A DNA stretch of 60,055 bases from Methanobrevibacter millerae (GTDB taxonomy: Archaea; Methanobacteriota; Methanobacteria; Methanobacteriales; Methanobacteriaceae), in assembly GCF_900103415.1 (NCBI RefSeq), contig NZ_FMXB01000018.1, positions 1 through 60,055 on the forward strand, written 5' to 3'. How positions within the stretch are numbered: the first letter of the stretch is position 1; each line of letters opens with the position of its first letter. The position numbers were made by a program, and so were the translations under genes. Below are positions 1 to 60,055 of this stretch, in pieces. The notes below the pieces were generated by a model that saw only the letters and a program-made list of their open reading frames with translations, did no database searches and was not told the DNA's origin.

Positions 1-1
1 T

Positions 2-2299
2 GGTCCTTCAGAAAACCTGGCAATATCAACAAGCATATTCGCAAACAAACGTATGCATCACTCAAGCATAGGCAGATTCATCAGCAATGTAAAAGGATAT
101 GTGCTGGATAAGGAGCTTCGCCGTGTACCTTTAGGTGCAGTAGGGGAATTATATCTAGCAGGCAGTCAATTAACTCCGGGCTATTTAAATCGTGCCAAAG
201 AAAATGATAATGCATTCTTTGACAATCCATTTGATGATAAGAAAGGCTATGAGCGCATTTATAAAACTGGAGATATGGTAAGATTCTTGCCGGATGGCAC
301 TTTGGGAATTGTTGGCCGTCGTGACGGCCAAGTTAAAGTAAGAGGAAACCGTGTGGAACTCACAGAAGTTGAATCATCAATAAGAAGCATGGAAAATGTT
401 GAAGATGTCACAGTACAAACAACTATAAATAACGGAAATAATGAATTAGTTGCCTATGTTGTAATAAACAATGATTTGGATGGGGATGAATTGAAGGATT
501 CCATTTGCGATTATGTCAATGCACATAAACCTGAATATATGGTTCCATCATACGTCGTTAAATTAGATGCAATTCCATTAAATGTTAATGGAAAAGTAGA
601 TAAACGCGCTTTACCTGAAATTGACAAAACAAGCCTGCAGGTAGAATATGTTGCCCCAAGAAACGAAAATGAAAAAGAGATTGTCGAAGCCTTCAAAAAG
701 GCATTGAATTTGAAAAAAGTCGGAATATATGACGATTTCATTCGTTTGGGTGGAGATTCATTGACTGCAATTAGGCTGCTGTCATATATTGAATCCAATG
801 ATATTACCATGGCAGATATCTTCACTTTCCGCACTCCGGAGGCAATTGCAAAAAACATGACTGATTTCTCATTTGATTTAGATATTTATAGTTTGGAAAG
901 TGGTTGTCCATTGAATGCAGCTCAGCTTAATGTATTTGGCGATGTAATCCTTTATAATAAAAAGGATGCTTATCATATACCTGGATATATTGCCATTTCT
1001 AAAAAATATTGCCTTGAAGACATACTTAATGCTTTAAATGAACTGTTAAACGCTCATCCTATTTTGAGCATGCACCTAAGCGACATATACGAAGTAAACG
1101 ATGCAGACGATACTGGCAATTTGGATGCGATTATTGATTTAATAAAGATAGCTAAAAAACTTGGAATCAAAAAAATCATGAATTTGATTAATAAATACGG
1201 ATTAAAAGACGTGAGCGGCATTTATAATATGATTAAAACTGTCATACGATTGCTTAAAGGAGAATACCCATATCTGGTAAAAGGAGACAAGCCTCCGATT
1301 TCAGTAAAATCCAAAGATGATAATGACACTATCATAGAGTTCCTTGCTGAAAGTATGGATATATTTAATAATCTCTCCAAGTTCATGATCGTTGAAACTG
1401 AAGAATCATATTACCTGTTTTATCTAATTCACCACATCATTTTTGATGCAACTTCTGCAGGAGTATTCAAACATGATTTCGAAATTCTTCTTGACGGAGG
1501 TAGTGTTGATTTCGATGATGCCTTCTTAAAATCATCAGCTTATACACATCAGATAAAAAGTACTGAAAAATTCGATGAGGCAAGTGAATATTATTATCCA
1601 ATATTAACATCCCTTGATGATGTGGGCACATTATTGGAAGATGATTCATCTGAAGGATATAGCACGTCAACCTGGGATTTAAAATTCGATAAAATGGTAT
1701 TCAAATCATTTTTAAATAATGCTGGAATTAGTGAAAATGTATTGTTCACAAGTGTATTTGCATATGCCCTCGCTCAATTTGTAGATGGGGATAAAGTATT
1801 ATTCACAATGATTGAAAATGGACGTGACAGATTCAACGAAAATTTCATAGGCATGACATCCAATGTAATGCCGTTAGTTGCAGACTGTAAAGACAGAAGC
1901 ATAAATTCGTTTATGAAAGATATGGCCGATGCAGTCTATGGAATTTCAAGGCACAGTTATTATCCAATTGTGTTACTCTATCAAAAATATGATTTTGAGG
2001 TTAACATCCTATTCCAATTTGTACCAAATTGGATAGCAGATGACTTTAATAATGTGGAGGGCATTGATGATATTGGCTCTGAAGAAATCATGAATCATAT
2101 CCTAAATTCCCATGGTGATCAGATAACGGAATTCTTTGTTCAAATTTACCAAAACGGCGAAAATTACAGGTTAATAATCACAAATTCAAATAAATATTCC
2201 AATAATCTGATTGAAGATTTCAAAGAAACTTATACATCAATATTATCAAATATTATTAACGCAAACTTACATTCCAATTTAAATACTACTTTAAAATAG
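2..2299 (+). CDS. Nonribosomal peptide synthetase, 3' end (A-T-C domains), 5' end outside the window
   Basis: The reading frame is open from base 2, so the gene starts before the window; the ATG at 53 is internal. The frame enters at the GPSE core (A5) of an adenylation domain and continues through GELYLAG, YKTGD (about 260), the GRRDGQVKVRG core and NGKVDK near 585. A thiolation domain follows with LGGDSL near 750, the phosphopantetheine attachment serine. A condensation domain follows with HHIIFD near 1430-1450 and a GRDRFNENFIGM core. The gene ends there, with no further adenylation, thioesterase or reductase domain. NRPSs of this type are known in rumen Methanobrevibacter; their products are mostly unknown. 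The substrate cannot be predicted because the specificity pocket lies upstream. Family assignment is certain. Whether the terminal C domain is the native end or a truncation is open. Confidence 0.95.
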   Translation, partial: GPSENLAISTSIFANKRMHHSSIGRFISNVKGYVLDKELRRVPLGAVGELYLAGSQLTPGYLNRAKENDNAFFDNPFDDKKGYERIYKTGDMVRFLPDGTLGIVGRRDGQVKVRGNRVELTEVESSIRSMENVEDVTVQTTINNGNNELVAYVVINNDLDGDELKDSICDYVNAHKPEYMVPSYVVKLDAIPLNVNGKVDKRALPEIDKTSLQVEYVAPRNENEKEIVEAFKKALNLKKVGIYDDFIRLGGDSLTAIRLLSYIESNDITMADIFTFRTPEAIAKNMTDFSFDLDIYSLESGCPLNAAQLNVFGDVILYNKKDAYHIPGYIAISKKYCLEDILNALNELLNAHPILSMHLSDIYEVNDADDTGNLDAIIDLIKIAKKLGIKKIMNLINKYGLKDVSGIYNMIKTVIRLLKGEYPYLVKGDKPPISVKSKDDNDTIIEFLAESMDIFNNLSKFMIVETEESYYLFYLIHHIIFDATSAGVFKHDFEILLDGGSVDFDDAFLKSSAYTHQIKSTEKFDEASEYYYPILTSLDDVGTLLEDDSSEGYSTSTWDLKFDKMVFKSFLNNAGISENVLFTSVFAYALAQFVDGDKVLFTMIENGRDRFNENFIGMTSNVMPLVADCKDRSINSFMKDMADAVYGISRHSYYPIVLLYQKYDFEVNILFQFVPNWIADDFNNVEGIDDIGSEEIMNHILNSHGDQITEFFVQIYQNGENYRLIITNSNKYSNNLIEDFKETYTSILSNIINANLHSNLNTTLK

Positions 2300-2423
2300 T
2301 TTCCGTATGGAATTGATGGTTACAATGTGAAAAAATGTTGCAAAAATGATTATAAGAGATATGATGAAACCTGAATAGTCAAATGAAATATTTTGATATA
2401 TATGGGGACAAATTCACAAAGTA

Positions 2424-2528
2424 ATGGATAATTCTATTACTTTTAGTTATAGTTTGTTCGTATTATATGAAACCAGACTCGAATTTGAGATAGATAATTT
2501 CTATATTATTATGCCAACAGCAACATGA
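2424..2528 (+). CDS. Small ORF A of a recurrent A/B cassette (copy 1)
   Basis: This 34-codon ORF ends with IDNFYIIMPTAT and a TGA that overlaps the ATG of the next ORF (ATGA). The end matches a second copy at 55204-55269 (VDNFYTVMPTVT), also overlapping its partner. The start is the first ATG; I see no good ribosome binding site. I do not recognise the protein. It may be the remnant of a longer gene, or the front part of a protein joined to ORF B by a frameshift. Confidence 0.3.
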   Translation: MDNSITFSYSLFVLYETRLEFEIDNFYIIMPTAT

Positions 2529-2734
2529 AGATGGTCAAAAGGAACCAAAAGTTGCATAATCTTGATTCTCCTTTGTTGATTGGTGATGTTAAAGATAATG
2601 ATGTTGTAAAAAAGGTTAGAGAACATTGTTTCATTGAAACTCACGAAAAAGTTCTACCACTTATGCATATTTTTCAATCAACTTTATACAAATATTTTGA
2701 ATTAATATTCATGAAAAGAAAAAGTAGCTATTAA
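2525..2734 (+). CDS. Small ORF B of a recurrent A/B cassette (copy 1)
   Basis: This 69-residue ORF begins MKMVKRNQKLHNLDSPLLIG. The first 36 or so residues match a 44-residue ORF at 55073-55207 and the partial ORF at 59876-60055. Most differences sit at third codon positions, as expected for protein-coding sequence. The C-terminal half is unlike the other two copies and may be fused or decayed. Function unknown: no membrane segment, signal or known motif is visible. It lies between the NRPS gene and a carboxymuconolactone-decarboxylase-like gene and is not obviously in an operon with either. Confidence 0.45.
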   Translation: MKMVKRNQKLHNLDSPLLIGDVKDNDVVKKVREHCFIETHEKVLPLMHIFQSTLYKYFELIFMKRKSSY

Positions 2735-2788
2735 TTATATATAATTTAAAAAAGTAAAATATTATTAATTAACATAATGAGGTATTAT

Positions 2789-3139
2789 ATGAAAGGAGAT
2801 GTATATTACGGAAAAGGTATCAGAGAGTTAAAAGACGAATATCCTGATTTGTATGAATTGGTGTCTAGCATTAACGATACGGTATGGGACGGTAAGGTTT
2901 TGGATTATAAGACTCAAAAATTAATTGCAATCGGCATTACTGCATCCCGTGCAGACCCAAGAGCTACCAAAAAGCAAATCAGAAGTGCCATTGAAGTATT
3001 GGGCATCACTAAAGAAGAGATTGTGGATGTCTTAAGAGTCGTATTGTTGACTTCAGGAATGCCTGCGTTTTCAAAATCCCTTCAGATATTAAACAGCGTT
3101 ACTGAAGCTATTGAAGAAGAAAGGGAAGATAAGGCTTAA
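2789..3139 (+). CDS. Carboxymuconolactone decarboxylase (CMD/AhpD-like) family protein
   Basis: This 116-residue, mostly helical protein has the CMD-family layout; the central helix KTQKLIAIGITASRADPRA is the segment that carries the catalytic CxxC in AhpD-type members. Here that segment has no cysteines, so AhpD-like peroxidase chemistry is unlikely. Related cysteine-free CMD proteins are common in methanogens and have no firm function. An ATG at 2777 is in frame, but GAGGT at 2779-2783 lies five bases before the ATG at 2789, so I chose the latter. It is transcribed alone, with its own AT-rich upstream region. Confidence 0.85.
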   Translation: MKGDVYYGKGIRELKDEYPDLYELVSSINDTVWDGKVLDYKTQKLIAIGITASRADPRATKKQIRSAIEVLGITKEEIVDVLRVVLLTSGMPAFSKSLQILNSVTEAIEEEREDKA

Positions 3140-3278
3140 ATATGGTTTATTGGCGGATGTTGAAACGACTCCGCATTACTTTTTAATTTTCAATCTTTAA
3201 GGTTAGTTTATTGAATTTGGGCACTCGAAATCTCAAGCAGTGTTTTAAAAGCAATGGATTAGCTTTGAATCTATTTTT

Positions 3279-4214
3279 TTAGAAAAAGGACATCAGTATT
3301 TTCCATATGTGGAAGAGTATGAAGCATATCATTCCGAAGTTTAAGATTACTGTCCGAAAAGGCTTTTCCAGATATATTTCCTGTTTGTCATCATTCAGTT
3401 CGATTTTATAGTTGTCGATTAACGTATAAACTCCGATTATTATTGCCACAATAAATACAAGCAGGTATGCCGCTACAATCGCTATGTCTGCCATATTGGC
3501 CATGGTCGCCGCAGCCATGACATTTTCCATCGCATTTGAAAAGGCTGTGGCTATGACTGATCCGAAGAGGTTTATTATCAGGTGCAGTGTTATAGGGTAG
3601 ATAATCTTTCCGGTTTTAATGTAAACGTATGCGAAAAATCCTCCAAGCATAAATGCATAGAAAAATTGGCTTAGATTTCCATGATATAATGCAAACAGTA
3701 ATGCTGATAAAAGTATTGACAGTTTTGCTCCGTATTTTATTGTCCGGTCAATCAGCATCTTTCTAAACATGTATTCTTCAAAGATAGGTGCTATTATGCT
3801 TATTATAATCACATTAATGTAGATGCTTGAATTTTCAATTACCTGCTCTACGGGGTTCACTATTCCGTTTCCAAGCTTAAATCCGATTAATGTTGTTATT
3901 ATGGTGCCTGCAAGGTTTCCAATCCACATTAATGTTATGGTAATGCACACGTATTCGAAATACTTTTTAACTCCAAGAGATTTCTTTTCAAGCCTGTCCG
4001 ATTCCAGCTTTCCCATCATATAAACGAAAATCGGCAGTACCAGTATGTAATTGGAAAATGAAGATATAATGGTTAAAACATTGTAGTCCTTCAGATAACT
4101 AGGATTATAGCCGGATACAATGTGAGCCAGTATCGTTTGAAATATTATGGCTAATATTGCCATTACCAGGTAGCTGATTCCTATCCTTGAGAAAAATCTT
4201 TTATCTTCGTTCAA
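3279..4214 (-). CDS. CPBP family intramembrane glutamic endopeptidase (Abi/CAAX protease-like)
   Basis: A multi-pass membrane protein of about 311 residues. It carries the three family motifs: EEYMFR (glutamate pair and arginine), FALYHG (first histidine) and HLIINLFG (second histidine and asparagine). These residues form the active site of CPBP proteases, whose archaeal substrates are mostly unknown. The frame extends to a TTG at 4241, but a strong GGTGAGG lies just ahead of an in-frame TTG at 4214, giving a protein that begins with NEDKRFF; I prefer this start. No partner gene is adjacent. Confidence 0.88.
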   Translation of the reverse strand: MNEDKRFFSRIGISYLVMAILAIIFQTILAHIVSGYNPSYLKDYNVLTIISSFSNYILVLPIFVYMMGKLESDRLEKKSLGVKKYFEYVCITITLMWIGNLAGTIITTLIGFKLGNGIVNPVEQVIENSSIYINVIIISIIAPIFEEYMFRKMLIDRTIKYGAKLSILLSALLFALYHGNLSQFFYAFMLGGFFAYVYIKTGKIIYPITLHLIINLFGSVIATAFSNAMENVMAAATMANMADIAIVAAYLLVFIVAIIIGVYTLIDNYKIELNDDKQEIYLEKPFRTVILNFGMICFILFHIWKILMSFF

Positions 4215-4331
4215 AATCCTCACCGGTAATGTTAATTTCAAATTGAAATAATATAAATTTTGTTATCTGCATGCATTCTTTAATAGCTTTGGGGTATGGC
4301 TAAAAATTATTTTGATGCACGTAAATTTAAA

Positions 4332-4347
4332 TTTAGTTTAACCTAAG
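4332..4347. promoter_or_regulatory. DtxR/IdeR-like half-palindromic operator, distal site
   Basis: TTTAGTTTAACCTAAG is an imperfect palindrome with TTAG and CTAA arms, and resembles the iron-box half-site TTAACCTAA of DtxR-family regulators. It lies about 240 bases upstream of the small gene at 4583. A weaker GAGCCTAAAA half-site occurs near 4362-4371. This is motif similarity only. Confidence 0.35.
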
Positions 4348-4461
4348 TATTATCATTTGTTGAGCCTAAAAATTAATTTTAAACGAATAATTTATATATT
4401 ACTTTTTAATTAATATTATATTGGACAATAAACAATTTTTAGCAAAGTAAAATTTTCGTTT

Positions 4462-4504
4462 CCTAAAAAACAGAATCTTTAGGTTTGCCTAAAATTTAAA
4501 TATA
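4462..4504 (+). promoter_or_regulatory. Promoter with palindromic DtxR-like operator before the P-type ATPase operon
   Basis: TTTAGGTTTGCCTAAA at 4478-4493 is a perfect 6-bp inverted repeat with a 4-base centre, and a further CCTAAA sits at 4462-4467. The palindrome abuts a TATA-like element (TTTAAATATA, 4495-4504), so a bound protein could block TBP. The sequence resembles iron-dependent DtxR/IdeR/MntR operators. The rest of the 4242-4582 gap is AT-rich with no ORF that I can support. Confidence 0.5.
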
Positions 4505-4582
4505 ATTGTCAACAAAGATACATATGTTATTGGATTTTTTCAAAAGGTTCAATAAATTGATAAAATACGGGAGAAATTTAAA

Positions 4583-4852
4583 ATGTCAAAATACGAATAT
4601 CTAGATAAAGTACTCGAACATAAGCATGCACTTATTTTTGCTGGCGGAATCGCCACTGCACTCATCGGAAAAAAAGTATTGCAATCCGATATTGTTAAAG
4701 ATTCATGTACCCAAGGAATGGCAGCAATAATGTCAGCCAGAAAAGACGCTGAAGAATGTTTCCAGGATATGAGGGAAAACGCAGAAGACATTGTTGTCGA
4801 TGCCAACGCAGAAACCAAAAAAGAAATTTACATTGAAGACGACGACGAATAA
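4583..4852 (+). CDS. Small membrane-anchored protein (DUF6110-like) paired with a P-type ATPase
   Basis: An 89-residue protein. Residues 16-32 form a short hydrophobic, glycine-rich segment (LIFAGGIATALIGKKVL) that could anchor or bind a membrane. The remainder is acidic and helical, with two cysteines (in KDSCTQ and EECFQD), and ends IYIEDDDE. The acidic tail and cysteines could touch metal ions. It lies 21 bases before the P-type ATPase gene and shares its promoter. Small proteins of this kind (I recall the DUF6110 label) recur beside P1B ATPases. The family name is from memory; the operon link is seen directly. Confidence 0.75.
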   Translation: MSKYEYLDKVLEHKHALIFAGGIATALIGKKVLQSDIVKDSCTQGMAAIMSARKDAEECFQDMRENAEDIVVDANAETKKEIYIEDDDE

Positions 4853-4873
4853 GTTTATTTTTCGGGTAGAGCA

Positions 4874-7015
4874 ATGAAATTTCAAGTAATGTATGATAAG
4901 GGAACCCGCCTAAGGGTTCGATCAGGCCAATGGGCTTTCACCAAAGAGGAAGGCTATGGTCTTGCTTCATTACTTTTACAGAATGATTTTATCAACGAAG
5001 TCTACACGTCCCATAGAAACGGCAGTATCTTGATTTACTATGATGACGTGAAAAACAAGGGAAAAATTTTCGATATCCTAACTTCAATCACTCTGGATGA
5101 TTTGGTTGAAGGAGAAGCAACGCAGCTCCAGATTTCAAAGGAAATCACGGATGATTTTATTTTGAAACTGGCGAGAATGATTGGCAGAAGATTTTTAGGC
5201 AGACTCTTCCTGCCTGTAAGGATTAAACATATTCTGACAATTCTGCGAGCTTCAAAGTATATCTGGAAAGGATTGGACAGTCTGACTGATTTCCGCATCG
5301 ACGTTGCCTTGCTTGACGGCGTAGCGGTTGCCGGAGCCCTTTACATGAGGGACTTCAAGCCTGCAAGCTCAATGATGTTCTTGTTGTCAATCTCCGATGC
5401 ATTGGAAGACTACACCGTACAAAAAGCCAAAAGCACTTTAAAAGACAGTTTGGCTTTAAATATAGATACAGTATGGCTTGTAGAAGGAGATGGAACCGAA
5501 AGGCCTTATCCGGCCTTGGAAATCCAAAAGGGAGATAAAATCAAAATCCATATGGGAGACGTTATTCCTGTGGACGGTAAAGTAGTGGACGGAGAGGCAA
5601 TGGTTAATGAAGCCTCAATGACCGGCGAGCCATTGGCTGTCCATAAAAGACCTGGAAAGACTGTCCATGCAGGTACCGTAATAGAGGAAGGAAACATTAT
5701 CGTTGAAGTATATTCAATCAACAAGGAAACCCGACTGAATAAAATCATTGATTTGATTGAAAACTCAGAGGATTTAAAGGCAGACGCTCAAAGCAGAGCC
5801 GAAAAGCTTGCGGATTCAATCGTTCCATACAGTTTCCTTGCAACGGCACTGACTTATCTCTTTACGGGAAACGCCACAAAGGCATTGTCAGTACTGATGG
5901 TTGATTTCTCATGTGCAATCAAATTAACGACGCCGTTATCGGTAATATCCGCCATGCGTGAAGCCTCAGACAACAGGATGATGATCAAGGGAGGAAAATT
6001 CCTTGAAAATTACGCTATAGCGGACACGATAGTCTTTGATAAGACAGGAACGTTAACGAACGCTTCCCCTAAGGTTGTCCATGTATTCCCTATGACTAAA
6101 AGATATAAACGGGAAGAAATCTTAAGGATGGCTGCCTGCATCGAAGAGCACTTTGCGCACAGCATTGCAACAGCCATTGTAAAACAGGCCGAAGAAGAAG
6201 GAATCAAGCATGAAGAGGACCACAGTGAAGTCGAATACATCGTAGCCCATGGAATTGCAACTGAATACGACGGAAAGCGTGTTGTAATAGGCAGCAGACA
6301 CTTCCTCTTTGATGATGAGGGTATTAAAATCAATAAAACCCAGGAAAAGAAAATCAAAAGGGAAGTCAAGGACCATTCCGTTGTTTACATGGCCATTGAC
6401 GGCAAGCTTGAAGGTCTCATATGCATAGATGATCCTGTGCGTGAAGAGGCGAAATACGTTCTCGAGGAGCTCAGGGCATTGGGCATAGAAAACATCATAA
6501 TGCTTACGGGAGACAGTGAAAGCGGAGCGAAATCTTCGGCTGAAGCCTTGGGAATCACCGAATACCGCTCACAGGTACTTCCTGAAGACAAATCAAGAAT
6601 CGTTGAAGAGCTTAAGGCCGAAGGCAAAACGGTCATCATGGTCGGTGACGGAATAAACGATTCGCCTGCCCTTGCAGCAGCGGACGTGTCAGTGTCAATG
6701 AAAAACTCATCCGATATCGCACGTGAAGTGGCAGACATTTCACTTTTATCAGATGATTTGTATGACCTTGTAACATTGAGAAAATTAAGCACGGGAATGT
6801 TCGACAAAATCAACACAAATTATAAAAGGATTGTGGCTGTCAACGGCACTCTGCTTGTATTGGGCGTCTTGGGTGCGATTTCACCTGCTACATCTTCAAT
6901 GATACATAACCTGTCCACGATGATATTCGGTGCATTAAGCACCAAATCAGTTCTTGGGGACGATTATTCAAACGAAATCAATGTAGAAGCTATTGAAGTT
7001 GCCGATGCGACTTAA
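4874..7015 (+). CDS. P1B-type metal-transporting P-type ATPase (possible P1B-6/FezB-like)
   Basis: A 713-residue heavy-metal ATPase. The N-terminal 75 residues resemble a heavy-metal-associated fold but lack CxxC. Signatures are present: TGEP near residue 250, DKTGT with phosphorylated Asp389, and GDGIND near 591. The usual HP dipeptide of the nucleotide domain is HS (HFAHSIATAIV). The metal-site helix has SCAIKL (Ser346-Cys347-Ala348) instead of CPC or CPH, a feature I associate with the P1B-6 group, which includes ferrosome protein FezB. It follows a small membrane-anchored protein behind DtxR-like operators, so iron or manganese is a likelier substrate than copper. Family certain, substrate inferred. 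Confidence 0.93.
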   Translation: MKFQVMYDKGTRLRVRSGQWAFTKEEGYGLASLLLQNDFINEVYTSHRNGSILIYYDDVKNKGKIFDILTSITLDDLVEGEATQLQISKEITDDFILKLARMIGRRFLGRLFLPVRIKHILTILRASKYIWKGLDSLTDFRIDVALLDGVAVAGALYMRDFKPASSMMFLLSISDALEDYTVQKAKSTLKDSLALNIDTVWLVEGDGTERPYPALEIQKGDKIKIHMGDVIPVDGKVVDGEAMVNEASMTGEPLAVHKRPGKTVHAGTVIEEGNIIVEVYSINKETRLNKIIDLIENSEDLKADAQSRAEKLADSIVPYSFLATALTYLFTGNATKALSVLMVDFSCAIKLTTPLSVISAMREASDNRMMIKGGKFLENYAIADTIVFDKTGTLTNASPKVVHVFPMTKRYKREEILRMAACIEEHFAHSIATAIVKQAEEEGIKHEEDHSEVEYIVAHGIATEYDGKRVVIGSRHFLFDDEGIKINKTQEKKIKREVKDHSVVYMAIDGKLEGLICIDDPVREEAKYVLEELRALGIENIIMLTGDSESGAKSSAEALGITEYRSQVLPEDKSRIVEELKAEGKTVIMVGDGINDSPALAAADVSVSMKNSSDIAREVADISLLSDDLYDLVTLRKLSTGMFDKINTNYKRIVAVNGTLLVLGVLGAISPATSSMIHNLSTMIFGALSTKSVLGDDYSNEINVEAIEVADAT

Positions 7016-7019
7016 AATT

Positions 7020-7053
7020 CCTTTTCTACATTTTTTATTTTTTTTCAAATAAC
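7020..7053 (+). terminator. Oligo-T terminator after the P-type ATPase gene
   Basis: Several T-runs (TTTTTTATTTTTTTT) directly follow the stop codon at 7015, the usual form of an archaeal intrinsic terminator. Confidence 0.5.
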
Positions 7054-7127
7054 TCTTATTTTTCTTAAACTTTTAATATTATAAGATTCATATTAATTTA
7101 TGTATAAAATTTTAGTAATGTGATTTA

Positions 7128-7868
7128 ATGAATAAGAGAAAAATATTACCGTTTATTTTACCGATTGCGATTATTATTTTTTGGTACGTCATAACTAATG
7201 GCCTTCATTTGGTAGAGCCGTACGTATTGCCAGGTCCTGTTGACGTATTAAACTCTGCAATTAAGATTATACAATCTGGAAAACTATTGAAAAATACTGT
7301 TGACACATTATTCAAGGTATTCTGTGGTTTAATCATAGCATCTGTTGTGGCGATTCCTTTAGGAATACTTTTCGGATGGTATCAGACCTTGGAAGACTTA
7401 ACATCATTTATCATCAGTATTTTAAGGCCAATCCCTCCTGTCGCATGGATTCCATTTTCCATCCTGTGGTTTGGAATAGGAACCGTTCCGGCAGTATTCA
7501 TTATCTTCATGGGTTGCGTATTCCCGATTTTGGTCTATACAATGGATGGTGTAAAAAGAACAGATAAAGTTTTAATAGAATCTGCTCAGACATTGGGAGC
7601 CAACGACTGGCACATTTTAAGAAGGGTAATATGGCCCTCTGCCATTCCGTATATCGTTTCAGGTCTGAAAGTCGGTGTCGGTATCGCCCTGATGTGTACG
7701 ATTTCAGCAGAGATGATTGGTTCAAGCAGTGGTTTAGGATATATGATTTTAACGGCTACAAATCTATTTGATACAGGTACGACCGTTGTAGGAATGTTGG
7801 TTATTGGTTTAATCGGTTTAGTGCTTGATTACATATTTGGACGTGTACAAAAAAGGATTTTCTGGTAG
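7128..7868 (+). CDS. ABC transporter permease, NitT/TauT (SsuC-like) family
   Basis: A 246-residue permease with about six membrane segments and the cytoplasmic EAA loop (ESAQTLGANDWHILRRV) that docks onto the ATPase. This family imports sulfonates, nitrate, taurine, thiamine precursors or similar small anions. The next gene, 9 bases downstream, is its ATPase. No substrate-binding protein gene is in the window, so the substrate is undefined. Start at ATG 7128; no better start is available. Confidence 0.92.
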   Translation: MNKRKILPFILPIAIIIFWYVITNGLHLVEPYVLPGPVDVLNSAIKIIQSGKLLKNTVDTLFKVFCGLIIASVVAIPLGILFGWYQTLEDLTSFIISILRPIPPVAWIPFSILWFGIGTVPAVFIIFMGCVFPILVYTMDGVKRTDKVLIESAQTLGANDWHILRRVIWPSAIPYIVSGLKVGVGIALMCTISAEMIGSSSGLGYMILTATNLFDTGTTVVGMLVIGLIGLVLDYIFGRVQKRIFW

Positions 7869-7877
7869 GTGTTTTGA

Positions 7878-8624
7878 ATGTCAATTGAAATTAAAAATAT
7901 TAACAAATCCTTTGAGGGAAGAGGAAAGAACTTATCCGTATTGGAGAATATCAATTTAACGATAAATGACGGCGAGCTCGTATGTCTTCTCGGACCTTCC
8001 GGCTGCGGCAAGACAACTCTCCTGCGTCTGATTGCAGGTCTTGAAAAACCTACTTCCGGTGAAGTCATAGCCAATGGTGAAGTCGTTGAAAAGCCGTCAG
8101 GCGATCGTGCAGTTATTTTCCAGCAATATTCATTGTTCCCTTGGCTTACGGTTCTTCAAAATGTAACTTTCGGTCTTGAAATTTCAGGAGGTTCCAAGGA
8201 GGAAAATATCAAGGCAGCCGAAAGATACCTTACAAGTGTCGGTTTAATCGACTTTAAGGATAGCTATCCTCATGAACTTTCAGGGGGTATGAAACAGAGG
8301 GTTGCAATTATCAGATCCCTGCTTAATCATTCACCTATCTTGCTTATGGATGAGCCGTTTTCTGCAGTGGATATGCAAAATAGGCACAAGCTTCAGGAAC
8401 AGCTCATAGGTGTTTGGAAAAGATTTGAAAATACGATTGTTTTTGTAACCCACGACGTTGATGAAGCGGTATATCTTGCTGATAAAATTGTTCTTCTGGA
8501 TAAGAATCCTGGAAAAATCGATGAAGTGATTGAAGTGGATTTGGAAAGGCCAAGAAAAAGGGATTCTCAGGAATTCCTTGATATTCAGGAATCTATAGTC
8601 GGTAAACTTGATATGGAAGAATAG
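7878..8624 (+). CDS. ABC transporter ATP-binding protein, NitT/TauT (SsuB-like) family
   Basis: A 248-residue ATPase with Walker A GPSGCGKTT, Q-loop (VIFQQYSLFPW), signature LSGGMKQR, Walker B LLMDEPF and H-loop THD, all intact. It follows its permease by 9 bases and energises import. AGGTG before the ATG serves as the ribosome binding site. The missing binding protein means either that it is encoded elsewhere or that the pair shares one. Confidence 0.94.
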   Translation: MSIEIKNINKSFEGRGKNLSVLENINLTINDGELVCLLGPSGCGKTTLLRLIAGLEKPTSGEVIANGEVVEKPSGDRAVIFQQYSLFPWLTVLQNVTFGLEISGGSKEENIKAAERYLTSVGLIDFKDSYPHELSGGMKQRVAIIRSLLNHSPILLMDEPFSAVDMQNRHKLQEQLIGVWKRFENTIVFVTHDVDEAVYLADKIVLLDKNPGKIDEVIEVDLERPRKRDSQEFLDIQESIVGKLDMEE

Positions 8625-8654
8625 CTTTAAAGCTATTTCCTTTAACTTTTTTTT
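8621..8654 (+). terminator. Palindrome plus T-run terminator
   Basis: ATAGCTTTAAAGCTAT is a 16-bp perfect palindrome that includes the stop codon of the ABC ATPase gene. A run of eight T follows at 8647-8654. It probably ends the ABC operon. Confidence 0.6.
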
Positions 8655-8680
8655 GAATTTTAAAGAAATTAGATGATATT

Positions 8681-9352
8681 ATGGATGCAAAGCTCTTTTC
8701 TCAGGCATTAACGAAATTTCTTTTCGGATTGATAATAATTGCTTTGCTGCTCTTTATTCCTGCAGGGACTTTAAATTATCCTAATGCGTGGCTATTTTTA
8801 GCGTTATTGTTTATTCCCATGTTTGTTGCGGGAATTGTAATGTATATAAAATCCCCGGAATTATTGGAAAGAAGGCTGAACGCCAAGGAAGAGGAAAATG
8901 AACAGAAAACTGTACTTTTGGCAAGTGCAGTAATGTTTGCATTGGCTTTCATCATCGCTGGGCTGAATTTCAGATTTGGATGGTTTAAGTTATCATCAAT
9001 TGTTGTTGTAATTGCTTCAGTAATCTTTTTAGTAAGTTATGCAATGTATGCTGAAGTGTTAAGGGAAAATATGTACCTTTCACGCACAGTTGAAGTAAGC
9101 GAAAATCAGAATGTGGTTGACAGCGGATTATATGGTGTTGTCCGTCATCCGATGTACACTTCCACGATATTTCTCTTTTTGTCAATGCCTCTGGTATTGG
9201 ATTCATTCTTTTCATTTATAATCATGCTTATTTATCCGATAATAATCATTTTCAGGATAAAAAATGAGGAAAAGCTATTGGAAAGGGAACTGGATGGCTA
9301 CAGTGAATATAAGAAAAAGGTAAGGTATAGGATTATACCGTTTATATTTTAA
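8681..9352 (+). CDS. Isoprenylcysteine carboxyl methyltransferase-like membrane methyltransferase
   Basis: A 223-residue membrane protein with about five hydrophobic segments. The C-terminal part has the family signature: GVVRHPMYTSTI, then NEEKLLERELDGYSEYKK and a short basic tail. These residues form the S-adenosylmethionine site in ICMT and phospholipid methyltransferase relatives. The methylated substrate is unknown; a lipid or prenylated small molecule is the usual guess. Its 3' end overlaps the convergent gene at 9342 by 11 bases. Confidence 0.85.
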   Translation: MDAKLFSQALTKFLFGLIIIALLLFIPAGTLNYPNAWLFLALLFIPMFVAGIVMYIKSPELLERRLNAKEEENEQKTVLLASAVMFALAFIIAGLNFRFGWFKLSSIVVVIASVIFLVSYAMYAEVLRENMYLSRTVEVSENQNVVDSGLYGVVRHPMYTSTIFLFLSMPLVLDSFFSFIIMLIYPIIIIFRIKNEEKLLERELDGYSEYKKKVRYRIIPFIF

Positions 9353-9722
9353 TTTCTTGAATGTTTTCTAACTCTCTTTTAATTATTTTTACACATTCTT
9401 CAGCTTCATCATCTAGTCTAAAGGGGTCAGTAGCGCAAATGTTGTGGCTTTTCAAAACATCACTAGCATTAATGGTTTTAGCTACATTAATGCCTTTATT
9501 TTCTAAAATAGTATTTACACATTTATTTCCACATCCGTTAATGGCAATTATGGGGTATTTTTTAAGCATCGGTGTGTTTTTGTTTTCAATATCTGCAGAT
9601 GTAGAGCCCATGCAAAGGGATATTGCATTTTCATTTTCTTTTTTAAAATCGCCGACTGCAACACGGCATACCAGTCCGTTGGGACTCATGCCATTGCAGG
9701 GGGCTAGAGCATATTTTTTCAT
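9342..9722 (-). CDS. DGC-domain putative zinc-binding protein
   Basis: A 126-residue protein with conserved cysteines in the order expected for DGC-domain proteins: LAPCNGMSPNG near the start, ISLCMGS, and INGCGNKC in the middle. They probably bind zinc. I prefer ATG 9722 (MKKYALAPCNG) to the upstream in-frame ATG at 9731, because family members usually start at this point. It lies just after the C_GCAxxG_C_C gene in the same direction. Function in methanogens is unknown. Confidence 0.8.
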   Translation of the reverse strand: MKKYALAPCNGMSPNGLVCRVAVGDFKKENENAISLCMGSTSADIENKNTPMLKKYPIIAINGCGNKCVNTILENKGINVAKTINASDVLKSHNICATDPFRLDDEAEECVKIIKRELENIQEIKI

Positions 9723-9736
9723 GATAATCATTATAT

Positions 9737-10174
9737 TTATTCTTTAATCATTTCTTCAACAATTGATGTTGCGGATTCAACCATTTTAGGACATACTTCC
9801 GTAAAAAGATTATTCTCTGCAGCATATTTTATTCCCTCTTCAGTTTTCAAATCACAACCCAATATTTCATTGCAGATATAGGAACCATTTATTGATTCGA
9901 ATTTTTCCAGGAATTCCACGCAAAGTTCGTCTGATTTGAGTTTGCTTTTCCTATCATTAATTTCACACTGTCCGTATTTCAAACCTAAAACCATTAATGC
10001 ACCTGTACAAGCTCCACAAACTTCACCTTTTCGCATTCCACTACCAAAGCACCCTCCAATTTTAAGAGCTTGTTTTTCATCAAGTCCCAATTCCTGAGAA
10101 AAACTAGCAAAAACTGATTGAGCACAGTTGAATTTTGATTCAAATAATTTCAGTGATTTTTCTATATGATTCAT
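9737..10174 (-). CDS. C_GCAxxG_C_C family redox/cysteine-motif protein
   Basis: A 145-residue protein matching the C_GCAxxG_C_C family pattern: FNCAQSVF near the start, the GGCFGSGM and CGACTGALM block in the middle, then cysteines in LCVEF, YICNEILGCD and EVCPK. The family is thought to bind a metal or iron-sulfur cluster and often sits near transport or redox genes. It is upstream of and probably co-transcribed with the DGC-domain gene, another cysteine-rich protein of unknown role. Confidence 0.85.
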   Translation of the reverse strand: MNHIEKSLKLFESKFNCAQSVFASFSQELGLDEKQALKIGGCFGSGMRKGEVCGACTGALMVLGLKYGQCEINDRKSKLKSDELCVEFLEKFESINGSYICNEILGCDLKTEEGIKYAAENNLFTEVCPKMVESATSIVEEMIKE

Positions 10175-10221
10175 TATTTCTCCTCCTAATAGATTAATCT
10201 TTCATTCGGTATAAACATTAG

Positions 10222-10956
10222 CTATAATTTGGCGATTAACGTTCCGTAATCGCCGTTTTTAATGCCTTCATAGACATAGTCAAAGGATTTAATGCATGAC
10301 GTCTTAATGTCGTTTCCTTTCTCCAGATAAGCCACGATGGCAGATGACAGATTGCATCCCGTGCCGTGGAGATTATCACTTTCTAGAAGTTCCTGCTTTT
10401 CTATTGTGATTTCACCGTCAATTCTCATAGTATTAATGCCGTCCAGGTGTCCTCCGGTTATCAGTGAATTGCACGGTATTTTCTCGGTTGCCATAACTGC
10501 ATCTTCCTTTGAGCTGATTTTCAAGCCTGTCAGCTTTTCGGCTTCTTCAACGTTAGGTGTGGTCAGAATGGATTTTGGAAGCAAGTATTTATTCAATGCA
10601 TTGGCTAAATTATCTTTTGTCAAGTCTCCTCCTGATGTTGCAACCATTACTGGATCGACAACGGCCTTTAAATCGTATTCATCTATCTTTTCAGAGATTA
10701 ATTTGATGATTTGCTTGGAGTAGAGCATTCCCGTCTTGACATATGTAACGTCATAGGCATCCAATACGGCATCAATCTGCTCGCAGACATGCTCTTCATT
10801 AACGGGACTTATTGAAAACACTTTGTTAGGATTTTGTGCCGTTAATGCGGTTATTATGCCGCATCCGTAAACGCCAAGGGCCTGAAAGGTTTTGATGTCT
10901 GCAAAGACTCCTGCTCCGGCTGAAGGGTCAACGCCCGCAATTGACATTACAACCAT
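10222..10956 (-). CDS. thiD: Hydroxymethylpyrimidine/phosphomethylpyrimidine kinase
   Basis: A 244-residue ribokinase-fold enzyme that phosphorylates HMP and HMP-phosphate in thiamine synthesis. It shows the SIAGVDPSAGAG start motif, the VKTGML and VDPVMV core, and the anion-hole motif LHGTGCNLSSAI near the C-terminus. It follows cofC by 3 bases with GAGG ahead of the ATG, so the two are probably co-translated. It lacks the C-terminal ThiN domain often fused in archaea. Confidence 0.95.
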   Translation of the reverse strand: MVVMSIAGVDPSAGAGVFADIKTFQALGVYGCGIITALTAQNPNKVFSISPVNEEHVCEQIDAVLDAYDVTYVKTGMLYSKQIIKLISEKIDEYDLKAVVDPVMVATSGGDLTKDNLANALNKYLLPKSILTTPNVEEAEKLTGLKISSKEDAVMATEKIPCNSLITGGHLDGINTMRIDGEITIEKQELLESDNLHGTGCNLSSAIVAYLEKGNDIKTSCIKSFDYVYEGIKNGDYGTLIAKL

Positions 10957-10959
10957 GAT

Positions 10960-11631
10960 TTAGCCTCTTGTAACTTCCAGCCGTTCGCTTCCACGAGAAG
11001 GCTCAACGGTAACCTTCAGTTCCTTTAGATACTTTCTGGTGTGGGTTTTCTCTCCGTGAATCATAATTTCCCCTAAATCTTCAGCGGTATTGACGTCCAG
11101 TGCCATAAAGAAGGAATCGTGAACCTGAGGATTCAACTTTTTCCTTTCGGCAGCGGTAACGTGTTCCTTGTAGCTGAAGCCTTCGAATCTTGTGCGTATT
11201 GCCAATGGCTTCATTATAATCATGTTTGTTCCACCGCCCTTTGACGGAACTATGATAAAGTCAAGGCTTTTGGAAGCGTCAATGAGCATCTGAACGTTTG
11301 TCTTTCCTATTAACGGCACGTCTGAAGGGACAATAATGATTTTTCTTGCCTTTCCCCTGCAGTATTTCATTGCCTGTGTTAATGCCTTGTTCAGATTGGA
11401 GTTTTCCTCTTCCAAAATGGTATCCAGGTTCAGCTTTTCAGCGTAGCTTAATACCTCTTCGTCCCTGCTTATGATGAATATCCTGTCAACATGCTTTTTT
11501 AGGGTGTCAGTAACGTCATGAAGCATTGCTTTTAGAAGCTTTTCCCGTTCCTCTTCCGTTAAAAATGGAGATAATCGGGTTTTTGCATTTTTAAATTTGC
11601 TGACAGGTATTATTGCGTAAATGTCATCCAT
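10960..11631 (-). CDS. cofC: 2-phospho-L-lactate guanylyltransferase (coenzyme F420 biosynthesis)
   Basis: A 223-residue nucleotidyltransferase that activates 2-phospholactate (or phosphoenolpyruvate) with GTP to begin F420 assembly. It shows the PVSKFKNAKTRL nucleotide-binding start, VPSDVPLIG in the core, and the KGGGTNMI segment typical of CofC. F420 is the hydride carrier of methanogenesis. It sits between proS and thiD in one tightly packed operon. Confidence 0.95.
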   Translation of the reverse strand: MDDIYAIIPVSKFKNAKTRLSPFLTEEEREKLLKAMLHDVTDTLKKHVDRIFIISRDEEVLSYAEKLNLDTILEEENSNLNKALTQAMKYCRGKARKIIIVPSDVPLIGKTNVQMLIDASKSLDFIIVPSKGGGTNMIIMKPLAIRTRFEGFSYKEHVTAAERKKLNPQVHDSFFMALDVNTAEDLGEIMIHGEKTHTRKYLKELKVTVEPSRGSERLEVTRG

Positions 11632-11640
11632 TTAAATCAC

Positions 11641-13047
11641 TTAGTATGTTTTGGCAATTAATGCAAGGTATTTGGCATCATCTCCGCTGAGTATGCATTT
11701 GGCGCCTTCTTCAGCGTCCTCATGAATTCCCAGTATGTCATAGCCGGTCTTTTCCTCGATTTCTTTTCCGCATTCGTCGTCACCGCACCAGTTGAACGCA
11801 ACGACGTTTCCGGCTTCAATCAATTCAGCTATTTCGTTAATGTCTTCTGTAAACTTGACATGTTCTTTCTGGAAGTCCCAGGCACTCTTTTTAAGGTTTT
11901 CATAGCTTTTATCAAGCAAGTCCTTGACGTTATCAACCAGATTATCATCTAAAGTTAATTCGATTTTTTCTCCTTCGTCACGCCTCATGGCTATTGTGAT
12001 GTTGTTTTCCAAGTCTCTCGGTCCGATTTCCAGTTTCAACGGTGTTCCTTTTAATTCCCAGTCAAAGAACTTTTTACCCGGTCTTATGTCCCTGTCATCG
12101 ATGTTGACGCGCAATCCTGCATTTTCCAAATCCTCTTTGATTTCCAGACACTTTGCCATTACTTCCTCTTTTCCTTTTTTAAACAGGATTGGAATTATCG
12201 TGACTTGGTTCGGTGAAACTAGCGGTGGAAGCCTTAATCCTTTTTCATCACCATGAATTCCAATTATTGAAGCTACTACGCGGTCGGACAATCCTGCGCA
12301 GGTCTGATAAATGTATTTGTGCTCTCCGTCCTTATCTTCAAAGGTAATGTCAAATGTCTTTGCAAAAGTCTGGCCCAGATTGTGTATAGTACCGATTTGA
12401 AGGGTTTTTCCGTCAGGCATTATCGTATCAAAGGCCATTGTATAGTCAGCGCCGGGGAAAGTGTCCCATGAAGGCCTTTTGGAAATCATGTATGGAATTC
12501 CAAAGCTGTCTAAGAATTCCTTATAGATTTCAATGAAGTCCTGAATCTGTTCGTCGGACTCTCCCTTTGTTGCGTGGGCGGTATGCGCTTCCTTGAACGT
12601 TGTTATTTCACGCACACGGATTAATGGTCTGGTGTGCTTTGTTTCGTATCTGAAAGTGTTTACTACCTGATAATACTTAATCGGCAGGTCAATGTGTGAT
12701 CTTATCCATAAAGCGTACATCGGATATATTGCGGTTTCACTGGTAGGCCTTAAGGCCAGTTTTTCATTCAAATCGTTTTTACCGCCTTTTGTAACCCAGT
12801 ACACTTCTTCTTCAAATCCTTTAACGTGTTCTCCTTCCTTTGCAAGTTCGCTTTCAGGCACAAGCAAAGGGAAGAGGACTTCCTCATGGTCCTTATCCAG
12901 AAGCTCCTTGATTCGCTCAAGCATATATTTTCTTATTTTAAATCCGTATGGCATCCAGATTGCCATTCCCTTGATTGGATATCTTGAATCAGTTATATTC
13001 GCTTGTTCTAAAATGTCATGAAACCATTCACTAAAATTTTCCACCAT
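11641..13047 (-). CDS. proS: Proline--tRNA ligase, archaeal type
   Basis: A 468-residue class II synthetase of the archaeal/eukaryotic type. The order is a catalytic core ([16 protein letters not shown], then a motif-2 arginine in [11 protein letters not shown] and GLRLPP), an anticodon-binding domain near residues 280-380, and a zinc-type C-terminal domain (NWCGDDECG and AKCILSG). Length fits the family. It is the first gene of the proS-cofC-thiD operon and diverges from egsA across a 128-base promoter region. Confidence 0.97.
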
Positions 13048-13175
13048 ATCACCTAATTTAAATTTTCAATATAAGTTAATATTTGATTTTAATGTTATAT
13101 AAAATTAAAAAGAAAGATTTTTAATATACACTTTCCATATATAAAAATGTATATTATTTTTTCGGGAGAATTTTC

Positions 13176-14219
13176 ATGAATCATAGGAAAATACAGATGC
13201 CTCGTGAAGTTTATATCGGTCCGGATGTCATTCATGAGACAGCGGAAATTTTTGAAAGCCTTCATTTGTCAAAAAAGGCTTTGATAATCACCGGTCATCA
13301 CACATACGATGCCGGGGCAAAATACGTAATTGAAAACCTTGAAGAAAACGACTATGAAGTCGATTTGAAAATAATCGATGATGCCACATACGAAAACGTT
13401 GATGAAGTTGAAGAGCACATTGACTGTGATACCCTCGTCGTCGGAGTAGGTGGAGGAAAGGTAATTGACGTTGCAAAGTACGCCTCATTCAACAAGGACG
13501 TTTATTTTGTTTCTATGCCGACTGCGGCTTCACACGACGGTATTGTATCTCCTTTAGCTTCAATTAAAAATCCCAACAGGTCAACTTCCGTTAAGGCAAA
13601 TGCTCCTATAGCGCTTATCGGTGACAGCAACATCATTGCCGATTCACCGTTCAGGCTTTTGTCTGCAGGATGCGCCGATTTGATATCCAATTTCACTGCC
13701 GTTAAGGACTGGCAGCTTGCTCATAGATTGAAATTCGTTGAGTACAGCGAATCAGCGGCTTCACTTTCAATAATGTCTGCCAAGCTGATTACCAACAACA
13801 TCGAAAACATCAAGCCTGGTCTTGAGGAAAGCGCCCGAATTGTCATGAAGTCACTTTTCAGCAGCGGAACGGCAATCAGCATTGCGGGCTCAAGCAGGCC
13901 GGCCAGCGGATCAGAGCATATGTTCTCACACGCTCTTGACAAGATTCTTGATAAGCCTAAGCTTCACGGCGAGCAGTGTGGTGTTGGATCAATACTGATG
14001 ATGGCCCTTTACGGAGCGGACTGGAAATTCATAAGGGATTGTCTGAAGGCTGTTGGTGCACCAATTAATGCCAAGCAGTTGGGCATCAGCGATGATGACG
14101 TGATTGAAGCGCTGGTAATGGCAAATGAAATAAGGCCTGATAGATACACGATTTTAGGAGATAATGGAATTTCTAAAGATGCAGCTTATGAATTGGCTCA
14201 TAATACAGAGGTGATTTAG
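13176..14219 (+). CDS. egsA: sn-Glycerol-1-phosphate dehydrogenase [NAD(P)+]
   Basis: A 347-residue dehydrogenase that reduces dihydroxyacetone phosphate to sn-glycerol-1-phosphate, the backbone of archaeal membrane lipids. The NAD-binding loop GVGGGKVIDVAKY lies near residue 90. Zinc ligands are visible as the aspartate in GCADLIS and the histidines in SEHMFSHALD and KLHGEQCG. It is followed directly (no gap) by the UPF0179 gene and then rpiA. Confidence 0.96.
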   Translation: MNHRKIQMPREVYIGPDVIHETAEIFESLHLSKKALIITGHHTYDAGAKYVIENLEENDYEVDLKIIDDATYENVDEVEEHIDCDTLVVGVGGGKVIDVAKYASFNKDVYFVSMPTAASHDGIVSPLASIKNPNRSTSVKANAPIALIGDSNIIADSPFRLLSAGCADLISNFTAVKDWQLAHRLKFVEYSESAASLSIMSAKLITNNIENIKPGLEESARIVMKSLFSSGTAISIAGSSRPASGSEHMFSHALDKILDKPKLHGEQCGVGSILMMALYGADWKFIRDCLKAVGAPINAKQLGISDDDVIEALVMANEIRPDRYTILGDNGISKDAAYELAHNTEVI

Positions 14220-14657
14220 ATGATTACTTTAATTGGTAAGGATTTGGCTAAAAAAGGTATGGAATTTGTCTATTTCGGTCCGGCTGACGAATGCGACGAC
14301 TGCAGATTCAAGTCATCATGTGTCGGCAGTCTGGAGGAAAATAGAAAATATGTAATTACTGACGTTAAAGACAATGAGCAGAAATGTCCGATACACTCCG
14401 AAAATGCTGTAATTCCAGTTGAAGTTGAAAGAGCCGAAATCGACATATTGACAACTTCTAAAAACATTTTTGAAGGCTCAACATTTACATATAATGCTCC
14501 CGGATGTGATGAAAATTGTGAATTCCATGATTTATGTTTCCCGGACGGTTTGATTGAAAATGACAAATGCATCGTTCTTACAAATCACGGCAAGCATAAG
14601 GGTGAATGCAAGAAGGGTCTCAGACTCAATAAGCTTACTTTAGGGTTTGTTATTTAG
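14220..14657 (+). CDS. UPF0179 family cysteine-rich protein
   Basis: A 145-residue archaeal protein with paired cysteines: ADECDDCRFKSSC at the start, then CPIH, GCDENCEFHDLC and GECKKG. The pattern suggests zinc or an iron-sulfur cluster. UPF0179 is conserved in Euryarchaeota without known function. Start ATG 14220 directly follows the egsA stop codon, so translational coupling is likely. Confidence 0.9.
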   Translation: MITLIGKDLAKKGMEFVYFGPADECDDCRFKSSCVGSLEENRKYVITDVKDNEQKCPIHSENAVIPVEVERAEIDILTTSKNIFEGSTFTYNAPGCDENCEFHDLCFPDGLIENDKCIVLTNHGKHKGECKKGLRLNKLTLGFVI

Positions 14658-14666
14658 GTGTTGATT

Positions 14667-15353
14667 ATGAAAACTGCTAGTAAAAATGATTCTGCTAAGA
14701 AAAATGCCGGATATAAGGCTGCCGAATATGTTGAAGATGGAATGGTTTTAGGATTGGGAACCGGTTCCACTACACATTACTTCATTGAAAAGGTTGGCAT
14801 GAAGATGGCTGAAGAAGGAATTAAGGTACAAGGAATTCCAACTTCATTCCAGTCATTATTGCTTGCCAAAAAATGGAACATTCCAATAACCACTCTAGAG
14901 GAAAATGACGTTGACCTATCTGTTGACGGAGCCGATGAGGTTGACGGTGACTTTAATCTGATTAAAGGCGGCGGAGCGGCACATACTAAAGAAAAGATTG
15001 TGGATTATGCTGCAGAAAAGTTCATAGTAATCGTTGACGAATCCAAGGTAGTTGAAAAATTGGGTACTTTTCCAGTTCCTGTTGAAGTCATTCCCGACGC
15101 ATCACGCATTGTAATCCAGACCCTTGAGGATATGGGAGCTGAATGTGAAATCAGAATGGCTCAAAGAAAGGACGGCCCTGTAATAACAGACAACGGCAAT
15201 TTTGTAATCGATGCGAAATTTGCTGAAATAGCAAGTCCTCAGCACTTGGAAATTGACTTGAATTCAATTCCTGGCGTTGTGGAAAACGGAATATTTTCAC
15301 AGATGGTGGATAAGGTTATTGTCGGAACTTCCGATGGTACAAAGGAATTATAA
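14667..15353 (+). CDS. rpiA: Ribose-5-phosphate isomerase A
   Basis: A 228-residue enzyme interconverting ribose-5-phosphate and ribulose-5-phosphate. Motifs are [13 protein letters not shown] near residue 30 and [19 protein letters not shown] near 90-105, which hold substrate-binding and catalytic residues. A GTG at 14658 is in frame, but AGGTG at 14656-14660 is the ribosome binding site for ATG 14667. It is third in the egsA cluster, and its stop overlaps a convergent gene by 6 bases. Confidence 0.96.
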
Positions 15354-16805
15354 GCTAATATTTCTTTTAATTTCCTCTTTTATTTCTTCTATTTCTTCGT
15401 CATCGTATTTATCTAAAAATTTTAGGCAGATTTCTTCTTTGTTTAAATCACTGTTTTTCCAGAAGAAATCCTCGAATTTACTGTAGTCAACAATATCCAT
15501 ATGATACTTTTCGTAATAGTGCAATGGATGATTGTTTAAAAAGTCAATGCCTTCCTGGGTAATGTTTTCGCTGTTAATGTAGTTATTGTCATTTAAATAT
15601 TTTTTTAGCCTTTTTTGAGTGATGTTATAATTGCTTTCGCACATGAACATGGCATATTCGAACTCTATCTTTTCATAAATCATCTTTAAAAACTTGTATG
15701 CAATGTACCTGATATCCTCATTGGGATAGATTTCATCGCTGAACTGATTAATGGAGCTGATTAGATTATTTTCAACCTCATCGGGATTATAGTTCAGGTT
15801 TATCCCGCAGTAATGGCAGTATTTGTCATGGCTGTCAATCGGCATGTCGCAGTATGGACATTTCTCGTCATGGGTGATTAATCTGGCTTCTTCAGGAATA
15901 TTGAATAGATAGGCCAATCTGATTAATAATGATTCGTTAACTATCATTCCGGCTTCATATTCCTCTTTTATCTGATCCCTAATCTTTAATGCATCGGAAT
16001 AGGTGACGTGAGCGTCGTCAATCAGCGTTTCTATATAGTGTGACAGTTCGTCGTCGCTTCCGATGACTTCCTCTAATGTTAATGTTTTCAATGGAAGCTT
16101 TTCCTCCAAATTAACCAGCGTATCAAGGATTTCACTGTCATTATTGATGAATAACTCCTTTATTCTTTTGAAATAATTATCATTAATTTCTGATCTCTTT
16201 TCCATGCAGTCGTATCGTATGATGTCATCGTTTAGAGCTAAACTGTATGCTATCAGGCATTTATCGACGTTCAGTAAATGTATGCTTGCGCAGATGTTCA
16301 AGTCATAGAAATGGGTTGAAAGCTCCTCTTCTGTTTCAATTTCCCTGTTTGCGATTACATGCTCTCCGGGAACTACGAATTCAATGGCGCTTGCCACAAT
16401 ATTTTCATTAATCATTTCCGCATAGCCGTATTTGATTAAAAGCTCCACAACGAATCGTGTCGGCTCCATGATGCTTGGCTTGTTGTGTTCGCTCATTGTT
16501 TTTCTGAGTTCTTCCAGAAAGAGTCCGTTTCCCCGGAATTCCGGAAGTATGTAGATGTTGTTTAAGGCTGCGGTCATGAATTCCCTTGAAAAGTCATAGG
16601 AGCAGAAGCCCACAACCTTGCAGTCAAAGACCATTTCCTTGAACAGGTTGCACTTTTCGTTTTTAAGGATGAAATTCTCCTTTTTCATTGAATCAAGAAT
16701 ATAAGAATAATTATCCTGTAAAAGTGGTGTTATTTCTATTGTGCTTTCGGTCAGGTATACCTTTTGCGTATTGTTTTCCCGTTTAAGATAATTGATGGTT
16801 GCCAT
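15348..16805 (-). CDS. GNAT-like acetyltransferase domain protein with central zinc ribbon
   Basis: A 485-residue protein. Residues 25-115 look like a GNAT acetyltransferase: a strand pattern and the acetyl-CoA loop ([15 protein letters not shown]). The middle is helical and acidic. Near residue 325 there is a double zinc knuckle ([19 protein letters not shown]). The C-terminal part is helical and highly charged. Start ATG 16805 has GTGAT four bases upstream; a TTG at 16823 is less likely. Substrate unknown. The GNAT match is moderate; the zinc ribbon is clear. Confidence 0.75.
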
Positions 16806-16871
16806 AATATCACTTAATTTCAATTGATTAAATATTCGTGCTAAATTGTATTTAAATTATTCGGTTTATTG

Positions 16872-16887
16872 TTTAGTTTTGACTAAA
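16872..16887. promoter_or_regulatory. Possible TTTAG-N6-CTAAA palindrome upstream of the GNAT/zinc-ribbon gene
   Basis: TTTAGTTTTGACTAAA has 5-bp arms and resembles the sites before the P-type ATPase operon. It lies 67 bases upstream of the start at 16805. The match is short and the region is AT-rich, so it may be chance. Confidence 0.2.
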
Positions 16888-16984
16888 AATAGGCTTTAAA
16901 TTTAGCTGTTCCTAATAATAATCGGTTAAATTAGGTTTTTTAGGTATATAAAAAAATAAAAAAAGAAGTAAATGAATTAATCAT

Positions 16985-19900
16985 TTACTGTTCATTAATT
17001 TTGATGGTATTTGCGATGTTTGTTCCATTATAGCTGGAGGTTATAATGTATTCTCCAGGCATTAAATTAATGTTCAAACGGGCAGTACCGTTTACATCGG
17101 TTGTCCTTTGGTAGAATACGCCGTTGATGTTGAATTCAACGGTCTCGTTTGCATAAAGATTGCCCTGTCCATCAACCAAATTGGCTTTAAACTGTGTTCC
17201 GTCTTTGTAGGTCATAGTAACGTTTTCAGCGGATAATACTGGCAATACGGTAATGTTGTTTGCCACGTTACATTCCTTATACATTGCGGTGATTATGTAT
17301 TCGCCAGGCTGCAGGTTGATGTTTAATCTTGCAGTACCGTTTTCATTGGTTTTTCTTTCATACATTACACCGTTGATGTTGAAAGTAACGGTTTCGTTAG
17401 CGCCTACAGGGTTACCGTCGTCACCGATAAGGGTTACGTAGTATTGGGAATCGTTTTTGTAGTATTTTACCAAATCATTATTTTCAACGATGTTTGGAAG
17501 AACGGTAATGTTGTTGGTAGCCATTTCATCATTGACCGGGTTGATTGCGGTAATGATGTATTCGCCTTGAGGCAAGTTGATGTTTAATCTTGCTTTACCT
17601 TCGTTGCCGTTAATGTATCTTGTGTACATTACACCGTTGATGTTGAATTTTACAGCAGTTCCATTAGCCAATGGATTACCTTGGCCGTCAACGAATGTAG
17701 CGTAGTATTGGGTTCCGTTTCTGAATACCTTTACAACGTCGGTACCGCTGACAGTTGACAATACGGTAATTTTTGAGTTGATTTTGGCAGGATCGTAGGT
17801 TTCATTGCCGTCATAATAAACTACTACGTCATATTCTCCACTGTTTAAGTTAATGCTCATTTTGATGGTACCGTTTTCATCTGTTGTACGGGTATTGTTT
17901 ACTCCGTTAAGGGTTATGATAACGTTTTGGTTAGCTAATCCGGTTCCGTTAACGGTTAATGTGACAGCGAATTTGGTACCGTTTTTGTAATACATTTCAA
18001 TTTCAGGAGCTTCTAATTCAACAGCTTTGGTACTGTTTACTGTAATGAATGCCTGTTCGGTTTTTTTGCTTAATTTATCGTTTCCTGCAAAGTCCACAAG
18101 AACGAGGAATTCACCGTTTGGTAAAATCATGGTTACGGTTGCTGTTCCGTTTGCATCGGTAACTGCAGTGTAGACATCGCCGTTAACTGTGAAAGTCATG
18201 GTTTCATTTGCCTGTTCTTTACCGCCGTTGTCTTTTAGGATTGCGCTGTATTCAAATTCGGTGGTATTGGTGATTAAATCGCTTGCAATAATGGTTGCAG
18301 GAGCTAAGTATCCTCCGTCACTGTATACGCCCTGTACCTTTTCAGCATCCTGATATTGTGCGTCAGCAAATGCAATGAATGTTGCGAATGTTGGTGGGAA
18401 AGGTAAGGTGTCTAAGCGGTAGCTGTTTTCACCGATAGTTACGTTGTAGTATCCTCCACCTAATAATAATGCGATTCTGCTTCCGGTCATGGTGTTGTTG
18501 AATATGTATTCGTTTCCTGATCCGTATGCGGTAATTGATGCGATTTTAGCGTTTTGGATAGTGTTGTTGTAAACCATGTGTCCTTTGGAGTGCATAAGAT
18601 AAATTCCTTCTTTTGCTCCGTTTATTGTGTTGTTGAACACGATTACGTTAGGGCCGGTTCCGTGCCTTACGTCAATACCGTGATTTACTACATTGGTAAT
18701 TGTGTTGTTTGCAATGATGTTATTTGGACATCCGAAGTTAATCATACCGTTTGTGTACTGGTCGTGGATGTTGTTGTTTGTAATGACTGAATTACCTGAG
18801 TATTGGAGGAATAAACCGAATGAAGCGCCTTCAATGTCACATCCTGTAATAGTTAAGTTCTTGCTTTGGTCGGTAAAGATTCCTGCGGTTTTGTATTCTT
18901 CAGTGTTGGCGTTTACTTTAGTTGGATTGTATCCGGGGAATCTGCTGAGAATGTGCAAGTCAGAGATTACTGCGTTTGTATTGTTTAATGAGTATAATAC
19001 TGCATAGTAAACGACAGCATATCCGCCGTCAGCGCTTTGGTTTCTTACTTTTTCAGGAACGTTGGTAGCGTTAAGGGAATCATATCCGATTAAGGTTGCG
19101 CCGTTACCTAAAATTTTAATGTTTTTGTCAGTGTAAATACAGATGTCTTCGTAAACTGCATTTTCAGCGAATTTTAAGGTGTCTCCATCAGCCATTGAAT
19201 CGAGTATAGTTTGGATTTCGGTTGAGCTTGCGCCTTCAGGAACTTCATAGGTAGTGCCTGTTGGGGCTAAGATGGTGTCATAATCGACTGAAATGTCTTT
19301 AGGGGTTGGAATGTTTGTTTCGTTTGAGTATTCGCCAGGGTCAGTGTAAACACCGATGTCGTTAGTTGCACTTTGATAATCTGATTGTGCAGTTGCAACG
19401 TAATATACGAAAGTTGGAGGGAAAGGTAAATTATCCAGTTGGAAAGTATTTTCTCCAATTTCAATGTTGGAGTATCCTCCACCTAATAATACGCCGATTC
19501 TTGATTTTTTCATGGTGTTGCCATATATGCTAACATCTGATGAACCGTAACATGAAATGGAACTGATTGTACAGTTAATGAGAGTGTTTAATGTTGCGGT
19601 ATGGCCTTTGGAGTGCATAAGGTAAATACCTTCTTTTGAACCTATGACTGTGTTATTGATAACCTGTACGTTTGGTCCGGTTCCGTGCCTTACGTCAATA
19701 CCGTGATTAACGGCATTGATTACGGTGTTGTTTTCAACCAGGGTTCTTGGAGATCCGAAGTTTAAAAATCCGGTAGTTGCCTGGTTTTGAATCAGGTTGT
19801 TTGCGATAGTTCCGTCAGGGGAACTGGTCATGTAGATACCCCATGAAGAGCCTTCAATCGTGTTGTTGTCAATCAAGACGTTTTTAACCTGACCGATGTA

Positions 19901-20398
19901 TAATGCTGCATTGGAGTATACTGCTTTGTCCAGACCGACAATTGTCAGTCCGCTCATTGTAATGTCACTTGAATTTAATAAATATAACGTTGCAAAGTTA
20001 GTAACCGCATATCCTCCTTCAGCTGTAGTTGCCCTGACTTTTGCAGGGATGTTGGTGTTGTTAACACCGGCGGAAGAATATCCAGTTAATGTTGCGCCGT
20101 TTCCGTTGATTGTAATGCTTTTGTCAATATATATACAGATGTCTGTATATGTTCCGGTTTCAAAGTTTAACGTGTCTCCGTCAGACATGCCATTGATTAC
20201 ATTTTGAATGGTCGTACTGTTGGAACCAGCACTTATTGTCTGTTCTGAAGCACTAATAATATCGTTATTTTCGCTTATGGCAATTACAGTATCTTGTGAA
20301 TCAATATTTTGTGATATATCTTCAGCAAATACTGTACTTGAACCCATAAGGACAATAAAAACTAAAAAAATTCCTAAAAATAATTTTTTATTATCCAT
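16985..20398 (-). CDS. Secreted adhesin-like protein: two beta-helix blocks and five Ig-like repeats
   Basis: A 1137-residue surface protein. A signal peptide (KLFLGIFLVFIVLMGSSTVFA) is followed by two homologous parallel beta-helix blocks, about residues 45-340 and 385-690. Each contains an LIDNNTI-type ladder and a shared IDVRHGTGPN motif. Five Ig-like domains of about 85 residues follow, each with an NGTARLNINL-type strand and a GEYIIT strand. There is no C-terminal membrane segment, so wall attachment must be by other means. Methanobrevibacter encodes many such adhesin-like proteins, presumed to bind surfaces or partner cells. It diverges from another beta-helix gene at 20659. Confidence 0.9.
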   Translation of the reverse strand: MDNKKLFLGIFLVFIVLMGSSTVFAEDISQNIDSQDTVIAISENNDIISASEQTISAGSNSTTIQNVINGMSDGDTLNFETGTYTDICIYIDKSITINGNGATLTGYSSAGVNNTNIPAKVRATTAEGGYAVTNFATLYLLNSSDITMSGLTIVGLDKAVYSNAALYIGQVKNVLIDNNTIEGSSWGIYMTSSPDGTIANNLIQNQATTGFLNFGSPRTLVENNTVINAVNHGIDVRHGTGPNVQVINNTVIGSKEGIYLMHSKGHTATLNTLINCTISSISCYGSSDVSIYGNTMKKSRIGVLLGGGYSNIEIGENTFQLDNLPFPPTFVYYVATAQSDYQSATNDIGVYTDPGEYSNETNIPTPKDISVDYDTILAPTGTTYEVPEGASSTEIQTILDSMADGDTLKFAENAVYEDICIYTDKNIKILGNGATLIGYDSLNATNVPEKVRNQSADGGYAVVYYAVLYSLNNTNAVISDLHILSRFPGYNPTKVNANTEEYKTAGIFTDQSKNLTITGCDIEGASFGLFLQYSGNSVITNNNIHDQYTNGMINFGCPNNIIANNTITNVVNHGIDVRHGTGPNVIVFNNTINGAKEGIYLMHSKGHMVYNNTIQNAKIASITAYGSGNEYIFNNTMTGSRIALLLGGGYYNVTIGENSYRLDTLPFPPTFATFIAFADAQYQDAEKVQGVYSDGGYLAPATIIASDLITNTTEFEYSAILKDNGGKEQANETMTFTVNGDVYTAVTDANGTATVTMILPNGEFLVLVDFAGNDKLSKKTEQAFITVNSTKAVELEAPEIEMYYKNGTKFAVTLTVNGTGLANQNVIITLNGVNNTRTTDENGTIKMSINLNSGEYDVVVYYDGNETYDPAKINSKITVLSTVSGTDVVKVFRNGTQYYATFVDGQGNPLANGTAVKFNINGVMYTRYINGNEGKARLNINLPQGEYIITAINPVNDEMATNNITVLPNIVENNDLVKYYKNDSQYYVTLIGDDGNPVGANETVTFNINGVMYERKTNENGTARLNINLQPGEYIITAMYKECNVANNITVLPVLSAENVTMTYKDGTQFKANLVDGQGNLYANETVEFNINGVFYQRTTDVNGTARLNINLMPGEYIITSSYNGTNIANTIKINEQ

Positions 20399-20658
20399 AT
20401 TATATCCTCGTTATAAATATTATTAAATGTAGACTTTTAATTTTCGATATACATTTAATGTTATATTGTTTATTGGTATCTATTTAAATAGATTTTCATA
20501 ACTGTGTTATATTTTACTGTTTTTTTAAAATAAGCATTACAAATCTTTTTTTACACTATTATATTTACAAAACTTTATATTGCATAACGAATAAAAAAAT
20601 TAATTGTAAATCAGCTTTTTTGTTATGATTTAATATACATATCGAGAGTAGAATTTTC
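20399..20658. promoter_or_regulatory. Divergent promoter region between two adhesin genes
   Basis: 260 very AT-rich bases separate the outward-reading starts at 20398 and 20659. TATA-like runs occur on both sides (for example ATTTAATATACATAT near 20628-20642 for the + gene). No strong repeat is visible. Shared control of the two surface genes is possible. Confidence 0.35.
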
Positions 20659-22485
20659 ATGAATGTAAAAAATGTTAACAAGGTATTAAATATTCTCATT
20701 ATCTGTATGTTTGCTTTAGTTATGATTTCATCAGTAAATGCAAGTGATGATGTGGTTTTAACAGATTTTTCAAACGGAACAGCTTATACTATCATATCTG
20801 ATTTGTCAAATGCAGATATTCAAATGATGATTGACGGCGCTAGTAAAGGGGATACATTTGAGTTTTCATCCAAAAGCTATGATAACATTTCCCTTATCAT
20901 CGACAAGCCGCTTAAAATAGTGTCATATGATAATAGCACAGTCAATGTTTTAGATACCTTAACCGATAAATCTAAAGCTTTTGGTTTAGAAAATACTTTC
21001 GGATTCTATTTTACTCAGAAAAGTTCAGGCAGCATATTGTCTGGATTCAATATAATAGCAGACAATGCGGATTATGCTGTAATCCTGGACGCTTCATCCA
21101 ATACGATTATTGAGAACAATACCTTTTCAAAGGCTCTTAACAATGTTCTGGTAAGAAATGCAAGTAATGTTTTAATCACTAACAACTGCATGTATAACGC
21201 CACCAAAAACAGCCTTCAGGTACGGGATGTCCATAATATCCGGATATTAAACAATACCATCGGATACAATGGAAGGTCAGGAATCGAAACTTCAAACATT
21301 TACGATTCTGAAATATCCTGGAATGAAGTGTTCTTCAACGGATTCAACGGAATCTCAATGTACAACCGGTCCGCAAACAACAATGTAACCTATAATCACG
21401 TTTACGAGAATACCAATGGTATCTTTATCGATTCACAGTCAAGCGGCGACAGGTTCTACTACAATACCCTGGAATTCAATCGTATGGATCCAAACTGTGA
21501 GTTGGGCGGTTTTGAAACCGGTAATGGTGTTTTATTCGGTGAAGACTATGAAACCGTTGCAAAAAGCAAGCCTGACATTTCCTATAATGCATTAATACAT
21601 AACGAGAATTTTCAGGCAAAGAACAATCCTTCCAAAGATCAGTTCAAGTTGGGACCTAACTATTTCGATTCAAATGACGGTGAGCATACTTTCATCTGTC
21701 CTATGCTTCTTGCAAAGATATTGAAAATGGATTTCACGTCCGTTTCAAATGGAATTGGTATTAAAATATATGAAGATGGCCAGCCGGTCGATGATTTCGC
21801 GTTCTTTGACCAAAAAATTTCAGTGGACGGCAAAGAGTACAGCGTGAAAATCCAAAACGGTCAGGGAGTCGTTGAACTTGACTCCTCTCAAGATCACACT
21901 GTTGAAATTCAACATGGTGAAAAGATGCCTGATTACCGTAAAGAGACAGTAGAGAAATACACTCCATCCTCCAAGGATAATGAGGGTTCTTCTTCTGGCG
22001 GATCTTCAAGCGATAACGAAGGATCCGGCAGCGGTGAAGGAGAATCCTCCGGTTCAGGCTCAGGAAGCGGTTCATCAGATTCCACAACTTCATCAAATGA
22101 TGGAAAAGGAGGAAAATCTTCCAATAGTGGAAATGCCAACTCCAATGTCAACAGCAATTCAACCAGCACGGTATCCAATAATCGTGGTAATGTAATTGCC
22201 AATTACGGAACCAACAGCTCAGATGTAATATCCGAGTCCACTTCCCAAACCGGTGAGATGGAACAGTCCCAAGGCCAGGAAAATGCTGCCGAGGCTGGAA
22301 GCGTTGATTCAGGCGAGTCATCTTCCCCAGGTGATTCAGAAACTTCAGGCAAGGCATATGACATATCTTCCGTAAGCAAGAAGTCAAATCCTTTACAGGA
22401 CAATTCCATTGTCATTGTTGCAGCCATTATCCTATTGGTTGCCCTGTTTATCTACGGTTACAGACGCAAAAATGAGTTCGAATAA
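20659..22485 (+). CDS. Membrane-anchored surface protein with beta-helix and Ser/Gly-rich stalk
   Basis: A 608-residue protein. An N-terminal signal segment (NILIICMFALVMISSVNAS) is followed by a parallel beta-helix (about residues 50-330, NNTF/NNTI rungs), then a small beta domain. A Ser/Gly/Glu-rich low-complexity stalk spans about 435-580. It ends with a membrane segment (IVIVAAIILLVALFIYGY) and a basic tail (RRKNEFE), placing the helix outside and the anchor in the membrane. It is divergent from the adhesin at 16985-20398. The ligand is unknown. Confidence 0.9.
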   Translation: MNVKNVNKVLNILIICMFALVMISSVNASDDVVLTDFSNGTAYTIISDLSNADIQMMIDGASKGDTFEFSSKSYDNISLIIDKPLKIVSYDNSTVNVLDTLTDKSKAFGLENTFGFYFTQKSSGSILSGFNIIADNADYAVILDASSNTIIENNTFSKALNNVLVRNASNVLITNNCMYNATKNSLQVRDVHNIRILNNTIGYNGRSGIETSNIYDSEISWNEVFFNGFNGISMYNRSANNNVTYNHVYENTNGIFIDSQSSGDRFYYNTLEFNRMDPNCELGGFETGNGVLFGEDYETVAKSKPDISYNALIHNENFQAKNNPSKDQFKLGPNYFDSNDGEHTFICPMLLAKILKMDFTSVSNGIGIKIYEDGQPVDDFAFFDQKISVDGKEYSVKIQNGQGVVELDSSQDHTVEIQHGEKMPDYRKETVEKYTPSSKDNEGSSSGGSSSDNEGSGSGEGESSGSGSGSGSSDSTTSSNDGKGGKSSNSGNANSNVNSNSTSTVSNNRGNVIANYGTNSSDVISESTSQTGEMEQSQGQENAAEAGSVDSGESSSPGDSETSGKAYDISSVSKKSNPLQDNSIVIVAAIILLVALFIYGYRRKNEFE

Positions 22486-22514
22486 AATTTAACTCTTTTT
22501 TCTTATTTTTTTAT
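22483..22514 (+). terminator. Oligo-T terminator
   Basis: T-runs (CTTTTTTCTTATTTTTTTAT) follow the stop of the membrane-anchored surface protein gene and precede yjbQ. Confidence 0.45.
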
Positions 22515-22539
22515 ACTAGTTTTTACATATTAATTATCA

Positions 22540-22938
22540 ATGTCATCTAAAAAAATTACTTTAAACACGAGCAGAAACTTTGAAATCATTGATATCACAT
22601 CAAAAATCAATGATGAAATAGATATTGAAAGCGGAATCGTTAACATATTTTCAAAACACTCCACATCAGCCATTGTCGTTAATGAAAACGAAAAAGGCCT
22701 TTTGAATGATTTGGAATTAATGCTGTCCGATTTGGTTTCGGATAAATACTCATGGCAGCATGACCGGATTGACAATAATGCGAAATCCCATTTAAAATCA
22801 TTTTTGCTCTCATCAAGTGAAACCCTTCCGATTTCAAATGGAAAGCTTGATTTGGGAACCTGGCAGTCAGTGTTTTTCATCGAGCTTGACGGGCCCAGAA
22901 ATAATCGGACAATTAACTTAAAATTTATTAGTGATTAA
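22540..22938 (+). CDS. YjbQ/UPF0047 family protein (secondary thiamine-phosphate synthase-like)
   Basis: A 132-residue single-domain protein of the YjbQ family, recognised by FSKHSTSAIVVNENEKGLLNDLE, the WQHD segment, and LGTWQSVFFIELDGPRNNRTI at the end. Family members have weak thiamine-phosphate synthase activity in bacterial assays; the true role is unclear. The stop codon is one base from the ATG of a 48-residue membrane protein, so the two are probably coupled. Confidence 0.92.
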   Translation: MSSKKITLNTSRNFEIIDITSKINDEIDIESGIVNIFSKHSTSAIVVNENEKGLLNDLELMLSDLVSDKYSWQHDRIDNNAKSHLKSFLLSSSETLPISNGKLDLGTWQSVFFIELDGPRNNRTINLKFISD

Positions 22939-22939
22939 A

Positions 22940-23086
22940 ATGAAGAAAGCCTTAATGATTTTGATACTTGTGATTATAATCATTGCAATAGCGATACTTC
23001 TAAGCAATCTGCCGTTTGATGTTACTCACAACACTAATGTTAGCTATGAACAGATGGATGTACAGATGAGAAAATTGTGGTATTGA
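22940..23086 (+). CDS. Small single-span membrane protein, 48 residues
   Basis: MKKALMILILVIIIIAIAIL is a typical membrane or signal segment, followed by a short polar tail ending RKLWY. GTGAT at 22931-22935 lies four bases before the ATG, a good ribosome binding site inside the end of the yjbQ-like gene. Coupled translation supports a real gene. Function unknown; no family recognised. Confidence 0.65.
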   Translation: MKKALMILILVIIIIAIAILLSNLPFDVTHNTNVSYEQMDVQMRKLWY

Positions 23087-23156
23087 TTGTTTTTATATTA
23101 ATTTAAAAAACACTTTTGCCTTAAATTTTAAAAGGATTGGAGACAAACATATTCTT

Positions 23157-23627
23157 ATGTTTAGGGAAATGAGGCGCAAAAAGCAGGAATTATCTCATGA
23201 TGAATGCATTGATATATTAATTAATGAACCTCGTGGAGTGTTGGCTCTTTTAGGCGATGAAAAGTATCCTTATGCCGTTCCGATGAGTCACGTATACGTT
23301 GATGGAAAGATTTACTTTCACGGGGCGAAAACGGGTCACAAACGGGATGCGGTAACGAATTATGGTAAGGCATCATATTGTGTCATCGATAATGGCGTTA
23401 GAAATGAAGGGGAATGGTGGTATACCTTCAAAAGTGTAATAGCTTTTGGAAAAATCAGAACAATAGAAAATGATGGTGAAAAAAGAGAAAAATTAACTCA
23501 TTTGGGAAATAAATTCTTCCCCTCACCTGAAGACACTGAAAATGAAATCAACCGGCTAATCAACAAAACTGAAGTCTATGAATTGGCTATTGAACATATG
23601 AGCGGTAAAATCACCGTTGAAAAATAG
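23157..23627 (+). CDS. Pyridoxamine 5'-phosphate oxidase-like flavoprotein (NimA-like)
   Basis: A 156-residue FMN-binding split-barrel protein. It opens MFREMRRKKQEL and continues with GVLALLGDEKYPYAVPMSHV and KIYFHGAKTGHKRD, the phosphate and flavin contacts of NimA-like proteins. These reduce nitro compounds or act as general flavin reductases; the native substrate is unknown. The 3' end faces the giant adhesin gene 16 bases away. A truncated copy of its last 33 codons lies at 29878-29978. Confidence 0.9.
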   Translation: MFREMRRKKQELSHDECIDILINEPRGVLALLGDEKYPYAVPMSHVYVDGKIYFHGAKTGHKRDAVTNYGKASYCVIDNGVRNEGEWWYTFKSVIAFGKIRTIENDGEKREKLTHLGNKFFPSPEDTENEINRLINKTEVYELAIEHMSGKITVEK

Positions 23628-23643
23628 AAAAAGTAAGAGGAAA

Positions 23644-26600
23644 TCAGTCCTCTTTTGCAATAATGGTTATTTTATTTGAAATCCTTGCATTATCATACTC
23701 TGAAGTGATAATGTACTCGCCGGGCATCAAGTTAATGTTTAAGCGTGCAGTTCCGTTTTCATCAGTCGTTCTCTGATAGAATACTCCGTTGATATTGAAG
23801 CTTACATTGACATTGGCCAGTGGATTGCCTTCACCATCCACAAGCTTTGCTTTAAACTGTGTTCCATCTTTATAGGTCATGTTAACATCTTCGGCCGTTA
23901 AAACAGGAAGCACTGTGATATTATAGGACATCTGAAGATCGGTCAGCGGATCTATGGCAGTCAGTATATACTTGCCAGGGTTTAGGTTGATGTTTAACCT
24001 TGCAGTTCCGTTTTCATTAGTTACACGATTATAGAACACTCCATTGATGTTCATAGTAATGTTTTTGCCCGCTACAGGATTGCCTTCACAGTCAATTAAT
24101 GAAATATAAAACTGTGAAGCGTTCCTGAAGTATTTAACCAAGTTTTGAGCAATTAATGTAGGCAGTACAGTAATGGTATTTTCAACTGAAGATCCATTAT
24201 AGCTTGTTTTTATTGTATAATTGCCCGGATTTAAGTTGATAGCTATTCTGGCAGTTCCGTTTTCATCGCTTATGCGGATGTAATTAACGCCATTGAGCTC
24301 AAAGGTCACGCTTTCATTGGCAACGCCGATATTTGCTTCAAATTTGGAATCGTTTTTATAGATTTTAACCAAATCTTGAGTATATATGGTTAATTCAGTT
24401 GTATAAACTTTTAAGCAGACAGTTTTATTTTCTAAGGTGATATCTTTCCAAACTATGCCGTCCGCACTTACAAATGACATTCCATGAATATAGTGATTTC
24501 TTGATTTTGCCTCATAAGGAAGGGCATTACTTTTAAACACGACCTTGAAAGTGTCATTGACTTTAACTGGAATATATTTGCTTAAAACGATTGTCCTGTA
24601 TCCCGCAAACTCGCTTGCACCGCTTTGAGAGTGTGCCAACTTATTGTTCACGTAAATGTCAAATGAATAATTGATGCCTGACTGGTTGAAGTATGTTCCA
24701 ACACCTGCAATCATATCATCATATTCTGCAGTAAATTCATTGGAATATTGAGTATAATTGCCGTCAAAATCATATAAACCAGCTAAATCCGTCTGGTAAT
24801 TGACATGGTAATCTATAACATTGCTGAAAATGCAGACTGTGAAAGGATAAATTATGCCTGTATCTGAGTCAGGACTAAAAATTGATTTTTCATAGTAGGA
24901 TAAGTAGAAATATCCTTCATCTCCCCATTCGCTTCCCCAGCTGTTTTTGACAATCCATGCGCCGTTTCCAGGTGGTGTAATTAAAAAGTTATCTGCTGAA
25001 TAATTGTCATCCCATCCGATGATGGCAACGCCATGGTTTGGTGGAAGTGATTCATTGATATATTGTGCAGAAGTCTTTACATTGTAATATGGTGCACCGT
25101 TACTGCTAGCATAAGTAATTGAAACTGCACCATAATTTAAAATTGCTTTTTTAACGTCTCCAACATAATCGGTTGCATCAGGCATAATGAAGTAAACATC
25201 ATGAAGACGTATCTTGTTTACGCTATCAATAAAAACAGATAATTTTCCAACCTCATCATATTCATCTTCTTCTTCACCAACACTCAACCAACTAGCTGCA
25301 TTGGCTAAAGCCCCATAATTAAAACCTCCTTCATCAGATAGTAAATTTCCAAAATCTGAGTATCTTATTTGGAGATTTTGCATATAATTTTCGGAGATAT
25401 CATATCTGATGCCTGTTGCTTTTAAAAGAGCGGTTTCCAGTGCTTCTGCAAAAGCAAATGTCCAGCATGAGCCCATCCTGCCTTGATTTTTAACAGGAGT
25501 AATCCATCCCCAATCACGCAAATCAAATCTTGATGGAATGCTTGAAACATTGATTGTATTGTTGATTAATGTCAAATTCAATGCAGGATATTCAAAAGAT
25601 AGCGGAGCATAAAATGACTGATTAGTGATTATGCTGTCATTATTATACTCATTATTGTTGAGATTGCACCCATTCTTATCAAAATCAGTAAAAATTGCAT
25701 TTGCATTGTTTGCAAATAGACAGTTGGTGATATTATACCATGAATCGCAGGCATACACAGCATTTGCCTTATGTGCTGAGTTGTTGATGAATCTGGAATC
25801 GGTCAATGTCATATTACTCATATCACAATATATTGCACCACCATAACTAGTGGAACTGTTATCGGTTAGTTCATTTGAATCAAAAATACAATTATCAATC
25901 GTGCTGTTGGCAAATGAGATATAAACTGCTCCTCCAACATGAGCTTTACTGTTTGTGAAGTTGGAACTGTTCAGGATTAGATTGCCTCCCAATTGAATAT
26001 ATGCTCCGCCAATCATGGATGAGGCATTGTAAAACACACAATCGATTATTGTGGCATTATAGAATTCCATTCCATAATCCACAAGTATGGCGCCTGCATT
26101 TTTAAATGATTTGGTGTTGATAAATTCACAGCCTTTGATATAAGAGTTACCTGACCATCTTATGGCAATCGCTCCTGCAGATTTATCCGCAGTAAGATTA
26201 ACAAATCTGGAATTGATAATTGAACTTTTAGAATTTTCAAGATATAGTGCAGATGCATAAACAGAGGATATGTTTATGAATTCTGAATTGTCTATATTGA
26301 CTGTAGAGCCTGAAGCATAAATTTGACCATATTTACTTGATTTATTTGAAGTGATAAATGAGTTGCAGACATTTAATGTGATATTATCTGAATATATGGA
26401 TGATCCCCTTTCAGCAGAATTGTCAATAAAGCGAGAATTGCTGCAATTCAATATATTATTATAAAATGCAATTGCTCCACCGGCAGTGGCACTATTGTTA
26501 ATGAAAGTAATGTTATTTAAGGTCAATTCTTTATTAGAATATATTGCTCCGCCACGGCCGGCATTATTGTTGATAAAAGTCACATTGTTTAATGTTACCT

Positions 26601-29592
26601 GTCCTGCAGCAAATATTGCTCCTCCTTTGGTGGAATTACCGTTGATGAATATAAGATTGTTTATTGTTACATTGTTTCCGGTTATGTTGAATATTCCGGA
26701 TTGTCCTTTTCCATCCACAATATGGTTGTTCCCGTTTATCGTGAAGTTGCTTTTCTCAATAACAACCGGACCGCTGTCACTTTCATTGTTGAAAGTATAG
26801 TCATGAATTATTTCCAATACATCTCCAGACCAATTTATATGATTATTTAAATCTTTAAACGTATAATTTATTATATTGTCAACATCCTCAACGGTATAGA
26901 CTTTCAAACAAGCAATAAAATCTTCAGTGAGATATAAATCTTTCCATTCATGACCATTATAGAAAAATGATGTGTTTTCAACGAAATGCACTCTAGACCA
27001 TGGACAATAACAGAATGGCATCAGATTTGAAGTAATAACCGCTTTGAATATGTCGCCTTTTTTGATTGGTATGTATTCATTTAACTTGATTGTATGGTAT
27101 CCTAGGAATGGAGACAAACCATCTTGCGTTAACATCAATTTATCATTTACATAGATTTCTACAGTGTAATTCACATCACTGCTGTTGAAGTAGGTTCCCA
27201 CAGCAGCAATCAAATCATCAGATGCAGCTTCAAACTGATTGGCATAAACAATGCTTTCATTAATTGATTCATCTATATCCAGGGTTATTTCATCGCCATT
27301 TAAACCAGCAAAAAAACCGGACCATATGAAGTCATGTTGGTAATTTTTATTATAGGGCACTGTATTTTCAATTACAATCCCAAAAGCTTCATCATTAATA
27401 TAATATCCTGTTAAAAATGTTTTATCATAATATGAAATGTAAACAATTCCCTCATCTCCCCATTCGGTTCCCCAGCTGTTTTTGACAATCCATGCACCAT
27501 CTCCCGGAGGAGTGATTAAGAAATTATCTTTTGAAAAGTTATCATCCCATCCGATAACTGAAACCCCATGATTAAAACCAATACTTTCATTAATGTAATG
27601 TGCAGAAGTTTCAGGATTATAATATCCATTCGCATCATCAGTTTCAGCATAATAATCCACAGCTAATGCACCATAGTTGAGAATTGCGGATTTTATCTTA
27701 GAACCTGCAGGCACCTCATCATTAGGGACAATAATTATATCCTGTATATGAATAATATCATATCCTTCAGTTAAGAATGGTGAAAGTTTTCCAATCTCAT
27801 CATAAGTGTCTTCTTCTTCAAGAGCGGGACCATACCATCCAATCAGATAAGAAGCTGAAGCGGAATATGATCCCGCTTCCTCCATCCGCGCATTACCGTA
27901 TGGGAAATATCTTAACATATTATGGTGCATATTGCCTTCTGACAAATCAAATTCCAATCCATATGCCTTTAATAATGCAGATTCCACGGCATTTATTATT
28001 CCGAATGTCCAGCATGCACCCATGCGGCCTTGGTCTTTAATTGGAGTGACCAAACCCCATTCGCGCAAGTCAAATCTTGAAGGGGGAGTATTGACATTAA
28101 TGGTATTGTTAATTAATTTCAAATCCAAAGCCGGAGAATAAACATATGTCGCATAAGAATATGATTCATTGGTAATTACTGTATCATTATTATAAATATT
28201 ATTTTCAAGAATGCATGTTTCACAATCAAAGTCTGTAAAAATTGCAACAGTGTTATTTAGGAATGTTGAATGGGATATTTCGTAATATGAATCACATGCA
28301 TATATCGCATTACCGGAATATGCTGAGTTATCAATAAAATTAGAATCACAAATTATTAAATCACTAATATCTGAATAGATTGCACCGCCATAAGCATGAT
28401 AATCGCTTTGATAGCCTGCAATATTTGAAGTAAAATTACAATTGTCAAATTTACTATCGGCATATGAAATGTAAACCGCACCGCCATCACATGAAGCTTT
28501 ATTGTCTATGAAATGAGTGTTATCAAATAATAAATTACCTCCCAACTGGACATAAGCTCCACCAATCATAGATGATGAATTTTTAAAAACACAATCAATT
28601 ATTGTAACATTACACATTTCATCTCCATAATCCACCAGTATGGCGCCTGCATTTTTAAATGATTTGGTGTTTATAAATTCACAGCCTTTGATATAAGAGG
28701 TACCTGACCATCTTACGGCAATTGCTCCTGCAGTTTTTTCTGCAGTTAGATTAACAAATCTGGAATTGATAATTGAACTTTCAGAAATTTCAAGATATAT
28801 TGCAGATGCATAAACAGAGGATATGTTTATGAATTCTGAATTATCTATATTGACTGTAGAACCAAATGAATAAATTTGGCCATATGTACTTGTCATGTTT
28901 GAAGTGACAAATGAGTTGCAGATATTTAATATCTTACCAAAACATGCAATTGCTCCACCGAAAGTGGCATTATTGTTAATGAAAGTGGCATTATTTAATG
29001 TCAATTCTCCATTAGAACATATTGCTCCGCCATAACTGGCATTATTGTTGATAAAGGTTACATTATTTAATGTTATCTGTCTTGTAGAGAATATTGCTCC
29101 TCCTTTGGTGGAATTACCGTTGATGAATATAAGATTGTTTATTGTTACATTGTTTCCGGTTATGTTGAATATTCCGGATTGTCCGTTTCCATCCACAATA
29201 TGATTGTTCCCGTTTATCGCGAAATTGCTTTTCTTAATAACAACCTGACCGTCGTCACTTTCATTGTTGAAAGTATAGTCATACAGTATTTCAAACGTGT
29301 TCTGTGATTCATTAATATCCTTTTCCAATTGTGTAAATGTCATTGGGTATTTCATGTTTGAAATTGTTTTTTCAGCAATTACGCATTCATTATCATTTGC
29401 TTGTGCCAATGTAGTATTCTCTTCACTTGTTTGCAGATTATCCTCAGTTATTTCATTGTTTGAGGACAATTCCATTTGATTCGCATCTTCACTGGCTATT
29501 GGCATATCATTCACATCACTTGCGCAAACGCCGGCAATGCTAAAGAGAAAAATAACCAGTATTATCAGAATTATGCTTTTTTTGTATCCCAT
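23644..29592 (-). CDS. Giant secreted adhesin with two papain-like (C1A) protease domains and Ig-like repeats
   Basis: About 1982 residues. GGGGTG precedes ATG 29592 (MGYKKS), so I prefer it to the ATG at 29607. A signal peptide is followed by two copies of one unit: beta-helix, papain-like protease, beta-sandwich (lectin-like) domain. Catalytic Cys lies near residues 524 and 1374 (GACWTF, GSCWTF), His near 673 and 1519 (NHGV in both), Asn near 704 and 1549 (KNSWG). Both triads and the preceding Gln (KDQG, KNQG) are intact. Three Ig-like domains end the protein. It probably cleaves proteins at the cell surface or matures adhesins. Family assignment is firm; substrate unknown. Confidence 0.93.
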   Translation of the reverse strand: MGYKKSIILIILVIFLFSIAGVCASDVNDMPIASEDANQMELSSNNEITEDNLQTSEENTTLAQANDNECVIAEKTISNMKYPMTFTQLEKDINESQNTFEILYDYTFNNESDDGQVVIKKSNFAINGNNHIVDGNGQSGIFNITGNNVTINNLIFINGNSTKGGAIFSTRQITLNNVTFINNNASYGGAICSNGELTLNNATFINNNATFGGAIACFGKILNICNSFVTSNMTSTYGQIYSFGSTVNIDNSEFINISSVYASAIYLEISESSIINSRFVNLTAEKTAGAIAVRWSGTSYIKGCEFINTKSFKNAGAILVDYGDEMCNVTIIDCVFKNSSSMIGGAYVQLGGNLLFDNTHFIDNKASCDGGAVYISYADSKFDNCNFTSNIAGYQSDYHAYGGAIYSDISDLIICDSNFIDNSAYSGNAIYACDSYYEISHSTFLNNTVAIFTDFDCETCILENNIYNNDTVITNESYSYATYVYSPALDLKLINNTINVNTPPSRFDLREWGLVTPIKDQGRMGACWTFGIINAVESALLKAYGLEFDLSEGNMHHNMLRYFPYGNARMEEAGSYSASASYLIGWYGPALEEEDTYDEIGKLSPFLTEGYDIIHIQDIIIVPNDEVPAGSKIKSAILNYGALAVDYYAETDDANGYYNPETSAHYINESIGFNHGVSVIGWDDNFSKDNFLITPPGDGAWIVKNSWGTEWGDEGIVYISYYDKTFLTGYYINDEAFGIVIENTVPYNKNYQHDFIWSGFFAGLNGDEITLDIDESINESIVYANQFEAASDDLIAAVGTYFNSSDVNYTVEIYVNDKLMLTQDGLSPFLGYHTIKLNEYIPIKKGDIFKAVITSNLMPFCYCPWSRVHFVENTSFFYNGHEWKDLYLTEDFIACLKVYTVEDVDNIINYTFKDLNNHINWSGDVLEIIHDYTFNNESDSGPVVIEKSNFTINGNNHIVDGKGQSGIFNITGNNVTINNLIFINGNSTKGGAIFAAGQVTLNNVTFINNNAGRGGAIYSNKELTLNNITFINNSATAGGAIAFYNNILNCSNSRFIDNSAERGSSIYSDNITLNVCNSFITSNKSSKYGQIYASGSTVNIDNSEFINISSVYASALYLENSKSSIINSRFVNLTADKSAGAIAIRWSGNSYIKGCEFINTKSFKNAGAILVDYGMEFYNATIIDCVFYNASSMIGGAYIQLGGNLILNSSNFTNSKAHVGGAVYISFANSTIDNCIFDSNELTDNSSTSYGGAIYCDMSNMTLTDSRFINNSAHKANAVYACDSWYNITNCLFANNANAIFTDFDKNGCNLNNNEYNNDSIITNQSFYAPLSFEYPALNLTLINNTINVSSIPSRFDLRDWGWITPVKNQGRMGSCWTFAFAEALETALLKATGIRYDISENYMQNLQIRYSDFGNLLSDEGGFNYGALANAASWLSVGEEEDEYDEVGKLSVFIDSVNKIRLHDVYFIMPDATDYVGDVKKAILNYGAVSITYASSNGAPYYNVKTSAQYINESLPPNHGVAIIGWDDNYSADNFLITPPGNGAWIVKNSWGSEWGDEGYFYLSYYEKSIFSPDSDTGIIYPFTVCIFSNVIDYHVNYQTDLAGLYDFDGNYTQYSNEFTAEYDDMIAGVGTYFNQSGINYSFDIYVNNKLAHSQSGASEFAGYRTIVLSKYIPVKVNDTFKVVFKSNALPYEAKSRNHYIHGMSFVSADGIVWKDITLENKTVCLKVYTTELTIYTQDLVKIYKNDSKFEANIGVANESVTFELNGVNYIRISDENGTARIAINLNPGNYTIKTSYNGSSVENTITVLPTLIAQNLVKYFRNASQFYISLIDCEGNPVAGKNITMNINGVFYNRVTNENGTARLNINLNPGKYILTAIDPLTDLQMSYNITVLPVLTAEDVNMTYKDGTQFKAKLVDGEGNPLANVNVSFNINGVFYQRTTDENGTARLNINLMPGEYIITSEYDNARISNKITIIAKED
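26612..26706. repeat. 95-bp exact direct repeat inside the giant adhesin gene (copy 1)
   Basis: This block is identical base for base to 29090-29184, 2478 bases away, and flanking sequence is also highly similar. It encodes part of the beta-helix before each protease unit. Confidence 0.9.
29090..29184. repeat. 95-bp exact direct repeat inside the giant adhesin gene (copy 2)
   Basis: Identical to 26612-26706. The exact identity, against more diverged protease-coding DNA, indicates recent duplication or gene conversion. Confidence 0.9.
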
Positions 29593-29704
29593 ATTTCCGC
29601 ACCCCATGAAAAATATTATGAAAAAAATGTTTTATATTGAACGAACAATATTCAAATCCATTATTTTCGCATAAAACATTCAAATCATGTTTAAAAATCT
29701 ATAA

Positions 29705-29805
29705 ATGAATATATTTATATCTAACTAATTGGGGCTAGAAAAGCAGGTAAACTGAGATAATGCCATGACTCGTACACTGGTCGGGGTTTTTTCTTGTTGC
29801 ATTGG
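29705..29805 (+). other. Intergenic stretch with TATA element and possible short transcript
   Basis: The 29593-29877 gap has no ORF. TATTTATAT near 29710 is a TATA-like element, and about 25 bases downstream starts a GC-richer segment (GGGGCTAGAAAAGCAGG) that ends before a T-run (CGGGGTTTTTTCTT) near 29785. It could be a small RNA or a leftover promoter region. I found no clear C/D box or stable fold by eye. Confidence 0.2.
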
Positions 29806-29877
29806 GATTTTCTTTCATTAATCTTCTAATTGAGTAATTGGTGGGTTTTAAGATTGAACTTTCATATTGGAATCTGA

Positions 29878-29978
29878 CTGAAGGCACTGAAAATGAAATC
29901 AAAAGGATAATCAATCAAACTGAAGTCTATGAATTAGCTATTGAACACATAAATGGTAAGATTACCGTAGAAAAGTAA
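29878..29978 (+). pseudogene. Truncated duplicate of the nimA-like flavoprotein gene (3' end only)
   Basis: The last 33 codons (from GAAGGCACT to TAA) match the 3' end of the intact gene at 23157-23627: 26 of the last 32 residues are identical, including TEVYELAIEH and GKITVEK. Weak similarity may extend back to about 29850. No start codon or flavin-binding part remains. As at the intact gene, its 3' end faces the 3' end of a secreted-protein gene. Confidence 0.85.
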
Positions 29979-29985
29979 TTAGTAA

Positions 29986-30495
29986 TTACTGTTCAACGGT
30001 AATTATGCTTCCATTGCCTGAATAAGGCTGATAACTGTTAGTACTCCATTGATCAGTATTATTCTCACCGAAAACAACGGAAGTTGTATTTGTTATTTTA
30101 ATAATGACCTTTTGATTGATTATAATATTGTCCGTGAAATTGCATCCGTTAAATTTTTCGTTTCCACCGTATTTGACTTTAACTACACAGTTTCCAAGCG
30201 TTGAATTGTCTACTTCAAAGCTGGCTTCACCGGTTTCGTTTGTAGTTAAAGTTTGCTGGTTTGCCTTTCCTGTGCTGTCAATAATGGTAACGTTAAGCGT
30301 CTGGTTTGAAATCGGTGTGGAATTCACATCGGTTAATTTAACTGAAAAGGTATCTCCTTCAGTCAAATTGGCATCACTTGTTATAACGATTTTTGAATCT
30401 GCTTTTGGATGTGCCTGATGTGAGAATAGAAATGTGAAAGTACCAATAACGATTATGATTATTGCCACTACCAGTAGGATATTTTTTAAATTCAT
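29986..30495 (-). CDS. Membrane-anchored Ig-like domain protein
   Basis: A 169-residue protein with one N-terminal membrane segment (NILLVVAIIIIVIGTFTFLF) and an outer Ig-like domain of about 90 residues carrying the NETGEASFEVDNS strand pattern seen in adhesins. AGGTG six bases before ATG 30495 sets the start; an upstream TTG at 30510 is less likely. It could be an accessory surface protein. No catalytic motif. Confidence 0.8.
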   Translation of the reverse strand: MNLKNILLVVAIIIIVIGTFTFLFSHQAHPKADSKIVITSDANLTEGDTFSVKLTDVNSTPISNQTLNVTIIDSTGKANQQTLTTNETGEASFEVDNSTLGNCVVKVKYGGNEKFNGCNFTDNIIINQKVIIKITNTTSVVFGENNTDQWSTNSYQPYSGNGSIITVEQ

Positions 30496-30602
30496 AATTA
30501 ACACCTTCAATTAATAATTATTCAATCAAAGATATTAACTTTTTGCATGATATTGATTTTAAAGATAATTCTCGCCCAGGCTCTGAATGGTGTTTCTATA
30601 CG

Positions 30603-31037
30603 CTAGTCAATCAGATTATCTATCTTTTCAAAAAGCTCATTATACTTTTCAAAAAGATTTCTGTTTTCATCATCATTTCTGGAAATCAAAACTATCTTCA
30701 CTTTTTCATCTGTTTTAGAGATTTTCACCAGGTCTGATTCAGAATCGTTATCGAACGCATCATTAATTAATGATTCAATTTCAGTATACTTATCTTCGGT
30801 CAAGTTATACTTTCTGTTATGGTTTAACATGTCCATCGCATGGATAATTCCACTATCCTGATTGTCAATGCATGTAGACAGCTTGATGTTGGTATCCATA
30901 TAATAAGGAGCTTCTATTTTGTCCCGGCGAAGTACAATCGAAATCTTTGATATTATGTGGTCGTCACTGCAGTTTTCGTTAATGAATTTTATCAGTTCGA
31001 ACTGTTTGATGTTTGCATCATTATTCAGAAAAGTCAT
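30603..31037 (-). CDS. Uncharacterised 144-residue protein
   Basis: A soluble, charged protein (begins MTFLNNDANIKQFELIKFI) with no signal or membrane segment and a helical, acidic C-terminal part. I do not recognise a family. It lies between a surface-protein gene and pheT with its own gaps on both sides, so it is probably transcribed alone. Confidence 0.6.
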   Translation of the reverse strand: MTFLNNDANIKQFELIKFINENCSDDHIISKISIVLRRDKIEAPYYMDTNIKLSTCIDNQDSGIIHAMDMLNHNRKYNLTEDKYTEIESLINDAFDNDSESDLVKISKTDEKVKIVLISRNDDENRNLFEKYNELFEKIDNLID

Positions 31038-31102
31038 GTTAATATATTGTATTTGAATGAATATTTAACTTTGGTGCAGTTAATAAAAAAGAGAATGTGA
31101 GA

Positions 31103-32761
31103 TTATTCTTTGACGAATTCAATCTCAAATCCTATAACCGGATATTCCAGTGTGAAATTGGTAATTACTTCAGGTGATATTTCACCGAAGAATCCTTTAA
31201 TGGAACCGTTTTGAGCTTCACCGGTCAAATCTGCAGCCCTTCCATAAATGAATGACGGATTTTCGCTGTCGCTGATTTCCATGGAATAGCCCAGATTGGA
31301 AACGATGCTTGTCACGACTGACTTGATTTCAGTGAAGTTTGCACTTGAATGGCAAATCAATCCAGCCAGCTTTTTGGAAAGTCTGACGTTGTTTTCGGTT
31401 GACTCGTCCATGTATAAAACGTCACCTATCTCAAATATCTTTTGAGGCAGGTCTTCGTGCTTGTTGTCTTCCAGAAACTCCATCAAACTGTTTATCAGAC
31501 TGGTACGAATCATGGTTCTGTCAATTGTAATCGGCCTTGAGACCTGAACGTGGTCCTCTTCAGGCTGGTTCATGAATTCGTAGTGGGATTCCTCGTTGGT
31601 AAGCATCAGGCTCATCACTTCCTGGAAGCCCAGACCAATCATTACTTCACGGATGGTGCTTTCTGCCTTAAACCAGTCGTTTTCATATGCAACGGTGTTG
31701 ATGTCAGGCAATTCGGCTTCAATGGAGTTGATCCTGTATTGAACGGCAATGTTTTCAACTACATCGACTTCATGTAAAATATCGACTCTGTAAGCCGGAA
31801 TGAAGACTTTCAATTCGTTTTCATCTATTATTTCAGCGTCAAAGCGTGCTTTTTGCAATAGCTCTTTAATGTCTGAAGCGTCTATATCAATTCCGCCGAT
31901 CAGCTGATTGGCAGTGTCAACGTGAACGTTGATTTCCTGAGGGGTCAAGTCTGGTGTAACAACTGTTTTATCAGTGTATCTGACTTCCATGCTTTTAATT
32001 TTGCCTCCGACTTCGGCAAATGATGAGCAGATAATGTTCAATGCCTGATTGACAGCCCTTTCGTCAGTTCCTGTCACGTCAACGATAATGTTTTTGGTAT
32101 CTTCCTTGATTTTGGTCAGCTCTCCGTTAATGATTGGAGGCATTGAGAGGATATTGTCATCAGCGTCGAGAATCAATGGATATTTGTCGAAGTTTTCAAT
32201 CAGATGAGCGTAAGCCTTACCCTTGTCATGTTCGGTTAGGATTTCCTGCGGAGTCATTGGAGCGTCCTTTTCAAGAGGAACGAATGAATTTTCATCTTTT
32301 GGAGTTGCAATGTATTTATATGGAGCTTTTACAACGTCTGCATTGTGAATACCGATAGCCACTTTTTTTCTGTCCCTTCCGATTACCCAATGGAGATTTT
32401 CCTGGAAATCCATAATGTATTTGAGCTTGTCTCCGGTAAAGTCAACGCCATCGATTTTGGCAAAGCCGATATATGGCCTGATTTCGGCAACTTCATCTTC
32501 CACAATCACGTATTCGCCTGATGGGGTTACCTCATAGTTTGGAATACCGGTTTCCTGACCTATGAATCCTTTAAAAGATCTAGCTACCCCTTCAACTGAC
32601 AGGTTGTCCGGACGGTTAGGGAAGAATTCCACCTTGATTTCCTCGTCATCATAGTCCTCGATATCGCTGGACATCATAGGCAACGTGTCTATTAATTCGT
32701 CTTTCTCCATGTCTATTCCTAAATCTTTTAAATCCTGATACTTGAATGTAATAACTGGCAT
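31103..32761 (-). CDS. pheT: Phenylalanine--tRNA ligase, beta subunit (archaeal type)
   Basis: 552 residues, the usual length for archaeal PheT, which lacks some N-terminal domains of bacterial PheT. It contains the B3/B4 domain ([17 protein letters not shown]), the B5 domain and the catalytic-like core ([14 protein letters not shown]). It forms a complex with PheS, which is not in the window. The upstream membrane-protein gene ends 22 bases before its start, so the two are probably co-transcribed. Confidence 0.96.
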
Positions 32762-32783
32762 TTAATAACTCCATATATTTGAT

Positions 32784-33140
32784 TTACAATCCATAAATTG
32801 CAATGAAAAATGCTGATTCAATAATAAAATGCAGTGCCCTGTGTTCCAGTTCGCCCATATGTCCGATCAGAACGGTATGGCACACATCAATTACAAAATG
32901 AATAAAGGCTGCCAATATTCCTATTGTAGGTGATAGGAATACCAATGTCAACACTACAAAGTGAAATGCTGCTTCCATCAGCTCATGCACCAGCCATGTC
33001 TTGGCGGGGGAATCCACTGACTGATATATCAAACCGCCCAAAATAATGTAAAAGTTGTTTAAAACCTTCCACATTAATTGCGTGTGCAATATATCGCTTA
33101 TGGCTAAAACAATTGCAACATAAAACCATAGTAATTCCAT
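32784..33140 (-). CDS. Small multi-pass membrane protein upstream of pheT
   Basis: 118 residues with about three or four hydrophobic helices and many in-membrane histidines (ILHTQLMW, LVHELMEAAFHFVV, VCHTVLIGHMGELEHRAL). The histidine pattern could hold a metal or heme, but no family is recognised. It probably shares a transcript with pheT. Confidence 0.65.
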   Translation of the reverse strand: MELLWFYVAIVLAISDILHTQLMWKVLNNFYIILGGLIYQSVDSPAKTWLVHELMEAAFHFVVLTLVFLSPTIGILAAFIHFVIDVCHTVLIGHMGELEHRALHFIIESAFFIAIYGL

Positions 33141-33258
33141 TATTTTACAGTCCTTTAAAAATTGATAATATGAATATTTATGATTATTTAATGTAATATA
33201 GTTATCTATAAAACATATCTATTTAAAAACTCCAAAAATTATATTAATTATTGTTAGC

Positions 33259-34968
33259 ATGAAAAGTCTATTGAAAATTTTTAAGAGTAAGATTCCTCAG
33301 CTTATAATCATATTTCTGCTTCTGATTGTGCAGGCTTACTGTGATTTGGCGCTTCCTTCATATACTGCCAATATAGTGGATATCGGTATTCAAAATGCAG
33401 ATATAAACTATATTATGGATATGGGATTTTTAATGATTATAATGGTTAGTGTTTCGGTGTTTGCCACAATAGGAATATCATATTTTTCAAGCCGAGTCTC
33501 ATCAGGATACGCCAAGGATTTAAGGAAAGTGGTTTATACTAAAGTATTGAGGTTTTCCAACCATGAACTGAACCAGATTTCAAGATCATCATTAATTACA
33601 CGTTCCACCAATGATATCAATCAGGTGCAGAATGTTTTGGGGCTTATGCTGATGGTATTGTTCTTTGCTCCTATATTGGGTATCGGAAGTATCATCAAGG
33701 CATTTGAAATAGGAGGAAACCTTTCATGGATTATTCTTGTCACCTTTTTGGTAGTTCTGATATTGTTACTCATTATCACCATAGATGTCTTGCCTTATTT
33801 TAAGTTGACGCAGGAGATAATTGATAAAATGAATAAGACTGCAAGGGAAATCCTTATTGGAATACCTGTCATCAAGGCTTTTGTAAGACAGGACTACGAA
33901 CAAAAAAAATTCGGAAAGGTCAATAAGGACTTTCTGGACATTAATCTATATGTCTTCAGTAGAATTTTTATCATGATACCTACAATGACTTTGTTTTTGA
34001 ATCTGATGATTGTCATGATATTGTATTTCGGTGCATATGATGCTATTGCAGGTAATATCCTTACGGGAGATATCATTGCTTTTATACAGTATTCCACGCA
34101 AATCGTATTCTCATTTATCCTTCTTGGAGGAATCATGATAATACTTCCGAGATTTCTGGTCTCAGCAAGGCGTGTGGCTGAAGTCTTGAATATGGAACTT
34201 TCTATTACTGATGGTGAAATAACTTCAGTTGATAACAATCCAACCATAGAATTCAAAAATGTTGGTTATTCATATCCCGGAAGCGAAAAGGAGACATTAA
34301 AGGACATCAACTTTAAGTTAATGCCCGGCAAAACCACGGCCATTATTGGAGGAACTGGAAGCGGAAAATCCACTATTTTAAACCTGATTCCAAGGCTTCA
34401 GGACGTAACGGAAGGTGAAATCCTGATTAATGACGTTAACATTAAAAATCTTAATCTTAAAACCTTGAGAGACAGAATAAGTTTCACTCCTCAGAAGGCC
34501 ATTCTCTTTCAGGGAACTGTAAAGTCAAACATGCAGACAGGAAAAAGCGATGCAACGGATGAAGAAATCAGAAACGCTTTAAATATGGCACAGGTTGATT
34601 TTGTGGATGACATTGAAGAGGAGGTTTCCCAGGGAGGATCCAATTTCTCCGGAGGCCAAAAGCAGCGTCTCTCAATTGCAAGGGCGATTATAGGTCGTCA
34701 TGACTTTTACCTTTTCGATGACTGCTTTTCAGCATTGGACATGAATACCGAAGCGATAGTCAAAAATAATCTGGATAAAATTGCCAAGGATTCATCAATA
34801 TTATTCGTATCGCAAAGGATTTCAACGATAAAGGATGCAGATGAGATAATAGTTCTTGACAACGGCAGGATAATTGATAAGGGAACTCACGATGACCTGA
34901 TTGACCGCTGTGACGTATACTCAGAAATCGCTTTATCACAAATGGAGGGTTCATTATGCCACCAATAA
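33259..34968 (+). CDS. ABC exporter half-transporter, subunit with degenerate ATPase site
   Basis: 569 residues: six membrane helices (about 1-300) fused to an ATPase domain. Walker A is GGTGSGKST and the signature FSGGQ is intact. Walker B reads YLFDDCFSALD, with Asp for the catalytic Glu, and the H-loop is FVSQR, with Gln for His. These changes mark the degenerate site of heterodimeric exporters such as TM287/288. Its partner, the next gene, overlaps by 13 bases. It probably exports a drug, lipid or peptide. Confidence 0.93.
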   Translation: MKSLLKIFKSKIPQLIIIFLLLIVQAYCDLALPSYTANIVDIGIQNADINYIMDMGFLMIIMVSVSVFATIGISYFSSRVSSGYAKDLRKVVYTKVLRFSNHELNQISRSSLITRSTNDINQVQNVLGLMLMVLFFAPILGIGSIIKAFEIGGNLSWIILVTFLVVLILLLIITIDVLPYFKLTQEIIDKMNKTAREILIGIPVIKAFVRQDYEQKKFGKVNKDFLDINLYVFSRIFIMIPTMTLFLNLMIVMILYFGAYDAIAGNILTGDIIAFIQYSTQIVFSFILLGGIMIILPRFLVSARRVAEVLNMELSITDGEITSVDNNPTIEFKNVGYSYPGSEKETLKDINFKLMPGKTTAIIGGTGSGKSTILNLIPRLQDVTEGEILINDVNIKNLNLKTLRDRISFTPQKAILFQGTVKSNMQTGKSDATDEEIRNALNMAQVDFVDDIEEEVSQGGSNFSGGQKQRLSIARAIIGRHDFYLFDDCFSALDMNTEAIVKNNLDKIAKDSSILFVSQRISTIKDADEIIVLDNGRIIDKGTHDDLIDRCDVYSEIALSQMEGSLCHQ

Positions 34969-36746
34969 AAAGACAGCCTCCGGAAAAAGCCGTTGACAAT
35001 AGAAAGGCAATTAAAAACATTTTATATCTATTGAAAGACTATAAGCTGAAGCTGTTAATCACGTTTATCTGCGCATTGATATCAACTGTATTTACAATTA
35101 TAGCTCCATTGCTGATTGGAATGGCAACCACAACGATATTTGATGGTATCAACGCAATCAATGCAAACGCAGGAACAATAGATTTCAATAGGATCTTATT
35201 CCTGCTTGAAGTGGTTGTGGTATTGTATATCGTAAGTGCAGTGTTTTCATACCTCCAGTCATGGTTCCTGATTAAAATTTCAACAGATATCAGCTTTAAC
35301 TTGAGAAGAAGGATAATGGAGAAGATTACGCTTCTGTCAATGGAAGATGTCGGTGAAAACAAAAGGGGAGATATCCTTTCAAGAGTAACCAACGATATTG
35401 ATTCCCTGCAAACAGGAATCACACAATCATTCATTCAGCTGATGACGGCCGTAATTACTATTGTGGGCGTTGTAATCATGATGCTCTACATTAATGTATT
35501 GATGACGCTTGCTGCATTGATATTGATTCCAATAGCGTTCATATTGATTACTCTTATTACAAAGTACTCTCAGGTTTATTTTTTAAAGCAATTGTCTTAT
35601 AAAGGATCTTTAAATGCTCAAATAGAGGAAACATTTGTGGGCCATGACATTATAAGGACATTCAATCAGGAAGACATTGAAATGGAAAAATTCGAGTATT
35701 ACAGTGAAAACTGGTTCAAGCATGAATGGAAATCACAGTTCTTCTCAAGCTTCAACGGCCCATTGATGAACTTCATTTCAAATATAGCCTATGTTGCAAT
35801 AGCCGTTCTGGGAGCAATTCTAGTAATTCAAAGGGCAATAGCTGTCGGTGATATTCTGGCATTTTTCCAATACATCAGGAACTTCACACATCCGATTCAG
35901 CAGATAACAAGAGTAATGAATCTTGTTCAAACTGCAATGGCTGCTGGTGAACGTATTTTCGAATTCTTAGAAATAGATGAAGAGGAAAACCCTTCGGATG
36001 TTGAAATTTCTGGCTTGAAAGAGGAAATAACCTTTGAAAATGTAAGTTTCGGATACAATGAAAATGAAATGATAATAAAGGATTTATCATTCAATGTTAA
36101 AAAGGGTGACAAGATTGCCATTATCGGTGAAACCGGCGCAGGCAAAACAACCATTGTTAAACTGCTCATGAGATTCTATGATGTCGATGCGGGCGAGATT
36201 AGAATCGACGGCGTTAATATCAATGAATATGACAAACACTCCGTAAGGTCATTGATTGGGATGGTGCTTCAGGATTCATGGCTTTTCAGCGATACGGTAG
36301 CCAACAATATCCGTTATGGAAAATTGGATGCAACGGAAGAGGAAATAATTAATGTGGCCAGACAGGTTCGTGCAGATGATTTCATAATGCAGCTTCCGGA
36401 CGGATATGAAACGGTTTTAAACGAGGATTCGGACAATATTTCCCACGGACAAAAGCAGCTATTGACAATAGCAAGAACAATTCTGGCAGATAAGGAAATT
36501 CTTATTTTGGATGAGGCTACTTCTTCAGTAGATACCCGAACTGAGAAACTTATTCAGGAAGCAATGGATAAATTAATGGAAAACAGAACAAGCTTCATCA
36601 TTGCCCACAGATTGTCAACCATCAAAAACGCCGATAACATTATCGCAATCGAAAACGGTGAAATCATAGAGCAGGGAACTCATGAAGAACTTTTAAGCCA
36701 AAAAGGATATTATTACAATACTTTAAACCATCAGGAAGATTCCTAG
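34956..36746 (+). CDS. ABC exporter half-transporter, partner subunit
   Basis: 596 residues, six membrane helices plus ATPase. Walker A GETGAGKTT, Walker B LLILDEATSSVD-type (ILILDEATSSVD) and H-loop IAHRLS are intact, but the signature is ISHGQ rather than LSGGQ. This complements subunit one: the weak signature here faces its weak Walker B site, leaving one full ATP site per dimer. GGAGG upstream of the ATG lies inside the first gene, so the subunits are probably made in equal amounts. Confidence 0.93.
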   Translation: MPPIKRQPPEKAVDNRKAIKNILYLLKDYKLKLLITFICALISTVFTIIAPLLIGMATTTIFDGINAINANAGTIDFNRILFLLEVVVVLYIVSAVFSYLQSWFLIKISTDISFNLRRRIMEKITLLSMEDVGENKRGDILSRVTNDIDSLQTGITQSFIQLMTAVITIVGVVIMMLYINVLMTLAALILIPIAFILITLITKYSQVYFLKQLSYKGSLNAQIEETFVGHDIIRTFNQEDIEMEKFEYYSENWFKHEWKSQFFSSFNGPLMNFISNIAYVAIAVLGAILVIQRAIAVGDILAFFQYIRNFTHPIQQITRVMNLVQTAMAAGERIFEFLEIDEEENPSDVEISGLKEEITFENVSFGYNENEMIIKDLSFNVKKGDKIAIIGETGAGKTTIVKLLMRFYDVDAGEIRIDGVNINEYDKHSVRSLIGMVLQDSWLFSDTVANNIRYGKLDATEEEIINVARQVRADDFIMQLPDGYETVLNEDSDNISHGQKQLLTIARTILADKEILILDEATSSVDTRTEKLIQEAMDKLMENRTSFIIAHRLSTIKNADNIIAIENGEIIEQGTHEELLSQKGYYYNTLNHQEDS

Positions 36747-36777
36747 ATTTATTTTCAAAACTTGACTTTTTTCTAAT

Positions 36778-36840
36778 GTTGTAACTTGCAGGTTACAACC
36801 TTGGTGTTTTTTGGGGGTGTTGTAACTTGTAGGTCACATC
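36778..36840. promoter_or_regulatory. Two tandem palindromes (GTTGTAAC-N6-GTTACAAC type)
   Basis: At 36778-36799, GTTGTAAC and GTTACAAC form perfect 8-bp arms around TTGCAG. A second, imperfect copy at 36819-36840 repeats GTTGTAAC with a decayed right arm. T-rich sequence (GTTTTTTGG) lies between them. The pair may be a terminator for the exporter genes or tandem operators; they lie about 100-160 bases before valS. Confidence 0.45.
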
Positions 36841-36938
36841 ATTAATTTTCAAATAGCTGAAAAATTAACATATTTTTATTAATAATAAGAAATATATTTA
36901 ATTATGTTATTTTTATTTAATTATTTAGGAGAAAATAT

Positions 36939-39653
36939 ATGTCAAATGAAGAGATTCCTAAAGACTATGATTTAAAAAAAGAAAAGGTCTGGGAGAAAAA
37001 ATGGGAAGATGAAAACATCTACAAGTATATTGGAGATGGTTCTCGTCCCAGATATGTTATTGACACTCCCCCACCATACCCAACAGGCTCAATTCACCTG
37101 GGCCACGTTTTGAATTGGGTTTACATTGATATGAACGCAAGATACAGAAGACAAAAAGGTCACGATGTGTTATTCACCCAGGGATGGGACTGCCATGGCC
37201 TTCCAACAGAAGTGAAAGTGGAAGAGACCCATGGAATCAAGAAAAACGATGTTTCAAGAGCACAGTTCAGACAGTACTGTATTGATTTAACCTCAGACAA
37301 CATTCAAAAAATGAAGGCGCAGATGCAGGCGATGGGTTATTCACAGGATTGGACCCGTGAGTTCGTTACAATGACTCCGGAATACATGAAAAAGACCCAG
37401 TACTCATTTTTAAAAATGTATGATGAAGGATTAATCTATCAGGGAATCCACCCTGTCAACTGGTGTCCTCGCTGTGAAACGGCAATTGCATTTGCAGAAG
37501 TCGAATACAGTGATAATACAACATTTTTAAACTACGTTAACTTCCCTCCTGCAGTGGACGACTCCTATGATGATATCGCATCTTCACAGGCTTCAGGAAA
37601 ACAGGCCGACCCAAAGGACGAAGGCATTCTGATTGCAACAACCCGTCCTGAACTGATGTCTGCCTGTGTGGCTGTAGTAATTCACCCTGAAGATGAAAGA
37701 TACACTCACCTTTTAGGAAAATATGTTGAAGTGCCTCTGTCACATCAGAAAGTAAAGATTATTGCAGATGAAGAGGTAGATCCTGAATTCGGTACAGGTG
37801 CGGTTATGATTTGTACCTTCGGGGACAAAACGGACGTAAGCTGGGTTCAAAAGTATGATTTGGAAATAATCAATGCTATCGATGAAACCGGTACATTAAC
37901 TGCAGCAGCAGGCAGATATGAAGGAATGGATTTGCAGAGCTGTAAAAAGCAGACAATTAAAGATCTTGACGCTGAAGGTTATTTATTAAAGCAGGAAGAG
38001 GTCGACCAGAACGTAGGACAATGCTGGAGATGCAAAACCCCTATCGAAATTCTTGTCAAAAAGCAGTGGTTCGTTGCAGTAAGGGATTTAATCGAGAAGA
38101 CCAAGACCGCAGCCGATGAGATGAAATGGGTACCTGAACACATGAAATCCCGTATGGTAAACTGGGCGGATTCCATGGAATGGGACTGGTGTATTTCAAG
38201 GCAAAGGATATTTGCAACCCCAATTCCTGTATGGTACTGTAAGGACTGCGGAAAAGTCATCCTTCCGGACGTTGAAGACTTGCCGATTGATCCGACCCAG
38301 GACAAGCCAAAACATCCTTGCGAATGCGGCTGTGAAGAGTTCATACCTGAAGAGGACGTTCTTGATACATGGATGGATTCATCAATTTCACCGCTTTCCA
38401 TTGCCGGATGGCCTGATGAAGATTACATAAATCATTTCCCTTCAAGTATACGCCCTCAGGGACACGATATTATCCGTACATGGGCATTCTATACAACACT
38501 CAGATGTCTGGCTTTAACCGGACAAAAGCCATTCGACGATATTGTTATAAACGGTATGGTATTTGGTGAAGACGGAAACAAGATGAGTAAATCAAGGCCT
38601 GAGTTTGTAGTTGGTCCTGAAGAGGTAATTGAAAAGTACGGTGCAGACTCGTTAAGGACATGGGCTGCAAACAGCGTACCGGGATCTGATGTAATATTTG
38701 ACTGGAAAGACATCAAGCACGGATACAGATTCCTCAGAAAGTTCTGGAACGCATTCAGATTCATCAGCATGCAGATATTCGACGAAGAGGTCTCATACGA
38801 TGACGTTAAGGATAATCTGGACCCACTGGATTTATGGATATTGTCCAAATTGAATAATTTAAATATCAAGGTCGATAATGCATTTGCAGACTATAACTAT
38901 GCCGATACGATAACTTCAATCGAAAGGTTCTTCTGGCACGATTTCTGTGACGAATACATCGAAGCGGTAAAATACAGATTATACACTGACGTAAGCGAAG
39001 AATCAAGACGCGCAGCCAAATATACTTTAAAGACAGTTGTTGAAACTTCATTAAAGCTATTGGCTCCGATTGCACCGTTTTTCACGGATGAGGTTTATCA
39101 GTATTTCTCCGACGAGTCAATTCACACCACATTATGGCCTGAAGTAACTTCTGAGCTGATTGATGAGGAAGCCGAAAACAAGGGTGACGTTACCATCGAT
39201 TTGATTGATGAAGTCAGAAGGTTCAAGTCAGCTTCCAAGATACCTTTAAACGTTGAACTTGCCGAAGTCAATGTCTATACCACTGATGAAAAGTTAATTG
39301 CTGTCTTTGAAGAGTTTGCAGACGATATTGAAGGCACTCTCAAAATCAAGGATTTAACAATCAAATCCGGAAAGCCTGAAGTTCATGAAAAGCTCATTGA
39401 AGTTGAACCGGACATGTCCCAGATCGGACCTAAATTCAAGGGGGACGCCGGAAAAATCATCGGCTATCTGAAATCAACTCCTCTTGATGAAATCGATGCT
39501 GTTTTAGCTGAAAATCATGAACTGGCTATCGGTGATTTGGTAGTTGGTGAAGAGATGCTGAACATTAAAAAGGAGATTGTAGGAGCATCCGGTAAAAAGG
39601 TAGATATCTTGCAATCCGAAAACTTAGACATGATTTTAGAAGTAATCCGATGA
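36939..39653 (+). CDS. valS: Valine--tRNA ligase
   Basis: A 904-residue class I synthetase. The HIGH motif appears as [15 protein letters not shown] and the KMSKS motif as NKMSKSRPE (about residue 550). The editing domain lies between them, and cysteine pairs (WCPRCE, QCWRCK, YCKDCG) form zinc sites. The C-terminal part is an anticodon-binding bundle and lacks the long coiled coil of bacterial ValS, as expected for archaea. A GGAG-type site precedes the ATG. It is transcribed alone. Confidence 0.97.
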
Positions 39654-39857
39654 AATTACTTCTTCTTTTTTTATTATATTAATTAATATTCATTTATTTG
39701 GTGAACTATTTCTTTTTCTTTGGCTGTAATGCTGGGGCTTTAAATTCAATTGCAACGTTCATGGCTCCGCCAAATTCTAGTGGTCCTGCAGTTTAAAAGT
39801 TATTGTTTTTTAGGTAAAATCTAATTATGGGCTTAAATAGCTGTTGTTTTAAAAATA

Positions 39858-39994
39858 GGGGGTGAGATAAACCATACAATTAAGTATGTGGTGATGTGTT
39901 AGTGAAAAGCAATGTTTGAACCTCTCACTGTAATATCTTATTGTAATTAATGATTCACATGAGCCAATTTATTTTTTGAATCTCACCCTTTTTT
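39858..39994 (+). ncRNA. Candidate structured RNA or MITE with 9-bp terminal inverted repeats
   Basis: GGGTGAGAT at 39860-39868 pairs perfectly with ATCTCACCC at 39980-39988, followed at once by TTTTTT. Inside are further pairings (CATAC/GTATG near 39873-39888; GTGA/TCAC near 39902-39928). The outer stem plus T-run resembles a terminator-ended RNA; terminal inverted repeats of this size also occur in small transposon derivatives. There is no ORF. The sequence before 39858 after valS shows only T-rich termination and nothing else I can support. Confidence 0.4.
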
Positions 39995-40106
39995 CCAATG
40001 ATTTAATTTCATCAGAGTTAAATGTTGAATTTTGGTATATGATTCGACATCAATTGAGATGTCACTTAATTTTTATTGATATTTTCATATATAAAGCTTG
40101 TTGAGC

Positions 40107-40150
40107 TCACTCCTAAGAATTGTCGTCACTCCTAAGAATTGTCCTCACTC
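40107..40150. repeat. 19-bp tandem direct repeat, 2.3 units
   Basis: TCACTCCTAAGAATTGTC occurs at 40107-40124 and again at 40126-40143, followed by a third TCACTC start. It lies 15 bases beyond the end of the acetyltransferase gene on the other strand. Confidence 0.75.
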
Positions 40151-40164
40151 ATAACAAAAAGTAT

Positions 40165-40728
40165 TTATATTACTTTCTCAATCTCTTTAATTACCCTTGC
40201 AGGTACGCCAACAGCCATTGAATTATCCGGTATGTCCCGATTAACGACCGCTCCGGCTCCAATGATAACGTTGTTTCCGATGCTCACACCAGGCAGTATG
40301 CATACGTTAGCACCAATCCAGACATCATTTCCGATTCGAATTTCACTGGCCTGTGCCAATCTCTGTCTTCTTTTGTTTGGATTGATTGGATGTCCGACGG
40401 TAGTGATGGTCGTGTTCGGTCCTATCATAACGTCATTGCCTATATGAACTTCCTTAACGTCTAAAATAGTTAAATTGTAGTTTCCAACGAAGGTATCTCC
40501 GATAAATATGTTTTTTCCGTTGTCGCAGTTGAATCCGTTTTCAATGTCGACGTTTTCACCGACACTTCCAAGCATTTCTTTTAAAAAGTCCCTTTTAGCC
40601 TGTCTGTCATTATTGTCCATGTTGTTATATATCTGGCAATTTTTAATCGCATTGTTTTTTAATTCAGCTACTTCCTCATCATCAAAGCAGTATTCAAGTC
40701 CGGCTCTAAGCTTTTCAATTTCCTTCAT
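40165..40728 (-). CDS. Sugar O-acetyltransferase (maltose acetyltransferase-like, hexapeptide fold)
   Basis: 187 residues. An N-terminal Mac-type helical segment (MKEIEKLRAGLEYCFDDEE) is followed by a left-handed beta-helix of hexapeptide repeats (IGNDVMIGPN, IGNDVWIGANVCILPGVSIG). The catalytic His is probably in TTVGHPINP. It transfers acetyl from acetyl-CoA to a sugar. The frame is open further upstream, but that part runs through the palindromic repeats, so I chose the internal ATG at 40728. Confidence 0.9.
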   Translation of the reverse strand: MKEIEKLRAGLEYCFDDEEVAELKNNAIKNCQIYNNMDNNDRQAKRDFLKEMLGSVGENVDIENGFNCDNGKNIFIGDTFVGNYNLTILDVKEVHIGNDVMIGPNTTITTVGHPINPNKRRQRLAQASEIRIGNDVWIGANVCILPGVSIGNNVIIGAGAVVNRDIPDNSMAVGVPARVIKEIEKVI

Positions 40729-40762
40729 GTAATTAATTATTTTTTCAATCTTACTTATTTTT

Positions 40763-40893
40763 AATGTAATGCGTTTTACATTATGTAATGTGATGTGTGT
40801 TTTTTGCATTATAATGGGATTTGCATTATGTAATGTGATGTGTGTTTTTTGCATTATAATGGAGTTTGTATTATAATGGGATTTGCATTACAT
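40763..40893. repeat. Array of CATTATAATG/CATTATGTAATG palindromes in two 45-bp tandem units
   Basis: CATTATGTAATG at 40779-40790 and 40824-40835, and the perfect palindrome CATTATAATG at 40807-40816 and 40852-40861, repeat with a 45-bp period. A variant TATTATAATG lies at 40869-40878 and CATTAC at 40886-40891. The last sites touch a TATA-like stretch (ATATATATA) that probably drives the downstream ATPase gene. The array lies between two divergent genes and reads as a multi-site operator. Confidence 0.75.
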
Positions 40894-40935
40894 ATATATA
40901 CTGGGGGTTATTTACATATTAATAAAGGTGAAATC

Positions 40936-42117
40936 ATGGGAACTTTACCATTAGGAAATGATACTGATTTAGAGGACTCACAATTTTATAATAGAAAAGA
41001 AGAAATTTCATTTCTTTCGGATAATTTGGAATTGGTTAAAAAAGGATCCACTCCAACTATATTGCTTACGGGTATTAGGGGTGTTGGGAAAACCGCATTA
41101 ATGAAAAAATTAAAAAATGATTTCAAAAATGATTATTTGGTTGTTTACATGGATTTATCCGGAATGAACAAATTTAAAAAGAATAAATTAACTCGTTTCT
41201 GTTTTATGAAATTATTCTATGAGTCTTTTATTAAAGCCTGTAGTGAATCAAATATTATTACTATTGATAGAAAGATTTTAAAATTTTTTAGAACTCGTAA
41301 TTTTGAATTTAATAGATTTGATGTTGTTGATGAAATTCCAATTCCAATTCTTAAAACAAAAGAAGATTATGCAAAATTCACTACTTTTGTAATGGATTTG
41401 CCTCAAAAAGTATATGGTGAATATAAGGGATATATTAATGGTGTTTTAATTTTCATTGATGAATTTCAAATTTTAAAGCAGTTGGATGAAAATGTCAATG
41501 AATTCTTATGGTATATTAGGGGCGTAATTCAATCACAAAAGAATATTGGTTATGTCTTTTCCGGAAGCATGAGTGTTAAAGACGAGTTAATTGCAGACAT
41601 TGCTGGTCAAAAAGGTGCTTTTGGTGGCAGAATATTGAATTATGAAGTTAAAACTTTTTCATTTGAAACAACGAAAAATTATCTAAATGAAAAAGCCGAT
41701 TATCTTAACTTCACTGATGATGGTTTTGAAAGATTCTATAGTTGTACAAAGGGAATTCCTTTTTATGTTAACACTTTTGCAAGATTACTTCCTCCTAATG
41801 AAGAATTAAATGAGGAAAAAATAGTTCTGGAATTTGAAAAATCTTTACATTATCTGGTAGTTCATTTGACTAATGAATGGTATAAATTAAATAATCAAGA
41901 ACAGAGAATCATTACCTCACTTGTTGAAAAACCATTGAGAAGAATTGAAATAGCAAACAGTATGGGTGTAACCAGTGGAGCAATTGGTGCTTCTTTAAAA
42001 TCATTACTAAATAAGTCTTTAATAGAATTGGATAAAGATGAATATAAAATATATGATTCTATCTTCAGATTATGGTTAAAAAAGGAATTCAAAGAAAAAG
42101 GGGATTATCCATATTAA
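40936..42117 (+). CDS. Archaeal AAA-family ATPase (ATPase_2 type) with C-terminal winged helix
   Basis: 393 residues. Walker A is LLTGIRGVGKTALMKK and Walker B is VLIFIDEFQIL; the C-terminal 80 residues look like a winged helix (RRIEIANSMGVTSGAIGASL). This family (MCM/ORC-related) occurs in many copies in archaea and lacks a settled function. GGTG five bases before ATG 40936 fixes the start; the longer frame would read through the repeat array. The array probably regulates it, possibly by its own winged helix. Confidence 0.88.
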   Translation: MGTLPLGNDTDLEDSQFYNRKEEISFLSDNLELVKKGSTPTILLTGIRGVGKTALMKKLKNDFKNDYLVVYMDLSGMNKFKKNKLTRFCFMKLFYESFIKACSESNIITIDRKILKFFRTRNFEFNRFDVVDEIPIPILKTKEDYAKFTTFVMDLPQKVYGEYKGYINGVLIFIDEFQILKQLDENVNEFLWYIRGVIQSQKNIGYVFSGSMSVKDELIADIAGQKGAFGGRILNYEVKTFSFETTKNYLNEKADYLNFTDDGFERFYSCTKGIPFYVNTFARLLPPNEELNEEKIVLEFEKSLHYLVVHLTNEWYKLNNQEQRIITSLVEKPLRRIEIANSMGVTSGAIGASLKSLLNKSLIELDKDEYKIYDSIFRLWLKKEFKEKGDYPY

Positions 42118-42195
42118 TGCTTCTCAATTAATTTGTAATATTATTTATACTAGAAAATTTAAAGTATTAATTATAATATTGATTGGGTGAAAGTG

Positions 42196-44445
42196 TTGAA
42201 AAAATATCTAATGGTTTTTCTCATTGTTTTGATGTTGCTCATCATTCCTGCAAGTTTTGCCAGTGATAATTCATCAGATATTGTCGTTCATGAGGATAAT
42301 CAAATAATAGTTCCTGCAAATGTTTATTTTGACTCATCAGTTGAAAATGATGGTAATGGGACACAATCAAATCCATATAAGTATTTTTCCGGTGATAAAA
42401 TTGGAGATAATGCCATAATTTATATGGCTGACGGTGAATATTTCCTGAATGATTCACTTAATATAGGAAACATTACCATTATAGGTCAATCCCGCAACAA
42501 TACAATCATTAACGGTAACGGCAATTCATTATCCGTCATTGGTAATTTTGATATTTCTTATTTGACGTTGAATAATTTAAGAATCATTAACGCTAAAAAT
42601 TTCACTGCTTCTAATGTCATTTTTGAAAACAATCATGTTAATGAATATGCTGGTGCCGTATCTGTCGAATCAACAGCTGTAAGTACATTAATTAATAATT
42701 CAATGTTTGTTTGTAATTCTGCAGTTAAGGGTGGTGCTATCTATGTCGATTCCAGTTCAGGTACTTTTTATGTAGACAATACGACTTTTATAAACAACAC
42801 TGCATCTGAAAGCGGTGGAGCTATCTGCATTGAAAATAAAATTGATGTATTAATTGTCAATTCGGTATTTATAAATAACAATGCTTCAAATGGTACCGGC
42901 GGAAGTATGTTCTCAAATAATTCTAAAATAAGTATTCGAGAATCAAACTTTACCGGTTCAAAGGCTCAGTATGGTGCTGCAATCTATGACAAAGGATCTG
43001 AATTGACGCTGATTGCGGCCAGCGTTAGCAATAATGCGGCCGAAAATGCGGGCGGTGCAATCTATAAGGAAGAAGGTTCACTTACGCTGATTTCATCTTC
43101 CTTTGAGAACAACACTGCATTAAACGGAGCTGCAGTATATACCAATAATATGGACTCATTTGCGGTGATGGCTTCCAATTTCACTTCAAATGTTGCCGCA
43201 TCAGGCAAAGCGATATATTCAATTGCAAATAGGAACGAATATTTCATAGCCAACGTAATTAATGACAATTTCTTAGTCAATTATTACAAGTCTCCGGATT
43301 TAACCCTTATATTAAAGGATTCAAATCCGCTTGTATTGTCCTGCGTATTTAGCGGGGATTTATTTGATTCCCAATCATTCACGTTAAACTATTTCATGCC
43401 TTTCACTTTCAGTATCGTAAAGGAAATCGCATCGATTTTCAATTTCGATGAGTTCATTCCTATGGCATTTGACGATTTCTTTGACTTTATTGTGGACATG
43501 GCCAAAGATGCGTTTTTCCCATCGCAGAAATTCAAATTTGATAAGGGACTGCCTCCAACGGATATTTCGCATTTCAAGGGGGCGTTCAGTTACCTGACGA
43601 CATTATCGGTGCAATCGGATTCGGGAGGCATTGGAACCATAGTCAAGGCGGGAAATTACAATCTCTACAATATTTCCAAGTCCAACAATTCGGACATTAT
43701 GCTTTCATTAAACGCATTCGGAATGGTAATCAGCAATGATTTGGGACTGGATAATTTTAATATTTCAGTCGTTTCAGCCAATCATTCGTTTGATTATGAT
43801 TTGGGATATATTGGAGACAATTTAGTTAAGGCTCCGGTTTCATTAAACCTCAGCGAAGGCATTGATTTGGATTTGGCATTGTTTGACGTTTCCCTAAGCG
43901 ATAATTCACTTAAATTAACTAATGGATATTGCAACGTGACTTTCGATGATTTCACATATTCCGTTGACGTTTTAGTTAATGGCGAGTCCTCTTCATTCGT
44001 TTATCTCGGAAATGATTTGGAGTTAATTAACGCACCGGTCTCATTGGATATTAATGACAGCGTTAATCTGGACTTTGTTTTCTTCGACATGTCCTACGAT
44101 TTAAAGGATAATTCATTTAGCTTAATTAATGACTTCTGTAATGTGACTTTTGATGATTTCACCTATTCTGTTGATGTTTTCTTTAATGGCGAGTCCTATT
44201 CATTCAGTTATGTTATTGGAAATAATTTTGAATTGATTAATGCCGCTACAGAGGATAATTTAAATTTTCCTTTCTTTAATTATCATCTCTTTGAAGATAA
44301 CTCCTTTGAATTAATGAACGGCTTTTGCAAATTCACGTTCGATAATCTGGACTATTCAATTAACCTAATGTCAAATAACGCTAAGGTTTCCGGCTCATTT
44401 TTACCAAAATTCGGAGAGTTTTTCACCATTTCCTTTGAAGGATAG
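42196..44445 (+). CDS. Secreted adhesin-like protein with unusual C-terminal repeats
   Basis: About 749 residues. GGTG at 42186-42189 favours the TTG at 42196 as start (KKYLMVFLIVLMLLIIPASFA signal peptide). Residues 40-400 are a beta-helix of the adhesin type (GGAIYVDSSSG, FINNTASESGGAI). The end is different: three imperfect repeats of about 65-75 residues with CNVTFDDFTYSVDV-like cores (about 43860-44430) replace Ig-like domains. No membrane anchor is seen. Surface role inferred. Confidence 0.85.
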   Translation: MKKYLMVFLIVLMLLIIPASFASDNSSDIVVHEDNQIIVPANVYFDSSVENDGNGTQSNPYKYFSGDKIGDNAIIYMADGEYFLNDSLNIGNITIIGQSRNNTIINGNGNSLSVIGNFDISYLTLNNLRIINAKNFTASNVIFENNHVNEYAGAVSVESTAVSTLINNSMFVCNSAVKGGAIYVDSSSGTFYVDNTTFINNTASESGGAICIENKIDVLIVNSVFINNNASNGTGGSMFSNNSKISIRESNFTGSKAQYGAAIYDKGSELTLIAASVSNNAAENAGGAIYKEEGSLTLISSSFENNTALNGAAVYTNNMDSFAVMASNFTSNVAASGKAIYSIANRNEYFIANVINDNFLVNYYKSPDLTLILKDSNPLVLSCVFSGDLFDSQSFTLNYFMPFTFSIVKEIASIFNFDEFIPMAFDDFFDFIVDMAKDAFFPSQKFKFDKGLPPTDISHFKGAFSYLTTLSVQSDSGGIGTIVKAGNYNLYNISKSNNSDIMLSLNAFGMVISNDLGLDNFNISVVSANHSFDYDLGYIGDNLVKAPVSLNLSEGIDLDLALFDVSLSDNSLKLTNGYCNVTFDDFTYSVDVLVNGESSSFVYLGNDLELINAPVSLDINDSVNLDFVFFDMSYDLKDNSFSLINDFCNVTFDDFTYSVDVFFNGESYSFSYVIGNNFELINAATEDNLNFPFFNYHLFEDNSFELMNGFCKFTFDNLDYSINLMSNNAKVSGSFLPKFGEFFTISFEG

Positions 44446-44501
44446 TTTCCTTTGATAGGTAACTATTTAATTTATCTTTTCCATATTTATTTTTAGATAT
44501 A

Positions 44502-45818
44502 ATGAATCTTAAAGTAAAAAATATTTCCGATATCGGAGGGGTTGTCAAGGCTCCCCCATCCAAAAGTTATTCACACAGAGCAGTCATTTTAGCTTCACTG
44601 GCCAAAGGCACTTCCAGATTATATGATATGCTCTACTCAGAAGATACATTGGCTTCAATTCGCGTATGTGAAGCTTTAGGAGCAGAAATTACCAGAAATG
44701 ACGATTATCTTGAAGTCATAGGAACTGGAGGTAAACTGCATAATTCCAGTGAAAATCCGATTGATTTAGCAAATTCAGGTACCACTTTACGTTTAATGAC
44801 AACTGCGGCCAGCCTGTCAGATAATGAAGTGATACTGACAGGTGATGATTCATTGCAGACCCGACCGATGGATCTGCTTTTGGAATCCGTAAAGTCATTG
44901 GGAATTGATTCTTCATCCGTTAACGATAATGGAAAGGCACCTATTTTAATCAAGCCGGGTTATTCTGGCGGTGAAACCAACATTTCAGGAAGCGTAAGCT
45001 CACAATACATTTCATCAATCATTATTTCTTCACCCTTATCAAAGGAAGGTGTTACTTTATTTGTATTGCCTGAGTTTAAATCACGTCCTTATGTTGATAT
45101 GACACTGGATATCATGAAAAAATTCGGCGTAAAAGTTTTAAAGGGATTTTACGTTAAACATGATGACTGCTCAAAGTCACATCAAAGCTGCAGAATTGAT
45201 GAGTTCAAAATAAAAAAACAGGATTATAATGCATGTGACTACACTGTGGAAGGTGATTATTCCTCAGCATCCTATCTGCTTGCGGCAGTTGCCATTAATG
45301 GCGGTCATGGAAAAGTTTTAAACCTGTTTAAGAAATCCAAACAGGGAGATAAGCTGATACTTGAAATACTTGAGAAAATGGGTGCAGATATTAAAATTCA
45401 TGACGATTACGTTGAAATATCCTCAGACGGAAAACTTAAGGGAATTGACGTTGACCTCTCCAATGCACCTGACTTATTGATTACTGTAGCCGTTTTGGCC
45501 GCAATGGCTGAGGGAACTACAAACATCACAGGCGTCAAGCATGCGAGGGTTAAAGAAACAGACAGGATTGATACTACCTGCAGGCAGCTTGAAAAGCTCA
45601 ACTGCAAATTGGAGGAGTTTGAAGACGGAATGAGCATTACCGGCGGAGTATCTTCAGGGGTGGTTGATTCCTGCGGCGACCACAGGCTGGCAATGGCATT
45701 CTCATTAATAGGTTTAAAACATGACATTGAAATCACCAACGGTGAAGTCTTTGACGTGTCTTTTCCTAATTTTATTGAAGCTATGGCAGAAATCGGCCTT
45801 GAACTGGAGTTGGTATGA
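44502..45818 (+). CDS. aroA: 3-Phosphoshikimate 1-carboxyvinyltransferase (EPSP synthase)
   Basis: 438 residues. It joins phosphoenolpyruvate to shikimate-3-phosphate in aromatic amino acid synthesis. Motifs: [13 protein letters not shown] near the start, [10 protein letters not shown] near residue 90, [12 protein letters not shown], and KETDRI with GDHRLAMAF near the end. Length fits. It overlaps nth by four bases (ATGA). Confidence 0.97.
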
Positions 45819-46441
45819 TGAGCAAAACTGACAGAATTATTAAAATTGTTGAAGAGTTGAATAATGTTTTTGAAATCAGGGTCTTTTTGGACCATGATCC
45901 GTATAAGGTTCTCGTTCGAACTATCCTCTCTCAAAGGACCCGTGACGAAAACACCGATCAGGCAACTGAAAACTTATTTTCAAAGTACAAGGACATTTAC
46001 GAGATTGTTGAAGCTCCAACTGAAGACGTTCAGGAACTGATTAAGCCGGCAGGCTTTTATCGTGTCAAGGCAGGACGCATTCAGGAAGTTTCCCAGATAT
46101 TAATTGATGAATATGGCGGCGAGGTTCCAGATACCTTAGAGGAGCTTGTCAAGCTTCCTGGGGTTGGACGAAAGACTGCAAATTGCGTTCTGGTATTTGC
46201 CTTTGAGCTTCCGGCGATTCCCGTTGACACCCACGTTCACAGGATTTCAAACAGGATGGGGCTCGTTAACACCAAAAATCCTGATGAAACCGAAGTGGAA
46301 CTTTCTGCAATCGCTCCCCGTGAATTATGGATTAAGCTGAATGATTTGATGGTTCAGTTTGGCCAGAACATTTGCAAGCCTATTTCTCCTCAATGCGAAA
46401 TCTGTCCGGTCAATTACTTGTGCGACTATGATGGAGAATGA
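45815..46441 (+). CDS. nth: Endonuclease III (DNA glycosylase/AP lyase)
   Basis: 208 residues. The helix-hairpin-helix is [12 protein letters not shown] with catalytic Lys, followed by the catalytic Asp in [11 protein letters not shown] [4Fe-4S] cluster is held by cysteines in [17 protein letters not shown]. It removes oxidised pyrimidines. The GGAG in aroA and the ATGA overlap indicate coupling to aroA, though the functions are unrelated. Confidence 0.96.
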
Positions 46442-46458
46442 TTCTTCTTTTAGAAATA

Positions 46459-46516
46459 TTTATATAGTATAATGATGTTATATAACAATGGTTATATTAA
46501 AATAACTATTGTTATA
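46459..46516 (+). promoter_or_regulatory. cysK promoter with 15-bp palindromic operator
   Basis: TTTATATA near 46459-46466 is the TATA box. Just downstream, TATAACAATGGTTAT (46481-46495) and ATAACTATTGTTATA (46502-46516) form an inverted repeat with one mismatch and a 6-base spacer. It covers the expected transcription start, so it is a strong candidate repressor site for the cysteine genes. Confidence 0.6.
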
Positions 46517-46550
46517 TTATAGATTATATAAAAAATGAGGAGGATAAAAA

Positions 46551-47504
46551 ATGGTTAATGTACCTGAATTAAAAAGGGGAGTATTGGATAGCGTTGTAGA
46601 TGCTATAGGAAACACTCCAATCATTAAATTAAACAACTTAACTAAAGATTTAGATGCAGAAGTAGATGTAAAAATGGAAGCTTTCAATCCTACCGGAAGC
46701 GTAAAGGACCGTGTAGCCGTTGCAATGATTGAAGATGCTGAAGAGAAGGGTTTATTGAAAGAAGATTCTGTAATTATTGAACCGACAAGCGGAAATACCG
46801 GAATCGGTTTAGGTTTTGCCGCCGCTGCAAAAGGCTACAAGTTAATATTGACAATGCCTGACACAATGTCCATTGAAAGAAGAAAATTATTGGCTATCTT
46901 CGGTGCCGAAATCGTATTGACACCGGGCTCTGAAGGAATGGGCGGAGCCATTGCAAAGGCAAATGAACTTAAAGAAGAAAACCCTAACTCCATTATTTTA
47001 GGCCAGTTCGACAATCAGGCAAACGTTGAAATCCACGCAAAAACAACCGCACAGGAAATCTTAAGGGATACTGAAGGCAATGTTGACATTGTAGTTGCGG
47101 GTGTTGGAACCGGAGGAACTATCACTGGTATCGGTAAGGTATTAAAAGAAGAAGTTCCGGGCGTTAAAATCGTTGCAGTAGAACCTGAAGACTCCCAGAC
47201 CTTAGGTAAAGGCGTAAAGGGACCTCACAAAATCCAGGGTATCGGTGCAGGATTCGTTCCGTCAATTTATGATGAAAATGTCATCGATGAGATTTTCCCT
47301 GTAGCAAATGAAGACGCAGGAAATACTCTACTCGCATTAGCTAAAGAAGAAGGAATCTTTGCAGGTATTTCATCCGGTGCTGCAGCTTTCGCAGCTCTTG
47401 AATTAGCTAAAAAAGAAGAAAATAAAGGAAAAAGAATAATAGCTATTTTGCCTGACAACGGTGAAAGATACTTATCTGTTGACTGGGTTTTTGAAAAACT
47501 TTAA
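46551..47504 (+). CDS. cysK: Cysteine synthase A (O-acetylserine sulfhydrylase)
   Basis: 317 residues. This PLP enzyme makes cysteine from O-acetylserine and sulfide. The PLP lysine is in NPTGSVKDRVAV, the phosphate loop is GTGGTITG, and the substrate loop is PTSGNTGIGL. GAGGA lies 8 bases before ATG. It is the first gene of the cysteine cluster and is preceded by a 15-bp palindrome. Confidence 0.96.
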   Translation: MVNVPELKRGVLDSVVDAIGNTPIIKLNNLTKDLDAEVDVKMEAFNPTGSVKDRVAVAMIEDAEEKGLLKEDSVIIEPTSGNTGIGLGFAAAAKGYKLILTMPDTMSIERRKLLAIFGAEIVLTPGSEGMGGAIAKANELKEENPNSIILGQFDNQANVEIHAKTTAQEILRDTEGNVDIVVAGVGTGGTITGIGKVLKEEVPGVKIVAVEPEDSQTLGKGVKGPHKIQGIGAGFVPSIYDENVIDEIFPVANEDAGNTLLALAKEEGIFAGISSGAAAFAALELAKKEENKGKRIIAILPDNGERYLSVDWVFEKL

Positions 47505-47525
47505 ATATAAATTAAAATATAACAT

Positions 47526-47548
47526 ATGGTATAAATGACTTATACCAT
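47526..47548 (+). terminator. 9-bp hairpin between cysK and cysE
   Basis: ATGGTATAA and TTATACCAT form perfect 9-bp arms around a 5-base loop, followed by T-rich sequence up to 47575. It could weaken read-through from cysK into cysE or stabilise the cysK message. Confidence 0.5.
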
Positions 47549-47586
47549 TTATAATTTTTATATTTTTTAAATATTGAGGTTTATTG

Positions 47587-48279
47587 ATGTTTGACACGCT
47601 AAAAAGTGAAATTAAGGCCATTAAAGATAAAGATCCTGCAGCAAGGAGCACTCTTGAGATACTTCTATGTTATCCGGGATTTTATGCATTGCTGATGCAC
47701 AGGGTTAGTCATTATCTCTGGAATCATTCCTTTAAGTTATTGGCAAGGATGAACTCCAATCTGGCAAGATTCCTCACAGGCATCGAAATACATCCCGGTG
47801 CCACTTTCGGCAAGCGTGTTTTCATTGATCATGGTATGGGTGTTGTCGTTGGAGAGACAGCCGAAGTGGGTGATGATGTATTAATCTATCAGGGAGTTAT
47901 TCTTGGTGGAACCTCCACTCAAAAAACCAAAAGGCATCCAACTGTTGAAAGAGGAGTGATTATTGGTGCTGGTGCTAAGGTAATGGGTAATATTACCATT
48001 GGTGAGTTTTCCAAAATCGGAACAGGTGCAGTTGTTTTGAAAGATGTCCCTCCGGAATCTACCTGTGTTGGCGTTCCAGGAAGAATTGTCAAATCCAAAA
48101 GAACTGAACTCATTGACTTGGATCACAATAAATTGCCGGATCCTGTTGCCGATGCAATCAATACTATCACGGAACATTTAAAAGAACATGATGAACAATT
48201 TAAGATTTTATTTGAAAAGCATGAAATTTGTCTAACTGATGACAACGATGATTTGGATAAAATTAAAATAAAGAAATAG
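47587..48279 (+). CDS. cysE: Serine O-acetyltransferase
   Basis: 230 residues. It acetylates serine to O-acetylserine, the substrate of CysK. A helical N-terminal part is followed by a hexapeptide beta-helix with [20 protein letters not shown] (catalytic His-Asp region), [13 protein letters not shown] and [14 protein letters not shown] six bases before ATG 47587 sets the start; the TTG at 47584 is less likely. The HTH gene follows after 12 bases. Confidence 0.96.
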
Positions 48280-48291
48280 GAGAAATTTACT

Positions 48292-48669
48292 ATGAAACCG
48301 CCCTGTGAAATTGTTGTATGGTATGTAATACCTGCTATCAGATCAGAACTAGCTAAAGAACTGTTAAATCTAGGAATGAAACAGAAAGATGTTTCAGAAC
48401 TTATGGATATAACCCAGCCTGCCGTTTCACAATATATTACCGATAAGCGTGGTAGCGGAATCAAATTGGGAGAGGATGTCCGCATCATGGTTAAGGAATT
48501 CGCTTTTGAGCTGTCAAACGGTGATGCAACAAAGGCCGATTTGATTCCAAGGACATGTAAAATCTGTAAGAATGTTAAAACTTCTGATGTATTGGAACAA
48601 TTGGGCATTAGCAAATCCGATCTTGGCGAAGACTGTGAATCCTGTATGGGCTCAGAAGCGGACTGCTGA
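48292..48669 (+). CDS. HTH transcriptional regulator with cysteine-rich C-terminus
   Basis: 125 residues. An XRE-like helix-turn-helix (MKQKDVSELMDITQPAVSQYITDKRG) spans about 28-55. The C-terminal part has six cysteines in two clusters (RTCKICKN and DCESCMGSEADC) suited to an Fe-S cluster or zinc. Its place after cysK-cysE suggests it senses sulfur, cysteine or redox state and controls this cluster, perhaps at the palindrome before cysK. That link is inferred. Confidence 0.85.
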   Translation: MKPPCEIVVWYVIPAIRSELAKELLNLGMKQKDVSELMDITQPAVSQYITDKRGSGIKLGEDVRIMVKEFAFELSNGDATKADLIPRTCKICKNVKTSDVLEQLGISKSDLGEDCESCMGSEADC

Positions 48670-48833
48670 ATATGGGATTTTTCAATTTTAATGTTTTTTT
48701 GATTATGTATGATACATTCTTTTTTGCGGCCTAAAAAGTTATGAAAAAATCTGAATTTGTAAAATTTGGAAATTTTTCGTAATCTTTATATAGTATTAAT
48801 ATATAATATTTTATTAGACTTTAATTTTTATTT

Positions 48834-48905
48834 GGCAAGTTAACCGAGTGGCTTAGGTGCGTGGCTGCAGACCATGAAACAGGGGTTCAAATCCCTTACT
48901 TGCCT
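48834..48905 (+). tRNA. tRNA-Cys (GCA)
   Basis: Acceptor arms GGCAAGT and ACTTGCC pair fully. The D-stem is ACC/GGT, the anticodon stem is CGTGG/CCATG with loop CTGCAGA, and the anticodon GCA is at 48867-48869. The T-arm has loop TTCAAAT. The discriminator base is T (U73), the cysteine identity base. TATA elements lie near 48786 and 48801. No intron. It is only 31 bases upstream of cysS. Confidence 0.95.
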
Positions 48906-48935
48906 CTATATAAACTTATTTTTGAGGAATTTTTT

Positions 48936-50276
48936 ATGGATATTTACTCTACATTAACTCGTAGTAAAGAGAATTTTGAAACTATTAACAAAGACCGTGT
49001 AAACCTTTTCGTTTGCGGTCCTACAGTTTATGATGACGCTCATATAGGTCATGGAAGAACTTACATTTCTTTTGATACAATTAAAAGGTATCTGGAATAC
49101 TCCGGATATGCAGTCTTTTACATTCAAAACATTACTGACATTGATGATAAAATCATAAACAGGTCAAAAGAATCCGGAATTCCGGCACATGATATAGCCA
49201 GGAAGTTTGAAAAAAGGTACATTGAAGACATGACTAAATTAAATGTAACCGGCGTTAATTTATTCGCAAGAGCAACCGATCATCTTGGCGAAATAATTGA
49301 CCAAATTCAAAGATTAATCGATAAGGGTTTTGCCTATGAAAGTGAGGATGGAGTTTACTTCGAAATCGATAAGTTTGAAGAATTCGGTAAATTGTCAAAC
49401 AGGAATACTGAAGAGCTGGAATCCCACAGGGACTTGGCCGAAACCACCAAAAGAAATCCTCAGGATTTTGCGTTATGGAAAAAACGAGAAAACGTTGACG
49501 AGCCTGTTTTCCCTTCCCCATGGGGTGACGGAAGGCCTGGCTGGCATATTGAAGATACTGCAATTACCGAGTATTACTTCGGCGAACAGTATGACGTTCA
49601 CGGCGGAGGACTTGACCTGATATTTCCTCACCACGAAGCCGAAATCACCCAGATGGAAGCCGTCAGCGGAAAATCCCCTATGGTAAGATACTGGCTCCAC
49701 ACAGGATTTTTAAACGTTAACGGAGAGAAAATGTCAAAATCCCTCCATAACTTCATTACAATCCGTGACCTTCTTGAAGACTGGGATGCGGACACTTTCA
49801 GGTTCTTTGTGCTTTCAACCCATTACAGAAGTCCTATAGACTTCTCAAAGGATTCACTTCACCAGTCCCAGAAAAGTTTGGAAAAGATTAAAAAATTTTA
49901 TTCAGCATTGGATGTTGAATCAGGTGACGTTGAAAGCGATTTGGATGCTTTAAAAATAGCGAAAGAAGAATTCTTTAACAGTATGGATGATGATTTTAAC
50001 ACTCCAAAAGCAATTGCATCCATTTTCGTTCTAATTAATGACTGTAAGAATATAGATTTAAGTGAAAATGATAAAATAGCTGTCAAATCATTTTTGGATG
50101 ACGTCTCTCAGATATTGGGTGTTGACTTCTATCTTGAAGAGGTTTCAGCAGGCTCTGATGATTTGCTGGATTTAATCACTGACGTTAGATCTGAACTCAG
50201 GGCAGCAAAACAGTATGACTTGTCTGATAAAATTAGGGATAGGTTAAATGATTTAGGTTATGAAATAAGTGATTAA
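48936..50276 (+). CDS. cysS: Cysteine--tRNA ligase
   Basis: 446 residues. Class I synthetase: zinc cysteine in FVCGPTVYDDAHIGHGRTY (HIGH region), GWHIEDTA with the zinc cysteine position replaced by GW-HIE, FPHHEAE, and KMSKSLHN. GAGGA seven bases before ATG 48936 sets the start; the longer frame would run through the tRNA. Many methanogens charge tRNA-Cys through SepRS/SepCysS; this one has direct CysRS next to its own substrate tRNA gene. Confidence 0.96.
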   Translation: MDIYSTLTRSKENFETINKDRVNLFVCGPTVYDDAHIGHGRTYISFDTIKRYLEYSGYAVFYIQNITDIDDKIINRSKESGIPAHDIARKFEKRYIEDMTKLNVTGVNLFARATDHLGEIIDQIQRLIDKGFAYESEDGVYFEIDKFEEFGKLSNRNTEELESHRDLAETTKRNPQDFALWKKRENVDEPVFPSPWGDGRPGWHIEDTAITEYYFGEQYDVHGGGLDLIFPHHEAEITQMEAVSGKSPMVRYWLHTGFLNVNGEKMSKSLHNFITIRDLLEDWDADTFRFFVLSTHYRSPIDFSKDSLHQSQKSLEKIKKFYSALDVESGDVESDLDALKIAKEEFFNSMDDDFNTPKAIASIFVLINDCKNIDLSENDKIAVKSFLDDVSQILGVDFYLEEVSAGSDDLLDLITDVRSELRAAKQYDLSDKIRDRLNDLGYEISD

Positions 50277-50286
50277 GAATGGAGAA

Positions 50287-50805
50287 TTAAATCTCCAGTT
50301 CTTCTATTTTTTTAAGTGCTTCTTCGATGCCTTCGCCTTTTCCTGCTGCGCCTTTTGCACTTATTGTTTCTATTACTTCCATTCCCATGAATGCGAATGG
50401 CATTGTTTCCATGGATTTAATGTAAGAATCAAAAGCTTCTGATGGATTGGCTTGGGTAAATACCTGTATGACTTTTGTTCCTGCAAGTGACCTTTCCTGA
50501 TTTTGTGAAATCATGTAGAATCTGTCTATGATAGTTTTTGCTTGTGCAGACATTTGGCCGAAATAGATTGGACTTGAAAATATTAATAGGTCTGCATCTT
50601 CGATTTTTGCAATTATGTTCCTTACGTCATCGTCTTTAACGCAGTCTCCTTTTTGACAGGATTGGCATGCATCACAATATCTCAAATCCAATTCATTTAA
50701 GAAGAATACTTCATTTTCACCATCAATTTTCTCAATTACTTTGTTGACTAGTATGTCACAGTTTCCATTTTTACGTGGACTTCCGATTAATGCTATAGTT
50801 TTCAT
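50287..50805 (-). CDS. Flavodoxin-fold NAD(P)H-dependent reductase (FMN reductase family)
   Basis: 172 residues. The FMN phosphate loop is IGSPRKNGNC; the middle has YCDACQSCQKGDC, a cysteine cluster seen in iron-sulfur flavoproteins, and PIYFGQMSAQAK contacts the flavin ring. It probably passes electrons from a nicotinamide or ferredoxin to small acceptors. It converges on cysS with a 10-base gap. Confidence 0.9.
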   Translation of the reverse strand: MKTIALIGSPRKNGNCDILVNKVIEKIDGENEVFFLNELDLRYCDACQSCQKGDCVKDDDVRNIIAKIEDADLLIFSSPIYFGQMSAQAKTIIDRFYMISQNQERSLAGTKVIQVFTQANPSEAFDSYIKSMETMPFAFMGMEVIETISAKGAAGKGEGIEEALKKIEELEI

Positions 50806-51141
50806 ATAACTCTCTCCAAAATAATTTTAATTAATTAATGATTTAATTTTTAAGTTATATATAATTAATAGTTACTTTTTCTTTTCATGAATGGGCATCC
50901 GACAAAAGTAGATTTTTAATTTAATTTTTTTTATAACTTTGTTATCTTTTTCTTATTTTATTAATTTACATATGAAATTTTACTTCATATATTTATTTTA
51001 GTTTTATTATTACTTAATTTTTATTATAGGTTATATATTATTCTCCATAGTTAATATAAATTGATTTAATGATAGAAATATTTATAATACTATGTTATAT
51101 ATAGTTTATATTAGATATTAATTATTTTGAGTTGTTTGTTT
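50806..51141. other. AT-rich gap, no gene seen
   Basis: 336 bases before the degenerate transposase. Long A/T runs and several TATA-like stretches occur, but no ORF, RNA or clear inverted repeat that would mark the left end of the insertion. Confidence 0.5.
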
Positions 51142-52650
51142 ATGGTTATGAAATATATTGACAAGAATCAGCGTAAATTAGAGATTAGGACCCATGATTT
51201 TAATGTTCCGAAGAATCATATCTCTCGTTTTGTTGTTGAATTTATCGAAAAATGTTATCCAAAATTGGTTATTGAAGTTAACGAAAAAAAAGAATTGTAA
51301 GCCTTCCTATAACCTATGTTCTATGTTAAAATTGATTGTTTATGCTAAAATTGGAACATATAGAAAGTGCTAGGATTATTGCAGACATGGCGAAGTATCA
51401 TGACATATATAAGTTCTTTTGTGATGGTATAATGCCATCAGAAAGGACAATACAACGATATCGCAATGATTATGGTGAATATTATTGGACAATTACTAAA
51501 AATGACATTGAAAATAGCCAAAAAATAAGAATACACAAAATTTAATCACGTAGCAATCGATGGAACAGTTAAAAAAGCATTTAATTCTAAACCAAAATAT
51601 GATAACAAAAAAAAGAATGCAAATTATTAATCAAATACTACAAAGGACTATCTGTCAAACACAAAAAAACTTGAAAAACTCAACAAACCAGCACGAAAAA
51701 TACTAGACAACGAACAAATGAGTGACAATGAAAAATTAGAACTATTATACGATATAAAAACATAATTCACATTAACCAGACAAGATAAAATACCAATGAA
51801 TGATATAGAAGCACGCATGATGAAAGGAAAGAAAGGAAACTTCTTAGTTGCATATAATATACAATCTGCAGTTGATTACGATACAAAACTAATCTGCGGA
51901 ATAAACGTCACACAAAGCCCTACAGACCACTACGAACCACCACAAATCGCAGACAAAGCAATAAAAAAACATAGGAAAAAACACCAAAACACATGAGCGC
52001 AGATACAATATATTTAAACTAAAATAAGCCTATCATACTTCACTAACAACAATATCGACGGATTAATACCAACAAGAAAACAAAGCAAAGAAAAAATAAG
52101 AAAATTAAATCCAAAGCCATTTACATAAAGACCATTTCACATACGTAGAAGAAATAGATGCCTTCTATTGTCCTGGTGGACAATTTATGTACTTTTTTAG
52201 AGAATACACCAAACCAAACAAAGATCCAAGCAAAACCGACAAAATAACAAGAATCTACAACAATTACTCTGCCTGCAAATGCTGCATTCACAAAAACAAC
52301 TGTTTTACAGATAAACAAACACACAGAACAATCACAGAAAACGGCGAAAGAATGCAAAGAGTAATGCACCATAAAATGGAAAAAGAAGAATATAAAGAAG
52401 AATTCAGCAAAAAACCCTATGTAGAAGGACCATTTGGAATATTCAAAGAACAATTCCACATAAAACAAGAAATAGTCATCGGAGTAGTGAAAACCGAAAA
52501 AAGACTAAACCTAGACGCACTAGCATACAATATAAAAAGACTATACAACCTAAAACAAGAAAAAAAATAACAACAAAGAAGATATAATAGATTTCTGCGA
52601 AAGTATAGCCACAAAAAACCAATTAGAACTCAATGTAACAATAACTTAGC
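51142..52650 (+). pseudogene. Degenerate IS transposase (IS1182-like, DDE type)
   Basis: Pieces of one transposase are spread over several frames: the N-terminus at 51142-51300, the HTH part (MPSERTIQRYRNDYGEYY) at 51336-51545, the first catalytic Asp in HVAIDGT near 51545-51570, a middle part at 51796-51996, and the C-terminal part at 52187-52570 with the catalytic-Glu region VEGPFGIFKEQF. It then runs in another frame to a stop at 52648-52650. At least four frameshifts or stops make it inactive. I could not define terminal repeats. Confidence 0.88.
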
Positions 52651-52900
52651 GTCCCGTCAAAAGATTACTTCGGACTGACACCCGCACTCAAATTTAATGA
52701 TAAAGAAAATCATGCAAAAGCGAAAAGGAATTCACTATTAAATTCCACTAAACCTATTTTAAAAATGAACCATGAATTCAAACTTGCCTAATTGATTATA
52801 ATGAGAAATATATTATATTAGTTCAAATAAAATATATTATTACAAACTAATTTTTATATAAACATTTAAATTAAAAGTAAAAATATTTTACAGTGGTGAC

Positions 52901-54331
52901 ATGAATAAGACATTTATTACAAAAATGCCCAATCATATAGGTGCATTTTTAAAGGCAAGCAAATGCTTGTCCGATTTTGGCATAAATATTACACGTGTGA
53001 GTTATAATAAATCCGTGGATTCTCATTTATTATTTATCGATGTTGAAGGCAGTCCTGAAAGTCTTGAAAAAGCAACTCAAGAATTAATGTCAATAGGTTA
53101 TATCCACCATAATTTGGACCATCGCGATGTAGTGCTACTTGAATTTAAGCTTAAAGATATCCCTGGCGCCGTTACACCAATATTAGAGCTAATCAGTGAT
53201 TTTAATTTCAACATTACATATATCAGTTCCCAACAGACAGATAAGGAATTCCAGTTCTTTAAGATGGGTCTCGTTGTTGAAAACCAAGCAAATGTCAACA
53301 CATTCATCAAAAAAGCAAGCGAGATATGTCCCATTAAAGTAATTAATTCAAATTACGCCAATAAGATTTATGACAATAGCTTTTTTTACAACAACTTTGT
53401 AAATCAGATATCATCCACAATGGATATCTCATATGAATCCAAAAATGAACTGATCATCAATACAAACCTTGTGATGCAAATGCTTAACGAAAGCGGAGTT
53501 TTGCCGTTCCATACCTTTGACAGCATAAGCAGGTTTACAGAAATCATTGCAGCTTCAAAAGGAGAGAATTTCACACCAAGAATAACAAACCATAAAATAA
53601 CCAAAAATAGCGAAATAACACTTATCGAACCTCCCTGCGGAAGCAACATTACAATCATAAAAAGCTATGGCAAGTACTTATTCATTGATACAGGATATGC
53701 CTGCTATGAAGAGGAAATGCATTCAATCATTAAGGAAATCATCCCTGATTTTGACAATATTCCAAAAGAAGTATTCATAACCCATGCAGACGTTGACCAT
53801 TGCGGACTGTTGCCCCTTTTTGACATTATCTATGCCAGCAGCAAAAGTGCAGAATCACTGAAATCAGAATATAACAATGAAAGCAATTTCCGTGAAAAAA
53901 ATCCACTTCACAAACCATATATCCGTATTTGCAATATATTAACTTCATATAAACCCGTTCCCCCTCAAAAAATTCAAGTTGTAGGAGATGAACGAACAAT
54001 AACAAAACCCCTTGAACAAACTGGAGTTTTTGATTTTGGTGAATTTCATTTTAGTCTTTATGAAGGAAAAGGCGGCCATCTTCCCGGTGAATCTGTTCTA
54101 ATTGATTTTGAACATAAAATTGCATTTACAGGAGACATTTTTATAAATATGAAAGACATGATTCCTAAACAGGCGGAATATAATAGATATGCTCCAATTT
54201 TAATGACATCTGTTGATTTTGATTCTGACCTTTGTCGAGAAGAAAGAAATAATCTATTTAATAAATTAAACACTGGGAAATGGCAAATCTTTGGGGGTCA
54301 TGGTGGTAAAAGAACATATGAATCAAATTAA
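52901..54331 (+). CDS. ACT-ACT-metallo-beta-lactamase fusion protein
   Basis: 476 residues. The first 70 and next 80 residues look like two ACT domains (NHIGAFLKASKCLSDFGINI, then DIPGAVTPILELISDFNFNI), which bind amino acids. Residues 235-476 form a metallo-beta-lactamase fold with THADVDHCG (HxDxDH), GHLPGE, IAFTGDIF and the end motif GGHGG. A GGTG precedes the ATG. It may be an amino-acid-gated hydrolase; reaction unknown. The next gene converges. Confidence 0.82.
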   Translation: MNKTFITKMPNHIGAFLKASKCLSDFGINITRVSYNKSVDSHLLFIDVEGSPESLEKATQELMSIGYIHHNLDHRDVVLLEFKLKDIPGAVTPILELISDFNFNITYISSQQTDKEFQFFKMGLVVENQANVNTFIKKASEICPIKVINSNYANKIYDNSFFYNNFVNQISSTMDISYESKNELIINTNLVMQMLNESGVLPFHTFDSISRFTEIIAASKGENFTPRITNHKITKNSEITLIEPPCGSNITIIKSYGKYLFIDTGYACYEEEMHSIIKEIIPDFDNIPKEVFITHADVDHCGLLPLFDIIYASSKSAESLKSEYNNESNFREKNPLHKPYIRICNILTSYKPVPPQKIQVVGDERTITKPLEQTGVFDFGEFHFSLYEGKGGHLPGESVLIDFEHKIAFTGDIFINMKDMIPKQAEYNRYAPILMTSVDFDSDLCREERNNLFNKLNTGKWQIFGGHGGKRTYESN

Positions 54332-54340
54332 AAAATTGAC

Positions 54341-54973
54341 CTAATCCCTTTTCATCAGCTTCTTATAATATGTGTTTGTTTGGTATAACGCTCCCACAGG
54401 ATTGTGTGCGAGTACTTTGTCTTTTGTTACAAGTGTTGTGCATAGGGCATCAGAATATTTATAGAAAAGACTATCATGACCTACGCATAATCCTATTATT
54501 ACGTTAAGGTCTGTTTTTTCATTATTGAGTATTTTTGCCTGCAGTATTGGATTGCACATTATATTTCCAGTCATATTTGTTTTTTTATCATCTACACCAG
54601 ATATTTCTGTTTTTTTCATTGCTCCGACTTTACATGCTACGGAATATACTTCAAAGTCGTGTTTATCAAGGATTTTAGCAAATGTTCTGCTTTCTTTCAT
54701 TAGCCCAACACATGCAGCTATTCCTATTTTATTCATTTTTAGTCTTTTGGCAAATTCTATGATTTCTTCTACTCTTGTGTATTTGCAGTAGAACTCCTCT
54801 TCAATTTCTGCAGATATCCGCGATATCTCTTTGTTGTTATTTTCATTGTAAAGTTTTTCAATTTCTTTTATTTCATCACTTGTTAATTCTTTTGTTGGAC
54901 AGAATTTAGGATATTCTGAATCTTGGTGTTTGCAGTTTATAATTCCACAATTGCTGCATGAGAAATTTTTCAT
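54341..54973 (-). CDS. DUF1847 family metal-binding protein
   Basis: 210 residues. It starts with a cysteine cluster (CSNCGIINCKHQ, then FCPT) and later has cysteines in IAACVGLM, VACKVGAM, IMCNPILQ and GLCVGHDS. This matches DUF1847 proteins, probably metal-binding. GAGGA precedes ATG 54973, so I chose it over the upstream ATG at 55003. Role unknown. Confidence 0.87.
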   Translation of the reverse strand: MKNFSCSNCGIINCKHQDSEYPKFCPTKELTSDEIKEIEKLYNENNNKEISRISAEIEEEFYCKYTRVEEIIEFAKRLKMNKIGIAACVGLMKESRTFAKILDKHDFEVYSVACKVGAMKKTEISGVDDKKTNMTGNIMCNPILQAKILNNEKTDLNVIIGLCVGHDSLFYKYSDALCTTLVTKDKVLAHNPVGALYQTNTYYKKLMKRD

Positions 54974-55072
54974 AGTATTTTCCTCAATGATTATTCTATT
55001 CATATATTATTTTTTTATTTTTCTTAAAAAATAGTTATCCATATAATTTTGATGGGTTTATAAAAATAGCCA

Positions 55073-55207
55073 TTAAATTAATCTAACTTGAGCATCAATA
55101 TAACTAAGTTCCTTGACTTCTTTTACAACATCACCCTCTTTTAACTCACCAATAAGCAAAGGCGAATCTGGATTATGCAACTTTTGGTTCTTTTTAACCA
55201 GCTTCAT
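55073..55207 (-). CDS. Small ORF B of the recurrent A/B cassette (copy 2)
   Basis: 44 residues, beginning MKLVKKNQKLHNPDSPLLIG and ending YIDAQVRLI. It matches the ORF at 2525 (first half) and the one at the right edge (whole length, even the last bases before the stop). Its ATG overlaps the TGA of ORF A. No known domain; soluble and basic at the start. Confidence 0.5.
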   Translation of the reverse strand: MKLVKKNQKLHNPDSPLLIGELKEGDVVKEVKELSYIDAQVRLI

Positions 55208-55269
55208 GTTACTGTTGGCATAACAGTATAGAAATTATCTACTACTTTTTCGATTTTTATTTCATTCAT
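55204..55269 (-). CDS. Small ORF A of the recurrent A/B cassette (copy 2)
   Basis: 21 codons ending VVDNFYTVMPTVT with a TGA overlapping ORF B's start. The match to copy 1 covers about 12 residues. It may be the decayed end of a larger gene. The 55270-55489 stretch beyond it has only AT-rich sequence, with one repeat of GTAGTAGATAATT on the minus strand near 55245 and 55305. Confidence 0.3.
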   Translation of the reverse strand: MNEIKIEKVVDNFYTVMPTVT

Positions 55270-55489
55270 TACGAACGAATAATGCTTGAAAAGTAGGTGA
55301 ATTATCTACTACTATTTTAATGAATTTTGTTTCATAAGTAAAGAATCAACCCAGTTCCATCAATTGACAAGCAAATTTATCATTTAATCTGAAGTTAAAG
55401 TTTATCCTTCATTTTTAAATAATACTTCATTTATTTGAAGTAACAGTATTAACTACATCTAATGAAGTACTTCAAATTGATAAATGAAA

Positions 55490-56335
55490 TTAGATTAATG
55501 GCTTAGGACTTTGAGTGAAATCCTGAGGATACTTTTTTTCACATAACTCATATCCAATATATTCCAACCTTTCATTGAGCAATCTTTTTCCATTTTCGGT
55601 TACCGCATACAATGGAACTTTTTTTCCAGCATAATATGGTTTTCTTTCTTCAGCAGTTTCCCGTATGTTTATGGAAGAGCATCCTGAAATCACATCAGCA
55701 TAATCAAATAACATATCCGCCTCTTTTTTGGAAACATTGGTTGTATGTGCTACGAAAATATATATGTTGACATCTTCAGGTTTTGGATATTGCCTTATAT
55801 CTTTAACCATTTCTGTTGGAATAATTGTTATTGCAATGTTTTTATATCCTCTTTCAATTGCCATTTCAAGGCCTTTTAATGGATTTAACTCTGCATTTTC
55901 AGGATTTAAAACATTTTCTCTTCCAACTTTATCCATTACCTCATAAATTGGAGTGGTGCTTATCAATGCGGAAACTCTTCCTCCAACTCCCTGAACAAGT
56001 TCCGCATCATCAATCAGCAATGTCCCTACTCCCTCACATGCTCCGACTACACAATCAACATTCCCATTGATCATGTTGGTTTTTAATGTTTCGCTGGTTC
56101 CAAAGCTCATTGTGTCTTCAACATCAATTGACCTTTGTGGGGTGCACATCCCAAATTCATCTATTCTTTTGTTAATGTTGGATTTGATAAATTCTTTTGT
56201 CAAATCACCATTATGCTGACCATTGTCAAATATGGAACAGTAATCAACTACCGGTTCTCCAATGTAGGTTATTTTTCCGTTTTCTATTACGACTTCAGCT
56301 TTTCCTAATGCTTCAATTACATGTCTATCATTCAT
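55490..56335 (-). CDS. Methanogenesis marker protein 8 (DUF2099)
   Basis: 281 residues from ATG 56335, which has GGTGAT upstream; the frame is open to 56353 but lacks a better site. The sequence NDRHVIEALGKAEVVIENGKI is the usual start of this family. Conserved blocks include FGMCTPQR, VVGACEGVGTLL and VISGCSSINIRE with cysteines. It occurs in nearly all methanogens and is linked to methanogenesis, but its biochemistry is not settled to my knowledge. Confidence 0.9.
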   Translation of the reverse strand: MNDRHVIEALGKAEVVIENGKITYIGEPVVDYCSIFDNGQHNGDLTKEFIKSNINKRIDEFGMCTPQRSIDVEDTMSFGTSETLKTNMINGNVDCVVGACEGVGTLLIDDAELVQGVGGRVSALISTTPIYEVMDKVGRENVLNPENAELNPLKGLEMAIERGYKNIAITIIPTEMVKDIRQYPKPEDVNIYIFVAHTTNVSKKEADMLFDYADVISGCSSINIRETAEERKPYYAGKKVPLYAVTENGKRLLNERLEYIGYELCEKKYPQDFTQSPKPLI

Positions 56336-56415
56336 ACAATCACCAGATAACAAATGTTATATACAATGCTTTTTAAATAGATTTTGTAAGGAAAAACTCA
56401 CAATAGGTCAAAAAG

Positions 56416-56802
56416 ATGAAAAAAATTAAAGATTACGATGACAATTGCCCCATAGATGATACATTGAAATTGATATCCAAAAAATGGGTGATATTTATCA
56501 TCAGAGATATATTCTTAGGAAAAAAGCAATTCAGCGAATTTTTAGAAGAAAAAACATTGAGCAACAGAGTATTGACAGACACACTCAAATTTATGGAAGA
56601 CAATGATTTAATTACAAAACAAGTTTTTGAAAATGATATCAAAACTGAATATTCACTAACGCAAAAAGGATTCAATCTAAACAAAATTCTCTATAATATG
56701 CTGGAATACGGCCTCAATGAAGTAAACAGCGGAAATCTATCTGAAAAACAAAAAGAAGAATTATTAAATGAGTATGAAGTCCTTTTTAAAATCAATGATT
56801 AA
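56416..56802 (+). CDS. HxlR-family winged-helix regulator
   Basis: 128 residues with the family layout: NCPIDDTLKLISKKWVIFII at the start, then the DNA-reading part (FSEFLEEKTLSNRVLTDTLKFMEDNDLI) and YSLTQKG. The N-terminal cysteine could sense redox state. It diverges from the methanogenesis marker 8 gene across about 80 bases and may act there. Confidence 0.92.
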   Translation: MKKIKDYDDNCPIDDTLKLISKKWVIFIIRDIFLGKKQFSEFLEEKTLSNRVLTDTLKFMEDNDLITKQVFENDIKTEYSLTQKGFNLNKILYNMLEYGLNEVNSGNLSEKQKEELLNEYEVLFKIND

Positions 56803-56835
56803 TTTTAACGACTATTCTCATAACATATTAGAAAA

Positions 56836-57225
56836 TTATAAAAATTTTTTAGTTTCTTTTAAAAATTCTTCTGCCTGATTAATTCTTTTTTTAGCTAAAT
56901 CTTCCCCAATAGAGTCTATTGCAGAATAATCAGCATCTTCCCTATCTGATTGAGCATTAGTCAAATATTTATACACATTATATCTGAATTCATCTTCATG
57001 AACATATTTTAAACTGAACAACTGAATCAAACCTTGATGAGTTTTAGGGACATTGCATTCCTTCTTAATCAATAACGCTTTAGCGCATAAAAACATTGAA
57101 TAATAAGATAAACTAACTGAATCTGCATAACCTTCAATTTCAAATAAAGCTTTACTATGTTTTAATTTTGTTTCAGCCTTAACAATAAAAGCAAGTACCT
57201 CTTCATTATCCAATTGGTACACCAT
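56836..57225 (-). CDS. HEPN-domain protein (partner of MNT nucleotidyltransferase)
   Basis: 129 residues, helical, with SLSYYSMFLCAKALLIKK and PKTHQGLIQLF typical of COG1895-type HEPN proteins, and REDADY near the end. I do not see the classical RNase motif R-x4-6-H, so RNA cleavage is doubtful. It overlaps the MNT gene by 20 bases, the normal arrangement for such pairs, which act as toxin-antitoxin or regulatory modules. Confidence 0.87.
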   Translation of the reverse strand: MVYQLDNEEVLAFIVKAETKLKHSKALFEIEGYADSVSLSYYSMFLCAKALLIKKECNVPKTHQGLIQLFSLKYVHEDEFRYNVYKYLTNAQSDREDADYSAIDSIGEDLAKKRINQAEEFLKETKKFL

Positions 57226-57511
57226 CCTTTAAAACATTAGTTAAAAATGAGAAATTTTTAGTTTTATTGAATAAGTCTTCATTAATTACATGAGCTGAAA
57301 TAAGTTCTTGTTTATCATACATAATCCATGCAATTTCCTCTGAAATAATATCATCTATATCTTCACGATGATTGGAAATTATTAGAATATCAATGTCTGA
57401 TTCCTCATGATCATCACCACGAGCAACAGAACCAAATAATATGATTTTAATAATTTTATCACTGTTAATTGCATTTGCAAACTCACGAGCAATCTCAACT
57501 CTATTATACAT
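57206..57511 (-). CDS. MNT-type minimal nucleotidyltransferase
   Basis: 101 residues. The nucleotidyltransferase signature is LFGSVARGDDHEESDIDILI (GS...DxD). In HEPN/MNT modules this protein modifies or binds the HEPN partner. GGTGG lies before the ATG. It overlaps the HEPN gene and is translated first. Confidence 0.92.
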   Translation of the reverse strand: MYNRVEIAREFANAINSDKIIKIILFGSVARGDDHEESDIDILIISNHREDIDDIISEEIAWIMYDKQELISAHVINEDLFNKTKNFSFLTNVLKDGVPIG

Positions 57512-57851
57512 TAATAACCACCATAGATTATTAGATAATAATTAATTTAAATTTTATCAATAATAAATATTTACTAACTGCGACTTTATGAAAAACTTGA
57601 TTAATTAATATTAAAATAATCTAGTTTGTGTATCAATATGACTCATGAAATAGTTGTACCACTTATCGAAAATTTGAAAAATTTTATGACTGTTATTTAA
57701 TGAAAGTAAAAACTTTCTAAAATATATAAATTGAATTATAGATAATTTCCTAATTATTGGATGATTTTAGTTCTTCGATGAAAGAATTCGAATCCAAAAA
57801 AGATTAGAAAAGGAAAATCATGCCAAATAATGTATTAAAAACTTTAAATAT
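57512..57851. other. AT-rich gap, no gene seen
   Basis: 340 bases between the MNT gene and a broken adhesin. There is no ORF of note. The promoter of the MNT/HEPN pair is probably near 57540-57570. Confidence 0.45.
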
Positions 57852-58217
57852 ATGGATAATCTGATTCATAGCGGAGTAAAAGAGATTGTTTTAGACTCAT
57901 ATATTGTATTAGATTCAAATGAAGAATCACACTATTTGGATGGAATTAAACTGGATGTAGACGATTTAACTATTGGCGGAAACGGACATGCAATCGATGT
58001 ACAGGGATTAACACGAATATTTTACTGCACAAGAAAAAATGTTATTATTAAAAATATTATTTAAAAAACGGATTTGCGGAAGATTTTGGTGGAGCAATAT
58101 GAGGGTGAAGTAACTATAACCGAATCCACACTCAACGAAAACACCGCACAAGAGGGGTCTAGTGGAGCAATATACAACTATGATGAAAAGACATTTGAAA
58201 TTAAAGACTGTAATTAG
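57852..58217 (+). pseudogene. Fragment of an adhesin-like beta-helix gene
   Basis: The first part (57852-58064) encodes HSGVKEIVLDSYIVLDS and LTIGGNGHAIDVQGLTRIF, typical of the N-terminal beta-helix of Methanobrevibacter adhesins. After a stop, other frames continue with KNGFAEDFGGAI and VTITESTLNENTAQEG to a TAG at 58217. No signal peptide and no Ig-like part remain. Confidence 0.8.
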
Positions 58218-58298
58218 ATAATGAATATGCCCAATGATTATTAATATTTCATAAATAGTTAATAAAGAGGGATTAAGTCAATTAATCATCCTATATAA

Positions 58299-58487
58299 TT
58301 ATGTGGAATACCAATCATCCACATTAACTCTTTTAGTTTGATTTTCACTAGCTATTTTTTCATAATCTCCGGTGAATGCCACAGCACAGTCATCATGAAT
58401 AGCATCATTAGGATATGCAGTAATTTTTTCTAAAAATTCCATGACCCATTTTTTCGTGAACCCTGCCAAATCCTTTCCAACTAAATA
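58299..58487 (-). pseudogene. C-terminal fragment of an enzyme (nucleoside hydrolase-like?)
   Basis: An open stretch on the minus strand, too short to be a gene, encodes LVGKDLAGFTKKWVMEFLEK, then AIHDDCAVAF and TKRVNVDDWYST before a stop. The HDDCAVA segment recalls the HDPCAVA motif of inosine-uridine nucleoside hydrolases. No start codon is visible and the rest of the enzyme is missing. The family guess is weak; coding character is fairly clear. Confidence 0.45.
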
Positions 58488-58498
58488 AAAAATATATT

Positions 58499-59017
58499 TT
58501 ATTTCTGAATGTCTTCAATTGTAATAATAATTTTTTTAAGCAGAAATTTCAAAATGTGAAGTTCTTCTATGCTGAAATAGTTCAATAATTTAGATTCAGT
58601 TTCCCAATCAACATCCTGGACCGATTCAAGCATTTCAAATCCCTTATAGTACAGTGAAACTAATTTTCTTCGCCTGTCATTTTCATCTATTTTTCTCATG
58701 ATTAAATTTCTTTTTTCTAAATTTTCAAGTTCACGAGTCACTGTTGCTCCATTAACCCTTAAAAGAGATGCTATTCGATCCTGTGAAATATTTTGTTCCT
58801 GACAGAGAACTAATAATATCCAAAACTGGTTTGGATTTATATTCAATTCAGATAAATATTTATCAAAAAAGCTAAGATATTGGCGAGCAACAAGTCCAAA
58901 GAAAAAGCCTAGGGGCACATTATCAAGTTCATTGTTATCCATTGAATAAATATTCAATATCTCCGGTTGATTAATTTCGGATTTACCATTATTTTTGTTA
59001 TTTGAATTTGAATCCAT
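58499..59017 (-). CDS. MarR-family transcriptional regulator
   Basis: 172 residues. The winged helix spans about 65-140: NPNQFWILLVLCQEQNISQD, LLRVNGATVTRELENLEKRN and the wing with DENDRRRKLVSLYYKG. The N-terminal 35 residues are polar and probably disordered. The ligand is unknown. It reads away from the coiled-coil gene across a 220-base gap and may act on it. Confidence 0.92.
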   Translation of the reverse strand: MDSNSNNKNNGKSEINQPEILNIYSMDNNELDNVPLGFFFGLVARQYLSFFDKYLSELNINPNQFWILLVLCQEQNISQDRIASLLRVNGATVTRELENLEKRNLIMRKIDENDRRRKLVSLYYKGFEMLESVQDVDWETESKLLNYFSIEELHILKFLLKKIIITIEDIQK

Positions 59018-59237
59018 ATGAACACACTTTTATTAATATATTTATATTCATATATCTATTTAATTTTTTCATAAAAACATTTTAATTTTTAAATTAATTT
59101 AATCAATGAAAATGAACAAAAATAAGATAAAATTAAAATTTATAAAAAGAAAACATTAATTAATGAAAAATAAAATATTATATATTAAAATTAATTAGTA
59201 ATAATTAATTTCAAATTGAAACTAAATTGGTGAAAAT

Positions 59238-59747
59238 ATGAGTTTCGAAGAAAAAAAAGATGAATTAAATATTAAAAGAGAAGAAAAAATATTAAAGGCA
59301 AATGAGAAAAAAGCTAATGCTAAAATAAAATTTGAAGAAAAAGTATTAGAAAAGAAAAAAGCTAGAAATCAGCAAAAAATAGAATCACATTTGGCTTTAG
59401 CAGATGCAAGAATTGATGATGCATTAGATGATGCAGACATAGCTATTACTATTTTATCAAATGATGTTGAAGTAGCAATCGAAAACAATGGAGAAGATGC
59501 CGCTTTAATTCTATTTAAAGCTGACAACATTTTAGAAGAAATATTGTTAAGAACACAATTAAGAATTCAAATAGCTAAAAATGAATTAATTGCAAATCTT
59601 CAAGAAGACCTTGACGACACTATAGAAACAATAAATATTGAAGAAAGCATTTCTGACCTTAAAGATAAAACAGCTACTACAATAACCACTTTAGAAGGAA
59701 AAATTGCAACCGAAAAAGAAGAATTCAATGAAAAATATGGTGAATAA
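59238..59747 (+). CDS. Highly charged coiled-coil protein
   Basis: 169 residues. The first 50 are extremely rich in Lys and Glu with heptad-like spacing (EEKILKANEKKANAKIKFEE), followed by acidic helices (ALADARIDDALDDADIAI). No signal, membrane segment or catalytic motif. GGTG precedes the ATG. It could be structural or chromatin-associated; I do not recognise a family. Confidence 0.7.
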   Translation: MSFEEKKDELNIKREEKILKANEKKANAKIKFEEKVLEKKKARNQQKIESHLALADARIDDALDDADIAITILSNDVEVAIENNGEDAALILFKADNILEEILLRTQLRIQIAKNELIANLQEDLDDTIETINIEESISDLKDKTATTITTLEGKIATEKEEFNEKYGE

Positions 59748-59875
59748 TCAATTTCATCATATTTATTTTTCATTTTAAATAATTTCACAAGATTTAATTT
59801 TTATTGATAATACTGGGATTAATTTTTGCAATTTAGCCAACATATAATGCAAGTGCAGTATCATTATTGCAGGAA

Positions 59876-60055
59876 TTAAATTAATTTTTGTTGCATATCA
59901 ATATAACTTGGTTCGGAAACTTCCTTAACAGTTTCGCCCTCTTTAACCTCACCTATCAACAATGGCGAATTAGGATTATGCAACTTTTGGTTCCTTTTAA
60001 CTAACTTAATGTTGCTGTTGGCGTAACACACTTCAAAATATCTACAACTTTTAGT
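59876..60055 (-). CDS. Partial gene at the right edge, ORF B of the recurrent cassette (copy 3)
   Basis: The open frame enters from beyond the window and ends at 59876 (59 residues seen, ending YIDMQQKLI). The block KLVKRNQKLHNPNSPLLIGE matches the ORFs at 2525 and 55073. The ATG used by the other copies is ATT here, so if it is translated it must start upstream or by frameshift from the overlapping frame, which reads KVVDILKCVTPTATLS before a stop. Confidence 0.45.
   Translation of the reverse strand, partial: TKSCRYFEVCYANSNIKLVKRNQKLHNPNSPLLIGEVKEGETVKEVSEPSYIDMQQKLI

Follow-up and report, generated by a model that had tools for sequence, protein, structure and literature searches.

Whether a two-gene operon of the archaeon Methanobrevibacter millerae could build an iron-storing ferrosome was investigated in a 60,055-nucleotide stretch of contig NZ_FMXB01000018.1 (the window). 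To our knowledge, no ferrosome has been demonstrated in an archaeon. Gut methanogens have a high iron-sulfur demand, and Methanobrevibacter has cultured members; because the locus provides a two-gene target together with its operator, both defined, in such a genus, archaeal iron-storage organelles would be directly testable.

The operon and its two products

The features of the locus were as follows (positions in the window):

4332..4347, no strand: weak box TTTAGTTTAACCTAAG with two mismatches, chance-level and possibly non-functional (pattern search)
4478..4493, no strand: perfect iron box TTTAGGtttgCCTAAA, presumed DtxR operator
4495..4504, + strand: TATA element TTTAAATATA in the promoter of the fez operon (sequence; the box-TATA layout aligns across relatives)
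4583..4852, + strand: fezA-like gene for an 89-aa DUF6110 protein (PF19605; glycine-zipper membrane segment, acidic tail)
4874..7015, + strand: fezB-like gene for a 713-aa P1B-6 ATPase (TIGR01525, motifs, trees, AlphaFold2 model)
4907..4924, + strand: RLRVRS motif of the N-terminal HMA-like domain, near which CxxC would be expected; its first and second R are nearly or fully invariant
5909..5926, + strand: SCAIKL metal-site motif in a transmembrane helix (residues 346-351), conserved across the clade
6158..6163, + strand: HS replacing HP in the nucleotide-binding domain (residues 429-430; sequence)
6905..6910, + strand: HN pair (H678 N679) of the last membrane helices, unchanged in all 18 aligned relatives

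The preliminary description had reported a perfect TTTAGG-N4-CCTAAA palindrome abutting a TATA box, and this was confirmed at 4478-4493, with TTTAAATATA directly downstream. The second operator that it had placed at 4332-4347 did not hold up: the site had two mismatches and was no better than chance (6 matches in the window at up to two mismatches, 3.7 expected). An ORF upstream of the pair in the fez leader was also rejected, being not conserved in relatives. The DUF6110 ORF lay directly upstream of the ATPase ORF, with 21 bp between them. No Rfam family was matched in the fez region, and neither FezC (DUF4405-like cytochrome) nor other accessory genes were found among the scanned neighbours (a CPBP protease, an ABC transporter and a methyltransferase). 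ABC permease and ATPase genes of Sao/Tau/nitrate-type families were located directly downstream of fezB (window 7128-8624), and ABC genes of the same type held the same position in two other loci (L083 and L084).

In the profile search, the 89-aa protein was assigned to DUF6110 with 27.8 bits, just over the cut-off of 26. The short hydrophobic segment and acidic tail previously noticed in it were present as the glycine-zipper stretch ALIFAGGIATALIG and the tail IEDDDE; DUF1490 with a C-terminal metal-binding motif was not found, DUF6110 being the only match. Across the phylum, 101 of the 152 genomes had DUF6110; they belonged to 7 of the 20 genera, every one within the family of M. millerae. 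A second partnership of DUF6110, with a CPC-type (VISCPCAFLISTP) ATPase and without an iron-box link, was seen in other Methanobrevibacter genomes, where the ATPase gene was followed by one or two DUF6110 genes and a MATE transporter (L019, L022, L023, L025, L028 and L037; these ATPases were read in L200-L202). Because DUF6110 also partners this ATPase within the genus, it is not exclusive to ferrosomes. In the M. millerae genome itself, the CPC-type ATPase (L209) was preceded by an ArsR-type gene and had no DUF6110 partner.

The 713-aa protein was identified as a heavy-metal P-type ATPase (489 bits). SCAIKL, HS for HP and an HMA-like N-terminus without CxxC, all listed in the preliminary description, were found at residues 346-351, at residues 429-430 and as a ferredoxin-like fold in the AlphaFold2 model (mean pLDDT 76.5; E3-9/E12-17, H24-35, E40-46, E51-56, H59-71), with RxRxR in place of CxxC. 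HMA_2 was matched by 7 of 18 aligned members, the M. millerae ATPase being unmatched. The clostridial relatives had HS too, whereas the Deinococcus and proteobacterial ones had HP. The solved structures nearest to the model were those of the P1B ATPases LpCopA, ATP7B and ZntA. The HN motif has been described as a P1B-6 hallmark (PMC9374683). By these sequence features, the protein can be assigned to the P1B-6 FezB ATPases.

Relatives and origin of the pair

Two IQ-TREE analyses were carried out; the long-branch sequences L105, L107 and L109 were dropped from the second, which left the M. millerae clade as it was. The proposed check of ATPase phylogeny did not refute the ferrosome reading: in both trees, which were built without the authentic D. 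magneticus, S. putrefaciens and R. palustris FezB and with nickel exporters not sampled as such, the M. millerae ATPase fell in a fully supported clade (100/100) of DUF6110-partnered SCA ATPases, Clostridioides included. The sister group (joint support 100/99) comprised ATPases from multi-gene operons of Azospirillum, Arcobacter, Sulfurospirillum and a gammaproteobacterium, together with a Rhodobacter capsulatus ATPase. CopA-like, Zn-like and own-cell CPC ATPases were far from the M. millerae ATPase in both trees, which ruled out a grouping with Cu or Zn/Cd exporters.

The methanogen ATPases nested beside those of Anaerotignum and a Peptostreptococcales genome (100/99), and most of the Methanobrevibacter genomes sampled contained the ATPase at no less than 74% identity. 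Because of the nesting beside clostridial ATPases and the restricted distribution, the pair probably reached the methanogen lineage by transfer from clostridia.

Outside archaea, the matches listed placed the DUF6110-ATPase pair on Deinococcus plasmids and in many clostridia. The gene order in L088 was DtxR, FeoA, FeoB, small Cys-rich protein, DUF6110, ATPase; in L089, DtxR and feoAB adjoined the ATPase, and in L085, Fur was located upstream. Six genomes (4.2-4.8 Mb) with 76-110 CWB2 repeats were taken by us, from the repeat counts, to be Clostridioides, and their pair is presumably fezAB. At the search cut-off, a single ATPase of this kind was found in each of them, and the gene upstream was DUF6110-like wherever read (E 1.6e-22 in the one scanned). 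Among the matches listed, fezB-like ATPases were also seen in gut clostridia (L082, L085, L088 and L089), including a Faecalibacterium prausnitzii strain and Candidatus Ruminococcus; gut commensals may commonly have ferrosomes.

C. difficile ferrosomes need FezA and FezB, both Fur-repressed (PMC12574912). The M. millerae pair was similar to C. difficile fezAB in its gene order (DUF6110 protein, then SCA-type P1B-6 ATPase), in presumed iron-repressor control and in the common ATPase clade. It differed in its archaeal host, its DtxR-type box as against Fur, an identity of about 44% between the clostridial and M. millerae ATPases, and a much shorter FezA tail. By sequence, the locus has the make-up of a two-gene operon of the C. 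difficile type; C. difficile makes ferrosomes, whereas the M. millerae pair is known here from its genes. With the three-gene fez operon of D. magneticus and the six-gene operons of R. palustris and S. putrefaciens, the locus shared the SCA ATPase, the RxR N-terminus and a sister-clade relationship; unlike them, it had no FezC cytochrome, HMA2 or other accessory genes. The proteobacterial operons compared, which were fez-like by layout and not the published ones, also had a small membrane-anchored protein directly upstream of the ATPase (YtxH-like in L079 and L100). PacL-CtpC effluxosomes of mycobacteria (DUF1490) likewise combine a small single-helix Gly-rich protein with a P1B ATPase; M. millerae differs from them in having DUF6110, no DLHDHDH-type tail, SCA and not CPC, and an iron context as against Zn/Cd.

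Grant et al. are said to have reported in 2022 that FezB occurs in archaea. The association of DUF6110 with P1B6 ATPases in Archaea has already been stated (PMC9374683). Because archaeal FezB and DUF6110-P1B6 pairs are thus already in print, the locus is a further case of a known gene pair.

Iron box and proposed function of the operon

Pattern and family searches, on which the genome-wide statements rest, gave 16 perfect boxes in the 2.72-Mb genome, all the exact boxes being located between genes; Markov models of this genome's sequence gave an expectation of 0.13-0.26, and the excess was about 60-125 times. The feoB-feoA genes were preceded by two perfect boxes and one with a single mismatch. 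The DtxR metal-binding domain had a single match in the genome, in a DtxR with a C-terminal FeoA domain, and a one-mismatch box was located 59 bp before the start of its gene. Relatives with a stand-alone fez pair (L020, L024, L030, L033, L034 and L041) kept the perfect box at about the same distance, pairs inside a feoBA operon (L017, L018, L029, L031 and L035) had no box of their own, and in L036, L039, L043 and L044 the pair was divergent from feoAB. The iron-box character earlier ascribed to the operator was thereby strengthened, since feoB, the single DtxR gene and the conserved feo synteny tie the box to iron.

Judged on sequence only, the fez promoter has the iron box, the same box stands at feoB and a DtxR gene is present, and the palindrome is regarded as a real iron box and the presumed DtxR operator. 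With up to one mismatch, the reversed control had more matches than the pattern itself (49 vs 31), as might be expected of a chance or non-iron element that is uninformative on regulation. Such an origin is nevertheless highly improbable, given the excess and intergenic location of the exact sites, their presence at feoB, their conservation at the fez operon and the perfect box preceding 31 of 37 copies of the RNA family described below. As in DtxR/IdeR iron-box regulons, a palindromic operator is found at feoB and at the gene of the repressor itself, a DtxR with a FeoA domain; unlike in those regulons, the box is the methanogen TTTAGG-N4-CCTAAA and is also located upstream of a multi-copy small RNA family.

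On balance, we lean towards a fezAB-type operon under iron-DtxR control that builds an iron-storing ferrosome. Under iron-replete conditions, DtxR carrying Fe(II) would occupy the box next to the TATA element, blocking transcription; in starvation, the fez operon would open together with feoB. The DUF6110 protein may oligomerise in the membrane via its glycine-zipper helix and gather the ATPase into patches or vesicles, a clustering proposed by analogy with PacL proteins and CtpC (PMC9374683, PMC13043812). The P1B-6 ATPase would move cytosolic, FeoB-imported Fe(II) across the membrane into a closed compartment, and iron taken up after starvation would be stored in the ferrosome, not lost. Storage is favoured over efflux because the pair of relatives shares an operon with feoAB or is divergent from it; regulation is the main discriminator between the two, as an argument and not a proof.

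The pair could instead form an iron effluxosome, DUF6110 serving as a PacL-like scaffold and the ATPase pumping Fe(II) out of the cell at the plasma membrane, with no organelle and with protection against iron excess as its role. DUF6110 has indeed been described as PacL-like, PacL1 gathers the exporter CtpC into membrane patches (PMC9374683, PMC13043812), and the fold-nearest P1B ATPases with solved structures are exporters. We consider this unlikely: the pair has its box, and in relatives its operon, in common with the importer feoB, so that an exporter made in starvation would be futile; moreover, the closest relative of known function, that of C. difficile, makes ferrosomes, and the PacL metal-binding tail is absent. 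An ATPase for another metal (e.g. Zn, Co or Mn), with secondary iron control such as cross-protection in iron starvation, appears improbable. Although the SCA and HN motifs do not give specificity with certainty and DtxR-family proteins may respond to Mn besides Fe, the ATPase is far from the Cu-, Zn- and CPC-types in both trees, and feoAB, DtxR and Fur neighbourhoods recur in archaea and clostridia. The resemblance to fez operons suggested in the preliminary description is thus carried by the ATPase clade, the DUF6110 partner and the iron box, while the ferrosome itself is what we infer from them.

Small RNA family downstream of iron boxes

Four M. millerae regions just 3' of iron boxes were paralogous predicted RNAs of about 200 nt, not genes. 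A covariance model was built from three copies and applied with strict filters. The copies were as follows:

L007:1559-1689, + strand: small RNA copy (covariance model family)
L009:1381-1529, - strand: small RNA copy (covariance model family)
L011:1489-1613, + strand: small RNA copy, upstream box with two mismatches
L012:1561-1716, + strand: small RNA copy (covariance model family)
L013, - strand: fifth, weaker small RNA copy, divergent from feoB
L222-L251: small RNA copies of relatives (covariance model family)

With the model, 27 of the 28 Methanobrevibacter genomes sampled yielded copies (70 in all, 1-5 per genome) and, under the strict filters, the 16 other genera searched yielded none. 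No Rfam match was obtained for the family, and a literature search found no published description of it. The perfect box of the 31 copies mentioned above was located no more than 90 nt before the start of the RNA, and 35 of the 37 copies examined had a box there at up to one mismatch, compared with 5-7% of random positions drawn from these loci. With few exceptions, the box stood at -57 to -60, and a TATA element came after it; the iron switch seems to drive the family.

Covariation supported a three-hairpin structure, in which 17 of 24 pairs had two-sided changes (74 cells vs 16 in shuffles; slid controls, 2-6 pairs), in an alignment that was fitted to the model and hence leans towards it. 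An unpaired ACAAUCUCCAAAAU was conserved, with UCUCC in 34 of 40, and could pair with Shine-Dalgarno sequences; the anti-Shine-Dalgarno-like segment ACAAUCUCC was conserved in the family. The genome contained 15 non-self one-mismatch complements of the seed, three of them just before plausible starts:

L261:1501-1513: seed complement in ribosome-binding position of a two-cluster 4Fe-4S (2x[4Fe-4S]) ferredoxin-type gene (Pfam-confirmed)
L264 (G000:C8:40256-40268): seed complement in ribosome-binding position of an FdhA-like formate dehydrogenase gene (read from sequence)
L255: seed complement before the TTG start of a phosphosulfolactate-synthase-like protein

The L261 and L264 genes are possible targets; the phosphosulfolactate-synthase-like protein is not known to be an iron-sulfur protein. 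These complements are compatible with a RyhB-like iron-sparing role, which so small a post hoc target set does not establish, and the family is a candidate archaeal analogue of RyhB/FsrA. More tentatively, one DtxR repressor might release FezAB (the first archaeal ferrosomes), FeoB import and multi-copy small RNAs with an anti-Shine-Dalgarno seed by which iron-using genes would be silenced. If true, this would be an archaeal counterpart of bacterial Fur and RyhB-type RNAs, coupled to organelle-based iron storage. With the box, the DtxR iron regulon of gut methanogens becomes readable, and it appears to include a small RNA family absent from Rfam. This family, exposed by tracing the iron box, is the newer part, the ferrosome-type pair itself being of known type.

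Other perfect boxes (L003 (G000:C1:176101), L001, L002, L005 and L015) were located before an HdrC/HdrB-like operon, ABC transporters (one by an AraC-type regulator) and two SAM-methyltransferase genes. At L004 (G000:C2:117514-117529), a perfect box with a TATA element was found between two convergent genes and may drive an antisense or small RNA.
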